Below are positions 1-64,000 of a DNA stretch of 64,000 nucleotides, piece after piece. How positions within the stretch are numbered: position 1 is the stretch's first letter; the number at the start of each line of letters is the position of its first letter. The stretch is taken from assembly GCA_031264145.1 (NCBI GenBank), contig JAISEK010000089.1, positions 1-64,000 of the forward strand. Direction: 5' to 3'. Both the position numbers and the translations under genes were made by a program. The stretch is from Deltaproteobacteria bacterium (GTDB taxonomy: Bacteria; Desulfobacterota; Desulfarculia; Adiutricales; Adiutricaceae). The notes beneath the pieces are model-generated. The model was given only the letters and a program-made list of their open reading frames with translations. It was not told the origin of the DNA and searched no databases.

Positions 1-542
1 TAAAAATGTATATATTTATATTAAGATACATTTAATAATTATTTATTTTAAATATGATTTATTTTTATGTGAATATGGTAACTATGGTCTTAAGCAGAAA
101 TTTGACGCTTTCGCCCTGGTGCTGGCTCCGCTGGCCGCTGGGCCACAGGCCGAGAGGGTGCGGTCCCGTGGTTGGCCCAAAATTGCTTGTGAACAAATTG
201 TGTCTCTATCTGCGTATAGCGTTTATGACCAAAGTAGACGAAACTATACTAAAAATGACTAATATTCCTGGCATATTCGCCCATCTGATGCCCAAGGCCG
301 GCCTTGGGCTTATTTTGACACTTCGACCCGTTCACGGTAAAATGGCTGTCACCCCGGCTGGCCGCCATTTTGGCCGGTTTTCGGACCATCATTGGCCTTT
401 TTAGTTTTTTCCTTGTCATATCAAGCGTGTTGTGCCAGAATACGGTATTCATGATATTTTCATTATTTTTTCGATGTTTGCCGGGATGTGGTTCCTTTCC
501 CGCCTCTTGCGCCCGTGACTTGGCGGGCTGGGGCAGGCCCTC
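1..542. other. AT-rich spacer with terminator-like palindromes
   Basis: No convincing gene is seen here. The first 80 bases are almost entirely A and T. A perfect 20-base palindrome at 290-309 (GCCCAAGG CCGG CCTTGGGC) is followed by TTATTTTG, which resembles a rho-independent terminator reading rightward. A second imperfect hairpin pairs 339-346 with 364-371. These may end a transcript that begins left of the window. Confidence 0.4.
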
Positions 543-1478
543 TTGAAACCCAATCACTGGCTTCGGCCGGCCTTGTGGGCCATTTTGGCCCTGTCCTGGA
601 CCCTGTCCTTACTGCCCAGGGCCCTGGCCCTGGCCCTTGGCGACCTGGGCGGCCTCCTCTTTCACGCCCTGGGCCGGCGCCGGCGGGAAATCGCCAGGGA
701 CAACATCCAGAAGGCCAAGGACAACGGGGCCCTGGACCAGGATCTGGACGTGGCCGCCACGGCCAGGAAATCGTTCGAGAATCTGGGCCGGACGGCCATC
801 GAGTCCTTCTGCCTGTTGCACCGCGGCCTGGGCTACTTCGAGGGCCGGGTGGAGATGGCCGGGGCCGCGGGCGGGATACCTGCCCTGGTGGAGGAGGCCG
901 GAAAGACGGGCCGCGGGGTGATTTTCCTGACCGCCCACGCCGGCAACTGGGAACTCTCCACCGCCGCGGTGCCGGCCAGGTTCGGCTTCAAGGTCTCGGT
1001 GGTCGGCCGCTCACAGGGCCGGCTCTCAAACGAGATTCTGGGACGAATCAGGAGCAAGGGCGGGGGGCAGTTCATCTTCAAGGACGGCGGGGCGGTGGCC
1101 ATGCTGAGGCTCCTGAGGAGCGGGGGCTTTCTGGGCACGCTCTTCGACCAGGCCGACATCGTCGGCACGGGTGCGGCAAAACTGACTTTCATGGGTAGAC
1201 CAGCTCTGACCACGTTGGGCCCGCTTAGACTGGCGGCCAAGACGGGTGCCCCGGTGGTGCCCTTCTTCTGCCGCCGCCAGGGCGATCGGCACGTAATCGA
1301 GTTCAGCCCCCACCTGACCCCGCCCCCGGGGAACGACAGGGACTGGCTCCTGGATTCGGCCCAAAAGCTGAACGACCTCCTGGCCGGCTTCATCCGCCTC
1401 CATCCGGATCAATGGATGTGGAGCCATAGGCGCTGGAAGATGCCGGACAACCACGAGGAGGGACATGGCAGTCCCTGA
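543..1478 (+). CDS. lpxL: LpxL/HtrB-family lipid A acyltransferase
   Basis: Predicted inner-membrane acyltransferase that adds a secondary acyl chain to Kdo2-lipid A or a related precursor. The 311-residue length is normal for the family. An N-terminal hydrophobic helix (residues about 8-33) is followed by the catalytic HX4E motif, seen as HAGNWE with His132 and Glu137, and by the conserved FDQAD segment near residue 200. The frame opens with TTG and no strong ribosome binding site is visible, so the exact start is uncertain. It stands 85 bases before the RACo-like gene on the same strand. LpxL and LpxM types cannot be told apart here. Its presence indicates a lipid A-containing outer membrane. 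Confidence 0.82.
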   Translation: MKPNHWLRPALWAILALSWTLSLLPRALALALGDLGGLLFHALGRRRREIARDNIQKAKDNGALDQDLDVAATARKSFENLGRTAIESFCLLHRGLGYFEGRVEMAGAAGGIPALVEEAGKTGRGVIFLTAHAGNWELSTAAVPARFGFKVSVVGRSQGRLSNEILGRIRSKGGGQFIFKDGGAVAMLRLLRSGGFLGTLFDQADIVGTGAAKLTFMGRPALTTLGPLRLAAKTGAPVVPFFCRRQGDRHVIEFSPHLTPPPGNDRDWLLDSAQKLNDLLAGFIRLHPDQWMWSHRRWKMPDNHEEGHGSP

Positions 1479-1563
1479 TGGCCTTTTGGTCGGTTGGATG
1501 ATGAATATCGGTTGTCATTATTAAGTGATAAGTTTGGAGCTTTCTCCAAAGGAGTCTTGCCAA

Positions 1564-3450
1564 ATGGAAACTTTCCCTATAACTTTTCTTCCAGATAATG
1601 TCACTATAGAAGCTGAAGTTGGCGAAACTGTTCAAGATGTCGCCAATAGAGGCAAAATACATATCAATGCCTCCTGCGGGGGCGAGGGCGTTTGCGGGCG
1701 CTGCGTCATCGAGCTGCGGGAGGGCACCGTCCAGGCCAATCCCGGCCTCTACCTGAGCGACGACGACTTCTCCAAGGGCATCAGGCTGGCCTGCCGGGCC
1801 AAGATTGACGGGCCGGCAACCCTCTTCATCCCCCTGGAGTCCAGGGCCGACTCGTCCTTCTTCAAGAAGGCGTCGCAGGCCGAGGAAATCCTGACCGTCG
1901 AGAATCCCGACCCCATGGTCCGGCAAAGCTGCCTGATACTGGAGCCGCCCAGCCCGGATGACAACCGCAGCGACCTCGATCGGGTCAGCGCCTCGCTGGC
2001 CGAGCTTGGCCTGTACGACAACGACATCGATCTCTCGGCCATGAGGACGATGCCGTCCGTCCTGAGGGAGTCGGACTTCAAGGTCACCGTCTCCATCTTC
2101 TACGAGCTGCCGCTCCACAAGCCCGAGACCCCGCCCTTTGGCCGCATAGTGGCCTTCGACGCCTCGACCAGCGACGACAACTACTACGGCCTGGCCGTGG
2201 ACGTGGGCACGACGTCCGTCTGGGTCCGCCTGGTCAACCTGGCCACCGGCGAGGTCATGCCCAGCGTGGGCGACCTCAACGGCCAGATATCCTTCGGCGA
2301 GGACGTCATCTCCCGCATAGTCTACGCCGGCCGCAAGGATGGCCTCAAGCGCCTCCAGATGAGGGTCATCGACACCATCAACCGCCTACTGGAGCGCTAC
2401 GAGGATTCCTTCCCCGGCTACAGGAAGAAGACCTTCCTTATGGCGGTGGCCGGCAACACCACCATGTCCCACCTCCTCGTTGGCCTGGAGCCCAAGAACA
2501 TCCGCCTGTCGCCCTATGTGCCCCCGGCCTCGACCTGGCCCTCCGTCAGGGCCAGCTTTCTGGGGCTAAACGTGGAGCCCCACACGGTCATGAAGGTCTT
2601 CCCCTCCGTCTCCAGCTACGTTGGCGGTGACATAGTGGCCGGCGTCCTGGCGGCCGGCCTCTTCCGGCGGCAGGAGCTGACCCTCTTCATCGACGTGGGC
2701 ACCAACGGCGAGATCGTCATCGGCAACGAGGACTGGATGACCTGCGCCGCCTGCTCGGCCGGCCCGGCCTTCGAGGGCGGCGGGGTCCGCTGCGGCATGC
2801 GGGCCGCCCCAGGGGCCATCGAGAGCTTCCTATACGAGCCGGAGAACAAGCGCCACCACCTGGGCGTCATAGGCGGCGTCAGCCCCTCGGGCATCTGCGG
2901 CTCCGGGCTCATCAACGTCGTGGCCGAGCTCTTCCGGGGCGGCGTCCTGAGCAAACAGGGCAAGTTCGTCGAGAACTCCAGCCCCCAGGTCAGGGAGGGC
3001 ACGGACGGCTTCGAGTATCTCCTGTCCCCGGCCGAGGCCAGCGCGGGCGACCACGACATCGTCATAACCGAAATAGACATCGAGAACCTCATCAGGGCCA
3101 AGGGAGCCATGTTCTCCGGCTATCAGACCCTGATCGAGTCGGTTGGCCTGGAGATGGGCGACCTGGAGAAGGTGATCATCGCCGGTGGCTTCGGGCGCTC
3201 CCTGAACATCGAGAACGCCATAACGATTGGCCTCTTGCCATTCCTGCCGGTGGACCGCTTCTCCTACATCGGCAACAGCTCCCTGACTGGGGCCACCCTG
3301 GCCGCCCTTTCGGGGACAATGTGGCGCACGGCCTTCGAGGTCAAGGAAAAGATGACCAACTTCGAGCTCAGCGACACCCCTGGCTACATGGACCGCTACA
3401 TCGCCAGCCAGTTCATCCCCCATACCGACGCGGCCCTGTTTGGCCTTTGA
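1564..3450 (+). CDS. Corrinoid-activating ferredoxin (RACo-like, DUF4445/ASKHA)
   Basis: Predicted ATP-dependent reductive activator that returns an inactive Co(II) corrinoid protein to Co(I), as RACo and RamA-type activators do in anaerobic methyl transfer. From ATG 1564 the protein has 628 residues. Residues 1-95 form a plant-type 2Fe-2S ferredoxin with Cys38, Cys44, Cys47 and Cys77. The rest is a DUF4445 ASKHA-fold ATPase with phosphate loops near residues 210 (VDVGTT) and 375 (IDVGTNGE). The ATG at 1564 is preferred over an upstream GTG at 1525 because AAAGGAG lies 9 bases before it. No corrinoid protein or methyltransferase lies beside it, so its partner is encoded elsewhere. The family is firm; the exact substrate is inference. 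Confidence 0.88.
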   Translation: METFPITFLPDNVTIEAEVGETVQDVANRGKIHINASCGGEGVCGRCVIELREGTVQANPGLYLSDDDFSKGIRLACRAKIDGPATLFIPLESRADSSFFKKASQAEEILTVENPDPMVRQSCLILEPPSPDDNRSDLDRVSASLAELGLYDNDIDLSAMRTMPSVLRESDFKVTVSIFYELPLHKPETPPFGRIVAFDASTSDDNYYGLAVDVGTTSVWVRLVNLATGEVMPSVGDLNGQISFGEDVISRIVYAGRKDGLKRLQMRVIDTINRLLERYEDSFPGYRKKTFLMAVAGNTTMSHLLVGLEPKNIRLSPYVPPASTWPSVRASFLGLNVEPHTVMKVFPSVSSYVGGDIVAGVLAAGLFRRQELTLFIDVGTNGEIVIGNEDWMTCAACSAGPAFEGGGVRCGMRAAPGAIESFLYEPENKRHHLGVIGGVSPSGICGSGLINVVAELFRGGVLSKQGKFVENSSPQVREGTDGFEYLLSPAEASAGDHDIVITEIDIENLIRAKGAMFSGYQTLIESVGLEMGDLEKVIIAGGFGRSLNIENAITIGLLPFLPVDRFSYIGNSSLTGATLAALSGTMWRTAFEVKEKMTNFELSDTPGYMDRYIASQFIPHTDAALFGL

Positions 3451-5541
<2,091 letters not shown>

Positions 5542-5640
5542 ACCAGTGCCTTTGCGAGGCATTCTCCAACCGGCCAGGACGGGGGCAGGCCTGGCCAAGG
5601 CCAACTGTCCGCCTCCCCCATGCCCCCATGTACCCGCGCG

Positions 5641-6288
5641 TCAGGCCACCCCGGCCCGGCTGCCCTCGATGGCCCTGGCCAGGGCCTGGCCCAATTCCGT
5701 GGCCCTCCCCCTGGCCGCCCGGTCTTGGGAGAAATCGTTGAACATGCCAGGGGCAATCCTGGCCCCAGGCCCGTATTTGGCCAGGACGCCGCTCCCAGGG
5801 CAGGTTTCGCCGAAACCGCAGCTGAGGCACGGGACGTTCCCCTCCAAAACCAAGGCCCCCAGGAAGCTCATCCGCAGGTAGCGGGTGAAGTAGCCCTCAA
5901 GATAGCCCGCCAGCTCCTTGGGGCCACTCCCGCCGCAGACGACCGCCGCCCCTGCCTTGCCCTGGGTCAGCATGTCCCTGTGCCTGAGGGGCCAGTTGCG
6001 CTCGATGAAGACCTTGGTCAGGGCGTTGACGGAGCCAAAGCTGGGGAAGGCCGAGAGTACCAGGCCCTGGGCCTTCTCGATCTTCTCCAGGAGAGGGTTG
6101 ACGCCATCGTCGATGACGCAGCGGTTGGAGCCGACGCAGCCCTTGCAGCCCATGCAGACACGCATGTCGATTTCGCTGAGCCTGACCAGCTCATACTCAA
6201 GGCCGGTGGCCTCCAACACCGCCTCGAGCCCCTTCTCGATGCTGCCATTCCTGATCGGGCTTCCCGAAAAAGCCATAATCTTCGCCAT
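5641..6288 (-). CDS. NAD(P)H-dependent FMN reductase / iron-sulfur flavoprotein
   Basis: Flavodoxin-like redox protein of the NADPH-dependent FMN reductase superfamily. The N-terminus has the FMN phosphate-binding loop FSGSPIRNGSIEKG. A cysteine cluster CMGCKGCVGSNRC near residues 46-58 is typical of archaeal and anaerobe iron-sulfur flavoproteins that bind FMN plus a 4Fe-4S cluster. Two more cysteine pairs occur near residues 155-165. ATG 6288 is chosen over GTG 6297 because GGGAG lies 8 bases upstream. The gene is convergent with ligA and divergent from mutT. Substrate is unknown; electron transfer or oxygen and radical defence are both possible. Confidence 0.82.
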   Translation of the reverse strand: MAKIMAFSGSPIRNGSIEKGLEAVLEATGLEYELVRLSEIDMRVCMGCKGCVGSNRCVIDDGVNPLLEKIEKAQGLVLSAFPSFGSVNALTKVFIERNWPLRHRDMLTQGKAGAAVVCGGSGPKELAGYLEGYFTRYLRMSFLGALVLEGNVPCLSCGFGETCPGSGVLAKYGPGARIAPGMFNDFSQDRAARGRATELGQALARAIEGSRAGVA

Positions 6289-6541
6289 AGTCGCCACTCC
6301 CTGGGAGGCGGCCCGCTGGCCGCCATTGATTCATGGCCCTGGGTCTGCCAGGGCAGGTCAGAGGATAGGCAATTATGGCCCAAGGCCACCAGACCAGTAA
6401 GTAGCGATTGATACAGGCATCGTTTTTTCACCCCATGCCTCCCTGGCCAAAGGGGCCTCAGGGGGCACCAGGGGCCCGGGAGGCACCATTCATCAGGAAG
6501 GCGCGGCCTGGATCAGGGCCAGCGGCGCGACGAGGGCCGGA

Positions 6542-6931
6542 ATGCTGGAAGTGGCCGCGGCCGTGATAGCCAATGACAGGGACGAATTCCTAATCTGCCA
6601 GAGGGGACCTGGCGGCAGCTGCGGGAACCTTTGGGAGTTCCCTGGCGGGAAGAGGGAACCAGGCGAAACCCTGGGGGAGTGTCTGGCCAGGGAGTGCCTT
6701 GAGGAACTGGGGGTCTACGTCAGCGTGGGGGAGGTTTTGCATGAAAACCAAGTCGGCGCCCCCGACGAGGCGATCCGCCTTTTCTTTTTTAGATGCAGGA
6801 TCCTGTCGGGCTCGCCAAAAACACTCGTCCACGGGCAAGCCAAGTGGGCAAGGCCGGCCGACATGGAGACCAAGTCCTTCTGCCCGGCCGACAGGCCGGT
6901 CGTTGAGCTGCTCAAAGCCAGGCTGACCTGA
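6542..6931 (+). CDS. mutT: MutT-like NUDIX hydrolase (8-oxo-dGTP diphosphatase)
   Basis: Small NUDIX pyrophosphohydrolase, probably hydrolysing 8-oxo-dGTP to limit mutation. The 129-residue length matches MutT. A complete Nudix box spans about residues 35-57: GGKREPGE, seven residues, then RECLEELGV, which fits GX5EX7REUXEEXGU exactly. The N-terminus (AAAVIANDRDEFLICQR) matches the MutT beta strands. It is on the plus strand, divergent from the flavoprotein gene. Other NUDIX substrates cannot be excluded from sequence alone. Confidence 0.88.
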   Translation: MLEVAAAVIANDRDEFLICQRGPGGSCGNLWEFPGGKREPGETLGECLARECLEELGVYVSVGEVLHENQVGAPDEAIRLFFFRCRILSGSPKTLVHGQAKWARPADMETKSFCPADRPVVELLKARLT

Positions 6932-7838
6932 ATTCCGGCCCTAGCTCGCTGGTCATCCACCTCGCCTGTAAACGCAAGATATCCAACCGCCCAGCCAGGC
7001 CGCCAACCAGTATGGGCTGTCGATGGCTATCCCCGCAGGCAAAGCCATCAAGCCAGAACGCCAGCCCACCTGTCGGGACGAAAAGACCAGGGGCAAGCGG
7101 CAATTGCCGTTTGCCACGGGTCCATTCGTGGTTCCCCTGGATGCTTATCTGAACATGTTTTTCCTATTTCCTGCATCCATATAAGACAAGGTACGCTACT
7201 CAGCGGCGGATGGAGCTGATTTTATTACTAAAGATATTTTGCGTCTAAAATAAAAATTGAACATGACGCAGAAATCTGCCATTGCAGAGAAAGCGGGCCG
7301 ACGTATATTGAGGAAAGAAGTGAAGAGGAAGGCTGGTCGAATCTCGGGCTGGCTCATTTTGATGGAAGATCCTGGAAATGCTGGCATCGGCATGTCATGT
7401 TCGTCTTCGTTCTCCATTAGTTTTAACAGCTGGCAAGGAGTAAATTCTCAGTTGATGTCGACCAGTTGTCTGGACAGGGGCAGATTGTTTGCCAGGAGTC
7501 GATGGGCCGTACCGGGCCATCCGGGCAAACGCAAAGTACTTGCCCGGATGGTGGTGGCCGTTCCTTGTTAAAGGTTCCAATACTGACGCAGCGACAAATC
7601 CGTTGAGTCATTAACTCGGCATTGATTGCAGATGAATTAATATTAGAAATGATAAACTAAGTTCCATCATATTTTGCTAAAAATATATTTATTAATCTTT
7701 TACGTATTTAAGGAAATAAAAATTGGAGCATCAAAAATATACCTAAACGCCGAGATGAATGCCGACCTGGGACCAGACCAAAATTATGCCCTGGCTACGC
7801 ATGCGGCGGGCCAGCCTTGGCCAAGGTCGGCCCCGTGA
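6932..7838. other. Spacer of about 900 bases, no supported gene
   Basis: No frame here shows family features. The left third is GC-rich and the stretch 7640-7750 is strongly AT-rich. It separates mutT from the 3' end of the convergent epimerase gene. One long hairpin at 7517-7551 is listed separately. Confidence 0.5.
7517..7551. repeat. Perfect 12-bp inverted repeat
   Basis: CCATCCGGGCAA at 7517-7528 pairs exactly with TTGCCCGGATGG at 7540-7551 across an 11-base loop. There is no T-run next to it and no gene within 250 bases, so it is not an obvious terminator. It could be a repeat element or part of an untranslated RNA. Confidence 0.5.
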
Positions 7839-8846
7839 TCACCGCCCAGGCTGAAGGTAGCCCTCTTTGGCCGCCTCGGCCAGCCTCTCCAGGCCTTCCG
7901 AGACGCTGACCTGGGGCTCGTAGCCCAGCAATCTCTTGGCCTTGCCCATGTCGGACCAATGTGAGGTGGACATCTGGGTCACGACGAATGAGGTCAGGGG
8001 CGGCTCGCCCGAGAGGTCCAGGGCCTGCCAAAGCCACTCGGCGATGCGGGCCACGCCCTTGCCCACGTTTATGGGAACGCGGGCCCTGGGAGGCGGGGCG
8101 TTGACGGCCATCAGGAGGCGGCCGATGAGCTGGTTCAGGTCCTCTGGCTGGCCCTGGCCAACGAAAAAGGCCTCGCCGTCGACAGGGGCGCCCTCGATAA
8201 GTTTCGACAGGGCCAGGAGATGGGCCCGGGCCACGTTGTCGATGTAGGTGGCGTCGACCATGTGCGGGCCACCGGAGAAGACGAAGAGTTTTTTCCTCCT
8301 CGCCCTGTCGGCCAGGCGGGGCAGGAGGTGTGGGTCACCTGGCCCCCAGATTAGGTGGGGCCGCAGGGCCAGGGTTTTGAAGCCTGGACAGTTGGCCATG
8401 AGGACCTCCCGCTCAGCCAGCATCTTGCTGTAGGCATAGGGGGCCCTGGGATCCAGGGTGTAGGGCCTGGCCTCGGTGACGCCTTCCAGGGAATTGCAGG
8501 AATGGACCACGCTGTAGCTGCTGGTGTGGACGAAGAAAGACAGCCCTTCCAGGCGGGCGGCCGCCAGGATGCCGGAAGTGCCCATGGCGTTGTTCTCGAT
8601 GTAGGTGGACAGAGGGCCCCACACGCCGCTCTTGGCGGCGCAGTGGACGACCCCCTGGGTGCCCCTCAGGGCCTGCCTGAGGCTCCAGTGGTCGCCCAGA
8701 TGGCCCAGGGCCACCTCGGCCCCGGCCAGTTCAGGGATGTCCTTGGGCTTCCTCAGAAGGAGCCTAACGTCGTAGCCGGCGTCCTGGAGCACCTTGGCCA
8801 CCCGGCCGCCCACGAAGCCACCGGCCCCGGTCACTAGAATGCGCAT
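7839..8846 (-). CDS. NAD(P)-dependent epimerase / 3-beta-HSD-like dehydrogenase
   Basis: Extended short-chain dehydrogenase of 335 residues. It begins with the Rossmann dinucleotide motif TGAGGFVG (residues about 6-13) and has the catalytic YSKMLAE motif (YX3K) near residue 146 with an upstream serine-rich strand (TSSYS). The overall pattern (GVVHCAAKSGVWG, RPHLIWGPGDP) resembles the 3-beta-hydroxysteroid dehydrogenase and OleD-like group that reduces 3-oxo acids or sugar derivatives. The start is supported by AGGAGG 5 bases before the ATG. An unrecognised gene lies 94 bases upstream on the same strand. Substrate is not predictable. Confidence 0.85.
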   Translation of the reverse strand: MRILVTGAGGFVGGRVAKVLQDAGYDVRLLLRKPKDIPELAGAEVALGHLGDHWSLRQALRGTQGVVHCAAKSGVWGPLSTYIENNAMGTSGILAAARLEGLSFFVHTSSYSVVHSCNSLEGVTEARPYTLDPRAPYAYSKMLAEREVLMANCPGFKTLALRPHLIWGPGDPHLLPRLADRARRKKLFVFSGGPHMVDATYIDNVARAHLLALSKLIEGAPVDGEAFFVGQGQPEDLNQLIGRLLMAVNAPPPRARVPINVGKGVARIAEWLWQALDLSGEPPLTSFVVTQMSTSHWSDMGKAKRLLGYEPQVSVSEGLERLAEAAKEGYLQPGR

Positions 8847-8940
8847 TGGCCCTCCTGGGCGGGCCCCCGGCCCGCGGCTGGGAATGGTGGGCTATGGGCC
8901 GCCATGCCGGCCAGGACATTGTGGCCGGCCTTGACCATGG

Positions 8941-9282
8941 CTACCCCTCGATGGGCAAGTTATGGTCCCAGCGGTCCAAAAGCTGCCCCGAGGCATTGAG
9001 CGTGACCAGATCAAGGGACTTTTCCCTGGCGAATCTCCTGGCGTCGAACAGATGCATGGCCTGGGCCACGTATTCTGTATCCTGCCCGCCCAGGCGCTCC
9101 GAAAAGGCCTCGGCCTCAGGCCGGTCGCCGAAGACTGGTATGTACTCGCCCTGCTCGCTCTCCAGGATGAGCATGTTGTCCCTATTGATGGTCACCGGGT
9201 AGGTCAATACCCACAGCCAGGTCCTTGCCTGGGGGTGCTCGTCCGGGGACGGTGGAACTGTTGGAAACGTCTCGTCATTCAC
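8941..9282 (-). CDS. Hypothetical protein, 113 aa
   Basis: Not firmly recognised. The frame has the GC-rich third positions of its neighbours and a soluble, mixed alpha/beta sequence without signal peptide. The central segment (LTYPVTINRDNMLILESEQG and IPVFGDRPEAEAF) faintly recalls SseB-like proteins, but this is only an impression. It lies upstream of the epimerase gene on the same strand and may share its transcript. The ATG at 9282 lacks a clear ribosome binding site. Confidence 0.6.
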   Translation of the reverse strand: MNDETFPTVPPSPDEHPQARTWLWVLTYPVTINRDNMLILESEQGEYIPVFGDRPEAEAFSERLGGQDTEYVAQAMHLFDARRFAREKSLDLVTLNASGQLLDRWDHNLPIEG

Positions 9283-9620
9283 TGGTGCACCATTTCATGG
9301 ATCTTGTGGCCTGGAATTGGTCCCAAGGAGAGAAAAAACTGGACCTTTTGGGGCATTGGGATTTCCAGGGCTGTGGCCCTGGCCGGCGCGGACGCGGGAC
9401 GGCCGGGGGGCGGTTTTTTCCTTTTCGGGCCGGTTTTGGGTTATAATCCAGTCGCTGGACGTCACCGGCGTCTGGCCGCCAAGCGCCACACCGGACGGCC
9501 AAACCCGGGCCGGAAAGAACCTAGGAGCCCTTCCCGCGGGCCTATTATACACAAATCCAGCCTCTTGTGCCTCATGGGCCAGGAGAGCCGAGGATCGCCC
9601 GACATATCCCCGGAGCCCTC

Positions 9621-11582
9621 ATGACCAGCCGCATCAAGCTCCTGCCGGAAAACCTGATAAACCGGATCGCCGCCGGCGAGGTGGTGGAAAGGCCGGCCTC
9701 CATCCTGAAGGAGCTGGTGGAGAACAGCCTTGACGCAGGGGCGACCAGGATAGAGATCGACATAGAGGGCGGTGGCAAGAAGTTGATAAGGGTCACCGAC
9801 AATGGCTGCGGCCTTAACAAGGAGGAGCTGTTCCTGTGCCTTGAGCGCCACGCCACCAGCAAGCTTACGGATGAGAGCGACCTTTTTTCCATAGCCACCC
9901 TGGGTTTTCGGGGCGAGGCCCTGCCCTCCATCGCCTCCGTGGCCAAGATGACCATAACCAGCCAGGCCGGCCAGGGAGACGGGCACAGGCTCAAGGTCGA
10001 GGGGGGACGGATAATGGACCTTGCGCCGGCCCCGACCAACCAGGGTACCGTGATCGAGGTGAGGGACCTTTTCTTCAATGTCCCGGCCAGGCGCAAGTTT
10101 CTCAAGACCGAGGCCACCGAGACGGCCCACCTTGTGGAGATGGCCCAGAAGTACGCCCTTTCCAGGCCCGGCCTGCGCCTGAGGCTCATCGACGGTGGCC
10201 GGGAGGTACTGAGCGTCGACGAGCACAACGACATGGCCGCCAGGATTCTCAAGATCCTAGGCCGGGACGTGGCCTCAAGCCTCGCGTCATTCCAGATGGA
10301 GGACGGCGATCTCAAAATCAGCGGCTACCTGGGCGCGCCCACGACGGCGGCCAGGACCAACTCCTCCCTCTTCGTCTTCGTCCTGGGCCGGCCTGTCCGC
10401 GACCGGCTGCTCAACAAGGCCGTCCTCCAGGGCTATGGCCGAACCATTGCCCCCGGCCGCTGGCCGGCCGGGCTCATTTTCATAGAGCTTGACCCGGAAA
10501 GGGTGGACGTGAACGTCCACCCGGCCAAGACCGAGGTCCGCTTCCGGGAGCCAGGCCAGGTCTTCGATTCCCTCCTGAAGGCCGTGACCAGGGCCATAGA
10601 CGTGTCCCCCATAGCCACCGCCGCTGGCCAGGCCCCGGCCCGGCCCGGCCCCTCTGGCGTGGACGACGACCTGCCCAATTATCGGTCCCTCGATCCCCCC
10701 TCGTCCCCCAACCGCCTGTTCGGGCCGGCAACTGGGCAGGCGTCCCCGAGTAACCTCGGACGCCTATTCGACGCCCCGGAGCCTCGCGGGGACGGCAAAA
10801 GATGGCAGGGACCGTACTTTTCCATGGGCCAGCCCCAAAAAGGCAAAGCCAGCGTGCCCCAGCCCCCCCTCCCCGCGCCGCCCTGGATGGCCGGCGGCCA
10901 GGCCTCGGAAGACCAAGGCCTGCCAGGCCACGAGGAGCCCCGGGCCGGCCCTCCCATGGGCGGGCCGGGACCGGCCGGGGATCTGGCGGGCATCCGTCCC
11001 CTGGCCCAGCTCCACCGGAGCTATATCCTGGCCGAAGGCCCCACAGCCCTCTACATCATAGACCAGCATGCGGCCCACGAGCGGGTCATCTTCAATTCCC
11101 TCAAAAAAACGCTCAAAATGTCCGGCCTGCCCTCCCAGGGCCTGCTCCTTACCCAGACCATGGAGTTTGGGCCCCAGGAGGCCTTGGCGGCCCAGGCCCT
11201 CGGTGAACCCCTTGCCCGTCTGGGCTTCCGACTGGAGCCCTTTGGCGGATCTTCCTGGACCCTGAGGGGCATCCCGTCCCTTTTGGACCCCCATGGGGCC
11301 AGCGAGGCCCTGGCCGAGATCCTCCAGGCGGCCAAGAGGCGGCTCAGGGACCTCGACGGGGCGGGCCTTGAGTCCGTGGTCGAGGAACTCTCCGGCTCCT
11401 GGCTCTACAGCCTGGCCTGCCGGGCGGCCATCAAGGCCGGGCAGCCCATGGAGAGGGAAGAGATGGAGAGCCTGATCGCAGCCCTGGCCGAGACCGAGGC
11501 TGGCGGCTTTTGCCCCCACGGTCGCCCCTCGACCATCGCCCTGAGCCTCAAGGAACTCCAAAAGCGTTTTGGCCGAATCTGA
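9621..11582 (+). CDS. mutL: DNA mismatch repair protein MutL
   Basis: Couples MutS mismatch recognition to strand processing. The protein has 653 residues from ATG 9621; the frame is open further upstream but the family N-terminus (IKLLPENLINRIAAGEVVERP) fixes this start. The GHKL ATPase domain carries ENSLDAGAT, DNGCGL and GFRGEAL motifs. A proline-rich linker (about 350-460) precedes the C-terminal dimerisation domain. That domain holds an endonuclease-type motif DQHAAHE (about 477-483), with SLACRAAIKAG and CPHGRP metal-site motifs. The motif's last acidic residue, normally Glu four residues after DQHAX2E, is Asn here. No mutS is in the window. Confidence 0.95.
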   Translation: MTSRIKLLPENLINRIAAGEVVERPASILKELVENSLDAGATRIEIDIEGGGKKLIRVTDNGCGLNKEELFLCLERHATSKLTDESDLFSIATLGFRGEALPSIASVAKMTITSQAGQGDGHRLKVEGGRIMDLAPAPTNQGTVIEVRDLFFNVPARRKFLKTEATETAHLVEMAQKYALSRPGLRLRLIDGGREVLSVDEHNDMAARILKILGRDVASSLASFQMEDGDLKISGYLGAPTTAARTNSSLFVFVLGRPVRDRLLNKAVLQGYGRTIAPGRWPAGLIFIELDPERVDVNVHPAKTEVRFREPGQVFDSLLKAVTRAIDVSPIATAAGQAPARPGPSGVDDDLPNYRSLDPPSSPNRLFGPATGQASPSNLGRLFDAPEPRGDGKRWQGPYFSMGQPQKGKASVPQPPLPAPPWMAGGQASEDQGLPGHEEPRAGPPMGGPGPAGDLAGIRPLAQLHRSYILAEGPTALYIIDQHAAHERVIFNSLKKTLKMSGLPSQGLLLTQTMEFGPQEALAAQALGEPLARLGFRLEPFGGSSWTLRGIPSLLDPHGASEALAEILQAAKRRLRDLDGAGLESVVEELSGSWLYSLACRAAIKAGQPMEREEMESLIAALAETEAGGFCPHGRPSTIALSLKELQKRFGRI

Positions 11583-11653
11583 AGCTGGTCGTTATCTATA
11601 AATTAAAAGCAAATTGATCATAAATAGACACCCAAGGGACTCACATACAGCCC

Positions 11654-12679
11654 ATGTCAAAAAAAAACAGAGCCCTGTCCGGACAGGCCCTTCCTTTCCT
11701 GGCCCTCATCCTCCTGGCCGCCTTGGCCCATGGCCGGCCCGTCCAGGCCCAGGTGGACCGGACGCCCCTGACCATCTACACGGCCATGACGGCCACCACG
11801 GCCCAGATCCCCCTCCTGGGGGCCCTGGAAAGGGGCTGGCCGGCCGGCGGGGAGGCCAGGGTGGAGTACTGGAAGAACCTTGACGACCTAAGGGCCCTGG
11901 TCCTGGCCGGGAAAGGCGACGTCTGGGTCGGGCACCTGGAGACCCTGGCCCGGGCGGCCGCAAGGGGGGCCCCGGTGAGCCTGGTGGCGGTCACGGTGTT
12001 CAGGAAGTTCTACTTCGTCTCCGCCCCGCTTCCACTGGGCCAGGACGGGGCCGAGGACTGGCCCGGGGACGTGGCCGCCCTTCTGGAGTATTCGGCAAGG
12101 CATGGGGAAAGGATCACCGCCAGCCCCCAGAACAGCCCACAGGCCGCACTCCTCGAGAGGCTCAAGGATCCAGGCGCCCCCTTCCCCACCGAGGCTCTGC
12201 CGCCCCAGCAGCTCATCCTGGATCTGGCCAGGGGGCATAGGCTTGTCGGGCTCCTCCCGGAACCCCTGGCCACCATGGCGGTCATGAAAAATCCCCGGCT
12301 GAGGATAATTGGCTCCCTTGAGGAGGAATGGTCCAGACGCTTTGGCGGCCCTGGCCTCCTGCCACAGGCCGGGGTGGCCGTGAACTCGGCCCTGGCCCGT
12401 GACAGGCCCGAGTTGACCAAAAGCCTCCTGGGCCTCATGGAGGAGACAGTCAGGGACCTCTCTGGCAAGCCGCCCTCCGACAGGGCCGCCCTGCTGCCCC
12501 CTGAAGTCCATGAGGCCCTGGGCCCTGGCGTCCTGGAGGCCTCGCTGGCCCTGGAGCCCCTGATGATCGAGAGCGCCTTTGGCGCCAAGATGGAGATCCT
12601 GGGCTTTCTGTCCCTGGCCGCCCCCGACCTCGCCGGAGACGGGGCCCTGCCCCCTGGCTTCGTCTGGAGTCCCAGATAG
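11654..12679 (+). CDS. ABC transporter substrate-binding protein (NMT1/SsuA-like)
   Basis: Periplasmic solute-binding protein of a three-gene ABC importer. The first 34 residues are a classical signal peptide: basic start, hydrophobic LALILLAALA core, and an AxA-type cleavage region near VQAQ. The rest fits the two-lobed NMT1/SsuA fold that binds sulfonates, nitrate, thiamine precursors or similar ligands: a DVWVGHLETLARAAARGAP strand-helix unit and a C-terminal helical tail. It is followed on the same strand by permease and ATPase genes, 80 and 1015 bases downstream. The ligand cannot be assigned. Confidence 0.8.
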   Translation: MSKKNRALSGQALPFLALILLAALAHGRPVQAQVDRTPLTIYTAMTATTAQIPLLGALERGWPAGGEARVEYWKNLDDLRALVLAGKGDVWVGHLETLARAAARGAPVSLVAVTVFRKFYFVSAPLPLGQDGAEDWPGDVAALLEYSARHGERITASPQNSPQAALLERLKDPGAPFPTEALPPQQLILDLARGHRLVGLLPEPLATMAVMKNPRLRIIGSLEEEWSRRFGGPGLLPQAGVAVNSALARDRPELTKSLLGLMEETVRDLSGKPPSDRAALLPPEVHEALGPGVLEASLALEPLMIESAFGAKMEILGFLSLAAPDLAGDGALPPGFVWSPR

Positions 12680-12759
12680 CCCGGCCCGACGCGGCCCACG
12701 GCCTTGAATCCACCTGGCCCGCGGGCCCCAAAGGAATCCTGAAGAAAAGCCCCCCACTA

Positions 12760-13692
12760 ATGCCGCGACGCCCCAAAGACGATGAGAACCGCCAGTGGCC
12801 CATCGGCCCCGCCATGCCCGACCCAGGCGACTGGGAAAGCCTCCCCGGGGACGATGGCCCCCTAGGGGACTTCCCAGGCCCCTCGCCCGAGGGACTCGAT
12901 CTCTCGGCCATCGGCAAGGCCCGGCCCAAAGGCCGGGCCTTGCCGGCCTGGGCCCCCTACCTGATTTCCCTGGGCCTCTGGGCCCTGGCCCTGAAGCTGG
13001 CCAACCGGGCCTTCGGGCCGGCCCTGGCCCCTGGCCCGGGATCCGTCGTGGCCGAGCTGTGGCGGCTGGCCCTGTGCCTGGACCTTTTCAGGGAAATGGG
13101 CCAGACGGTCTTCCGTGGCCTGGCCGGGGTAATCCTGGCCAACATTCTCGGCCTGGCCCTGGGCCTTCTGGCCGGCCGGGCCTCCTGGGCCCTGAGGCTG
13201 ACCTCGCCACTGGTAGCGGGCCTGCAGGCCTGCCCGCCAATCGTCTGGGTCTCGCTGGTGATGGTCTGGGCCGGCACCGGCTCGCTGGTCCCCATGGCCA
13301 CGGTCTTCGCGGCCACCCTCCCCTTCGTCTTCAGCAACACCGCCCAGGGGGTCATGGGCCTCGATGGCCGCATCCTGGCCATGGGCAGGCTCTATGGCGT
13401 GCCGACGGCCAGGGTCTGGCGCCTCTTCGTCCTCCCAGGGGTGGCCCCCTTCTGGCTGGCCGGCCTCTCCACGGTCCTGGCCACCGGCTGGAAGGCCGCG
13501 GCCGTGGCCGAGTTCCTGGGCAGCCATACCGGGGTGGGGGCCAGGATCTACTGGAGCTACAGCCAGCTGAGGATGGAGGAGCTCCAGGCCTGGACCCTGG
13601 CCCTGATAGTGCTGGGCCTGACCCTGGAGGGTGCGATCATCACCCCCTTGAGGCGCAAGGCGGCCAAGCTGGCCTCCAAGGGGGCGGCCTAG
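12760..13692 (+). CDS. ABC transporter permease (SsuC/TauC-like)
   Basis: Inner-membrane permease, 310 residues. A hydrophilic N-terminal extension of about 60 residues is unusual for the family. About six membrane segments follow. The BPD-type EAA loop region lies near residues 200-235 (RILAMGRLYGVPTARVWRLFVLPGVAPFWLAGL), and the C-terminal part EFLGSHTGVGARIY matches the SsuC/TauC pattern EFxGAxxGLG. The stop codon is 2 bases before the ATPase gene, so translation is probably coupled. The ATG has only a weak ribosome binding site. Confidence 0.85.
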   Translation: MPRRPKDDENRQWPIGPAMPDPGDWESLPGDDGPLGDFPGPSPEGLDLSAIGKARPKGRALPAWAPYLISLGLWALALKLANRAFGPALAPGPGSVVAELWRLALCLDLFREMGQTVFRGLAGVILANILGLALGLLAGRASWALRLTSPLVAGLQACPPIVWVSLVMVWAGTGSLVPMATVFAATLPFVFSNTAQGVMGLDGRILAMGRLYGVPTARVWRLFVLPGVAPFWLAGLSTVLATGWKAAAVAEFLGSHTGVGARIYWSYSQLRMEELQAWTLALIVLGLTLEGAIITPLRRKAAKLASKGAA

Positions 13693-13694
13693 CC

Positions 13695-14351
13695 ATGTCC
13701 GGCCCAGACCAGCCGGCCGCCCTTTCCGGGAAAGTCCTTTTGGAGCTATCGGGCGTCTCCAAGTCCTTTGGCCGCCAGAAGGTGATCGATGAGGCCAGCC
13801 TGAGCCTCAGGGGAGGCCGGGTCATGGCCCTGGTCGGGCCTTCCGGCGTCGGCAAGAGCACCCTTTTGGAAATAATGGCCGGCCTGACCAGGCCTGACTC
13901 CGGCCGGGTCAGCATAAACACCCCCCCCAGCCTCCTCTTCCAGGACAACTCCCTAATCCCCTGGCTCAGCGCCCTCGCAAACCTCACCTACATCCTTCCA
14001 GGGTCCATGCCCCCTGGCCAGGCGGGCAATCTGGCCCTGTACTGGCTGGCGAAGTTCGGGCTCGATCCCGAGAAATTCCCCCAGGCCATGAGTGGAGGGA
14101 TGAGGCGCAGGCTGGCCCTGGCCAGGACCCTGGCCGCCGGCCGGGCCCTGGTCATTCTCGACGAGCCATTCGCCTTCCTCGACAGCCGCTGGCACGAGCT
14201 CATAATCGCCCTGGTGGCCCAGATGGCCCACAATGGCGCCCTGGTGGTCCTGGCCGGCCACTCGGTGCCCCACTCTCTGTCCGCCATAGCCTCCGGCCGC
14301 CTGGACGTGGCCGAGGTGGCCTCCCAGCCGATCCGGCTGAGGTGGCCCTGA
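13695..14351 (+). CDS. ABC transporter ATP-binding protein
   Basis: Cytoplasmic ATPase that powers the importer, 218 residues. Walker A is GPSGVGKST (about 46-54), the Q-loop is LLFQDNSLIPW, the signature is MSGGMRRR and Walker B is ALVILDEPF followed by a D-loop AFLD. The switch histidine sits in LAGHS rather than the usual VTHD. The start is the ATG at 13695; the same frame is open far upstream inside the permease gene, which is an artefact of GC-rich DNA. Sequence resembles SsuB/TauB/NrtD proteins. It is the last gene of the transporter operon. Confidence 0.9.
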   Translation: MSGPDQPAALSGKVLLELSGVSKSFGRQKVIDEASLSLRGGRVMALVGPSGVGKSTLLEIMAGLTRPDSGRVSINTPPSLLFQDNSLIPWLSALANLTYILPGSMPPGQAGNLALYWLAKFGLDPEKFPQAMSGGMRRRLALARTLAAGRALVILDEPFAFLDSRWHELIIALVAQMAHNGALVVLAGHSVPHSLSAIASGRLDVAEVASQPIRLRWP

Positions 14352-14362
14352 GGCCGCATGGA

Positions 14363-14398
14363 CAAAAAAAATGGCCGCCGGTCCCACCGGCGGCCATT
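14363..14398 (-). terminator. Rho-independent terminator
   Basis: A perfect 13-bp stem pairs 14370-14382 with 14386-14398 around a 3-base loop. Reading leftward it is followed by eight T residues (A-run at 14363-14370), so it should end the minus-strand gene at 14421-15080. The hairpin also sits just after the ABC ATPase stop and may work weakly rightward. Confidence 0.85.
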
Positions 14399-14420
14399 TC
14401 CACCCTGTCACGGGAGAAGC

Positions 14421-15080
14421 CTAGTTTAGATACATGGGCCTTGGCCTGGCCTTTGGGCGGCTGTTTTCCTCAAACTCCCCACCCAGGGTCCGGAGGTGGG
14501 CCACCAGCTCGGTGAGACCGTCGCGGGTTGGGTAGGAAATGTTGTCGACCTCGCTCAGGATCCTGGCCAAAAGCTCGACGGCCTCGTCCATTGTGCTGTT
14601 GATGCGCCGGCGCTGGTCCTGGATGCGCATGGAGAAGTCGTGCCTGGCCCGGGCCAGGCAGCCCAGGATCTGACGGGCCACCCTTGCCTCGATCCTGGTG
14701 GCCAGCGACAGGCTCGGCCCGTCAAAGTCGTCGGCCCCGGCCATCCGGGCCACGATGTGGGAGTAGCCGGAGAACTCCTCGTCCAGGCCGAGGCGCAGGG
14801 CCTCGTCCTCCTCGGCCGACTCGACCGCCCGGTCGGCCAGGGAGAACATGCGGTCAAGGGCGGTGTCCAGCTCGTTGAAGGTCTCGACCGCCAGCCGGCA
14901 GTCTAGGATGATCTGGGGCATCTGGCCCATCTCCTCGCCCAGGGTCTCGATGGTCTCGGCCACGTCCAGGGGCTCAGAGGCCAGTTCCAGCGTGGCCAGC
15001 TCGTTGGCCATGATTCTGGCCACCATCTCATAGTGGCTTAGGTCCAGGCAGGAAACCCCGCCAACCGCCTGCTCGTCCAT
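14421..15080 (-). CDS. Unrecognised helical protein, 219 aa
   Basis: No family recognised with confidence. The start at 15080 is set by GGGAGGA 4-5 bases before ATG; the frame continues upstream to 15431 but that part looks non-coding. The protein is almost entirely helical, acidic in its first half and basic at the C-terminus (RPKARPRPMYLN). Residues about 70-130 (LDRMFSLADRAVES, EEFSGYSHIVARMAG, DFDG) echo the pattern of the flagellin D1 helices, and the last third resembles a coiled coil. This similarity is weak and could be chance. It is monocistronic with its own terminator. Confidence 0.65.
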   Translation of the reverse strand: MDEQAVGGVSCLDLSHYEMVARIMANELATLELASEPLDVAETIETLGEEMGQMPQIILDCRLAVETFNELDTALDRMFSLADRAVESAEEDEALRLGLDEEFSGYSHIVARMAGADDFDGPSLSLATRIEARVARQILGCLARARHDFSMRIQDQRRRINSTMDEAVELLARILSEVDNISYPTRDGLTELVAHLRTLGGEFEENSRPKARPRPMYLN

Positions 15081-15989
15081 GGAATCCTCCCCAATGGTCG
15101 CGGCTTGGGTCGATTTGCCCCGCCAAGCCTGGTTTTTCGCCGCCCGTCGGCCCTGGCCGGCTGGCTGGCTGTCATGTTGGGAGGAAACAAATGCAGTTTT
15201 CGTGCCAATAAACCACCAGGCAAATCCGGCCGGTTGCAGAATTGTGTTACGTTTTAAGCAAAACAGCGGTATAGGAATTTCATCGAGCTTTAGGCAAAGC
15301 AGTAAGCGTATATTATAATTAAGTCCCAGGAATGCTGGTATGAGTACTGATAGCCTCATTGCAGTGTCGTCTCTAATAAAGTCGCCCGAAACTGATTGGG
15401 ACAGGAGCCCAACTATGACTCGAAACATCAACCATTAAACCAGCGTCTCAATCCCTTCGGGAGTATTTCAGTGTCCGGAATCCATCGCCATCATTACTGG
15501 CGAATCAGCTGAAGTAATAACCCTTCGAGCCTTGAACCAGTATCAGGCGGATAATTCCCAGCAGGGTATCTCCGGGCCGTATCAGCGTTATTTTTCAACC
15601 GATGAATCGGAGGCGAGCCATCAGGCGATGGCCACAGGTGAAGAGCGGGAATGGAGCGGCTCTTATTAGGGAAGACTTTGCCAATTGCCAATGAAACGGG
15701 GCAGCGTCTGGTGGGTGGGATTAGACCAGGTTTTAGGGTCGACAATAATAAGGCCGGACCGGCGATCATTGTCAGCAGTGATGCTGCCAATCGTCACCTG
15801 TAACGGTTGATCGTGGTTCCTCTTACCAAGTAATACCAGTAACGCACATGAGGGCGAAGCCTTTGTAAAAGCGGGAGTAAATAGCAGCAAAGCCTTGGCG
15901 GATCAAATACTGGCGATGGATAAAGGGCACCTAAAATCAAAAATGGGAACCATAGGCAGTTAAGGCAGATAAATGGGGACCGATATTCT
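15081..15989. other. Spacer and eroded DNA
   Basis: Upstream region of the helical-protein gene, AT-rich around 15240-15420, then GC-moderate sequence without an intact frame. The part right of about 15480 may be the far end of the ISAs1 remnant that follows, but no protein match could be read in it. Confidence 0.4.
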
Positions 15990-16405
15990 TCGCCCTCACT
16001 CCTCGAGTCTTGTCCAGGCGGCCGGAGGCCATGGCGGACAGCGAGTGGGGCACCGATCGACATTTGGCGCCGTTTTGAGGCCTGACCAGTCCGCCCCACC
16101 GTGAGCCACTCCGACATGGTGCCGGAAGACAAATTGACCACGGTTATGGGGCGGTTCTCGACGAGCCCTGCGACTTTCTCCGCCGGCGAGGTAAAAGAGG
16201 TAGAAACAGTGCCGATAAACTCATGGCAATGTCCAATTAATGCCGCTAAGGCTGTTTTTACCTCTTCCAGCAGGCCGGTCTGGTTGTCTTTGAGGCTGAA
16301 CAGGTATTTGCCCCTGACACCGATGGTTTTGTCCGGCCAGTTCTCTGGCAGCCCATGACGTCGATGGTTATGGTCTTCAGGGGATTGATCGCACAGTAAC
16401 AATGC
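15990..16405 (-). pseudogene. ISAs1-family transposase remnant
   Basis: On the minus strand, one frame reads LKTITIDVMGCQ and the next frame, after a shift, reads KYLFSLKDNQTGLLEEVKTALAAL and later VENRPITVVNLSSGTMSEW. In order and spacing these match the ISAs1 (H-repeat associated) transposase core, where VTIDAMGCQ is followed by a LALKGNQ segment and an ExRxxxV strand. Frameshifts and missing N- and C-terminal parts show it is dead. Limits are approximate. Confidence 0.72.
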
Positions 16406-16606
16406 CCTCCCAAGCTTGATGGCACTGCTGGCCTGCTTGCCAGTTTGGGTCAATATTCCAAGTTGTTTTTCCTTCCCCTAACTCCACTTCCACTAATCCA
16501 CTAAAAAAAAGCTTGACTTGGCTTGAAAATATAGGGATAATAACAAGATCTGGCTGGAAGCCAGTCATTGTCTTCACATTTAGATTTACCACACCCGGAG
16601 TGTCCC

Positions 16607-16882
16607 ATGCAGTGCGAAACCATAAAGACCGGCATCGAATGTTCCTTCATGGCCAAAAGCGGCTGTGGATTCCTAGGCGGGGCCTGCCGCTCAATCCACG
16701 AGAAGTGTGAGGGCTGTGACAGGGTCCAGGCCATCGGCGAGAAAAAGTTTTGCGCCACCTTCCCCGATCCAAACGTCCGCTGGAGGGTGGGTAACTGCAG
16801 CATGGCCACCCATATCAAGTCCGAGACCAAGTCCGATGCGGGCAAGGTCCGCGTCGGCCAGCAGAAGCAGAAGAAAAAGTAG
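16607..16882 (+). CDS. PxxKW-family cysteine-rich protein
   Basis: Small 91-residue protein with nine cysteines, a family known mainly from deltaproteobacteria; its function is not established. The family's closing region is clear: KFCATFPDPNVRWRVGNCSMATH, with PNVRW in place of PxxKW. A lysine-rich tail follows. The start at 16607 has GGAG 8 bases upstream; the frame is open earlier but without family similarity. Cysteine spacing suggests a metal or Fe-S site. It stands alone, convergent with the nitroreductase gene, with a long hairpin between them. Confidence 0.85.
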   Translation: MQCETIKTGIECSFMAKSGCGFLGGACRSIHEKCEGCDRVQAIGEKKFCATFPDPNVRWRVGNCSMATHIKSETKSDAGKVRVGQQKQKKK

Positions 16883-16906
16883 CCCGGCCCTTACACGAGG
16901 TTCCAC

Positions 16907-16960
16907 AAGTGCCCGTCTTTTTGAGCGCTCCCCTTGGATAGCTCAAAATGACGGGCACTT
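16907..16960. terminator. Long interrupted hairpin between convergent genes
   Basis: AAGTGCCCGTC at 16907-16917 pairs with GACGGGCACTT at 16950-16960, and an inner arm TTTTGAGC (16918-16925) pairs with GCTCAAAA (16941-16948). It lies 25 bases after the PxxKW stop and 40 bases after the nitroreductase stop. It lacks a long T-run, so a bidirectional terminator role is likely but not certain. Confidence 0.6.
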
Positions 16961-17000
16961 TGCGTCCATAAGGCTGGCTACAGGCGGTAGCCCCGGAGGC

Positions 17001-17591
17001 TCAGAGGATCTCCACCACGTCGTTGTACGGGAGGCGGGGCCCGCGAGGATAGAAGCCGCCATCGGCCCCGTAGCCAAGGTTCACCAGGAAGTTGGACTTC
17101 CAGGGCCTCCCAGGAAAAAACTCGGCGTCAACTTTGGAGTTGTCGAAGCCGCTCATGGGCCCGCAGTCCAGGCCCAGGCTACGGGCGGCCAGGATGAGGT
17201 AGGCCCCTTGGAGGGAGCTGTTGCGCAGGCCGGCCGTCGCAGCGGAGGCTGGATCGTCCAGGAAGGCCTGGCGGGCGTCATAGGCGGTCCACTGGGAGGG
17301 CAAAACCTCGAAAAACCTCCCGTCGGTAGCAACGATCACCGTGGCCGGGGCCTTCTCGACCTTGGCCACGTTACCTGGGGCCAGACAGGGGACAAGCCTT
17401 TTCTTGGCTTCCGGGGACCTGACGAAGACATATCGGCCGGGTTGGCAGTTGACGGCCGTCGGCCCCCACTTCAAAAGCTCGTAGAGGTTGGCGATGACCA
17501 GGTCGGTCACTGGCTGGTCGGAAAACTTGTTGAAAGTCCGGGCTGTCCTGAAGAGTTGGTCCAAGGCATTTTCTTCCAATGATTTTTTCAT
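17001..17591 (-). CDS. rutE: RutE-type nitroreductase (malonic semialdehyde reductase family)
   Basis: FMN-dependent reductase of 196 residues. It matches the RutE/HadB subfamily along its whole length: ARTFNKFSDQPV near the start, LLKWGPTAVNCQPGRYVF, LRNSSLQGAYLILAARSLGLDCGPMSGFD, and a closing LPYNDVVEIL. In pyrimidine catabolism RutE reduces malonic semialdehyde to 3-hydroxypropionate. No other rut gene is present here, so this copy more likely acts as a general aldehyde or quinone reductase. The subfamily is clear; the physiological substrate is inferred. Confidence 0.85.
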   Translation of the reverse strand: MKKSLEENALDQLFRTARTFNKFSDQPVTDLVIANLYELLKWGPTAVNCQPGRYVFVRSPEAKKRLVPCLAPGNVAKVEKAPATVIVATDGRFFEVLPSQWTAYDARQAFLDDPASAATAGLRNSSLQGAYLILAARSLGLDCGPMSGFDNSKVDAEFFPGRPWKSNFLVNLGYGADGGFYPRGPRLPYNDVVEIL

Positions 17592-18595
17592 GAGTCACCA
17601 GATGGCCCACTGGCCTGGGGCAGGGTAAGTGGATGGTCAGAAAATCAGCCGTTAAAAATGGTACACGGCTCACAAGAAATTTATTACGACATAAATCACA
17701 AGCAAATTTATAAACTAATCAGTCTTTGAAAATAATTATAATCGATTAATTAGGTAAAAACAAAAATTTAAATGTCAAAAAATTATTGATTCAATAATCA
17801 AAAATCTATATGAGCCTCTTAAACCTAGTCAAGACTCATTTATTTACTGTAACCAATTTTAGTCCGGAAAACAAGTTTTTTTTGTCCCCAATAAAGGACG
17901 CTCTTGGCCTAGCCGGCCAACGGCCCTCTCGAACCAGAATAGCACCTCATTTTGCGCCGGCCACCAAGCCCCTAACCAAGTTGGCCAATAACCTGTACGC
18001 CCTTGGCAAGGCGGCCATGACAGGGACGTGGCGGCCGTGGGCGGTGGCTATTGGCTAGGCCGGGCCATAATAACGCCCCTCATGTCGGCCTCTCACTTTC
18101 TTTATAGCCAACCATAAACAGACAATAATATATAATAAATACAGTATCATATTTTTATTTTTTTTAAAACTTATTTTTATATTAAATATTTGTATTGTTT
18201 TATATGTTAAAATATTTTTATAAAATAAATAACATATAATGATATGACTATATATAATGCTATCTATTATATAGTTAAAAGCAGTAAAATATCAATGGTT
18301 ATTGAAAAACGAGATGAGTAAAAAGACTGGAAATGGTGGGAAATTAGGCCAAATCGCTATGCTCCCCATGGTTACGCTATGATGGTGACTTTTGTGGCCG
18401 CAAAGGGGGAGCCACTGGGCAGGAAAGGGCTTACGCCGCACTGTGCCGGCCTGGGGTGCGGTTCCCCGTCAAGGGCGATGCGCCCCCAGGGAAAGGCCCC
18501 GTTTGACGTCGCCCGTCAATCCGGGTTCCCCCGGCCCCGGCGTTCCCCGGATCGCTGAAGATGGAGGGGGCAATGGCCTGGTCAGTCAGGTTGGC
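17592..18595. other. One-kilobase AT-rich spacer
   Basis: Two very AT-rich blocks (17690-17810 and 18110-18310) flank GC-richer islands. A short open stretch at 17810-18058 has no recognisable features. Nothing here is supported as a gene; it includes the upstream region of the nitroreductase and the downstream region of the XPB operon. Confidence 0.5.
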
Positions 18596-20521
18596 TCATC
18601 TTCTTTTTTTAGTGGTTTTGTCCTTTTTCTTGGGCAATGCCACGAAATTATCTACCAGCCACCCATTTTTCTCCACTATGGTCTTTATTTTCTTGCTTTC
18701 CTCAGGCTGAATGACGACGGCGTTGTCTAGCTGCTCGACCACCAGTTTGTCCAAGCCACTTAGATGGGTTACCTCCTCAAGCAGGAGCCTATCGTCTGTT
18801 TCCAGGATTGTAACGGTTCTGATCTTGATTCTGCCAATTTTGGCCTGCCAGTCATCAAATGAACGTATGACATTGGCAGGAAGGGGTTTTCCGCTTACAT
18901 TTTTGAGATAGTCCTTGATATCCTTTGGTTCAATATTCAGGTCATGCGCTCTGACCATGGAAGGGAAGTCTATTTTATAAACAGAGACATTGCTGTCATT
19001 TGCCACTTTAGTCAAAAAAGTACTCAAATACGTTCCGTTTTCCAGACAGCTTTTGAGCCCCGTTGCTATGACCTCATGGTCTGGCTGGACGAGCAAGCCG
19101 CCCTCCGCTGATTGCGCCGCCATGGTTTTGGCCCCGCTATACTTGTCCGAGATTCCCAGGATCCAGGCGCCAAGGTCGGTAATGCGGAATCCGCTTATGC
19201 CGACTCGGAAATCTTCGCTCGATTTGCTTGAGGCCGGCAGGTTCTCCGTGTAAGCGACATCCGCCATTCCCATGGCGCCGAGGAAGGATAAGATCTGGGC
19301 AATTATGCGTTCCTCGCACTCGTCCCACTCCGGCGGATAGCTGTCGCGATAATGGCCGGAACTGGAATAACCTTTGACGTAGATGGCACAGTGGACCAGC
19401 TTTCTGAAGAAGTTTCCGCAGAAAATCTTCGCGATCTCTGAGAACTCGGAGAACCCGACAAACTCGCCAACGGGACAGGTTTTAAGCAGGTCAATGACGG
19501 GCTTGCGGCACCTATGCCAGCTAATCGAATCCTCGCCGTCATACAGCGTCAAATAAGTCAGATAGTGCGTCTCATATATTCTGTTGTTCACGGCGCAGTA
19601 CCAGTCGAAAACGTGCTTCGCCAACTCGTGAGGCGGCAATAGCAGCAGTTCCACTGCTTTTTCGCCTGGCTTGACCGTGTTGTCATTGTTTATTTCGACC
19701 AGACCGCAGTTGGCCGCGAGGGCAAACAATGGGGTGGCGACCTTGAGATCATTGCCGCGCCTGACCTCACTGGGCGCGCTGAATTTGCCATTGAGGTCGG
19801 CCAGTTCCTCAAAGCCGATGGACTCGGACATTTTGGCCAGCTTTGACGGCGTGATGTCAGTCGTGCGGGTTTTGACCTTGAGATGTTCGTTGCCGGCGAA
19901 GCGCACGACGGCGGCAAAATCGCCTATCCTGTCCTCGCGGCAGATCACGCGATCGCCGTCTGGCGGGATGAATTTCTCGTACCCGAAGACCATGGGACAG
20001 ATCAGGGGCTTGATCACCGAAAGCACGAAAGACGCCATCGTTTTCCCACCTGGAAAAAGCAGCACAGCGTTAGTGTTGTGATTTTCACGCTTGATGAGGT
20101 ACAAGAAAAGCAAATACCTGGGAATGTCATCTCTTGGGGGCCAATAAGCGCGGTAAGGCCAAGGGTCCCTGTTTTCCTCAGGCAACTTCCATCCGTGCCT
20201 CTCGGCCAGCGCCTTCGTGGCTGGCTTGAATTCGTCGCAATCGTGCCTGATATAGGTGGAGATGAAATCCTTCTCGATCTCGGACAGGGGGGGTATCGCC
20301 GGAAATCGGGCTTCGCTACCGGCCCAGATGTCAACGATGTTCCTAGGCTCGGCGTAGAATCCAGCAAGGTCTTCAGCCGCGCTGGCTTTCTTGACTGGAG
20401 ACTTGGGGTGGAACACCTTGGCATGGATCTCCTTGAGCCCAGTCCCGGGAACGCAGTCGGATCCATGGACCACGTTGACCCAGTTAAACAGCCATTCCCT
20501 AATTTCCGCTTTGGTGCTCAT
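18596..20521 (-). CDS. XPB-partner protein with shared XPB N-terminal domain (Helicase_C_3)
   Basis: A 641-residue protein translated from the ATG 4 bases after the helicase stop, so the pair is clearly an operon. No ATPase motif is present. Residues about 470-565 (GLLVQPDHEVIA through LPANVIRSFDDWQAKIGRIKI) have the same order of segments as the N-terminus of the adjacent helicase (PLVVQSDMTLLLE through FPVPEIVVSRIRQISGRYGKTRI), the domain known as Helicase_C_3 or XPB/Ssl2-like N-terminal. The first 450 residues are unassigned; the last ten are lysine-rich. Base composition is less GC-rich than neighbouring genes, suggesting transfer. A likely role is a helicase co-factor in DNA repair or defence. 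Confidence 0.75.
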   Translation of the reverse strand: MSTKAEIREWLFNWVNVVHGSDCVPGTGLKEIHAKVFHPKSPVKKASAAEDLAGFYAEPRNIVDIWAGSEARFPAIPPLSEIEKDFISTYIRHDCDEFKPATKALAERHGWKLPEENRDPWPYRAYWPPRDDIPRYLLFLYLIKRENHNTNAVLLFPGGKTMASFVLSVIKPLICPMVFGYEKFIPPDGDRVICREDRIGDFAAVVRFAGNEHLKVKTRTTDITPSKLAKMSESIGFEELADLNGKFSAPSEVRRGNDLKVATPLFALAANCGLVEINNDNTVKPGEKAVELLLLPPHELAKHVFDWYCAVNNRIYETHYLTYLTLYDGEDSISWHRCRKPVIDLLKTCPVGEFVGFSEFSEIAKIFCGNFFRKLVHCAIYVKGYSSSGHYRDSYPPEWDECEERIIAQILSFLGAMGMADVAYTENLPASSKSSEDFRVGISGFRITDLGAWILGISDKYSGAKTMAAQSAEGGLLVQPDHEVIATGLKSCLENGTYLSTFLTKVANDSNVSVYKIDFPSMVRAHDLNIEPKDIKDYLKNVSGKPLPANVIRSFDDWQAKIGRIKIRTVTILETDDRLLLEEVTHLSGLDKLVVEQLDNAVVIQPEESKKIKTIVEKNGWLVDNFVALPKKKDKTTKKRR

Positions 20522-20525
20522 CAGG

Positions 20526-22187
20526 CTATACCTCGCCGTCAATGATTTTGTATGGGTAGCCCTGTTCCACGAGGAAAAGTTGCCTGTGCGCCGAGAATTC
20601 CTCTTCCCGCGTGTCACGCGAGACTACCGTATAAAAATAGGCCCTGTTGTCACCAGGCTTGGGGCGCAGAATCCGGCCAAGCCTTTGGGCCTCCTCCTGC
20701 CTGGAGCCAAAGGTGCCGCTCACCTCAATCGCCACGTTCGCATCCGGCAGATCTATGGCGAAATTAGCGACTTTGCTCACCACAAGGAGCTTTATGTCGC
20801 CTTTTTTGAATTGCGCGTAAAGGGCCTCGCGCATGCTGTTCCTGGTCTTGCCCATGACCAGGGGCGCGCGAAGCGAGTCCGCTATTGCCTGAAGCTGCTC
20901 CAGATACACGCCAATGATGAGGATATGGGCTCCCGCATGCTTGCGAATCAGCTGCCTGATGATGCCCAGCTTTAGGGGATTCTCGGCGGCAATCCTGAAT
21001 TTGTCGCGCCTATGGGCAATCGCATAAGGCATGCGCAGCTCGTCAGGCATTGGTATGCGAATCTCAAAGCAATCGGCCTGGGCCAGCCAGCCCTGCCCCT
21101 CCAGCACTTTCCAGCCTATCTCGTGTCGCTTGGGGCCAATCAACGCAAACACGTCAGTCTCGAGCCCGTCCTCACGCACGAGGGTGGCGGTCAAACCTAG
21201 GCGACGCTTCGCCTGCAACTCCGCCGTTATGCGGAACACGGGGGCGGGAAGGATATGGACCTCGTCATAAATTATCAGGCCCCAGTTTCGGCTCATGAAC
21301 AATTCAAAATGCTTCTTCTCCTCATTGCGGTCCTTCGCCGAGAGGATATGATAGGTGGAGATCGTTACCGGCTTGATGTCCTTCCTCTCGCCGCTGTATT
21401 CCCCGATTTCACTCTGCGTGAGGCTCGTCTTGTCGAGAAGCTCGTCAATCCATTGCCGCAAGGCGGTGATGGAAGTCGTCAGCACGAGCGTTTCCATTCG
21501 CAGCTCGGACATCGCGGCGATGCCGACAATGGTCTTCCCAGCGCCGCAGGGCAAGACAATCACGCCGTGGTCGCCCTTGCCGCCCATGCGGAAAGACGAC
21601 ACCGCCTCCATCTGGTAATCCCTCAGCCTGAACCGCTCGCCTATTTTCAGGCTCACATCGAGCAGGCTCGCCTCCGAGTACCCCGCCAAGTCCTCCGGCG
21701 GGAACTGCAGGGCCATCAAGGCCTGCTTGATGTGGCCGCGAAACACTCTGTCGATTTTAACGCGGTTGTGTCGCGGCTCCTCGATAAAATACTTCACCAC
21801 TGACTTTTCGACGGCAAGCTGGGCCATGATAAACTCATCGTCAGTCTCCAGATACAGGTCGATGCCGTTATCGGCTTTGACTATGCGCGTCTTCCCGTAG
21901 CGTCCGCTGATTTGCCTGATTCTGGACACGACGATTTCCGGCACTGGGAACTTGCTGTACCGCTCAAGGCTCTCGATGACGTCGTTGGCCGAGACCCCTG
22001 CACTCGCGGCGTTCCACAATGACAGCGGCGTGATGCAGTATGTATGCACGTATTCTGGAGATTTAACCATCTCGGCGAATGCCGACAGTTCATCGCGGGC
22101 AGACTCATAGCTCTCATTGCCCGTTTCAAGAAGCAGCGTCATGTCGCTCTGGACGACCAGTGGTTTGAAAATATCGCCTATCGCCAT
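20526..22187 (-). CDS. XPB/Ssl2-type DNA helicase
   Basis: Superfamily 2 3'-5' DNA helicase of 553 residues. An N-terminal XPB-type domain (about 8-105) precedes the first RecA fold with Q-region RLRDYQMEA, Walker A LPCGAGKT (Lys218), DEVH at 308-311, and TAT at 333-335. The RED motif that marks XPB proteins follows at 338-340. The second RecA fold has QRLGRILRP (motif VI, QxxGRxxR). XPB opens DNA at lesions in eukaryotes and archaea and occurs in some bacteria such as mycobacteria; it is uncommon in proteobacteria. The ATG has only a GA-rich, weak ribosome binding site. It is first in an operon with the partner protein. Confidence 0.9.
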   Translation of the reverse strand: MAIGDIFKPLVVQSDMTLLLETGNESYESARDELSAFAEMVKSPEYVHTYCITPLSLWNAASAGVSANDVIESLERYSKFPVPEIVVSRIRQISGRYGKTRIVKADNGIDLYLETDDEFIMAQLAVEKSVVKYFIEEPRHNRVKIDRVFRGHIKQALMALQFPPEDLAGYSEASLLDVSLKIGERFRLRDYQMEAVSSFRMGGKGDHGVIVLPCGAGKTIVGIAAMSELRMETLVLTTSITALRQWIDELLDKTSLTQSEIGEYSGERKDIKPVTISTYHILSAKDRNEEKKHFELFMSRNWGLIIYDEVHILPAPVFRITAELQAKRRLGLTATLVREDGLETDVFALIGPKRHEIGWKVLEGQGWLAQADCFEIRIPMPDELRMPYAIAHRRDKFRIAAENPLKLGIIRQLIRKHAGAHILIIGVYLEQLQAIADSLRAPLVMGKTRNSMREALYAQFKKGDIKLLVVSKVANFAIDLPDANVAIEVSGTFGSRQEEAQRLGRILRPKPGDNRAYFYTVVSRDTREEEFSAHRQLFLVEQGYPYKIIDGEV

Positions 22188-23100
22188 CTTTCTTTTTCTC
22201 TGCCATTGTCAAGCGGGCCGCCGCTGCTGGCAAGTTTGCCTGGCGCGCATACCGATGCGGTCACAGTTGAACGTCAAGGTTCTCCTGGGACTTCCCCGCC
22301 TAAGTACATTGTTTTTCTTGGAATGTCGAATAAAGCCAGCTCAATTTCCCCAGCATCAACGTTGGTCTTGTCAGATTAATCCGGGCTACCCGCACCCGTC
22401 AAACCAATAAAGACAAGGTACTAGCGGTCCACGAAAACGCGCCTTCGCTCCCGTCTCCCCTATCCGCCGGCGACCGTCCTTGTCATGGATTCCTGATGCT
22501 ATCTGTCGGTTTCCCACATGCTACGCTGGACGGTTACGGCAACCTTCCGCAAAGAGGTCATGGCGGTCGCCGTTCTCTGCCCCAATGGAGGAGGCAGGCT
22601 GCCCCAATGGCATCTTCCCGCAACCAGGCATACCAGCCAAGGGACGAAGGCAATCCCGTGCCTGCTGTGGCCCTAGGCTATTTATGGGCAGGGAATAATC
22701 CGAGGAAAATGATGGCCGCCGTGTCTGCCGATGCCGTGCTGGCCAACATACCATCAATGGACAGAGAAATGAAGATATTACCACCGTGGGGCTTTACCAC
22801 CCATGTACGACGCAGGAACCGGCCGGATCATGATCCTTTTATGAGTTTTTATCTTCCCGGACGCGACGGCCAGCGGCGTCGTCGGCCCGGTTCCCTCCCA
22901 TGCGTCCTTCTCCATGGCCAGAACTGACCCGGTGGTTCCCATGATCCCTGGATGATCCTACGATTATCCAAGATTTGCCTTTTTCCGCCCCAGCCAGCCT
23001 AGACCCCGTGTCGGCGTCGATGACGGCCATGGCTAGGTGAGGCCGTGGGACCGACGAACGCCTCGCTGGGTCTTAACATAATTTGGATTATAATTGAATA
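22188..23100. other. Spacer of about 900 bases, no supported gene
   Basis: Mixed composition with several short open frames on both strands, none with recognisable motifs or convincing start signals. It contains the upstream region of the XPB operon and the downstream region of the DUF1638 gene, whose 3' end meets an AT-rich patch at 23070-23105. Confidence 0.45.
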
Positions 23101-23679
23101 CTATGCCAAAAAATCAGTTATTAGCCGTCTAAAGTGCCCCAAGTCACATTTCTCGAACTCCAAGACCACCCCCATGAGGTCATAGGCGGTCAGGATTTCC
23201 TCGTCCGTGAAGGAGTCCAGCCCGGTATCGAGAACCAGGATGCGATCATAGCGGCCCAGCTGCATGCGCATCTCGGCCGGGTCCCATATGGGAAACTCCT
23301 CATCCGGGGACAGATATATCCGCCTGATCCAGGAGTTGGTCACGACCATGGTCCTGTCCCTTTCCAGCTCCCTGAGCCGTTTCAGGCCGACCATGGCCGT
23401 CAGGCAGTTTTCAGTTGGCAGGATCCTGACGCCGGCCCTGAATTCCGGGTCAAGATCGAGGAGGCAGCTGGAGCCGTAAAGGACCCTCAACTCCGGGCCA
23501 TCTTTAAGGCCGCCACCGTCGAGGGCCTCAGACAGTTTCCGGGCCAGCAGATCGGTCCGTACGTGGTAGCCGGACTTAAGCCAAACCAGCTCACAGTCGA
23601 ACCTCCGCTCGTCCCTGAGGACGTAGGAGAGCTCGTCCTCAAGGATGCCGCAGCCTACTATGACGCGCCTTTGTGCCAT
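23101..23679 (-). CDS. DUF1638 family protein
   Basis: A 192-residue protein with the family's N-terminal pattern RRVIVGCGILEDEL, a central YGSSCLLD segment and the C-terminal half ENCLTAMVG through RILVLDTGLDSFTDEE. DUF1638 genes are often found near corrinoid-dependent methyltransferases in anaerobes, and this window also holds a RACo-like activator 20 kb away, but no methyltransferase. The ATG at 23679 puts the conserved core near residue 5; ATGs at 23691 and 23700 are alternatives and none has a strong ribosome binding site. Biochemical function is unknown. Confidence 0.8.
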   Translation of the reverse strand: MAQRRVIVGCGILEDELSYVLRDERRFDCELVWLKSGYHVRTDLLARKLSEALDGGGLKDGPELRVLYGSSCLLDLDPEFRAGVRILPTENCLTAMVGLKRLRELERDRTMVVTNSWIRRIYLSPDEEFPIWDPAEMRMQLGRYDRILVLDTGLDSFTDEEILTAYDLMGVVLEFEKCDLGHFRRLITDFLA

Positions 23680-23869
23680 GGGTTCATCCATAAGAGCCAT
23701 AAAAAACTAAACAATATCAAAGAAACACAATTAATGTTTAATACTAGACCAAGACCTCTCTAAAAAACTAATCTATGGTCCAAGAATCAGACCCCGGTTT
23801 TTCCAGGAGGCCTTCCCCGCCGGTGCCTTGCCCGGCCACCGGTCCACCCCCATGCCCAACGTCCGGCCC

Positions 23870-26354
<2,485 letters not shown>

Positions 26355-26747
26355 ATGGCGGACGACAGGATCGACATTCTTGCCCTGGTGGCCGAGCGCA
26401 AGATCAGGGAGGCCATCGACAAGGGCCTCCTGGACGGCCTCCCCGGCGCCGGAAAGCCCCTGCCGGACGACGACCTGGCCGGGCTGCCCGACGATCTCCG
26501 CCTGGCCTGGCGAATCATGAGAAGCGCCGGCTACAACGACCAAAGCCCAGGCACCGGGAAGGCCAGCGTCGGCGACCTGTTTGCCCAGGCCCCCGAGGAG
26601 GGCCTGGCCGCGAAACGTCTTTCCCGCCTCAGGCTCAGGCTGGCCAGGAGGAACAGGCAGGGCCCAGCCCAGATCGACGATGGCCCAGAAGGATCCGATA
26701 TCCTGCAGTCGCCCTACCTGGAGCGGCTCCTGAAAAATACCACCTAA
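26355..26747 (+). CDS. DUF1992 (DnaJ-homologue C28-like) protein
   Basis: A 130-residue soluble protein. The N-terminal half has the DUF1992 core ERKIREAIDKGLLDGLPGAGKPLPDDD followed by LPDDLRLAWRIMRSAGY. This domain is also found in eukaryotic DNAJC28, but no J domain is present and the function is unknown. The second half is basic. ATG 26355 places the core near the N-terminus as in the family; an earlier in-frame start at 26325 adds ten residues and is less likely. Confidence 0.82.
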   Translation: MADDRIDILALVAERKIREAIDKGLLDGLPGAGKPLPDDDLAGLPDDLRLAWRIMRSAGYNDQSPGTGKASVGDLFAQAPEEGLAAKRLSRLRLRLARRNRQGPAQIDDGPEGSDILQSPYLERLLKNTT

Positions 26748-26891
26748 AAACCCCCCTTCGTATCAATGGTTACAATTTCCCGGGTCCCGCCAGTGGTAGT
26801 CTAGGGTAAACCATGGTCAGCCAGCCGCCAGCCTGGCTCGGCGGGCCAAAGAACACCCCCCGACCGCACAGGGGGGGAAAAGGAGTAACCG

Positions 26892-27293
26892 ATGCCCCTG
26901 ACACCTGAAGTCAAAGCCTTCCTACCCGGCAAGGTGGCCTGGGTGGCCACGGCCGACAAGACGGGCGTGCCCAACCTGTCCCCAAAGGGGACCCTGGCGG
27001 TCGTCGACGACGACACCCTGGTCTTCGCCGACCTCTTTTCCCTCAAGACCAGGAAAGCCCTGGAGGAGAATCCCAACGTGGCCGTGGCCGTGGTCGACCC
27101 GGCCATCCCCAACGGCTACCAGATCAAGGGCCGGTGCGAGCTGCTGACCTCCGGGCCGCTGTACGACAAGGTGGCCGCAGAGGTGAGGGCCAAAATGCCT
27201 CAGCTGGGCCCACCAAAGTACGTCGTCAGGATTAACGTCACCGACGTCTATTCGCTTGCCCCCGGCCCTGAGGCCGGCAGGAAGATCGGCTGA
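26892..27293 (+). CDS. Pyridoxamine 5'-phosphate oxidase-like FMN-binding protein
   Basis: A 133-residue split-barrel flavoprotein. The pattern VAWVATADKTGVPNLSPKG, LVFADLFSLKTRKALEENPNVAV and GYQIKGRCEL is typical of short PPOX-family proteins from anaerobes, which bind FMN or F420 and are not vitamin B6 enzymes. AAAAGGAG lies 8 bases before the ATG. The Crp/Fnr-type regulator begins 61 bases downstream on the same strand and may control it. Substrate unknown. Confidence 0.85.
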   Translation: MPLTPEVKAFLPGKVAWVATADKTGVPNLSPKGTLAVVDDDTLVFADLFSLKTRKALEENPNVAVAVVDPAIPNGYQIKGRCELLTSGPLYDKVAAEVRAKMPQLGPPKYVVRINVTDVYSLAPGPEAGRKIG

Positions 27294-27354
27294 CCCCGGC
27301 AGGCCGGGCCAGGGTCCTCCCCTGCCCGGCCCCCGGTCAGGCCGGAGGAACGCC

Positions 27355-28086
27355 ATGGCCTGCCCCTGCGACCAGCACAGACATGGCTGCGCCGAGTGGT
27401 CCGACTTTTGCATCGGGAAACTCTGGATTTTTTCCGGACTCAAGCATGAGGAGCTGTCGGCCGTGGCCCAGAGGGCCCGCCGCCAGTCCTTTGAGGCCGG
27501 CCAGCCGGTCTTCGTCCAAGGCGACCCGGCCAGAAGCATTTTCCTCATAAAAAGCGGGACCATCAGACTCAGCCGGGTAATGGAGAACGGGACAGAGGTC
27601 ATCATGGACATCCGCAAGCCCGGCGACTGCCTGGGCGAGTATATCCTAAACGACCTGGAAAACGACTACAGCTACCCTGTCAGCGCCTGGTGCCTGGACA
27701 AGGTGATCACCTGCGCCTTCTCCCGCCAGGCCTTCGAGGACATGATCCTGAACATCCCGGCCATAGCCCTGAAGATCGTCAAGACCCTGGCCGGCCGGAT
27801 TGCCGCCCTGACGGAGCGCATCGAGGCCATGGGCCAAATCCATTTGGAGGAAAAGCTTTACGCCGTCCTCATGAACGTGGCCAGGGAACACGGCCAGCAA
27901 AGGGGCGGCGGCTCCTACGCCCTGGACCTCCAGCTGACCCACGAGGATTTGGGCTTCCTGGTGGGGGCCCACCGGGTCAGCGTGACCAGGATCATGAAGC
28001 GCCTGAAGAAATCCGGTCGGGTGATGCATGACGGCAAGCTTTTGGTCATACAGGGCGGCGGGCAGCCCAATCCGGCCCGGCACTAG
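27355..28086 (+). CDS. Crp/Fnr-family transcriptional regulator
   Basis: A 243-residue regulator with a cyclic-nucleotide-type sensor domain (about 22-140, FVQGDPARSIFLIKSG, GDCLGEY), a dimerisation helix (about 140-165) and a C-terminal winged helix-turn-helix (HEDLGFLVGAHRVSVTRIMKRLKKSG). Four cysteines stand in the first 19 residues (3, 5, 12, 19), and three more lie at PGDC, AWC and ITC. This suggests a redox or Fe-S sensor, though the spacing is not that of classical FNR. GGAGGAA 4 bases before ATG 27355 fixes the start; the frame is open earlier. Confidence 0.88.
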   Translation: MACPCDQHRHGCAEWSDFCIGKLWIFSGLKHEELSAVAQRARRQSFEAGQPVFVQGDPARSIFLIKSGTIRLSRVMENGTEVIMDIRKPGDCLGEYILNDLENDYSYPVSAWCLDKVITCAFSRQAFEDMILNIPAIALKIVKTLAGRIAALTERIEAMGQIHLEEKLYAVLMNVAREHGQQRGGGSYALDLQLTHEDLGFLVGAHRVSVTRIMKRLKKSGRVMHDGKLLVIQGGGQPNPARH

Positions 28087-29573
28087 CTCGCCGTGGCCAG
28101 AGGCCTGGGGGACGCCGGCCAGGAGGATGGACTCCCTGCCTCTTCCCCGAGCCGGCCAAGGCTGGCCTTGCCTCCGCCCATCCTGAGGCCAAATGCCCCC
28201 GCCGGCCCCCCACCCGTACGGTGCCCCAATCACCAATCCTTCTCCTTCCCGCGATGGTCGCCAAAAGCCATGAGGCCCAGGGCCATCAGACAGCATATAT
28301 ATCCAATATTATTACATTTAATTACCATACCGAACGAACGAAATGGCTCGCCAGATTTGCCAGCGATAGGCTTGAAGATATAGTAGCGTGACGTTGGCAA
28401 ATATGATAGGTACTAGACATGATATCAATCTAAAAATATAGCCTTTCTATCAGACATAAAAGTTTTAATAATCCAACAAGCTCTCCATTGCTCAGCCCAT
28501 CAGGATGCCAGCCCCTCATTGCCTGCCTCCATAGATCCATAGTCTTTAAAACAAGAAATAAATCATAAAACAAAATATAAATCAAAATATTTAATAAATA
28601 TATTAACTTATAGATATTAACTTAAAAAAACTAAAAATGAAAACATATATTTAATCCATACGAAGTCTGAACACCACTGGACGCTCCTCCTTCCTTGTCG
28701 GCACCTAGCGCTCCAAAACAGACATTGCTTTGTGCTATCAACTAGAGTATAATCGCCACGTGGTAGCTTTGGCCTCACCAAGGCAAATTGGAGGCCCATA
28801 CAGACTTAAACATAGCCATAATTTAACTCATGCCCAGGCCACCAAACATAATTTCGATAAATTATAAAAATGGGTCGTATTTTTATTTGAACATGATTTG
28901 AAAAATTGGCAATTGAAAAAACTTTGTTTGACCCAATATTTTCAAGATGTTATTTGGCCAAATGGGTTTTAAAACTCTGGTCTAGCTGTCATTTTAATAG
29001 CATTTTCTTTCATTCTTTAACATCAGCGATAGCATTCATTCAGCTACTTAACTTTGTCAAAAAATAATAAAAATATCTCCAAAGAAAAATATTTTTTTGT
29101 TCTGTCCCGTTTTGGTCGATAAAAATAAGTGTCACCAGAAAACCAGCCCTGTCCGGCGAACGGCCGGGTCCGGCTACCCGACCAGGGCACTTTTTGTTCC
29201 CCTGGTTACCAAGTGTCCCAGGATTCAGGCTTGCGGCCACCGGAGGGCAATGGCCCAAACTGGACGGGCCTATGAGGATATGGAAGATAGCACGTCCCCA
29301 GGAGCCAAGGAGGGTTTTTGGGGACGGCCTGACGCCTGGCCGGACAGCCATGGCAGGCCCAGTGGTGTGGGCTTGTCGCTGTTGCCTGGTCTACCATACT
29401 TAACTTATTTTTTTAGTGCCAACAGAATATATTTTTCATATATAACAATTTTTAGTCCATAAATATTATTATCAATTTATGAATATTTTATTCTAAGAGA
29501 TTACTATCTTTGCATTTTCATTACTCAATGATAATAGAATTATTATACTATAAATATATAATGAGTCTTGAAT
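28087..29573. other. 1.5-kb AT-rich spacer
   Basis: No supported gene. GC-rich islands at about 28100-28290 and 29130-29390 alternate with very AT-rich blocks (28540-28640, 28840-29100, 29400-29570). The right end is the promoter region of the signalling cluster. Confidence 0.5.
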
Positions 29574-30599
29574 ATGAAAAATATTCTTGTAATAGACGAT
29601 AACCTGGTGACCCTCCAGCAAATCAATTCACAGTTGGATAGAAACTACGAGGTTACCCTAGCCAAGTCTGGAATGCAGGCCCTGACGATCTGTTGCCAGA
29701 TCCAGCCGGATCTGATTCTTCTGGACCTGGACATGCCCGACATGGACGGCTTCGAGACCATGGCCATGGTCAAGAAGAACCTGGCCCTAAGACACATCCC
29801 CGTCATCTTTCTGACCTCGACCCACGACACCGATATAGAGGCCAAGGCTCTCAAGAACGGTGCCGTAGACTTCATCACCAAGCCGGCCGACACGGACATA
29901 CTGCTCCACCGCATCGAGGTACACCTGAATCTTTCCGCATATAACCGCCAACTTGAGGATATGGTTAGAGTACTTGAGGATAGTATCATAGCATCATTTT
30001 CTGACATGATCGAATATAGGGATGGAAACACCGGCGGCCATGTCGTAAGGACGGCACAGTTCGTCAATATTCTGGCCAAAGAACTAATGCGCCGGGAACA
30101 GTTCAGGAACGAGCTCAATGACTTCACCGCCGGCATGATGACCAGAGCCGCGCCGCTCCATGACGTGGGCAAGATCCGCATCAGCGATCTCATTCTCCTC
30201 AAACCGGGCATGCTAAACGACGATGAGTTCCAAATCATGAAGACGCACACGATACTCGGGGCCGAGATGCTCAGAAGCATCTTCTCGAAGGTCCCGAGCC
30301 AGCCATACCATGAGATGGCCGTACTGATTGCCGAGTGCCACCATGAGCGTTGGGACGGAAAGGGCTATCCCAATAAACTCAAGGGCGAGGATATCCCCCT
30401 TTGCGCCAGGATCATGTCCATAGCCGACGTCTATGACGCCCTGGTGGACGTGAGGATCTACAAGCGGCCCATGAGCCATGCCGACGCCTGCCGTGTAATC
30501 ATCTCGGAGAAAAACAACATGTTTGACCATCGGATAGTCGAGGCATTTGAGGCGGCGCATGAGAGGTTCGCCGAGATAAGGGGCCTCCCGGTCACCTGA
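29574..30599 (+). CDS. Response regulator with HD-GYP phosphodiesterase domain
   Basis: A 341-residue two-domain protein (from ATG 29574). The receiver (about 1-120) has the acidic pair IDD and phosphoacceptor Asp51 in LLDLDMPD. A linker helix leads to an HD-GYP domain with HDVGK (HD at about 196-197) and HHERWDGKGYP (about 256-266), both complete. HD-GYP enzymes hydrolyse cyclic-di-GMP. The nearby hybrid kinase with Hpt domain is the obvious phosphodonor. A TTG at 29568 is an alternative start; no clear ribosome binding site is present for either. It opens the signalling block. Confidence 0.92.
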   Translation: MKNILVIDDNLVTLQQINSQLDRNYEVTLAKSGMQALTICCQIQPDLILLDLDMPDMDGFETMAMVKKNLALRHIPVIFLTSTHDTDIEAKALKNGAVDFITKPADTDILLHRIEVHLNLSAYNRQLEDMVRVLEDSIIASFSDMIEYRDGNTGGHVVRTAQFVNILAKELMRREQFRNELNDFTAGMMTRAAPLHDVGKIRISDLILLKPGMLNDDEFQIMKTHTILGAEMLRSIFSKVPSQPYHEMAVLIAECHHERWDGKGYPNKLKGEDIPLCARIMSIADVYDALVDVRIYKRPMSHADACRVIISEKNNMFDHRIVEAFEAAHERFAEIRGLPVT

Positions 30600-30690
30600 C
30601 AGCGCCACCAGGGGCTCCACCACATGGATCCATGATTTAAAAGCCTGGGCCATATCCAGGACTGTTCCCCCAAGCCCAAGGACCAAGGCC

Positions 30691-31851
30691 ATGCCCAGAA
30701 CGCTAATAGCCCAAACCAACGAGGTGGACGAGGCCGATTTGGCCATGATCGACCTCATGGCCCAGCTGGATCTGGACAATAACCTGTTGGCCAACTCGGT
30801 GGGCCTGCTTTTCGGGGACCTTGACCAGTTCCACCCGGATCTCCTGTCCGCCCTAAGCAGCAGGCTCCCCTTCGACCTGATTGGCATAAACTCCTCACTG
30901 AGTTCCGGCCCATCGCAAAAGGAGGACTATTACCTCCTGAACCTGATGGTCCTGACCTCCGACGACCTGAACATCATGGCCGCCCTGTCGGAGGACATCG
31001 GCCAGGCCGGGCTTGACTCCATAGATGCCCTTTACCGGGATCTGGCCTCAAGGATGACCGGGCGGCCAAAGCTAATCCTGATGTTCGGGTCAAGGCAGAG
31101 CGGCAATTTCCGGGCTGGCAGGGCGGTCAGCAGATTGGACGCCATCTCGGGCGGGACCCCCATATTCGGCTGCCTGTCCGGTGATTTTGACTCCATAGAC
31201 TCCAAGGGCTTTTTGGTCCACAACGGGCAGAAATACATGGACCGATTTGCCATCGTTATGATTGACGGGCCGATCAAGCCAAAGTTCTCCATCTTCAGGG
31301 TGCCCGAGAACAAAAGGCTCAAGCACAAGGCCATCATCACTTCCTGCTCCGGCAACCTGATTAAGGAAATAAACGGCCTACCAGCCCTGGACTATCTGTC
31401 AGGCCTGGGGTTCATAATAGACCAGAAGGTCGGCTTTTCGGCCACCATTCCCATGATCGTCGAAAACCATCAGGCCGATTTTTGGTCGCCGATGGTCCTC
31501 GTCTCCCGGACCGACTGCAACTATGTGGTCTGCTCCCAGGACGTTGAGGTGAACTCGACCCTGGGGCTCGGCGGCCTGGACGAGACCGATGTCCTAAAGA
31601 GTGCCGGGGAGTTGGCGGATGAGCTGAAATGGGAGCAATTCGGCTTTTGCCTCATCCACTCTTGCCAGGCCCGCCACCTCTCCCTGGGCTTGGACTATCT
31701 GGGCGAGATCGAGCGCATGCGCTCCAGCCTGAGCGATCTGCTGCCCTACACCCTCAGCTACACCGGCGGGGAGATCTGCCCCTGCCCAGACAAGCGCAAC
31801 AAACTGACCAACAGTTATCACAGCATGTCCCTGTCCTGCTTGCGGTTCTGA
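30691..31851 (+). CDS. FIST-domain sensory protein
   Basis: A 386-residue cytoplasmic protein with FIST N (about 30-225; VGLLFGD, PIFGCLSGDF) and FIST C (about 230-370; PALDYLSGLG, CQARHLSLG) regions. FIST domains are thought to bind small ligands such as amino acids and often sit beside signalling genes. The end SYTGGEICPCPDKRNKLTNSYHSMS matches the family's usual GEI-containing close. It lies 91 bases after the HD-GYP gene and 73 bases before the hybrid kinase on the same strand, so a common regulatory role is likely. Ligand unknown. Confidence 0.85.
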   Translation: MPRTLIAQTNEVDEADLAMIDLMAQLDLDNNLLANSVGLLFGDLDQFHPDLLSALSSRLPFDLIGINSSLSSGPSQKEDYYLLNLMVLTSDDLNIMAALSEDIGQAGLDSIDALYRDLASRMTGRPKLILMFGSRQSGNFRAGRAVSRLDAISGGTPIFGCLSGDFDSIDSKGFLVHNGQKYMDRFAIVMIDGPIKPKFSIFRVPENKRLKHKAIITSCSGNLIKEINGLPALDYLSGLGFIIDQKVGFSATIPMIVENHQADFWSPMVLVSRTDCNYVVCSQDVEVNSTLGLGGLDETDVLKSAGELADELKWEQFGFCLIHSCQARHLSLGLDYLGEIERMRSSLSDLLPYTLSYTGGEICPCPDKRNKLTNSYHSMSLSCLRF

Positions 31852-31924
31852 GCCTCTCGCCACCGCATCTCCAGCTCGCCGAGGACCAGGGCGGCCGAGA
31901 GCCAACAATTTTGAGGATCGAACA

Positions 31925-34453
31925 TTGACCAACCCAGAATATTCGCCAACCTCGGATCAATGCCTGGCCCTCGAGCTTGAACTGCGACGGCTCCGTAGGG
32001 AGTATAAGAAAATAAACAGGCAATACAAGTTCCTGCAGAAGCTCATGGCCAGGACCAAGGAGGCCACGGCCAACAACATGAACCTGTCCATGGTCATCTC
32101 GGCCGAGAAGACGAGCCGGGAGATCTTCCTCGACCTGATTCTGCAGAACAGCCCCAACATCATTTTGGTCTTCGATGGCTCCAACCGCCTCCTTTACGGG
32201 ACCAACATTCTTCTGAAGCTCCTAGACATTCCCCATATGGGACTAATCACCGGCCGGACCCTGAGGGAGCTTTTCCACAGGCTCCTTTCCAAACAGGACA
32301 TGGACTCATTCGAGGAGGCCTTCGGCGTGGCCGTCGATGGCAAGACGCCGGCCATTCTGGAGCTGACCATCGACTTCGCTCCCTCCCAGAACTTGCCCAG
32401 ATCCTTCATCATCAGGATTACTCCCCTGATCGACCCCGACATCAGGACCTCTGGGACCCTGATGCTCTTCCATGACCAGACGGAGATGGTCGAGACCAGC
32501 AAGGCCAGGGCCTCCTCCGAGGCCAAGAGCTCATTTTTGGCCAAGATGAGCCACGAGATCAGGACCCCACTCAACAGCATCATGGGTCTGAGCAAGGTCG
32601 AGCTCCAAAGCGACCTCCCCGAGCGCACCAGGGACAACCTGGCCAAGATCAACGCCGCAGGGGGGACGCTTCTTTCGATCATCAACGACATCCTGGACCT
32701 CTCCAAGGTCGAGATCGGCCAGTTCACCCTATACCCGGTCCCATACAGCTTCGCCAACCTGGTAAGCGACACCGTTAGCCTCAACATCGTCAACATCGGC
32801 ACCAAGCCCATCAAATTCCTGCTGGAGATCGACGAGGACGTCCCGTCCATGTTTTTCGGAGACGAGCTCAGGGTCAAGCAGATACTCAATAACCTCCTGT
32901 CAAATGCCTTCAAGTACACTGAGATGGGTCAGGTGAAGCTGACCATCGACTGCGAGAAGGAGGATGACTTCGGCTGGCTATCTATGACCGTCTCCGACAC
33001 CGGCCGGGGCATCAAGCCGGAGGACGTCGACCGCATCTTCGGGATCTACAACCAGGCGGAAAAGGACGGCCAGAGGGCCATAGAGGGCACGGGCCTGGGC
33101 CTTTCGATCTGCAAGGATCTGGTCGAGCTCATGCAGGGGACCATCCTGGTCGAAAGCGAGCACGGATCCGGCAGCACCTTCAAGGCCTTTATCCGCCAGC
33201 AGATAATCGACGAGACCCCGATCGGGCACCAGGTGGTCTCCAACCTCCAGAACTACGAGTTTTTGAGCCGGAAGAGGATCGAGGAACTGCCATTCACGCG
33301 CTTCTTCATGCCCAACGTCAAAGTCCTGGTAGTCGATGACGTCCAGACCAACCTGGACGTTGCCCAGGCCCTGATGGAGCCCTACGGCTTCACCATCGAC
33401 TGCGTGAGCAGCGGACAACAGGCCCTGGCCCTGCTAAAAAGCGGTTCCGAGGAATACGATTGCATTTTCATGGACCACATGATGCCTGACATGAACGGGC
33501 TGGAGGTCGTCAAGGCCATCCGGGAGCAGATTGACACCGAGTACGCCCGGACCGTCCCCATCATCGCCATGACAGCCAATGCCCTGGTCGAAAGCGAGAA
33601 GCTTTTCCTGAACAGCGGTTTCCAGGCCTACCTGTCGAAACCCATCGACCTTGGGAAGCTCCACGCCATCGTCACGAACTGGATCAAGGACCGCCTCCCC
33701 GATGTCCCCACGGCGGACGAGCGCATCCACGCGGGGGGAGACCGCGCCGGCCAAGGGCCAGGCCACAAGGGGGCCAAACAGCCGGTTCCCGGCCTAAACG
33801 GGAGCGAGACAGTGGACGACCAGGACATCAGGACAAGACTGGCCACCTACTACATCGACGGGCTGGACTTGGTCAAGGGCCTGGCCCGCTACGAAAACAA
33901 GTCCTCAATATATGTGCCCTTGCTCAAATCGTTCGTCCGCCACTCCCCGGTCATGCTCGAGGAGCTTCGGAACCCGACCGCCGAGACCCTGGGCAACTAC
34001 GCCATCAAGGTCCACGGCTTCAAGGGCGCCGGGGCCGGCATCTGCGCCGACAAGGTATCCGGTTTGGCCCTTGCCCTGGAGATGGCCGCCAAGAAGCCGG
34101 ATCTCCAGGCCGTTCTGGACAGGAACGACGAGTTCATCGCCGCCGCCGAGACCCTCATAAGGGAATTGGCCATCCTCCTGAGAAGCTTCCCCGCTGACCC
34201 GGTCGAGGACACCAGGGAGGTCAGGCCATGCCCGGACATAAACGTCCTGGCGAGCCTCGTCGCAGCCTGCCAGGCGTTCAAAAACTCGGAAATACAGAAA
34301 AATCTTAAAAACCTCGAGAACTTCGAGTACCAGGAGGACGGCGAGCTGGTTGACTGGGTGAGGGACCAGGCCGACAACATTGAGTACGAGGCCATCGTCG
34401 AGCGCCTGGAGACATACATCGCCGAACGCGGCAAGCCAACGAGCCCTGCCTAG
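31925..34453 (+). CDS. Hybrid sensor histidine kinase with receiver and Hpt domains
   Basis: An 842-residue soluble phosphorelay protein. Order: coiled coil (about 15-65), PAS-like domain (about 70-190), HisKA with phospho-His210 in MSHEIRTPLNS, HATPase with N-box NNLLSNAFKYTE, DTGRGI and GTGLGLS, then a receiver (about 464-585, Asp517 in FMDHMMPDM), and an Hpt domain with His697 in VHGFKGAGAG. No membrane segment is seen, so it senses a cytoplasmic signal, perhaps through FIST or the iron-sulfur protein. The start is TTG at 31925 with GAGG 8 bases upstream. The internal Hpt suggests output to the HD-GYP receiver. Confidence 0.93.
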   Translation: MTNPEYSPTSDQCLALELELRRLRREYKKINRQYKFLQKLMARTKEATANNMNLSMVISAEKTSREIFLDLILQNSPNIILVFDGSNRLLYGTNILLKLLDIPHMGLITGRTLRELFHRLLSKQDMDSFEEAFGVAVDGKTPAILELTIDFAPSQNLPRSFIIRITPLIDPDIRTSGTLMLFHDQTEMVETSKARASSEAKSSFLAKMSHEIRTPLNSIMGLSKVELQSDLPERTRDNLAKINAAGGTLLSIINDILDLSKVEIGQFTLYPVPYSFANLVSDTVSLNIVNIGTKPIKFLLEIDEDVPSMFFGDELRVKQILNNLLSNAFKYTEMGQVKLTIDCEKEDDFGWLSMTVSDTGRGIKPEDVDRIFGIYNQAEKDGQRAIEGTGLGLSICKDLVELMQGTILVESEHGSGSTFKAFIRQQIIDETPIGHQVVSNLQNYEFLSRKRIEELPFTRFFMPNVKVLVVDDVQTNLDVAQALMEPYGFTIDCVSSGQQALALLKSGSEEYDCIFMDHMMPDMNGLEVVKAIREQIDTEYARTVPIIAMTANALVESEKLFLNSGFQAYLSKPIDLGKLHAIVTNWIKDRLPDVPTADERIHAGGDRAGQGPGHKGAKQPVPGLNGSETVDDQDIRTRLATYYIDGLDLVKGLARYENKSSIYVPLLKSFVRHSPVMLEELRNPTAETLGNYAIKVHGFKGAGAGICADKVSGLALALEMAAKKPDLQAVLDRNDEFIAAAETLIRELAILLRSFPADPVEDTREVRPCPDINVLASLVAACQAFKNSEIQKNLKNLENFEYQEDGELVDWVRDQADNIEYEAIVERLETYIAERGKPTSPA

Positions 34454-34843
34454 CCGAACTTACGCAGTAATGGCCGGACATGGTCACAGCCTTAGCCACC
34501 AAGTCCAGCGGCAGGGGCCGCTCCCAGCGGGCCATCCCTGGACAAGCTCGGGGGGACCTAAGGGCCGCATGGGCCGCATCAGAAGATGCCGTTCGGCACC
34601 AGACTGCCGGATATGCCCAAAGCCGTGCGGGGGGCTAATTTTTGGGGCACATACTGGTGCATGGCAGCCGTGAGGACAAGCCTATGCCAGATATCAGGGC
34701 TAAGGATGGTTTGACATCTGCCCAGCTCGAAAACCGCCGCCTGCCTCGACGGCCCATGGTCACGCATCGCGGCTTTTCAACCAAATGCAGGGAAGACGGG
34801 CAACTCTCCCCCGGGGCAAAGCCAGGGGCCCATTGGCTGGAAG
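34454..34843. other. 390-base gap inside the signalling block
   Basis: GC-moderate sequence between the hybrid kinase and the hydrogenase-like sensor gene. No gene or strong terminator was recognised; a separate promoter for the downstream gene could lie here. Confidence 0.4.
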
Positions 34844-36661
34844 ATGATGAACGAACTGATCAAGACCAATATCCACGCCTGCGTCGGCTGCAACAAGTGC
34901 ATGCGCATCTGTCCAGTCGAAACGGCCAACGTGGCTTTCCTTGATCGCCATGGCCGGATCAAGATCCGCACCGACAGGACAAAGTGCCTGGCCTGCGGAG
35001 CCTGCATCACCGTCTGCCACCGCCGGGCCCGCTATTACGCCGACGACACCGCCAGGCTTTTCTCCGATCTTGAAAGCGGCCAGAAGGTTTCCATCCTGAT
35101 CTCGCCCTCGGTGAGGACCAACTTCCCTGACTACAGGAACATCATCCATTACCTCAGGGGCATGGGGGCCAGCAAGATCTTCGACGTCTCAGCCGGCATC
35201 GACATCTACGTCTGGGCGCACCTCAGGCACCTGGAAAAGTTCAGCCCCTTCACAATGATCACCACCTACTGCCCAGTTCTCATCGCCTACTGCGAGCTGC
35301 ACCGCCCGGAGCTACTGCCCAGGCTCTCGCCCATCAGGAGCCCTTCGTCCGTCCTGGCCATATTTTTGAAGGACTATCTGAAAATCGATGACGATCTGGC
35401 CGTACTCTCGCCGTGCCTATGCCAAAAGACTGAGTTCGACCCGACCAAGGAGAACCTCAAATACAGCCTTACCTTCGCCAGGCTCAGGGAGCATATCCTC
35501 AAGACCAACCCCAATGGCCTGCCGCCCGGAGAGTCCGATTTCGATCGGCCGGACATGTCCATCGGGGCTGGCTCGGCCCTCCATGACAGCTTTCGCCGCA
35601 ATCTCACGTTCTTTACCGGCAACTCCTTGAGAATAGACAGTGCCAGCGGCCAGAAGGTCTTCCACCTCCTGGACGTCTACGCCGCCTCCGATCCCGGCGA
35701 CGTGCCCCAGATTCTCGATCTGGTCAGCTGCGACATGGGCTGCAGCCTGGGACCGGGGCGCATCCCCGATCTCAACCGCTTCAACATCAACAACATCGTC
35801 TACCGCAACTCCAAGCTTTTCTATACCCCAGAGACCAAGGAGAAGTACCTGGACCTGCATGCCGAGTTTGACCGGAAGCTCGACCTGGGCAGCTTCTACC
35901 AGCAGTACATCCCGACGTCCCTGGTCCAGGACTACGTGGCCGAGGAACGCATCGAGCAGGCTTTCCTGTCAATGGGCAAGAGGACCGTGGCCCAGAGGAC
36001 CATAGACTGCTACGCCTGCGGGGCGGCAACGTGCCGGGAGATGGCCATCAGGATCGCCCTTGGGGTCAACATCCCCAACAACTGCACCGTTCTGGCCAAG
36101 GAAACCATCGCTGCCTCCAACAAGAGGTTCAACGATTACCTGCAGCTGATTCGGGTCATGGGCGAATACATGCTGGCCAGCGGCCAGCACGACAAGAAGG
36201 ACAGCATCGAGAATTCTCTGATGGCCCTGTGCTCAGCCCTCAACGCCTCCAGGGCCTCCATATGGAAGACCTCCTACGACGAGCTCGAGCTCCCCAAGTG
36301 CGACATCCTCCTGTCGTTCCCCAGCATCAGACACTCCAGCCTGGGTCCCATGACCACCGAGAACATGCCTGGCTGGCTTGAGTCCCTCGGCGACGGTGAC
36401 CTCCTGATCAGGTCGGCCCAGTACATGTCGGTCAAGGAGAAGCAGTTCTTCACCGAGTCGGGCTTCGACAACCTCTGCTGCATACCGATCATGGCCGAGG
36501 GCGACTTCTGGGGTTTCCTGATGATGGTCCGCGGCCCCCGCAAGCCCTTCAGCCCCGAGGAGCTGAACATGATCGAGTCGGCCAGCTTTCTCATCATCTC
36601 CAACCTCATCTCATTCAACCCCTCAGAGACGCAGGATACCTGCCCCGACCAGACGGCCTGA
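34844..36661 (+). CDS. Sensory [FeFe]-hydrogenase-like iron-sulfur protein with GAF-like domain
   Basis: A 605-residue cytoplasmic protein. Two 4Fe-4S motifs open it (Cys13/16/19/23 and Cys48/51/54/58). Residues about 80-370 follow the [FeFe]-hydrogenase large-subunit layout with the four H-cluster cysteines kept: TTYCP (Cys143), SPCLCQKTE (Cys191), and SCDMGC (Cys296, Cys300). The proton-relay Cys next to the first is Tyr142, and the Lys of the second motif is Gln194. A PF04060-type Fe-S motif (Cys389/392/397/414) and a GAF-like C-terminus (about 450-595) follow. This layout fits putative sensory rather than catalytic hydrogenases. Start ATG 34844 (a second ATG follows directly) has GGAAG close upstream. 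Confidence 0.85.
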   Translation: MMNELIKTNIHACVGCNKCMRICPVETANVAFLDRHGRIKIRTDRTKCLACGACITVCHRRARYYADDTARLFSDLESGQKVSILISPSVRTNFPDYRNIIHYLRGMGASKIFDVSAGIDIYVWAHLRHLEKFSPFTMITTYCPVLIAYCELHRPELLPRLSPIRSPSSVLAIFLKDYLKIDDDLAVLSPCLCQKTEFDPTKENLKYSLTFARLREHILKTNPNGLPPGESDFDRPDMSIGAGSALHDSFRRNLTFFTGNSLRIDSASGQKVFHLLDVYAASDPGDVPQILDLVSCDMGCSLGPGRIPDLNRFNINNIVYRNSKLFYTPETKEKYLDLHAEFDRKLDLGSFYQQYIPTSLVQDYVAEERIEQAFLSMGKRTVAQRTIDCYACGAATCREMAIRIALGVNIPNNCTVLAKETIAASNKRFNDYLQLIRVMGEYMLASGQHDKKDSIENSLMALCSALNASRASIWKTSYDELELPKCDILLSFPSIRHSSLGPMTTENMPGWLESLGDGDLLIRSAQYMSVKEKQFFTESGFDNLCCIPIMAEGDFWGFLMMVRGPRKPFSPEELNMIESASFLIISNLISFNPSETQDTCPDQTA

Positions 36662-36834
36662 GGGCCTACGGCACTCCATGGCCCCTCCCCGGAATTGTGG
36701 CGCCGGGCGGCCCTCTTTTGTACTATAATGGCCCCAAGGCCATGCGCCTTAACGGCCCATTGTCCTGTTTGGCCCCTGGCCGGCCAAACCATATTTTCCC
36801 GGCCCCAGGCCGGGGACCACGGCGGGTTTCGACG

Positions 36835-37431
<597 letters not shown>

Positions 37432-37929
37432 CCCAGGACGCTGCCAGCCTCCATTGCCTGGTGCCATTCCAGGCACCGTGGCATGGCCGTTCGCCGCCTG
37501 TATTTCACGACTTGGCGTCCTCCCTGGCCCAAAGCCGGGGGATTCCCACAAGGCCGGAAACGCTGCCGCTCCTGGTCCCCATGGTGGAGCACCCTGTTTC
37601 AACGGCTGACCTGCGCCATGTCCTCCACAGGCAGACATATCTAGCCCAGATACCGTGTAGAACGTCTACACGACATTAATTCAACTATTTTATTCTGAAA
37701 TTCAAAAGTGTTGCGCCTCATACCCTCTGCCTGAGGCCAGTATCTCACGGTATTTTTGATAGATGCAGCCCATGCCCTGGGCCAACAAGTCAATAAAAAA
37801 AACGATAATACAAAATTATATGATATAATTTATAATCTATAAAAAGTTAAAATTAAACAACAATAATATTACAATTAATTATTTCAATTATATGTAATAT
37901 TATATATAAAAATATAGATAGGCATAATT
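37432..37929. other. Spacer, very AT-rich at right end
   Basis: No supported gene. The left 250 bases are GC-moderate; 37790-37929 is almost purely A and T and forms the upstream region of the Fic gene. Confidence 0.5.
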
Positions 37930-38829
37930 ATGGCTAGCAAATTTATATGGCACCCGATATCCGATCTTCTTCCTGAATATGAGCTTTGGAGAGACGAACG
38001 CCTCACGTGCCTGTCACTTGAGTGGCAAAAAAAGAAAAATGAGCTGGACGGCGATTGCTTGAAGGAATATGTGGAGCGACTGGAACGGGAATGGGCCATC
38101 GAGACGGGCCAGATTGAAGGGCTGTATTCCTTGGACAGGGGTCTGACGGAGACTCTGATTGAGCATGGCCTCGACGCGATCGACCTTCCACACTATGCCT
38201 CGACGTCGCCCCACAAGACACAAAGGCTCATAATGCGGCAAAAGGAGGTGGTTGATGGCCTTTTTTCCTTCGTCAAGCAGGAACAGTCCCTGTCCAAGCA
38301 CTATATCCGCGCCATGCACGCCGAACTGACCAGGGAGCAGGACCACACAGAAGCCGTGGACCATCTTGGCCGGTATGTCCAGACTCCGCTGCTCAAGGGG
38401 TCTTGGAAGATTCATCCGAACAATCCAGCAAGACCCGACGGATCGATCCATGAGTACTGCCCACCCGAGCATGTGGAGACAGAGATGGACAACCTCATCA
38501 AATGGCACGGCGAACATAAATGGAAAAAAGTCGCTCCCGAGATGGAGGCTGCCTGGCTTCACCACCGTTTCAGCCAGATCCACCCCTTCCAGGACGGCAA
38601 CGGGAGGATTGCCAGGGCCCTGGCGACCCTTGTCTTCCTTCAGGCCGGCTGGCTGCCGCTGGTGGTGGCTTCCTCCCAAAGAAAAGACTACATAGACTGT
38701 CTTGAGCAGGCCGACAGCGGCCAGCTCATGCCCCTGGCCATTTTTTTCGCCGACAAGGCCCAGGATAGGCTGGCAGAAGCCCTGAGGCTGACCTCCAGGA
38801 GGTCGCCTGGCGGAGAATCATCGGGGTGA
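37930..38829 (+). CDS. Fic-family AMPylator, class II
   Basis: A 299-residue Fic protein predicted to transfer AMP, or another nucleotide part, to a hydroxyl side chain of a target protein. The catalytic motif HPFQDGNGRIAR at residues 218-229 is complete. An inhibitory helix motif TGQIEG (Thr59 to Gly64, matching [S/T]xxxE[G/N]) lies N-terminal to the Fic core, which marks a self-inhibited class II enzyme. A Fic_N-like helical region forms the first half. It stands alone between AT-rich and eroded DNA, and no antitoxin gene is needed because inhibition is built in. The target is unknown. Confidence 0.9.
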   Translation: MASKFIWHPISDLLPEYELWRDERLTCLSLEWQKKKNELDGDCLKEYVERLEREWAIETGQIEGLYSLDRGLTETLIEHGLDAIDLPHYASTSPHKTQRLIMRQKEVVDGLFSFVKQEQSLSKHYIRAMHAELTREQDHTEAVDHLGRYVQTPLLKGSWKIHPNNPARPDGSIHEYCPPEHVETEMDNLIKWHGEHKWKKVAPEMEAAWLHHRFSQIHPFQDGNGRIARALATLVFLQAGWLPLVVASSQRKDYIDCLEQADSGQLMPLAIFFADKAQDRLAEALRLTSRRSPGGESSG

Positions 38830-39888
38830 TTACCGGCTCGTTCGCTCCGGCCTGACTTCTGTTGGTTCTTGGCCTTTGGCCACAATACTGCCCTGTTGAT
38901 GTGTTTACCGTTTTCCATCCTCCCTTGGCTAGGATTCGTCCAAATCGGATGCAAGGCATCCTCTCGCTGGCTTGACCTCGCCCCCCGTATCCTGATTTCA
39001 GAAGAACTCTCTTCTCTCCCCGCACCCCTGTGATCTGCCTTCTGTGGTTTGCCTTCCCTCGGCTGCTTGCCAGCGAGTATCTGGCATTTTGACCCTAAAT
39101 CTACCCAGCTCTTCTCCTTTCTCTGATTCATGGTCGTTGCCGGGCCCAAAAGTCCCGATCTACTGGCTTCATGCCCCAGTGGCCGCTTGGGAGGATCACC
39201 AGCAGGATCCCACTGAAGTCAGGAACATTTCCCAAAAGAGGCAAACGCCAGTGACCGGGGCGACTGGCGCAGGGATTCCGATGAACGTGATACCAGCTCT
39301 CTCCAATACCGGCCCAGTCAGGAACATGCGTTTTCAGGCACGATGAACTGTTGTGTCTGCATCCTTCGTGTTCATCACGGAAAATAAGTGGAAAATTGGA
39401 CAAAAAAACACTAAAATAGAATTACGTTATTTTTTCATTCCAAAGTATCCACCCGAATTAAATCACGACAAGTCACCAAACAATGCCGTAAAGCAGATAT
39501 TGAATCTTCCCCCTCACACCAGGACAAAGGCCAAAATGTCAGCTTGCCCTGGTGCGGAGTTTCACGTCAGTATCAGGAAAATTCTTGTCAGTTGCCACGG
39601 GTGGTTGCCCTCGAGGGCCAACCGCGGGATATCCGATGCGGCGACGGGGCCGATTGAAGACTCCCACGCCAGGATAATCAGCGTGGATAGCTTGGGCGCA
39701 GGCGACACGGACGCTCCGTTGAGAGTCAGCCTGGACCCGCTAGGCGCGGGTGCCATTCAGCTTGGAGGGGCAACCCGGTCCGCGGCGGCACCGGGTGAAT
39801 ACGGATACACGCTTGCGTCGTCTCCTCTGAATATGGACGGCTTAGGCGGAAGCACAGCGCGGGCTGTGCCTATTGAGGGGTGAGCGTT
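38830..39888. other. One-kilobase accessory spacer
   Basis: No intact gene recognised. An open plus-strand stretch from about 39535 to 39883 ends just before the exonuclease start, with a Gly/Ala/Ser-rich translation lacking known motifs; it may be the tail of a decayed gene or chance. The ribosome binding site of the exonuclease (GAGGGG) lies at 39875-39880. Confidence 0.4.
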
Positions 39889-40440
39889 ATGGTCAAATTC
39901 GCGGTAATAGACACCGAGACGACTTGGGGTGACGCGGTGATGTCAATCGGAATCGTCATCGCTGAAGCCGATAACTTCGAGCCGATTGAACAACGGTACT
40001 ACATTCTCACGCCGTTCAAGAACCACGGCGGGATGTATACGCATGCGCTTTATGCTGGCGGCATACGGCCAGACCTCGAATGTTCACGCGAGCAGGCCGT
40101 CCGCGATTTGAGCGCCTTACTCTCCGGCCACGGAGTTACCGCCATTTTTGCCTATAACGCCGCTTTCGATAAGCGCCATATGCCCGAACTGTCGCACCTT
40201 GCTTGGTACGATATAATGAAATTGGCAGCTTACCGGCAGCACAACCCGAAGATACCGGGCAACGCCGAGTGTCACGGCACCGGCAGACTTAAAAGCGGCT
40301 ACGGCGTGGAGAGCGTCTACAGGATGTTAAGCGAAGAAGATGCCTACTGCGAACTGCACAACGCCCTGACTGACGCGCTTGACGAGCTCACGATCATGAA
40401 ACTGTTAAACCACGAACTCGGCAGATACGCCAGGATTTAA
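39889..40440 (+). CDS. DEDDh 3'-5' exonuclease (DnaQ-like)
   Basis: A 183-residue exonuclease of the DnaQ/RNase T superfamily. The DEDDh residues are visible: Asp8 and Glu10 in VIDTETT, Asp in YNAAFDKRH, and His/Asp in HNALTDALDE near the C-terminus. It probably degrades single-stranded DNA or RNA ends and is too short to include other domains. ATG 39889 has GAGGGG 8 bases upstream; a GTG nine bases earlier is less likely. Base composition is lower in GC than the core genes. It is convergent with the broken WYL regulator, a neighbour type often seen with such exonucleases in anaerobes. Confidence 0.88.
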   Translation: MVKFAVIDTETTWGDAVMSIGIVIAEADNFEPIEQRYYILTPFKNHGGMYTHALYAGGIRPDLECSREQAVRDLSALLSGHGVTAIFAYNAAFDKRHMPELSHLAWYDIMKLAAYRQHNPKIPGNAECHGTGRLKSGYGVESVYRMLSEEDAYCELHNALTDALDELTIMKLLNHELGRYARI

Positions 40441-40524
40441 AGGGAGGGATGACGACCAGTGCCCTGCAAGGCCACCCCGCAACGGCATTCCCAGGCTGAA
40501 GACTGGCGCGATGGTCAAAGCCGC

Positions 40525-41278
40525 TAAGAACGCACCTCAAATGGGCGGAGGCACATGCTGGGCGATATTCGGCGGGCGAGCCTAAACTGCCGGCCGCCTG
40601 CGATAAGCCCTCTCCGGCTGAGACAGGCGAAATGGTCATCACGTCGGGGCCAATCCGCCAGCGACGAACGTAGTTCATGCGGCTGGTCCGGCCTACCGTG
40701 ACGGGAAACACGGCGAGGGAGGACTGCAACGTGTCCCTTACGCTGGCCCCCCCGAAACGCGCCTGTGAAAACAAGTGCGAAAATTTCTCTGTAAGGGATA
40801 ACGCTTCGCTCCGCAGTTTGGCCATAAGAACTCACATATGAGAATCGGACGGCTTGTTTTCTGGCGATTGCCTGTTTCAGCGTTTCAAAGCGTTCATTGC
40901 CAGTTTTGCCATTTCCCCAGCACAAAAAGTCCGCCTGAATCCAGCCGATAGCCGCCTTGTCGAAAATCTCCCGCAGCTTTATGAAAACCTGTTCCGTGTC
41001 CGCTTGACCAACTGCTGACAGGCTTTGCAGGGCAAATAGAATCTGGTTCTGTTCATCGTCCGAAATCGCAGTTTTATTGAGGCGTGATTGCCCGACAGAG
41101 CAACGCCGCCGCCCTTGCCTTACGCCGTGTACCCAGGGATTCCCGCCGCAGATAGCGTATCGACGTCGCGCAGTATTGCCAGTTCGGAGACTTCAATACG
41201 CTTCGATAGCTCGCCGGCGGTTACGATTCCGTTGACAACCAGAAAATTGACGATGCACAAGAGCATGTTCATCTGCAT
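40525..41278 (-). pseudogene. Broken HTH-WYL (YafY-like) transcriptional regulator
   Basis: The ATG at 41278 has GGTGGAGAT upstream. It starts a helix-turn-helix segment LLCIVNFLVVNGIVTAGELSK followed by ILRDVDTLSAAGIPGYTA, then a stop. In a shifted frame the sequence resumes with LNKTAISDDEQNQILFALQSLSAVGQ and IGWIQADFLCWGN, and a WYL start (AVRFSYVSSYGQ) which then degrades. The order matches a WYL-domain regulator, so this is one gene broken by frameshifts and small deletions. The 3' limit is approximate. Confidence 0.75.
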
Positions 41279-41849
41279 ATCTCCACCCTCCTGATTTATT
41301 TCCGGGGAAGTGGGCAAAACTCCTTGGCCAAACGAATCGGAGAGTATGGCCTTTCCGCTTACTTCTGGCGGAATCTATGGCTGCCAGGAACACGAGGCAC
41401 CGCAAGCCGCGGCCTCGGCGATTCTGGGCTTCCCGCCGACCGCGACACCGATGTCACGCTCGTGGTCGTGGATGAATCACCTCCTAGCACCTTGTCTTTC
41501 TTGATTTGCCCGGTGAAGATACCTCGGACTAAGCTGCCCGTTCATAAGTAAATTGAGCCGATTTTGCCAGACATTCCAGAAAAACAAGGTGATGGCATAC
41601 GGTTTCGAAGCTCTTCGTTGCGGTACTGAAGTAATGGCTTTGGCCTTGGCAGCCCCCACGCGATGCCCTGGACCCTCCGGTGGGCAGGGGCACCTGTCTG
41701 GATCTTGGAACCCGCCCTTACAGACAGCTCCAGCTTTTTCTCCCCTATTTTGGCACCGGAATTGCTTTTACCCCCTCGAAGGCAATGGCCTGGTCTTTTT
41801 GGCCTAGCCTCCTGATGACAGGCAAGAAGTATTTAATAAGGACTAATGA
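41279..41849. other. Spacer before glycosylation cluster
   Basis: No supported gene in 570 bases of mixed composition. AAGGA just before 41850 is the ribosome binding site of the radical SAM gene. Confidence 0.45.
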
Positions 41850-43028
41850 ATGTCTTTTTTCCATAAAAAGCTGGCCAGAGGCTACCAGGAATCGCAAAAA
41901 GACCATGAGGCAATCCTGGCCCGTGAGCTTGGCCCCGCATTCTCGGCCTACCGCAGACGGTTCCAGGCCGCCGAGGCCGGGAGCCGTCCCCCCCACCCCC
42001 TCCATCTTGATCTGGACGTGGCCACGGTCTGCCAGCTGGGCTGCCCCATGTGCCCGGCCAGCCTTGGCGCGGGGGACAACCCCTTTCCCGGCTTCGGGCT
42101 GTTCATGGACGAGGAGATGTTCCTGGAGGCCATCCGGGAAGCCAAGGAGCTGTCGGTGCCCTCAATCAGGTTCGGGCTTTCAGGGGAGCCCCTTCTGGTG
42201 CCTGACCTGGACCTGTGGGTGGCCGAGGCCGGTGGTGCCGGGTTCCTGGATCTGGCCGTGGTGACCAACGGACAGCTCCTTGACCGCCAGACCAGCGAAA
42301 AGCTGGCCAGGGCCGGCCTGACGAGGCTGATGGTCTCCGTCGATGCGGCCTGCGGTGACACGTACGGCCGCCTGCGCCCAGGGGGCGACTTCGAGCGCCT
42401 GGTGGCCAACATTGAGGATTTCCTGGAGGTCAGGGCCGAGCTGGGCGGCCCGCTCCCGATCCTGAGGCTCAGCTTCGTCCAGATGAGGGGCAACCAGGCC
42501 GAAAGGGATCAGTTCAGGGAAAAATTTTCCCCATTGGCCGACTATCTGGCCTTCCAGGACTACCTGGACCTCACCGGACGGGACGAATCGTCCTCCATGG
42601 TCGGTCCAAAAGGGAAGATGTCGGGCAAAAGCGTCTTCCGCTGCCCCGACCCCCTGACAAGGCTGGCCGTCCACGCCGACGGCGGGCTCTTTCCCTGCTG
42701 CTCTGACTTTGGGCGCCTGGCTCCCGTCGGCGACCTTTGGCGGGACGGCCTGGAAAAGGCCTGGAACTCCGGAGCGGCCCTGTTCCTGGCCAGCCGCGAA
42801 GGACGCGGGAGCCCCTCCTGTCAGAGGTGCCTAAGGGCCAGCGGCCTGATCGGGTCGCCAGGGAAAATCCCTGACGAGCCGAGGAACGGGCCGAAGGGCA
42901 CCTTCCCCGCAGCCGCGGGCAACCCGCCGCCGCTGCCCCTCGCGGCCATCATGGCCGCGCCAGGGGACAATGCTGACTTCCCTGGCCAGTCGGCCTGGAG
43001 GCCGGCAAACGAGTTTTCTGGACATTGA
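41850..43028 (+). CDS. Radical SAM protein with SPASM-like C-terminus
   Basis: A 392-residue protein. The radical SAM cluster motif is CQLGCPMC (Cys61, Cys65, Cys68; CX3CX2C) on a strand preceded by LDLDVATV, followed by a GEPLL motif (FGLSGEPLL) and a TNGQLL strand. A second cysteine set (FRCPDP, LFPCCSDFG, CQRCLRAS) resembles the SPASM auxiliary cluster domain. The last 50 residues are low-complexity and proline/alanine-rich. It leads the seven-gene glycosyltransferase run and may modify a sugar or the acceptor protein; no closer assignment is possible. AAGGA precedes the ATG. Confidence 0.85.
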   Translation: MSFFHKKLARGYQESQKDHEAILARELGPAFSAYRRRFQAAEAGSRPPHPLHLDLDVATVCQLGCPMCPASLGAGDNPFPGFGLFMDEEMFLEAIREAKELSVPSIRFGLSGEPLLVPDLDLWVAEAGGAGFLDLAVVTNGQLLDRQTSEKLARAGLTRLMVSVDAACGDTYGRLRPGGDFERLVANIEDFLEVRAELGGPLPILRLSFVQMRGNQAERDQFREKFSPLADYLAFQDYLDLTGRDESSSMVGPKGKMSGKSVFRCPDPLTRLAVHADGGLFPCCSDFGRLAPVGDLWRDGLEKAWNSGAALFLASREGRGSPSCQRCLRASGLIGSPGKIPDEPRNGPKGTFPAAAGNPPPLPLAAIMAAPGDNADFPGQSAWRPANEFSGH

Positions 43029-43046
43029 CCGAAACGGAGACTGGAC

Positions 43047-44588
43047 ATGCTTATTCTATGCCTGGGCAGTGAGTACTTCCACCAAGCCTTTCAAAAGATG
43101 GGCCATTCCGTCCTGGTGCCGCCCCACCAGGAGGGCCTGAGGGTCGACTCGATCTTCAACAGCCTCCAGGACAGGCCCGACATGATCGTCTTCACCGACC
43201 ACCTTGGGCAGCACGCCTTCCCGGAAGGTCTGTCGGACATCTACGGCATCCCGAAGGTCTACTACGCCGTGGACACCCCGATCAATTTCTGGTGGCAGCG
43301 CCACTTCGCCCATCTCTTCGACTACACCTTCGTCGACCAGAAGCCATTCGTCGAAAGCCTGGCCGGGGAGGGCCTGGCCGCCAGCTGGCTGCCGGTGGGG
43401 GTGGACGTCAAGGGCTATCTGCCCGCCGAGAAGGAAAGCGTCTCGCAGACCTACGACTTCGGCTTCGTGGGTGCCCTGGACCCGGCCCGCCGGCCCAAGC
43501 GCAGCCGCCTGGTCGAGACCCTGTCCAACCGCTACTCCCTCAAGACGGCCGGCGACCGCCAGGAGGGCTGGCTGACGCCCGTGGAGTCTGGCCAGATCTA
43601 CCGCCAGTCGCGCCTGGCCCTGAACGAGTGCCTCTTTCCAGGGGTCACCACGAGGATGCTTGAGGCCATGGCCTCTGGGGCGGTCCTCTTCACCGAGAGG
43701 GCCGGGGGCGACCTGGGCGAGCTCTTCAAGCCCGGCGAGGACTTTGCCTGGTTCGAGCCGGACGAGGTCCTGGGGGCCGCCGAATACTGGCTTGGCGACG
43801 ACAAGAGGCGCCGCCGGGCGGCCAAGAGATCCCTGGAGAAGGTCACGGCCTGCCACGACATCCAGAACAGGGCCGAGACCCTCCTGAACACCGTCAGGAG
43901 CGTGCACTACGGCCGGGCCCTGGTCGACAGGGAGGCCTGGGACCACGAGGGCCAGGCCATGTTCCTCACGGCCCTGCGCTGGCCGCAGGAGGCTGGGCAG
44001 GCCCGGGCCATGAGGGCCGAGAAGCTCTTCGACAAGGCCGACAAGGCCGGCACGATTAGCCCGGCCTCCCTTTTTATGTTCGGGCATATCCAGCGCATGC
44101 GCCAGAAGCTCGAGCCGGCCGTCGGCCTGCTCGAGAGGGCCTACGAGGAGGGCGAGCCCAGGGGGGCCCTAGGGATGGGGATCCTCAACCTGGGGCTGGG
44201 CAAGCTGGAGGAAGCTAGGGAGTGGCTGGTCCGCTTCACCGGGGACGAGGGACTTTCCCAGCCCCCGCTGAACACTCTGCCGTTCGATCACGTCAAGAGC
44301 ATCGCCAGGAGGCTCATGGGGCTGGGCCAGGACGTCTCCCCAGGCTTCAGCCGCCTGCGCCACGACCCGGCCGTCTGGAACGCCCTGGAGTTTTACCAGG
44401 CCGCCTATTCATCCCGTCCGGAGGACCTGGAGACGGCCAGGGAACTGGCCGGGCTCCTTTTGGCGCGCGGGGCCTCCGCCGAGGCCCTGGACGTGGCCCA
44501 GAAGTCCCTGGAGATCCATCCCGACGACCAGGAACTGGGCGGCATCTTCGCCCAGGCCGGGCGGGCATCCTATCTGACACTCAACTGA
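43047..44588 (+). CDS. CgeB-like glycosyltransferase with TPR tail
   Basis: A 513-residue protein. The N-terminal 300 residues look like a CgeB/Glyco_trans_1_2 transferase: PDMIVFTDHLG, PKVYYAVDTPINFWW, FDYTFVDQKPFV, and a nucleotide-sugar end LNECLFPGVTTRMLEAMASGA followed by LFKPGEDFAWFE. Residues about 320-510 are helical repeats with TPR-like ALxxGxxEEA patterns. It begins 18 bases after the radical SAM stop, so both are one transcript. TPR tails on such enzymes usually bind acceptor proteins or partner enzymes. Donor sugar unknown. Confidence 0.82.
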   Translation: MLILCLGSEYFHQAFQKMGHSVLVPPHQEGLRVDSIFNSLQDRPDMIVFTDHLGQHAFPEGLSDIYGIPKVYYAVDTPINFWWQRHFAHLFDYTFVDQKPFVESLAGEGLAASWLPVGVDVKGYLPAEKESVSQTYDFGFVGALDPARRPKRSRLVETLSNRYSLKTAGDRQEGWLTPVESGQIYRQSRLALNECLFPGVTTRMLEAMASGAVLFTERAGGDLGELFKPGEDFAWFEPDEVLGAAEYWLGDDKRRRRAAKRSLEKVTACHDIQNRAETLLNTVRSVHYGRALVDREAWDHEGQAMFLTALRWPQEAGQARAMRAEKLFDKADKAGTISPASLFMFGHIQRMRQKLEPAVGLLERAYEEGEPRGALGMGILNLGLGKLEEAREWLVRFTGDEGLSQPPLNTLPFDHVKSIARRLMGLGQDVSPGFSRLRHDPAVWNALEFYQAAYSSRPEDLETARELAGLLLARGASAEALDVAQKSLEIHPDDQELGGIFAQAGRASYLTLN

Positions 44589-44667
44589 TCTCGCGGGCTT
44601 CCCTCGGGGGGCCCCCTCAACGCTCCTGGTTTTGGGCATGGGACCGGAACCGGCATAGGGAGAAGTC

Positions 44668-46302
44668 ATGGGCGAGGATCTCGTAACCGCCTTGAACACG
44701 AGGCTTTTGATGGACCGGGCGGCGGCCGCCGCCCCAAAAGTTCTGCCTGGCCCGTCCGGTCCGGGCCTGATGTACCGGGGAACGACCATCCACAATCCAG
44801 ACAATCCCCTGGCCGAGGCCAAGAACTGGGTCGGCATGGCCCTGTCGCAAAGACGCCGCCAAAACAGGCCCCCCGGCCTGGCCCTTGTCTTCGGCCTGGG
44901 CCTGGGCTGGCACCTCAGGATCATCATGGAGCTGTTCCCTGGGATTGAGGTCCACGTCATGGAGCCGGACAGGAGCCTCGTGGACATGTACGAAAAATAC
45001 AACGTCCTGGGGCCAGGCCAGGTGCCCAAGATCCACCAGAGCCAGGCCGACTTCGACGAGATGATGACCAGGGAGTTGGTCCATGGCGAGGGCGGGATGC
45101 CCATAGTCCTGCCAGTACCAGGCTACCGCCGCCTCTGGCCCCAGGAATCGGCCGCCTTCGCCAGGCAGGTGGCCCAGGAGATCTCCCGCCGCGAGGTCAT
45201 CGAGCGGACCAAGGAGCTGACCGACTCAGCCTTCATCGAGAACCTGGCCAAGAATACCGGCCTTACCGCCAAGCTGCCGGACCTGATGCTCCTGAAGGGA
45301 CGCTTTCCCAAAAGGCCGGCCTTCGTCGTCGGGGCCGGGCCCAGCCTGGCCAAGAACGGGCACCTCCTGGCCGGGGCCATCGGGCGCTCCGTCATCATCT
45401 GCGCCTCGGCCGCCCTCAAACCCCTGCTGGCCGTGGGGGTGAGGCCCGACGTTGTTCTGGCCCTTGAGTCCTCCGATACCAGCTCCTACCTGAGGCTGAG
45501 CCAGGCCGAGCGCGAAATACTGGGGCCGGACGCCATCCTGGCTGCGGCCTCGGGCAGCCATCCGGCCCACTTCCAGGCCGATGGCTTCCGCAAGGCCATT
45601 TTCCATCTGAACGGCGGCGAGGCCCAGCTCCTTGGCCGAGGCCTGTTCCTGCCCCAGGGAGGCAACGCCGGCACCGCCGCCTTCGCCCTGGCCTACGTCT
45701 GGGGTCTGGCCCCCCTGGTCCTGGTGGGCCAGGACCAGGCCTACGACGGGGCCTTCCTGCATGCCCCGGGCACGGCCGACAGCGTGACCGAGCCTGACCG
45801 CGGGACCACCATCACCGTCCCGGCCGTGGGCGGAGGCACGGTGGAGACCAACACCTCCCTCCTGGCCTCCCTGGGCTGGTACGTGGAGGCGGCGGCCACC
45901 ATCAGACGCGACCCCAGAGGAGGTCCGAGGCTAATCAACTCCACGGCCAGCGGGGCGGCCGTGGAGGGCTTTGAGGAGATGGGCCTTGGGGAGGTCTTGT
46001 CGAGAATCGACCAGTCCCCGCCCAAGATCGACATTCCCTCCATAATCGACGCCATCCCCAGGCCCTCGGCCAGCGAGATCAAAAGGGATCTCCGGCAGAT
46101 GTCCAGCCTGGTGAGTTCCCTTAAAAGGCTGCTCCAAATCGATGGCCAGAGATGCCTGCGCGAGATGATGGCCACATCCCAGGCCAGCGCCTTCATGGGC
46201 CAGATTCTGGCCCCCGCCCTGGCCTCCGGCAGCAAGGGCGGGATCCTCAAGAACCTCATCTGGGCCGACGGGCTCATCCTCAAGATGTTGGCCTCGCTTT
46301 AG
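44668..46302 (+). CDS. Maf/MptE-like DUF115 motility accessory protein
   Basis: A 544-residue protein of the 6-hydroxymethylpterin pyrophosphokinase MptE-like (DUF115) group that includes the Maf flagellin glycosyltransferases. The core begins near residue 212 with FVVGAGPSLAKN and continues with IICASAALKPLLAVGVRPD, a serine-rich DTSSY segment and QGGNAGTAAFALAYVWGLAPLVLVGQDQAY. The N-terminal part (VFGLGLGWHLRIIMEL) is the Maf N-domain. Maf proteins transfer nonulosonic acids such as pseudaminic or legionaminic acid to flagellin. Flagellin is not in this window, so the acceptor is inferred. It sits centrally in the cluster. Confidence 0.85.
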   Translation: MGEDLVTALNTRLLMDRAAAAAPKVLPGPSGPGLMYRGTTIHNPDNPLAEAKNWVGMALSQRRRQNRPPGLALVFGLGLGWHLRIIMELFPGIEVHVMEPDRSLVDMYEKYNVLGPGQVPKIHQSQADFDEMMTRELVHGEGGMPIVLPVPGYRRLWPQESAAFARQVAQEISRREVIERTKELTDSAFIENLAKNTGLTAKLPDLMLLKGRFPKRPAFVVGAGPSLAKNGHLLAGAIGRSVIICASAALKPLLAVGVRPDVVLALESSDTSSYLRLSQAEREILGPDAILAAASGSHPAHFQADGFRKAIFHLNGGEAQLLGRGLFLPQGGNAGTAAFALAYVWGLAPLVLVGQDQAYDGAFLHAPGTADSVTEPDRGTTITVPAVGGGTVETNTSLLASLGWYVEAAATIRRDPRGGPRLINSTASGAAVEGFEEMGLGEVLSRIDQSPPKIDIPSIIDAIPRPSASEIKRDLRQMSSLVSSLKRLLQIDGQRCLREMMATSQASAFMGQILAPALASGSKGGILKNLIWADGLILKMLASL

Positions 46303-46315
46303 GAAGGGGCTGGAT

Positions 46316-47557
46316 ATGTGCGACGAATTCTACCCCTGCGGCGGCCGCCAGGCCACCGGCTCTCCCGTCCTCTCCGGTAGGGGCGTCCCGACTCTGGGAC
46401 TGGCCATGATCATGAAAAACGAGGCCAACAATCTGCCGTTCAGCCTGGGCCCGATCGCCGGCCTGGTCGACGAGATGCTGGTAGTGGACACCGGATCGAC
46501 CGACCAAGGCCCGGAAATAGCCGCTGGCTACGGGGCCAGGGTGATCCACATGGCCTGGCCCAACGACTTCTCCAAGGCCCGCAATTACGGCCTCGACCAG
46601 ATGAAAAGCGACTTCATCCTCTGGCTGGACGCCGACAACAGCATCGCCATGGGTGATCTCTCTCTAATCAGGGACCGTCTGGGCTCAGGTGGGCTCGTCT
46701 TCACCGCTACCGAGGTGGTCGTGCCCCAGGGCGACAGGCTCTGGCAGAAGAGGGTCTTCGCCAACTCGCCCGCGGCCCGCTTCCAGGGTCGGGTCCACGA
46801 GCAGCTGGTCCACCCGCCTGACTGGCCGGTGGTCCACACCCAGGCCGAGATCCGCCACTGGGGCTACGCCGACGGGACCCAGGCCAGGTCCAAGGGCCAG
46901 AGGAACCTCCAGCTCCTGGTCTCGGCACCCGAGACGGCCGCCGGCGACTTCTACCACCTTTACCAGACTGGCAGGACCCTCTTCAATCTCCGCTATTTCA
47001 GGGAGGCCCGGGAATACCTCGAACGGGCCATCGGGGCCGGCCAGGAGCCAGGCCCCGGCCAGGATGCCAACCCCTCCCTCTGGAGCCACGCCGCGATCCT
47101 CCTGGGCCAAGTCCTCTCGAGGCTGGGCAAGCCCGGCGAGGCCGAGGAGGCCCTGTCCTTCCTGGTCAGGCAAAGGCCGGGCTATGGGCCGGCCAGGGCC
47201 CATCTGGGCCGCCTTTTGTACGAGGACGGGAGATACGCCGAATGCGTTCCCCAGCTCATGAGGGCCCTGGCACTGGGTTGCGGCGATCCCGGCTGGGGAG
47301 CCGACCCGGCCAGACACGGCTTCGTGGCCGCCAGCCAGCTGGCCAGGGCCCTGGAACGCACCGGCGACCCAAATGGGGCCAGGAAGGCCTGGGAGGAGGC
47401 TGTCCGCCTGAACCCGGCCAATCCCGAGCCCTACGTGGCCCTGGCCGAGTCCCACATGGCCGCCGGCGACTCCCCGAGGGCCAGGCTTCTTTTGGACGAG
47501 GCCATCCGCCTGGCCCCGGCCCACCGCCGGGCCAAGACGCTGGAGGCCTCGCTGTGA
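46316..47557 (+). CDS. Family 2 glycosyltransferase with TPR repeats
   Basis: A 413-residue protein. The GT2 domain (about 25-200) starts with LGLAMIMKNEANNLP, has MLVVDTGSTDQG and the metal-binding LDADN in place of DxD. The second half consists of TPR-like repeats (EYLERAIGAGQ, AEEALSFLVRQRPGYGPARAHLG, ALERTGDPNGARKAWEEAVRLNP). AGGAAGGGG precedes the ATG. Its stop overlaps the next gene start as GTGA. It probably adds one sugar in the same glycan pathway. Confidence 0.88.
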   Translation: MCDEFYPCGGRQATGSPVLSGRGVPTLGLAMIMKNEANNLPFSLGPIAGLVDEMLVVDTGSTDQGPEIAAGYGARVIHMAWPNDFSKARNYGLDQMKSDFILWLDADNSIAMGDLSLIRDRLGSGGLVFTATEVVVPQGDRLWQKRVFANSPAARFQGRVHEQLVHPPDWPVVHTQAEIRHWGYADGTQARSKGQRNLQLLVSAPETAAGDFYHLYQTGRTLFNLRYFREAREYLERAIGAGQEPGPGQDANPSLWSHAAILLGQVLSRLGKPGEAEEALSFLVRQRPGYGPARAHLGRLLYEDGRYAECVPQLMRALALGCGDPGWGADPARHGFVAASQLARALERTGDPNGARKAWEEAVRLNPANPEPYVALAESHMAAGDSPRARLLLDEAIRLAPAHRRAKTLEASL

Positions 47558-48690
47558 GACGGGTAGTCGGCTTCTTCACCGACGGAGTGCCCTTTGAGGG
47601 CGACGCCCTCAGGCATGGGGCCATCGGCGGGGCCGAGACTGCCTTCATCCAGATGGCCAGGGCCGTGGCCCGGCTGGGACACGAGGTCCTGGCCATAAAC
47701 AACTGCCGAGAGCCGGCGGTCCACGACCTGGTTGGCTACCACCCCTTCCGTAAGTCGCTGAAGCTTCTGGCCCACAAGTCCTTCGACATAATGGTGGTCA
47801 GCCGCTTCTTCGGCTTTTTCAGCCTCCCCATCAAGAGCCGCCTCAAGATCCTGTGGAACCACGACACCCTGGACAACCCACAGGCACTCAGGGCCATCCA
47901 TGACGAGATCGATCTCTGCCTGGTTCTGTCGGAGTTCCACAGGGACAACTATCTAACCCGGTTGCCCCAGCTCGACGAGCGGACGGTGGTGACCAGGAAC
48001 GGCCTCGACTTCGATCTCCTGGACCGGGCCTCGGAGGGGACATCCAAGGTCCCGGGCAAGCTCATCTACTCCTCGAGGCCAGAAAGGGGCCTCAAGGTCC
48101 TGCTTGAGGACATCTGGCCGAGGCTCTCCCAGGCCAGGCCGGGATTGAGGCTTCATCTTTGCGGCTACCAAATAGACCAGTCCCTGGCTGACGGGAGCCT
48201 GTCCGGGCTTTACGACTACCTCTCGCTGCTGGTCTCAAGGGACCCGGGGATAGTGGACCTGGGCCCGCTCCCGAAGAACGACTACTACCGCCACCTGGCC
48301 GAGGCGGAGATGATGCTCTACCCCTCGACCTTCCCGGAGGTCAGCTGCCTGGCAGTCCTGGAGGCCCAGGCCCTGGGGACGGCGGTCCTGACGACCGACA
48401 ACTTCGCCCTCTCCGAGTCCGTGGTCATCCCCGACTTCAAGATCCCCGGCCGCCCCATATCCACCGTCTACAGGGAAATGTACGTCGACAGGGCCTTGAG
48501 GCTCCTAGACGATCGGGACCTCAGGGAGGGCCTGGCCAGCCAAGCCAAGGCCGTCATAAGGTCCCGCTACGGCTGGGACATGGTGGCCGGCGAGTGGCTG
48601 CGCATCTTCGAGCTGGCCCTGCGCTCCAAGGAAAGCCGGCCCTACTTCCTGGAGGTCGACTCTAAGCCCCAAGACAGGCTCCCCGTCTGA
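47554..48690 (+). CDS. Family 4 glycosyltransferase
   Basis: A 378-residue GT-B enzyme starting at GTG 47554, which overlaps the previous stop; GGAGG lies 7 bases upstream. N-terminal glycine-rich GAIGGAETAFIQMARAVARLGHEV is typical of GT4 acceptor domains. The donor-binding half has KLIYSSRPERGLKVLLE, LHLCGY, DLGPLPKNDYYRHLAEAEMMLYPSTFPEVSCLAVLEAQALGTAVL, the last matching the EX7E motif region. A much longer overlapping frame upstream is a GC artefact. It is translationally coupled to the GT2 gene. Confidence 0.88.
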   Translation: MRRVVGFFTDGVPFEGDALRHGAIGGAETAFIQMARAVARLGHEVLAINNCREPAVHDLVGYHPFRKSLKLLAHKSFDIMVVSRFFGFFSLPIKSRLKILWNHDTLDNPQALRAIHDEIDLCLVLSEFHRDNYLTRLPQLDERTVVTRNGLDFDLLDRASEGTSKVPGKLIYSSRPERGLKVLLEDIWPRLSQARPGLRLHLCGYQIDQSLADGSLSGLYDYLSLLVSRDPGIVDLGPLPKNDYYRHLAEAEMMLYPSTFPEVSCLAVLEAQALGTAVLTTDNFALSESVVIPDFKIPGRPISTVYREMYVDRALRLLDDRDLREGLASQAKAVIRSRYGWDMVAGEWLRIFELALRSKESRPYFLEVDSKPQDRLPV

Positions 48691-48720
48691 CCGGCGGCCA
48701 GGAGGCCAACGCGGCAAAGA

Positions 48721-50421
48721 ATGAAGTCCTGGTTCAATGAAAACATTGGCCTCCTAAGGGTGGCCCAGCCACTGGAGGCCGACGAGCTGGGCCGCTTTCC
48801 CCCACGGCCCATTCCCTCCGGCCAGGGCTTCGCCTTCGGGGTGGACGGCGGGACCGTCATCTTGGAGACCGGGCCCAGGGGCCACCCGTTCCTCAGGATA
48901 GCCTGGCCAGGCCTGGAGCGGCGGCTCTCCTCGGCCCTGGACCCGGAGGGCGAGGACCGGGCCCTAGTCGAGCGCTTTTTCGCCCACAACCCCGGGGCCT
49001 CCCAGGGCCTGACCGTCCTGGGCCTGGGCCTGGGCTTCCTTCTCGATCCCGTCCTGGAAAGACTCGCCCCAAAATCGCCCCTCATGGTCCTGGAGGCCCG
49101 ACCCGAGCTGGCCGCCGCCGCCCTCACGGCCAGTGACCTCTCCCGAGCCATCTCCCGTCCCGGCTTCCGGCTGGTCCTGGGCCCGGCCCTGGACCTGCCG
49201 GCAGGGGCCCCGTCCGCCGTCCTGGCTCGCCCGGCCAACCTACGCCTGGACCCGGCCCTTTACCCGAAGGCCAAGGAGCCCCGGCCCGCTTCCCGCCCCC
49301 CGAGGATCCTCTTCCTCGACACCGGCTACTTCCTGGGTCGAGAGATAACCAGGGCGGCCAGGGCCCAAGGGGCCGAGGTCTCCGTCTGGACAGGGCGGGC
49401 CGGGGAGGTGGCCGACGGGGCTGACTACCGCAGGCTGCTGGGCCAGATCAGGGACTTCAGGCCTGGGATGGTCCTGACGGTCAACCACCTTGGCTTCGAC
49501 GCCGACGGCCTCCTGGCCGAGACGCTTTCCCGCCTGGGTCTCCCTATGGCCTCCTGGTTCGTGGACAGCCCGGCCTTCATCCTGGGCCAGGCCCCAAAAC
49601 CAAAGGGGGACTTCTTCGTCTTCTGCTGGGACAAGGACTATCTGCCGGTCATGGCCGACCTGGGCTACCGCCGGGCCTTCTTCCTCCCGCTGGCCAGCGA
49701 CGACGGCCTGTTCCGTCCTGGCCCCGCCACTGGCCCCGCTAGGCCCCTGGCCTTCGTCGGGGACAGCCTCGCGGCGGCCACCCGCAAGTACCTGCGCCTC
49801 TCCGGCCTGGACGAGAGCAGCCTCCCGACGGTGGACGCCCTGGCCAGGGAATTTCTGGAAAACCATTCCCTGATCCCAGGCCCAGACCTGGCCGGCCTGG
49901 ACCTTGGCCTCGATCCGGCCCAGAGACTCAACCTCCAGGCCCTCATCACCTGGCGGGCCAGCCGCCTCTGGCGCCAAAGCGTCCTGTCGGCCCTGCCTGT
50001 GGGCCAGCTCTCCATATGCGGCGACGAAGGCTGGGCGGGCCTGGTGGGGGGGGCCAGTCTCTGCCCCGGCCCAGACTACTACGGAAACCTGCCCGCACAC
50101 TACCGATCGACTGGCATAAACCTGAACATCACCAGTGCCCAGATGAAGGGCGGCCTCAACCAGAGGGTCTTCGACGTCCCGGCCTGCCGGGCGTTCCTCC
50201 TGACCGACCGGAGGGCCCAAATCGACGATCTCTTCGCCCCCGGCGAGGTCGCCACCTACGGGTGCCCTGCCGAGGCGGCCGAGAAGGCCAGCTGGTATCT
50301 GAAAAGGCCAGGGGCCCGGGCTCGCATGGCCGAGAAGGCCCACCGGCGCGTCCTCGGCGAACATCTCTACGTCCACCGCCTCGACAGGCTTTCCAGGACG
50401 GTCATGGGGGACGCCCGGTGA
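48721..50421 (+). CDS. CgeB/DUF3880-type glycosyltransferase
   Basis: A 566-residue protein. The first 190 residues are Maf-like in style (VLGLGLGFLLDPVLERL) and not firmly assigned. From about residue 195 it reads like a DUF3880 plus Glyco_trans_1_2 transferase: RILFLDTGYFLGREI, PMVLTVNHLGFDADG, MASWFVDSPAFIL, and the end STGINLNITSAQMKGGLNQRVFDVPACRAFLLTDRRAQIDDLFAPGEVATY. It is the second CgeB-type enzyme of the run. Its stop overlaps the GTG of the GT9 gene. Substrate unknown. Confidence 0.82.
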   Translation: MKSWFNENIGLLRVAQPLEADELGRFPPRPIPSGQGFAFGVDGGTVILETGPRGHPFLRIAWPGLERRLSSALDPEGEDRALVERFFAHNPGASQGLTVLGLGLGFLLDPVLERLAPKSPLMVLEARPELAAAALTASDLSRAISRPGFRLVLGPALDLPAGAPSAVLARPANLRLDPALYPKAKEPRPASRPPRILFLDTGYFLGREITRAARAQGAEVSVWTGRAGEVADGADYRRLLGQIRDFRPGMVLTVNHLGFDADGLLAETLSRLGLPMASWFVDSPAFILGQAPKPKGDFFVFCWDKDYLPVMADLGYRRAFFLPLASDDGLFRPGPATGPARPLAFVGDSLAAATRKYLRLSGLDESSLPTVDALAREFLENHSLIPGPDLAGLDLGLDPAQRLNLQALITWRASRLWRQSVLSALPVGQLSICGDEGWAGLVGGASLCPGPDYYGNLPAHYRSTGINLNITSAQMKGGLNQRVFDVPACRAFLLTDRRAQIDDLFAPGEVATYGCPAEAAEKASWYLKRPGARARMAEKAHRRVLGEHLYVHRLDRLSRTVMGDAR

Positions 50422-51830
50422 CCACCCTGGTCATCCAGCCCATGAAACTGGGCGACCTGGTCCAGTCCACGCCCCTTCTCTCCGAACTCCGCAAGGAGCC
50501 CGGGCCGCTCGTCCTGGCGGCCGCGCGGCCCGAGGTGGCCGAGGCGGCCAGGCTCTCAGGGCTGGCCGACGAGGTGGTCCTCCTCCGGGACGGGCCAGGG
50601 GGCGGCCTGGCTGCCCTTGGCGGCCCCCCCAGTCCTGGAAGCCTCCCCGAGAGGCCAGACATCCTGGTCAACCTCTCCTCGTCCCCGGCCGCCCTGGCCT
50701 TCCTGGGGCACTTCAGGCCCAGGGCCATCCTTGGCCCCAGAAGCGGCCCCAACGGCCCCGAGCTCCCCAGGGCCCAGAGACTGGCCGCGGCCGTGATGGC
50801 CGTCTGCCGGCCCCTGGGGCGCCTGAACCTGGTCGATCTCTGGCGCCTCCTCTCGCCGGCCGGGGCCAGGGCCAGCCGCATCCTGGCCTGGCCCCTCCCC
50901 GGCGGCGCCTTGGACCGCTCCTCCCCGCCCCTCCCGGAAGGGCCAGGCCCACTGGTCGGCCTCCATCTGGGGAGCGGCAACCACCTGAGACGCTGGCCGG
51001 TCGAGCGCTTCGCCGCCCTGGCCCAAGGCCTGGGACCGGCCAGGCTGGTCCTCCTGGGGAGCCACGGGGAACGCTCCCTGGCCCGAAGGTTCCTGGACCT
51101 CTGGGCCGGGCCCAGGCCGACCGACCTGTCCGGACGGACATCCCTTAGGCAACTGGGCCAGGTCCTGGCCCGGCTGGACCTCCTCGTCTCGGCCGATACC
51201 GGGGTCATGCACATGGCCGCCTCGGCCGGCGCCAAGGTCCTGGCCGTCTTTGGGGGCCCGGCCCTGGCCGGCGAGACCGGTCCCTACGCCCCCGGCTCGG
51301 TCATGGTCCAGGGCCATTGCCCCTGCGCGCCCTGCGCCGAGTCCCGGCAATGCCCGGCCCGGCCCTGCCCCGCCCTGCCAGCCGCCGGGCCGGTCCTCGC
51401 GGAGGCCATGGCCCTCCTGGGCCGCGAGGCACCAGGCGGCCAGGCCGCAGATCGGGCCGCCCCGGACGGGCCCGCCGGCTGCCAGGCCTACGCCGCCGGA
51501 ACCGACGAGCTGGGCCAGACGATCCTGCCGGCCCGGCCGGCGCCGCTGACCGACCGCGAGAGGCTGGCAATGGCCCTGAGGGAGGCCAGCGCCGGATACC
51601 TGTCCCCCCACGGCCGATCCTTCCCTGGGCCCGGATGGGGCCGAAACTGCCTGCCCGGACCCGGCCTCTCACCGGCGTCCGCCCTGGCCCCGACCATCAG
51701 GGCCATAGCCGCCAGGGGCATCGAGGACCGCGCCCAGGCCTCGGCCTTCCTGGACCAGGCCATGGCCGCCCTGGAACTTCTGGACCTGGCCGTCGGCCAG
51801 AGCCGCGGCGGGCCCAGAAAGACGGCTTGA
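50418..51830 (+). CDS. Family 9 glycosyltransferase (heptosyltransferase-like)
   Basis: A 470-residue GT9 protein from GTG 50418, overlapping the previous stop (GTGA). Family marks are VIQPMKLGDLVQSTPLLSEL, VGLHLGSGNHLRRWPVERFAAL and LVSADTGVMHMAASAGAKVLAVFGGP. The C-terminal 130 residues carry a cysteine cluster (CPCAPCAESRQCPARPCP) seen in some deltaproteobacterial GT9 proteins, then a poorly conserved tail. Heptosyltransferases act on LPS core, so this last gene could link the cluster to LPS rather than, or besides, flagellin. Confidence 0.85.
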   Translation: MTTLVIQPMKLGDLVQSTPLLSELRKEPGPLVLAAARPEVAEAARLSGLADEVVLLRDGPGGGLAALGGPPSPGSLPERPDILVNLSSSPAALAFLGHFRPRAILGPRSGPNGPELPRAQRLAAAVMAVCRPLGRLNLVDLWRLLSPAGARASRILAWPLPGGALDRSSPPLPEGPGPLVGLHLGSGNHLRRWPVERFAALAQGLGPARLVLLGSHGERSLARRFLDLWAGPRPTDLSGRTSLRQLGQVLARLDLLVSADTGVMHMAASAGAKVLAVFGGPALAGETGPYAPGSVMVQGHCPCAPCAESRQCPARPCPALPAAGPVLAEAMALLGREAPGGQAADRAAPDGPAGCQAYAAGTDELGQTILPARPAPLTDRERLAMALREASAGYLSPHGRSFPGPGWGRNCLPGPGLSPASALAPTIRAIAARGIEDRAQASAFLDQAMAALELLDLAVGQSRGGPRKTA

Positions 51831-51902
51831 CCAAAAGTCGCGCAGGCCGAGCCAACCCTGGCAAAGACCCAAGGCAAACCATGGCTTTGGCCAGTTCTTT
51901 TG

Positions 51903-52112
51903 TCAGCAAACGCAACGGGCTTCATATGCCTGGGTATTCGCGTCCTGCGTGATAATGGCCATGCCTTCAAACACCGCGGTGGCGATAAGTATCCTGTCAA
52001 AAGGGCCGAGATGGTGAAAAGGGAGTGACTCCACGGTCTCGACATGTCTGCGGCGGACGCCTGCCATTTGGTTGACAGGACCAATCCCTTCTGCACTGAC
52101 GAAATGGCTGCC
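51903..52112 (-). pseudogene. VapC/PIN-domain toxin C-terminal remnant
   Basis: The minus strand reads SKNWGSHFVSAEGIG, HVETVESLPFHHLGPFDRILIATAVFEG and MAIITQDANTQAY before a TGA at 51903. This is the C-terminal half of a PIN-domain toxin, in which LPLHHRDPFDRLLIAQA and TxD are conserved. No N-terminal half with the first catalytic aspartate and no antitoxin can be found upstream, so it is a truncated relic. Confidence 0.7.
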
Positions 52113-53327
52113 CCAATTTTTTGAGGGCGCAAAAAGCCAGGCTTTTTGAGATCTGCTAAAACTAAGCCCTAATAATAGCCATAAAACCTGGCCATTCTTC
52201 GGTTTTCCAGGGGCCTCTCACGTGTCCGCCAACGTTGAGGCCTGACGGTCCCAGCACCTTTGGGCCGGCCGATCCGCGCTTGAGGACTTCCCATGGCCAG
52301 GCCGGCCCCTGGGCCGAGCCCATGGCCGCCTTGGCGGAACCATGGCCCCCGCTGAACTTCTGGGCCGGGCCATCGGGCAGCCCCAACTGGCCGCCCCCGA
52401 CCAGAATCCCAAGATACCGAAAATTGGCTTGACCCAAAGGCGCACTGGTCGCTATAATCAACGTTCCCGGGCCCCCAAGGTTCATCAAAATAACTGTCTT
52501 GCCCAATATCTTGAAGGGCATGGTGCTCGATTCGGTCGTCGAAAGTCAAAGGGCCTGGTCTCGCCCAGAGTGGGGACTCACGTAACTGGCGGTCATGACG
52601 CCTCCCGTAACCAGAAAAGGCCTGTGGGCAGGGAAACGGCATCGAACCAGGCATTAATGCCAGCCAGGGCAAGGGCCGCCGGGGGGAGCAATTCCCTATC
52701 CCTATAAAAAACGTAAAAATGCAGGTTGATTAGTTATACTTGCCAATAATAAATATAAAATAGATAAAGTAATTAACATATATAGAGCCAATATTGTGTT
52801 GAAAAATCATCTGAAAGAATGAGAGAATAATTATACTTGATAATACTACTAGGTTATAGCATTTAAAATACAGAAAATAAGTATTTTATAGTTTTTATGA
52901 TTAATAATTTTATCCCATATATACAAATTATGCCGCAAAAAAATTTATACAAAGATTATAAAATTAAAATATGTTTATACATTTAAAAAAACAATTATTA
53001 AAAGTACTATTAATTTAAATAGTATAACTACACCTCTTACAGTATCTTAAAAAAATAATTTTTCAACTCTTTAAGATTCTAGAACCTAGCAGAACTGTGT
53101 AGGTCATAAAATGGGTTATGCCCACGGGTCGTGAATTCAGGATATATCATTGTCGCCGACTAGTTATCCGATGTGTCCATATCCCTGATATAGTCGTCAG
53201 TTGCCTCACCAGCACGTCATTTTGGTATAATGCTCATCTTTTGGTCTTACTTTTTTCCCGCATCGAGAGTTCCCTCGTGATACTCTGTGGTAAGAAAATA
53301 AAATTCTGACCACAAGGAGGCTCAACG
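52113..53327. other. Spacer, extremely AT-rich 52700-53060
   Basis: No supported gene. GC-rich open stretches at 52160-52670 have low-complexity translations and no motifs. The 350 bases after 52700 are almost only A and T. AAGGAGG at 53314-53320 is the ribosome binding site of the transposase gene; its promoter must lie shortly before. Confidence 0.5.
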
Positions 53328-54824
53328 ATGTACATCGGATATGACAAGAAGAAAGGCCATGAATACGCCAAACTATACACTTCCGTGAGGAATGGCAAGA
53401 GGACCAGCAAGGACTACCTTAACCTTGGCAGGGTTTTGGACAAAGAACGGGGTATATACCGAAATCGGGAGCGAGGCGTTTTTTCGTATCAGCTGGAGAC
53501 AAATTCCTACGGCAAGGCACCTGAGGATTTTGTCCCGCCAGTCAAGAAAAACAAAAACGAATCTTTGATCGTCGATTTCGGCGACATGTATTTTCTCGAC
53601 ACGTTTATCAGAGACAATTGTTTGGTTGAACCGATTAGCTCCATCGGGTATGTGAACCGCGATACCTTAAACGCCATGATTGCCTACTATGTCTTATGCC
53701 CTATGGCAAATTGCCATGCCCACGACTGGTGGGAAGGCAGTTACGCGCGGATTCTGTATCCGGACGCCAATCTTACCAGCCAGCGGATCAGTGATTTTTT
53801 ATCCACGATTGGAGACGAGAGTCCAATAAGGGCTTTCTTTCGTGAATATATCAAAATAGTTGGGCTTTCTGGAGATACCTGTAACATATTGATAGATAGC
53901 TCTGGACTACCTGACAGCATCCATTTTCCACTGTCGGCGATCAGGAGCAATGATGGCGATATCAGCGACGAGGTCAGGCTAATCTATGTCGTGCGGCAAG
54001 AAACAGGTCTCCCAATCTACTTCCGATACTGCCCGGGCAATGTCATCGACGCCTCAACGCTGGTGCGTTGTCTCGCGGAACTGAAAGAAAGTGGCGTCAA
54101 CGCGAAACTCGCCATCCTTGACGCGGATGCGGGATATTATTCCGATCACAACATCGGTGAACTATACGAGAGCAAGGTTCCGTTTGTCACAAGATTGAAA
54201 TCGAACCGTGCCCTGTACAAGGAACTCGTGAAAGAACATCTGGGAACCCTGTGCGTCGAAAGCAATCTAGTGGAATACAATGGGAGAAACGTCTTTCTGA
54301 AGTACGCCCCATGTGAATTGGCCGGACATAAGGCATATGCATATATTTGTCTCGATATCATGCGGGAAAATGACGAGTCGCGAAAGACTTTCGAGAACGC
54401 CAAGGACAAGAAGCTGGACTCTTCACAAGTTTTCAAAGCCATGCGGAAGCGCGGAGTCTTCATCCTTGTGTCCTCGCTTAGGATAGCAAGGAAGAATCTC
54501 CTGCCGCTATACTATACCAGACAGCAGGTAGAGCAGGTTTTCGACCTTGGGAAACCCCATGCGGACCTTCTCCCTTTGCATGTCCAGAATGAGGATTCAT
54601 TGCGTGGACACCTATTTTTGACTTTCATTGCAACGGTTATTTATAAAAAATTACAGGATGCATTGATTAAAACACATATAAATCCTATATCTCTTTTTTT
54701 TACTTTACGAAATCAGAAATGCAATATTTATAATGATAAAGTAATAACTCAAGGAGCAGTTAAAAATGCCGATGACTGTTACCGTATTTTTAATTATGAG
54801 TGCCCCGTATCAATTCCGCGTTAG
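53328..54824 (+). CDS. IS1634/IS4-group DDE transposase, intact
   Basis: A 498-residue transposase. Catalytic residues can be followed: Asp190 in LIDSSGLPDS, Asp265 in ILDADAGYY, and the IS4-group YREK signature Y-x2-R-x3-E-x6-K in YYTRQQVEQVFDLGK near residue 400. The N-terminal part (MYIGYDKKKGHEYAKLY, YLNLGRVLDKE) is typical of IS1634-like elements. It has AAGGAGG before the ATG and a lower GC content than core genes, consistent with recent arrival. No stop or frameshift interrupts it, so the element may be active. Terminal inverted repeats could not be found by eye, so the element's ends are undetermined. Confidence 0.88.
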   Translation: MYIGYDKKKGHEYAKLYTSVRNGKRTSKDYLNLGRVLDKERGIYRNRERGVFSYQLETNSYGKAPEDFVPPVKKNKNESLIVDFGDMYFLDTFIRDNCLVEPISSIGYVNRDTLNAMIAYYVLCPMANCHAHDWWEGSYARILYPDANLTSQRISDFLSTIGDESPIRAFFREYIKIVGLSGDTCNILIDSSGLPDSIHFPLSAIRSNDGDISDEVRLIYVVRQETGLPIYFRYCPGNVIDASTLVRCLAELKESGVNAKLAILDADAGYYSDHNIGELYESKVPFVTRLKSNRALYKELVKEHLGTLCVESNLVEYNGRNVFLKYAPCELAGHKAYAYICLDIMRENDESRKTFENAKDKKLDSSQVFKAMRKRGVFILVSSLRIARKNLLPLYYTRQQVEQVFDLGKPHADLLPLHVQNEDSLRGHLFLTFIATVIYKKLQDALIKTHINPISLFFTLRNQKCNIYNDKVITQGAVKNADDCYRIFNYECPVSIPR

Positions 54825-55209
54825 TCTGACTAATGGTTAGAAAACTTGATGGGGAACTATGGATAAGTTGATGAGGATGAAAAAGCCTGCCTCTCGAAAT
54901 CGGCAAATTAAAGCTTTTAATGGACATACAACCTGGTAGTTTTAAGTTTCCTAGTGCCTCTTACATGCATAAAAATGAGCGGCCCAATAATTCAATAATT
55001 ACAAAATAACATAATGCTATGAATTTTAAATTTTTATAACGATATATATTCAAGATAATAATAAAATTGGCGAAGTATGGTTATTTATAAATATTTGCTA
55101 TATGTTATCATTACTCATGGTACTTGAAAAACACCAAAAAGTTTTTCTTCACGTGAGCCATTTTTCTAAGAACAATTTTCCCTAATCCATACCCAAGGAG
55201 TAAATGACG
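54825..55209. other. AT-rich spacer after transposase
   Basis: Contains the presumed right end of the insertion element and the promoter of the TM2 gene. AAGGAG at 55195-55200 serves the start at 55210. Confidence 0.45.
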
Positions 55210-55542
55210 ATGGCTAATTGCAGCAGATGCGGGACCATGCTCCCAGCCGACGCCTACAACTGCCCCAACTGCGGGCATCCGAAGCAGTACCCTCAGCAAG
55301 GGCAGCAGCCAGCCCCTTACCCAGGGGCACTAAACCCCAACACGAATCAGACCAAGATCATCCTACTGCTCCTCTGCTTCTTCCTAGGGGCCCTGGGTGT
55401 CCATCGGTTCTACGTCGGGAAGATAGGCACAGGCATCCTCATGATTGTGACCCTGGGCGGTTTAGGCATTTGGGTCCTTATCGACTTCATCATGATCATT
55501 TGCGGAAGATTCACGGATGCAGAAGGGAGGTACATCAATTAG
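55210..55542 (+). CDS. Zinc-ribbon TM2-domain membrane protein
   Basis: A 110-residue protein. A double-cysteine zinc ribbon (CSRCG and CPNCG) is followed by a Gln/Pro-rich linker and a TM2 domain of two membrane helices. The domain is marked by FFLGALGVHRFYVGKIGTGILMIVTLGGLGIWVLIDFIMII, ending in GRFTDAEGRYIN. TM2 proteins are widespread, small and poorly understood. ATG 55210 is 9 bases from AAGGAG; the ATG at 55204 is too close. It stands alone. Confidence 0.88.
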   Translation: MANCSRCGTMLPADAYNCPNCGHPKQYPQQGQQPAPYPGALNPNTNQTKIILLLLCFFLGALGVHRFYVGKIGTGILMIVTLGGLGIWVLIDFIMIICGRFTDAEGRYIN

Positions 55543-56874
55543 TGAAAGGGAGAACCGCAAAATAGCTTGACCTTCTTTGAGATTACAGATTTGCCTGTTC
55601 TCCTCATATGTTGACCGAGCCCATACCGCCCACCAGCAAGGCCAATGGGAAAACTCCTCCAAACCGCCGTCATGGGCTCTTGTAAACTTCAGGGTGGCCA
55701 TACGTAAGCCCTTTGGGGATGTTTTTTTAAGCCGCGGACAGGCCCGGTGCAGATAACCTAATCCGTTGCATAGGTCAAGCCACCAGCAACAGACCCTCAT
55801 GCTGCGCCAATATAGCGGACGATATCCACTCAGGATGACAACAGCCCTTTCGGAAATGGCAGACGCAATCCATCTCGTCACATACTGTCAGAAAAAAGCC
55901 TTTCAGGGCTCCTTCGATTGGCACAGGGGAAGTGATCCAGATCGACGACAAGTAAATGATCAATTATAGTTATCCTGGCCTTGACCATCTACAACAGTTC
56001 CAAGCCGACGATGGCCGTCTGCTTGCCACCATGCCCAAGGACGCAGGCCCCGGAGTTTCTTTCCCGAAAAGCCACGGCCAATGCCGCAAGGATGCGGTTT
56101 AGGTTCCGAACCCCTTAGCCCTTCTCGTATCTGGGTCGTCCTGCCCTTGGCCGCAAGCAAGGTCTTTTCGGTCACTTTGGCCACTTTCAGCTCGGCAACG
56201 TGGATTATGCCCCTGTATTTGGCCCACAAATCGGCCTGTCCCTTGCTTGCTTTTTTCCGGCCATTGCCTCGGCCACAGAGCCTTCCAGATACCAGATACG
56301 TCACCAGCGTTCCCCGAGAGGAGGGCTCAGCAAGCTTGATGCCCATGTAAAACCCATTCGAAAACCTGAAAACGACAAGGTTTATGACCAAATTATAAAG
56401 GCATTATTTTAGCAGATCTCAACAAAGCAGTCTTTTTGCATCAGCATCAAATGTTGGACTTGTCGAGACATTTTGTCTCCATTTTGAAACAGCTGGCTGG
56501 CCCCCTGATCCCATGGAGGAGTTTTACATGGGCATCAAGGTTTATAGATTTTACCTTATTTCAAACCGCATTCAAAAACTGACTCATCCAAGGCCAAACA
56601 TCAATGACTTTATTATGGCTTTGTCTTGCCTGAATAATAAACTTTTTACTGCGACTTGGAATTATCTCACAGATGGTCAGGGTACCTGGCCTGGCGTAGG
56701 AGCCCTTCCAGGTAGGCGGCATCAATTTCCAGACGCAGGACGCACCACCTCCGTCACTGCTTCGACAAATCCAGCCCGAGGACAGAAGACAGTTAATCCC
56801 AGCGGCCCACCACTGGCGGCCGCTTTCTCGGCGGTTGTCAGCAAAACGGCACGGGCCGGCAAAGCATGGTGCTC
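55543..56874. other. 1.3-kb eroded spacer
   Basis: No intact gene recognised. An open minus-strand stretch at 55960-56391 has a basic, patchy translation beginning NGFYMGIKLAEPSSRG. A plus-strand stretch from 56513 begins with a related FYMGIK segment (see the inverted repeat), hinting at remnants of the same mobile gene in two orientations. Confidence 0.4.
56335..56539. repeat. 19-base inverted repeat pair
   Basis: CTTGATGCCCATGTAAAAC at 56335-56353 is the exact reverse complement of 56521-56539. Both copies, read outward or inward, cover the start of an open stretch with MGIK, so they may be duplicated 5' ends of a lost gene or arms of a small element of about 205 bases. Confidence 0.6.
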
Positions 56875-57483
56875 CTACCAGCCGCCGTTGCCGCGCCTCC
56901 GGCCCTTATGGCCGTAATCGTAGCCGTCGTCGCCATCCCAGCCGCCGTGGCCGCGTCTCCGGCCCTTATGGCCGTAATCGTAGCCGCCGTCGCCATCCCA
57001 GCCGCCTTCACGAACGTGCCAGCCGCAGCTGCCTGGCCCATAGCCGGGGCCCATGCGAAGTCCGGGGCCACGGTGGACGAAATCAGGGAGTCCCTGCTCC
57101 CTAAGGCTTTTGCCGAAGGCCTCCTCCTGGTCCCTGAGCTCCTTTCTCAGGCGAGCCAACTCGGCGATGGTCTTGCGGACCTCGTCAAGTGAGGCGTCCC
57201 TGTTGTTGGCCAGAGCCCCGTAGAGTAGCCTGTTGTCCTGGATTTGGTCCAGAATGGGCCGGATTTTGTCATAATGGTCGGCCTGGAGCCTGTCCCAGAT
57301 CTCCCTGCGCCCATCGCTTGGGGCCCAGGGGCCATCATGGTGCCTACCTCCCCTAACCCCATATGGCCGGCCCTGGTCGTCTGGAGGAGCCTGGCCCTGA
57401 TCTCCCTGGGCCAGGGCCAGGCCTCCCATGGCCACGATCAGTGCCGACAGCAAAAACAAGGGCGCTTTTCTCAGGATACTCAT
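56875..57483 (-). CDS. ZraP-like periplasmic protein with glycine-rich repeat tail
   Basis: A 202-residue exported protein. A signal peptide covers residues about 1-25 (LFLLSALIVAMGGLALAQ). The centre (IWDRLQADHYDKIRPILDQIQDNRLLYGALANNRDASLDEVRKTIAELARLRKEL) has the helical layout of ZraP/CpxP/Spy zinc-responsive chaperones. The C-terminus is Gly/His/Trp-rich like ZraP, with two 20-residue repeats containing GGYDYGHKGRRRG. AAGGAGT lies before ATG 57483. It is divergent from a ZraS-like kinase, so it is probably the kinase's periplasmic partner that binds metal and dampens signalling. Confidence 0.82.
   Translation of the reverse strand: MSILRKAPLFLLSALIVAMGGLALAQGDQGQAPPDDQGRPYGVRGGRHHDGPWAPSDGRREIWDRLQADHYDKIRPILDQIQDNRLLYGALANNRDASLDEVRKTIAELARLRKELRDQEEAFGKSLREQGLPDFVHRGPGLRMGPGYGPGSCGWHVREGGWDGDGGYDYGHKGRRRGHGGWDGDDGYDYGHKGRRRGNGGW
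56881..57000 (-). repeat. 60-bp tandem repeat inside the ZraP-like gene
   Basis: Two copies of a 60-base unit with few mismatches, with the beginning of a third at 57001. Each encodes 20 residues, roughly GGWDGDDGYDYGHKGRRRG with Asn or His variants. The exact codon period keeps the frame, so unit number can vary between strains. Confidence 0.8.
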
Positions 57484-57554
57484 TATCGCCTTACTCCTTG
57501 GCCCCAAAACGGGGCGGTGGTCCCATCGTGTCTCGAGGTTTTGGACTGGCCAGG

Positions 57555-57568
57555 GCAAAAAAAGAGCC
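57555..57568 (-). promoter_or_regulatory. Candidate sigma-54 promoter for ZraP-like gene
   Basis: Reading leftward the sequence is GGCTCTTTTTTTGC, with GG and GC ten bases apart as required for a -24/-12 element. It lies 72 bases before the ATG, a suitable distance. Known zraP promoters are sigma-54 dependent. A second GG-N10-GC candidate for the kinase gene is at 57687-57700 on the plus strand. Both are short motifs and could be chance. Confidence 0.35.
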
Positions 57569-57978
57569 CTCAATCGGCCGGTGGCGGGGAGACGTCCTTG
57601 GCCATAGGCCGGGCTGTCCGGCGGATGCCTCGAAAAGAGCTTGCAAGAAAAGTACCAATGCGGGAGAAAACTCCGCAGCCGGCCTTGGTATTGATATTGC
57701 TTCATTTCAAGAGGGGTCTGTGCTAGAAGGGCCCCTTGGACCGGCCAGACCCAGGCGTTATTGTAGCATGTTTTTTCGATTTATCTTTATTATACATTTT
57801 TTGCGGTCTATAATTAATCTTATTGGTCTTTGTCCCTCATCAGCGAGGCAAGCCGATTCTTCGTTGCCGTCCTGGGGCGAGTAAAAGCTATCCCCCTGGC
57901 GTTTAATTTCTAACACCCCTGGCAATGGGCCTGGGCCCAGGAGGGCCGCCCTTGCCACGTCAGACGCGGAATGGGAAG

Positions 57979-60297
57979 ATGCAACTCAAGGCCAAAGACT
58001 ACCTGAGCCGCCCGGTCCGACTCCCCCACTGGCTGCGCCTGCTTCTGATACTGGGCCTGGTCTGCCTGGCCGGCTCGGCCTTCATGGCCTTGAAGGATCT
58101 CGACCGAGAGAGGATGAACCTGGAGCAGCTCTACATCCAGAAGGGCGAGTCTCTGATCCGTTCCCTGAGCGTGGGCCTACGCCGCGACTGGATTATCGAG
58201 AAGTCCCAGCAGGACATGGCCACCTTCATCGCCATCGACCAGTCATCGGACGTCATGTTCCTGGCCACCAGCGACTACCAGGGCCGGCTCAGGGGGGCCT
58301 CGATGACGGAGGAGGCCCTGGGCGAGGGGACCCTGGGGGTCCCGGATCCGCCCGAGGCCTTCCACCCCCAGTGGACGCCACACTTCAAGACCGTGACCCT
58401 GCCCGACGGCCAGCGGGCCTTCGTCGTCTACCGCCCCCTGCTCTACAGCCTGGAGCCAGCCCCCAAGACGCCAAGCCACCACGTGAAGGAACCAAAGGCC
58501 CCCCCGGTGTGGCCGCCCGAGGACCTTGACTTCGCCCACCCCCAGAGGGCCCAATACTGCTGGGTTGGCTTCGAGATGGGCCCCTTCGAGAAGGCCGTCG
58601 CCGCCGGGCACCGAAACGCCATGATTTTCAGCCTCCTGATTGGCCTGGTCTTGTCATCTGTACTCCTGGCCGTGTCCTGGTCCCTGAAGTTCATGCGCAA
58701 CTACGCTGTGACCAACGAGATCATAACCAGGCTCCCGATCGGGCTGATCCTGAACAACCCACAGGGACAGGTGATTCTGGCCAACCAGGCGGCCCAGAGG
58801 CTGGCCGAGATCCCCGAGTCTGGCTTTCTCGGCCGGACACTCGGGGAGCTTACCCACGGGGTCTTCCCCGACGACAAGGAACTGACGGCCCACGAGATGG
58901 ACATCAGCTTCAGGGAGGGACGCTCCCTGAGGCTTTCGGTCACCTGCGGCACGATTACCGGCCCTGGTGGGGTTGGTTTGGGACGGATCGTCCTAATGGC
59001 CGACCTAGGCGAGCTCAACCGCCTCAAGGAAGCCCTGTCCAAGCAGGAACACCTGGCCCGGCTGGGCGGCATAGCCTCAGGCCTGGCCCACGAGATCCGC
59101 AACCCCCTGGGAGCGATAAAGGGCCTGACCCAGCACCTTATCAACAAGACCTCGGGCTCGGACGAGAAGGAGGCCCTTCAGGTAATCCTGAACAGCGTCG
59201 AGCGCATGGCCAGGACCATCACCGACTTCCAGTCCTTCGCCAACCCGGCCATAAACGCCCAGCGGGTCGAGCTGACGGAACTGCTGGCCCGGATCCACGA
59301 CGATGTACGGGGCCGGAACGGGCCAGGGGGGGTGGCCATGGAGCTTAACCTCCCGGGTAGGCGGCTCTCCGTCAAGGCCGACCCAGACCAGCTGGCCGAA
59401 GCCCTGGACAACCTTTACCAGAACGCCATCCAGGCCATGGAGCACAACCAGGCCATCCGGCCAGGCCTCCTCAGGGTGTCCCTGATCCCGACCGGGACCA
59501 CCCAGGCCATCATCTCCTTCTCGGACAACGGGCCCGGCTTCGGCCTGGACCAGCTCAAGACCCCCTTCGTGCCCTACTTCTCCTCAAAGGCCCAGAACAC
59601 CGGCCTGGGGTTGGCCAAGGCCAACACCGTGGTCCAGGCCTGCAAGGGCAGCGTCCGGCTGGCCAACAACCCCGATGGTGGGGCCTTGGTCACCGTGACC
59701 CTCCCCCTGGAGTACGACGGCCTGGCCGAGCTCAGGCTGACCGGCCTAGATCTGTCCAAATTCCTGCGGGAAATCCACTCCTTCATCAGCTACGACGCGA
59801 GGTTCAACGGTGTGTCCCTGTCCCTGGACGTCCCACCAGGGAAGGGACCTTCCATCCAGGGCGACAGGAATCTCCTGACACAGGCCCTCACGAACATATA
59901 CCTGAACGCCATCCAGGCCACCGAAAATAACCCGGCCGGCCGCCCTGGCCAGCTGTCCGTTACCCTGGCCGGAAGGGATCGGCCGGAAGGAAAGGTTCCG
60001 GGGAGCCTGGCCATAGTCTTTGCCGACAACGGCCCAGGCTTTGACCAGGCCCAGCTTGACAAGCCCTTCGTGCCCTTCTTTACAACCAAAAGCAAGGGCA
60101 TGGGCCTGGGCATGTCCATAATAAGACACATCATCGAGGCCCACGGCGGGGAGGTCAGGCTGGAAAACAGGCCAGAGGGTGGCGGCCAGGTGACCGTCAT
60201 CCTCCCGGTGGAGACAGGGCCCCAGCCCAGCGCCACTTCCACGACCCAGACGACGGCCCCAGGGAACCGGGACGGAAACACAGGCCAATGGACCTGA
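57979..60297 (+). CDS. ZraS-like sensor histidine kinase with two ATPase domains
   Basis: A 772-residue membrane kinase. Two helices (about 16-36 and 213-233) flank a periplasmic sensor domain; a PAS-like domain (about 245-350) and HisKA with His371 in GLAHEIRNPLG follow. The first HATPase has NLYQNAIQAM, SDNGPGF and NTGLGLA. After LPLEYDG a second full HATPase repeats the layout: KFLREIHSFISYDARFNG, NIYLNAIQAT, ADNGPGF and GMGLGMS. No second HisKA precedes it. No response regulator gene is adjacent. ATG 57979 is preferred because the earlier frame is non-signal-like; GGGAAG lies close upstream. It probably senses metal or envelope stress with the divergent ZraP-like protein. Confidence 0.88.
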   Translation: MQLKAKDYLSRPVRLPHWLRLLLILGLVCLAGSAFMALKDLDRERMNLEQLYIQKGESLIRSLSVGLRRDWIIEKSQQDMATFIAIDQSSDVMFLATSDYQGRLRGASMTEEALGEGTLGVPDPPEAFHPQWTPHFKTVTLPDGQRAFVVYRPLLYSLEPAPKTPSHHVKEPKAPPVWPPEDLDFAHPQRAQYCWVGFEMGPFEKAVAAGHRNAMIFSLLIGLVLSSVLLAVSWSLKFMRNYAVTNEIITRLPIGLILNNPQGQVILANQAAQRLAEIPESGFLGRTLGELTHGVFPDDKELTAHEMDISFREGRSLRLSVTCGTITGPGGVGLGRIVLMADLGELNRLKEALSKQEHLARLGGIASGLAHEIRNPLGAIKGLTQHLINKTSGSDEKEALQVILNSVERMARTITDFQSFANPAINAQRVELTELLARIHDDVRGRNGPGGVAMELNLPGRRLSVKADPDQLAEALDNLYQNAIQAMEHNQAIRPGLLRVSLIPTGTTQAIISFSDNGPGFGLDQLKTPFVPYFSSKAQNTGLGLAKANTVVQACKGSVRLANNPDGGALVTVTLPLEYDGLAELRLTGLDLSKFLREIHSFISYDARFNGVSLSLDVPPGKGPSIQGDRNLLTQALTNIYLNAIQATENNPAGRPGQLSVTLAGRDRPEGKVPGSLAIVFADNGPGFDQAQLDKPFVPFFTTKSKGMGLGMSIIRHIIEAHGGEVRLENRPEGGGQVTVILPVETGPQPSATSTTQTTAPGNRDGNTGQWT

Positions 60298-61292
60298 GGC
60301 CTGTCCCGGCCATCCTCCTGGGCCCGTATGGCTCTGGCCAAGGGGACGATGCACTGGGATGCGAAAACACCAGCAAGGACCATAAAAAAAAACTGTTGAC
60401 AAAAATTAGATTGTGCTATACTCCCTACCTGAGCCTAATGCACACATTTTTCAAGGCGTCTAAGACGCAATTAGCCTAAACCGACTAGTGATTGCCACAG
60501 TCTTTTCCACCAGATGATTGGCGACCAAATTACGCATACTCCAATTTGAATCCCTTTAGGGGCGTAAATATATCGAAGATCGCAACCATGGCCTTTTTCG
60601 ATCCGCAGGCAGGTTATTGGGCCAAACGTGAAGGTATTGGCGGTTTAGATGCCGGACATTTTGCGAAGATCTTAGACAGCGCAGCCGGACTTCTTCGCGG
60701 TGAAGCCCAAAAGGTCCCATTGGCGGCCATTATTGACCAGCCCGAAATACCGCCCAGGACGTGATAAAGCAGCTCAGGGTGTCTGTCTGGACTGGATCAG
60801 CCTGTCCCCAGGGCCAACACGAGCGAGGCCAAATCTCGTTTAGTCCATAACGCCCTGATTTTGCCCAACCACCAGGGCCGGCCTTTTCCGCCGCCCAAGC
60901 CAGCGTTTAAGCCAAGTTGGCCTGGACAAATTCCAGGCCAACTTGGCTTAAACGCTCGTTTTCCTGGCCAGGATGGGACCTGGGCCAACGGCATTTGTTT
61001 GCGTTTAGACCATTACTGGTTGATTTTACCCCAGCCACCATAGGAGCCGGTCTTTTCGCAGTCCACCCTGAGCCAAAGGCCCAGGGGACAGCCAAGGGCC
61101 GCCCAGGGCTGGTTCAGGGGCCGGTCGACGGAAGAGCCCGTTCCCGCATGGCTGGGCTGGAATCCTGCTTCATAGGCGACACTGGCCTTTAGTGGCGTCA
61201 CTGATTCTGTTTTGCATATAAACCATTGATTATAAATTTAGCTGCTTGTTTTTTTATTCTCATCTCAAAATTACATCTTAGGAGTCTCCACG
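60298..61292. other. One-kilobase spacer with large palindrome
   Basis: An open stretch at 60492-60764 (TTG start, 90 codons) gives a plausible soluble translation without recognised motif and is not counted as a gene. The region contains the palindrome and direct repeats listed separately. TAGGAG at about 61278-61283 serves the MipA gene. Confidence 0.4.
60837..61039. repeat. 24-bp perfect palindrome flanked by degenerate direct repeats
   Basis: 60902-60925 pairs base for base with 60933-60956 around a 7-base loop (ACAAATT), a very stable stem containing TTTAAGCCAAGTTGGCC. On either side, 60837-60873 and 61002-61039 share CGTTTAG-CCAT, a TGATTTT core and an ACC-rich end in the same orientation. 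There is no T-run, so this is not a simple terminator. It may be a repeat element, a non-coding RNA or a recombination site. Confidence 0.7.
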
Positions 61293-62075
61293 ATGCCAGA
61301 CCGGATACGACACCTGGCCCTAGCGCTCATTATGAATTCCGCTGCCCTGCTTGCCCTGACCTGCACGGCCATAGCGCAGGAGGCCGATGGGGCTGGAAGC
61401 TCCTTTCGCCTTGGCCTCGGGATAGGCACGTCCACATCCGAGTACAGGGGCACGGACGCAAAGGCGAGGCCTGTGCCGATTATACTCTACGAGGGTGAAC
61501 GCCTGTTCTGGAGGGGCCTGGCCGCCGGGGCGCATCTCTACAATGACGACCGCAACCAACTGTCGCTGTTCCTGTCGTACATGCCACACAATTTTGACGC
61601 CAGCGACAGCGATGATCCGGCCATTCGCCTCCTTGACGACCGTGACTCGACCCTGATGGCCGGTGCTGGCTACAGATTGATGACCGACTGGGGCGTGGCC
61701 AGGCTCGGGGCCTCTTTCGACACCCTCGGCAACAACAAGGGGATGCTCTTCGAGGCCTCATACGCCTATCCGTTCCGGTTCGGCAGCTTCACCCTGACTC
61801 CAAGGGGCGGGGCGATTTGGGCCAGCGAGAATTTCAACGACTATTACTATGGAATCAGCCGGATCGAGTCGGCCAGAAGCGGCTTGGCCGAATACCATGC
61901 CGGAGCCGGGGTCTCCCCATACGCCAGGCTGAATCTCCACATGGACGTATCCGAGAGCTGGCGCGTCTTTCTTGACGGCGGGGCCACTTTCCTGAGTGGC
62001 GAAATCACCGACAGCCCGATGGTCGACAAAAGCGTGACCTTTGGCGGCGGCGCCGGGGTGGCCTATGCCTTCTGA
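61293..62075 (+). CDS. MipA/OmpV-family outer membrane protein
   Basis: A 260-residue beta-barrel protein. The signal peptide spans about residues 1-29 (ALIMNSAALLALTCTAIAQ). The mature part shows the MipA pattern: LGLGIGTSTSEYRGTDAKARPVPIILYEGERLFWRG, alternating aromatic strands such as ASYAYPFRFGSFTLTPRGGAIWASENFNDYYYGIS, and a closing strand GGGAGVAYAF with terminal Phe for BAM assembly. MipA links murein enzymes in E. coli, but most family members have unknown roles. TAGGAG stands 9-10 bases before the ATG. Confidence 0.88.
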   Translation: MPDRIRHLALALIMNSAALLALTCTAIAQEADGAGSSFRLGLGIGTSTSEYRGTDAKARPVPIILYEGERLFWRGLAAGAHLYNDDRNQLSLFLSYMPHNFDASDSDDPAIRLLDDRDSTLMAGAGYRLMTDWGVARLGASFDTLGNNKGMLFEASYAYPFRFGSFTLTPRGGAIWASENFNDYYYGISRIESARSGLAEYHAGAGVSPYARLNLHMDVSESWRVFLDGGATFLSGEITDSPMVDKSVTFGGGAGVAYAF

Positions 62076-62119
62076 GGCCCCAGCCCTGCCAGGCCGCTAG
62101 TCTCCCTGATCCGTCCCCC

Positions 62120-62146
62120 AAAAAAAAGGCAATGTCTGCCATTGCC
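62120..62146 (-). terminator. Leftward rho-independent terminator
   Basis: GGCAATG (62128-62134) pairs with CATTGCC (62140-62146), and eight A residues at 62120-62127 give a T-run for leftward transcripts. It lies nearly 390 bases beyond the stop of the secreted hypothetical gene, so an unrecognised transcript may fill the gap. Confidence 0.65.
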
Positions 62147-62533
62147 GTTGAGCGTTCAATTCCCAGCCAGAAAACTGACCCTGTCATGGCGATATTGAAT
62201 CCATAGACATGAGAATCTGACCTTCCTGGTCAGCTTGGACCACATCACAGGACTTTTCGAGCAGGCTCCGTACGTAGCCAAGCCCCGGCGAAGCCAGGGC
62301 TTTGGGCGAACATGGCAAAGCGGTCCGGACATTCGGCAACACGTCTCGATCGAGCTGTCAAAGTCTGGATATGTGCTGACGGAATATTTTTTCCCGCTAG
62401 ACGCCAATTAGCGCATCGGCGGGCTGGGCGGCAACCGACGCCCAGCCCTGCAGGGATCCAGCGAGCCAGGATTGCGCCAAGGCTGGCCTAAGCCCCAAAG
62501 GCAGGCACCGCCCACGCACAAGGCCAGGGGGTC
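62147..62533. other. Transcribed gap, possible decayed gene
   Basis: Between the leftward terminator and the secreted hypothetical gene. A minus-strand frame here reads LPNVRTALPCSPKALASPG and GYVRSLLEKSCDVVQADQEG but has no usable start and stops early. It could be a decayed gene or a 3' untranslated region. Confidence 0.35.
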
Positions 62534-63133
62534 TCACCCGTTCTCGGGCTCCTTGGCCGGGTCTGGCTCGCCTGACGAGGTGGTGGCGGGTGCCTTGACC
62601 GAGGGGGGAACTGGAGCGTCGGAATCGAAAAGCCTGAAGACGTCGGGCTCCGATTCAACCCCCCCGAAGGTGAACGTGGCCCTGGTCATGGACCTGGGCA
62701 GGGCCGTTATGTCATGCCCCTGCTGTATGGGGTCCATCAAGGGCACGGAAAAGCCGTCCTTGTCCAAAAGGACGACGTTCGCCGGCTCGAAAAGATTGGT
62801 CACGCGGACCGGGAACTCGTTGTCGTTCTTGATGGCCAGGGTAAGACGGAAGACGTCGTCGCCAAGGTCCTCGGACTTGAAGACGCTTATGCTCAGGAGG
62901 CTCTGGAATTCGGCCTTGGTCGCCACCAGCCTGGCACGGTCCAGACTTTCGCCCTGACGGCGTCCCTCGTCAATCCCCTCGCTTATCCCGGACATTGCGT
63001 CCTTCCCTGTCGAGACTATGCCTGAGACGACGCTCTTGGTAACGCCCTTGACGCCGCCGCCCTCATCGGACGACGCCCAGCCAACGGGAAGCGCCAATGA
63101 CAGGAAAAACAGGGCCAAAAGTATTTTTTTCAT
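62534..63133 (-). CDS. Secreted hypothetical protein, 199 aa
   Basis: Not recognised. A clear signal peptide (MKKILLALFFLSLALPVGWAS) is followed by a Gly/Ser/Asp-rich stretch, then a beta-rich domain (about 75-155; FRLTLAIKNDNEFPVRVTNLFEP and VVLLDKDGFSVPL) that resembles immunoglobulin-like or DUF4352-type extracellular domains. The tail is Pro/Ala/Glu-rich. TGAGGAG lies just before the ATG. It is periplasmic or surface-exposed and has no cysteine at the cleavage site, so it is not an obvious lipoprotein. Confidence 0.8.
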   Translation of the reverse strand: MKKILLALFFLSLALPVGWASSDEGGGVKGVTKSVVSGIVSTGKDAMSGISEGIDEGRRQGESLDRARLVATKAEFQSLLSISVFKSEDLGDDVFRLTLAIKNDNEFPVRVTNLFEPANVVLLDKDGFSVPLMDPIQQGHDITALPRSMTRATFTFGGVESEPDVFRLFDSDAPVPPSVKAPATTSSGEPDPAKEPENG

Positions 63134-64000
63134 CTTCTCCTCACAAGACCACCTTGGGCTTCAGCCTGAGTGGGATGGCCATCTTCATCGTTCATCTGGA
63201 AGAGGGCCTGGTAGACAGAAACATTATGCGTTTCCTATCAAAACATCGCCCGTGGATGTTGCCACCTGGCGTCACGCCACGTTTCGTGTTTTTCCTGTCA
63301 TTTGCCTACAACCGTGGCTTAAATTGGCAGGGCTGAGGATGTTTTCTGCCACTGGTCTTTAACCTCGATGACAATGCGTAGCTGGTTGGTTGCCGCTTTC
63401 CCTGGTCAACCCGAGCTGCTGATGCTAGCCCCTTGCCTTAATCCAGGGTAGCTGGCATGGGTCTCCTTCGGGGGAGTACCATGCCCCCAGGGTTGGGGCG
63501 ATCCCGACAAAGAGGGACCGTCCATGGGACGCCGTCCTGACAGACAGGTATCGGAATTTGCCTATCTTTGTGGACATCCTAGCATTTTCAGCTCCCTTTG
63601 GCAATGGCCGTGGTTTGGTCTGTTTGGTCTGTTTGGTCTGTTTGGCCTGTTTGGTCTAGCGTGGCCTGCAGGCCAGGCCAATTTTGATGTCCGGATTGAT
63701 TGCCGTAACCTTCTTTGCACATAATCGACGCTGCTACAGAACCACCTTAAAAACCCCAAAACGACCAAGCTTGATATCCATAATAATAGCAAGGCCTTAG
63801 TTTGCTGAACTCAAAAAAAGGAGGAGGATGACTCTGCAGTGCCATCATAAAATTAGATATTTTTGTTGCCATAATGACCATAATGGCCAATGGTGTCCTT
63901 GAATGACCAGTAATGGATGGCAATGGACACGGACGTCCAAATCGGGCCCATTTTCGAAGCGGGGATTATAATAGATTAAGGATCGTCTGGCAAAAAGGCA
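63134..64000. other. Spacer to window end
   Basis: No supported gene. Short open stretches have no motifs. A 9-base tandem repeat at 63614-63658 and a GGGGGAGTACCATGCCCCC hairpin-like stretch near 63470 are the only structures noted. Confidence 0.45.
63614..63658. repeat. Five-copy 9-bp tandem repeat
   Basis: TTTGGTCTG is repeated five times head to tail with one C for T in copy four and A for G at the last base. The period keeps an open frame (FGL units) but no gene is supported. It is a candidate variable-number site. Confidence 0.75.

What the first reader, a model, noticed from the sequence alone, without database searches (positions are those of the whole stretch)
29574..36661. Possible H2/redox-to-cyclic-di-GMP signalling module
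Four same-strand genes combine an iron-sulfur/hydrogenase-like sensor, a FIST ligand sensor, a soluble hybrid kinase with its own receiver and Hpt, and a receiver-HD-GYP phosphodiesterase. No catalytic hydrogenase subunits or maturases are nearby. The set could pass a cytoplasmic redox or H2 signal through a phosphorelay to lower cyclic-di-GMP. The domain calls are read directly; the pathway is inference.
Basis: partly seen in the sequence, partly recalled or inferred. Interest (0 to 1): 0.68.

Follow-up and report, generated by a model that had tools for sequence, protein, structure and literature searches.

The report
Ex-hydrogenase sensor in cyclic-di-GMP phosphorelay
A gut bacterium carries a four-gene signalling cassette in which a protein descended from a hydrogen sensor, but probably no longer able to bind hydrogen, is teamed with a FIST sensor, a phosphorelay kinase and an enzyme that should break down cyclic-di-GMP; it resembles the known nitric-oxide system NosR-NosP-NosK with one extra sensor.

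Summary
The four genes are real, intact and in the stated order. The module is more than chance: REC-HD-GYP, FIST, hybrid kinase and hydrogenase-like gene (HYD) keep that order in seven relatives at down to about 35% identity. In several they sit exactly between obgE and purH; sister genera lacking the genes have obgE beside purH. In two other genomes, sampled in the phylum of an Oscillospiraceae MAG, a HYD domain is fused to a hybrid kinase, and in one a REC-HD-GYP gene lies 15 bp upstream; these fusions are the closest relatives of the window HYD. So the kinase link is well supported. The hydrogen part is not: the four cubane cysteines are invariant, but the lysine that holds the [2Fe] unit is kept in 3 of 15 family members versus 23 of 23 relatives. 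Genes 1-3 repeat the published nosR-nosP-nosK order. Best reading: a NosRPK-like phosphorelay with an added Fe-S/GAF sensor derived from a sensory [FeFe]-hydrogenase, sensing redox state or a reactive gas rather than H2, and tuning cyclic-di-GMP. Signal, phosphotransfer and hydrolysis are inferred. New variant of a known kind.

The parts
29574..30599 (+). REC-HD-GYP response regulator, predicted cyclic-di-GMP phosphodiesterase (phospho-acceptor D51)
   Evidence: Pfam Response_reg 88 bits, HD_5 91 bits; D51 and HHExxDGxGYP invariant in 8 orthologues
30691..31851 (+). FIST + FIST_C protein, soluble sensor of unknown ligand, NosP-like position
   Evidence: PF08495 51 bits, PF10442 32 bits, both over cut-off; NosP model NF041558 16.8 of 450 bits
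31925..34453 (+). soluble hybrid kinase PAS-HisKA-HATPase-REC-Hpt
   Evidence: Pfam; H210, D517, H697 invariant in 12 orthologues; helical bundle 660-752 predicted
34844..36661 (+). HYD: 2x[4Fe-4S], [FeFe]-hydrogenase-like H-domain with decayed [2Fe] pocket, Cx2Cx4Cx16C cluster, GAF
   Evidence: Pfam; cubane cysteines C143, C191, C296, C300 invariant; pocket lysine absent, Gln here
29401..29573 (+). AT-rich (17.9% GC) stretch just before the first gene, probable promoter region of the cassette
   Evidence: composition; promoter-like consensus at 29442-29469, a consensus match only
34454..34843 (+). 390-base gap between kinase and HYD; no + strand promoter- or terminator-like match found; the same junction is an ATGA overlap in L045

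Best explanation
The four genes form one cytoplasmic phosphorelay cassette. Two soluble sensors, the FIST protein and the Fe-S/GAF protein HYD, modulate a soluble hybrid kinase. Phosphate passes H210 -> D517 -> H697 (Hpt) -> D51 of the REC-HD-GYP protein and changes its cyclic-di-GMP phosphodiesterase activity. HYD descends from a sensory [FeFe]-hydrogenase but has lost the pocket for the [2Fe] unit while keeping all cubane cysteines. It therefore most likely reports redox state or a cluster-reactive gas (NO, O2) through its [4Fe-4S] clusters, passing the change through a long helix into GAF and on to the kinase, rather than sensing H2. Shown by sequence: domains, intact catalytic residues, conserved cassette, HYD-kinase fusions elsewhere, pocket decay. 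Inferred: contacts between the proteins, phosphotransfer, sign of the output, and the signal.
For: Conserved order HD-GYP, FIST, HK, HYD in the window and seven relatives. All-or-none cassette between obgE and purH with an empty site in sister genera. Presence profile in 36 genomes of the family: 18 both HYD and core FIST, 3 FIST only, 0 HYD only, 15 neither. ATGA overlap of HK and HYD in L045 and of HD-GYP and FIST in L043. HYD-HK-REC-Hpt fusion with REC-HD-GYP 15 bp upstream in G346 and a second HYD-kinase fusion in G455; these are the sister group of the window HYD (support 92). Pocket lysine 3 of 15 versus 23 of 23, cubane cysteines 15 of 15. Published nosRPK operon has the same three-gene order and a FIST protein acting on the kinase. 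Genome has five strong GGDEF domains.
Against: All GAF-type carriers belong to one genome family and probably one gain; surrounding synteny is also partly conserved. L051 has HYD away from the kinase, and G011 has the triple without HYD. Hpt is below the Pfam cut-off. The second fusion, G455, has no recognised Hpt. Three of 15 family members still have a lysine near the pocket. The FIST ligand is unknown and NosP/NosR models are far below cut-off.
Confidence: 0.6

Rival explanations
1. True H2 sensor: HYD still assembles an H-cluster and reports H2 to the phosphorelay.
For: All four H-cluster cysteines are invariant; HydF and catalytic hydrogenases exist in the genome; kinase-fused cousins keep the pocket.
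Against: Pocket lysine and AP[AS] proline lost in most family members including the window (Gln at the lysine position), yet kept in all 23 relatives.
Confidence: 0.15
2. NosRPK-like NO or haem system with HYD as a bystander: FIST alone controls the kinase, and HYD serves something else at the same locus.
For: Triple without HYD exists in G011 (L093) and FIST-kinase pairs elsewhere; HYD stays next to purH even when the kinase is not adjacent (L051, L041).
Against: HYD never occurs without the core FIST in 36 genomes; HYD-kinase fusions are its closest relatives.
Confidence: 0.14
3. Inherited neighbourhood without functional link between the four genes.
For: All members belong to one family of genomes and the site is shared; the block was probably gained once.
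Against: Gain or loss as a block at a clean site, overlapping genes, matched domain chemistry, and fusions in unrelated genomes.
Confidence: 0.07

Closest known systems
nosR-nosP-nosK nitric-oxide system (Burkholderia pseudomallei BPSS1648-1646, PMC12570481; NosP-NahK-NarR in Legionella, PMC8846402)
   Same: Same gene order: REC-HD-GYP, stand-alone FIST protein, soluble histidine kinase
   Different: Extra HYD gene; kinase here is hybrid with REC and Hpt and has a PAS; HD-GYP motif intact, while B. pseudomallei NosR is degenerate; NosP and NosR models far below cut-off; haem binding untested
Sensory [FeFe]-hydrogenases, groups C and D (TmHydS, TamHydS) and HydDB groups C1 (kinase-linked) and C2 (chemotactic)
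   Same: 2x[4Fe-4S], H-domain, C-terminal Cx2Cx4Cx16C cluster, signalling partner; M353 position is Ser/Thr as in group D
   Different: [2Fe] pocket lysine and proline lost; GAF instead of PAS or chemoreceptor domain; sits with FIST and HD-GYP genes
H-NOX-HnoK-HnoB system
   Same: Stand-alone gas sensor protein controls a kinase that phosphorylates a cyclic-di-GMP phosphodiesterase (PMC8846402)
   Different: No H-NOX among the four genes; the sensors are FIST and an Fe-S protein
HYD-hybrid kinase fusion of an Oscillospiraceae MAG (L115:9764-13708)
   Same: Homologous input and kinase-REC-Hpt modules, REC-HD-GYP gene 15 bp upstream
   Different: One polypeptide, PAS instead of GAF, [2Fe] pocket lysine kept, no FIST hit in the locus held

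Membership tests
NosR-NosP-NosK system | Adjacent genes for REC-HD-GYP (or other c-di-GMP output), FIST protein and soluble kinase | tested here: met
NosR-NosP-NosK system | Curated NosP and NosR family scores over cut-off | tested here: not met
   NosP 16.8 of 450 bits, NosR 157 of 400 bits
NosR-NosP-NosK system | FIST protein binds haem and senses NO | not testable with these tools
   no FIST structure relative in PDB
Sensory [FeFe]-hydrogenase (group C/D) | Four cysteines that ligate the cubane and bridge to [2Fe] | tested here: met
   C143, C191, C296, C300 invariant
Sensory [FeFe]-hydrogenase (group C/D) | Residues that hold [2Fe] by H-bonds (K358 of CpI and the AP[AS] loop) | tested here: not met
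   lysine 3 of 15, proline 7 of 15; all 23 relatives keep both
Sensory [FeFe]-hydrogenase (group C/D) | C-terminal Cx2Cx4Cx16C cluster | tested here: met
   C389, C392, C397, C414 invariant
Sensory [FeFe]-hydrogenase (group C/D) | H-cluster present and H2-responsive | not testable with these tools
   needs expression and spectroscopy
HD-GYP phosphodiesterase | HD and HHExxDGxGYP motifs | tested here: met
   (H196 in 7 of 8, D197 and GYP in 8 of 8)
Hybrid kinase phosphorelay | HisKA His, REC Asp and Hpt His all present and conserved | tested here: met
   Hpt family score itself below cut-off

The most novel reading that the evidence does not exclude
A former H2 sensor has been stripped of its [2Fe] pocket and recruited as a second, Fe-S-based input into a NosRPK-type relay, so that one kinase integrates a FIST ligand and cellular redox state or NO to set cyclic-di-GMP in a gut-associated lineage.
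Probability: 0.45. Interest if true: 0.65.

Novelty: new variant of a known kind. Interest (0 to 1): 0.52.

Why it matters
The role of sensory [FeFe]-hydrogenases is unproven and their partner proteins are mostly guessed. This cassette, with its kinase-fused cousins, gives a concrete partner (hybrid kinase, then HD-GYP) and a natural pair of sensors with and without the [2Fe] pocket, so it becomes testable which part of the H-domain carries the signal. It also ties FIST/NosP-type signalling to Fe-S sensing.

Tried and rejected
Chance or misread ORFs: rejected by Pfam and orthologues. Cyclic-di-GMP riboswitch or other known RNA in the AT-rich upstream region: no Rfam match in the window at gathering scores. 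Placing the FIST haem ligand by structure: no FIST relative in PDB. FIST relatives on plasmids, to find a named NosP: one weak Nostoc hit. Distance correlation between gene families: high for most pairs, including several with purH, so not informative. purH as a fifth member: rejected as housekeeping, present next to obgE without the cassette. Orthologue of the GAF form elsewhere in the phylum: none in 297 sampled genomes, the best outside the family being a chemoreceptor-fused relative. No paper was found that describes this four-gene set (open-licence library only).

Full report
1. What is there. The window lies on contig 115 of a 4.0 Mb draft genome. Contigs carrying the closest orthologues are titled 'MAG: Deltaproteobacteria bacterium', with bin names that I take, from memory and not from a test, to be termite-gut samples. 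The four ORFs are intact and on one strand: REC-HD-GYP 29574-30599, FIST 30691-31851, PAS-HisKA-HATPase-REC-Hpt 31925-34453, and HYD 34844-36661. HYD is 2x[4Fe-4S], H-domain, Cx2Cx4Cx16C cluster, long helix, GAF. The Hpt call is below the Pfam cut-off, but His697 is invariant in 12 orthologues and sits in a well-predicted helical bundle.

2. Is it a module? HYD orthologues occur in 18 of 36 sampled genomes of the same family, and all 18 also hold the core FIST protein (at least 200 bits). Three incomplete genomes have FIST only, none has HYD only, 15 have neither. In the window and seven relatives (L037, L038, L043, L044, L045, L049, L050) the order is HD-GYP, FIST, HK, HYD, purH; four more loci show FIST-HK-HYD, three of them followed by purH. 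In L043, L044, L045 and L049 the cassette lies between obgE and purH. In two genera that lack it, obgE and purH are direct neighbours (L105-L108). The four genes thus came or went as one block. In the window the obgE side is inverted. Stop and start codons overlap as ATGA between HK and HYD in L045 and between HD-GYP and FIST in L043. Exceptions: in L051 HYD stands away from FIST and kinase, in G015 it is separated from the kinase by at least 3 kb, and the triple without HYD exists in G011 (L093).

3. Evidence from outside the lineage. The genome behind L073 (titled Oscillospiraceae, handle G346) encodes a 1314-residue protein made of the HYD domain (residues 1-424), PAS domains, HisKA, HATPase, REC and Hpt, with a REC-HD-GYP gene ending 15 bp upstream and another downstream on the other strand. 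G455 holds a second HYD-kinase fusion, with two receivers and no recognised Hpt. In a tree of HYD core domains the window family is one clade (SH-aLRT 100), beside these kinase fusions (92). Other relatives are fused to chemoreceptor domains, to GGDEF (L139) or to a sigma-54 activator (L138); the last two were recognised from their C-terminal sequence, not by a Pfam scan. The HYD domain is therefore a portable sensory input, and its nearest cousins feed hybrid kinases.

4. What does HYD sense? The cubane cysteines C143, C191, C296 and C300 are invariant in 15 sequences. The lysine three residues after the L2 cysteine (K358 of the C. pasteurianum enzyme, which H-bonds a cyanide of [2Fe]; own knowledge) is present in 3 of 15 family members, and is Gln in the window protein. 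It is present in 23 of 23 relatives, including the catalytic and HydS-type paralogues of the same genomes and the kinase fusions. The proline of the AP[AS] loop shows the same pattern, 7 of 15 against all relatives. PMC10055695 states that residues which H-bond [2Fe] are conserved in sensory enzymes. Decay of this set argues against an H-cluster and so against H2. The remaining [4Fe-4S] clusters could respond to redox state, O2 or NO; PMC13104023 found the C-terminal cluster of a group D enzyme unresponsive to H2.

5. How it probably works. By analogy with nosRPK, where a FIST protein controls a soluble kinase that phosphorylates a REC-HD-GYP protein (PMC12570481; PMC8846402), FIST and HYD would both act on the kinase. 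Phosphate would pass H210, D517, H697 and then D51 of the HD-GYP protein. The HD-GYP motif is intact here, unlike that of B. pseudomallei NosR. The genome has five strong GGDEF domains, so cyclic-di-GMP signalling is likely present. Contacts, phosphotransfer, sign and ligand are inferred.

6. Place among known systems. It works like NosRPK but is not filed as NosP/NosR, because the curated models score far below cut-off. HYD works like a HydS input but fails the pocket criterion, so it is not filed as a sensory hydrogenase. HydDB already lists kinase-linked (C1) and chemotactic (C2) [FeFe] groups (PMC5037454). The new element is the combination, plus the pocket decay. No paper found in the open-licence library describes it.

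7. Limits. All carriers of the GAF form belong to one genome family and probably one gain. Housekeeping synteny around the site is also partly conserved. The kinase fusions come from two genomes. The sampled genomes are mostly draft MAGs, so absence is uncertain. AF2 models are of moderate confidence.

Noticed in passing
36835-37431: purH here encodes only the MGS/IMP cyclohydrolase part (198 aa), no AICAR formyltransferase domain; the same short form is found across the class and lies next to HYD in nearly every carrier locus with that flank.
   Followed up: partly
28291-29100 and 29401-29573: Very AT-rich non-coding stretches (33.5% and 17.9% GC against 59% for the window) upstream of the cassette, with a surplus of promoter-like matches; no Rfam family.
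   Followed up: partly
L139:7496-9256 and L138:8876-11122: Hydrogenase-like sensory domains with the pocket lysine kept, apparently fused to a GGDEF domain and to a sigma-54 activator: possible direct links from an H2-type sensor to cyclic-di-GMP and to transcription.
   Followed up: no
L001 and L004 (G000 contig 33): In the same genome a HydS-type protein with intact pocket lies right beside a catalytic-type [FeFe]-hydrogenase gene; a further divergent paralogue is on contig 162 (L003).
   Followed up: partly
L048, L050, L087, L088, L090, L092: Some relatives carry two FIST genes in or near the cassette, suggesting duplicated inputs.
   Followed up: no
L093:4121-8938: HD-GYP, FIST, hybrid kinase triple without the hydrogenase-like gene in a sister genus: a plain NosRPK-like form.
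   Followed up: no
37930-38829: A Fic/DOC family protein gene follows purH in the window.
   Followed up: no
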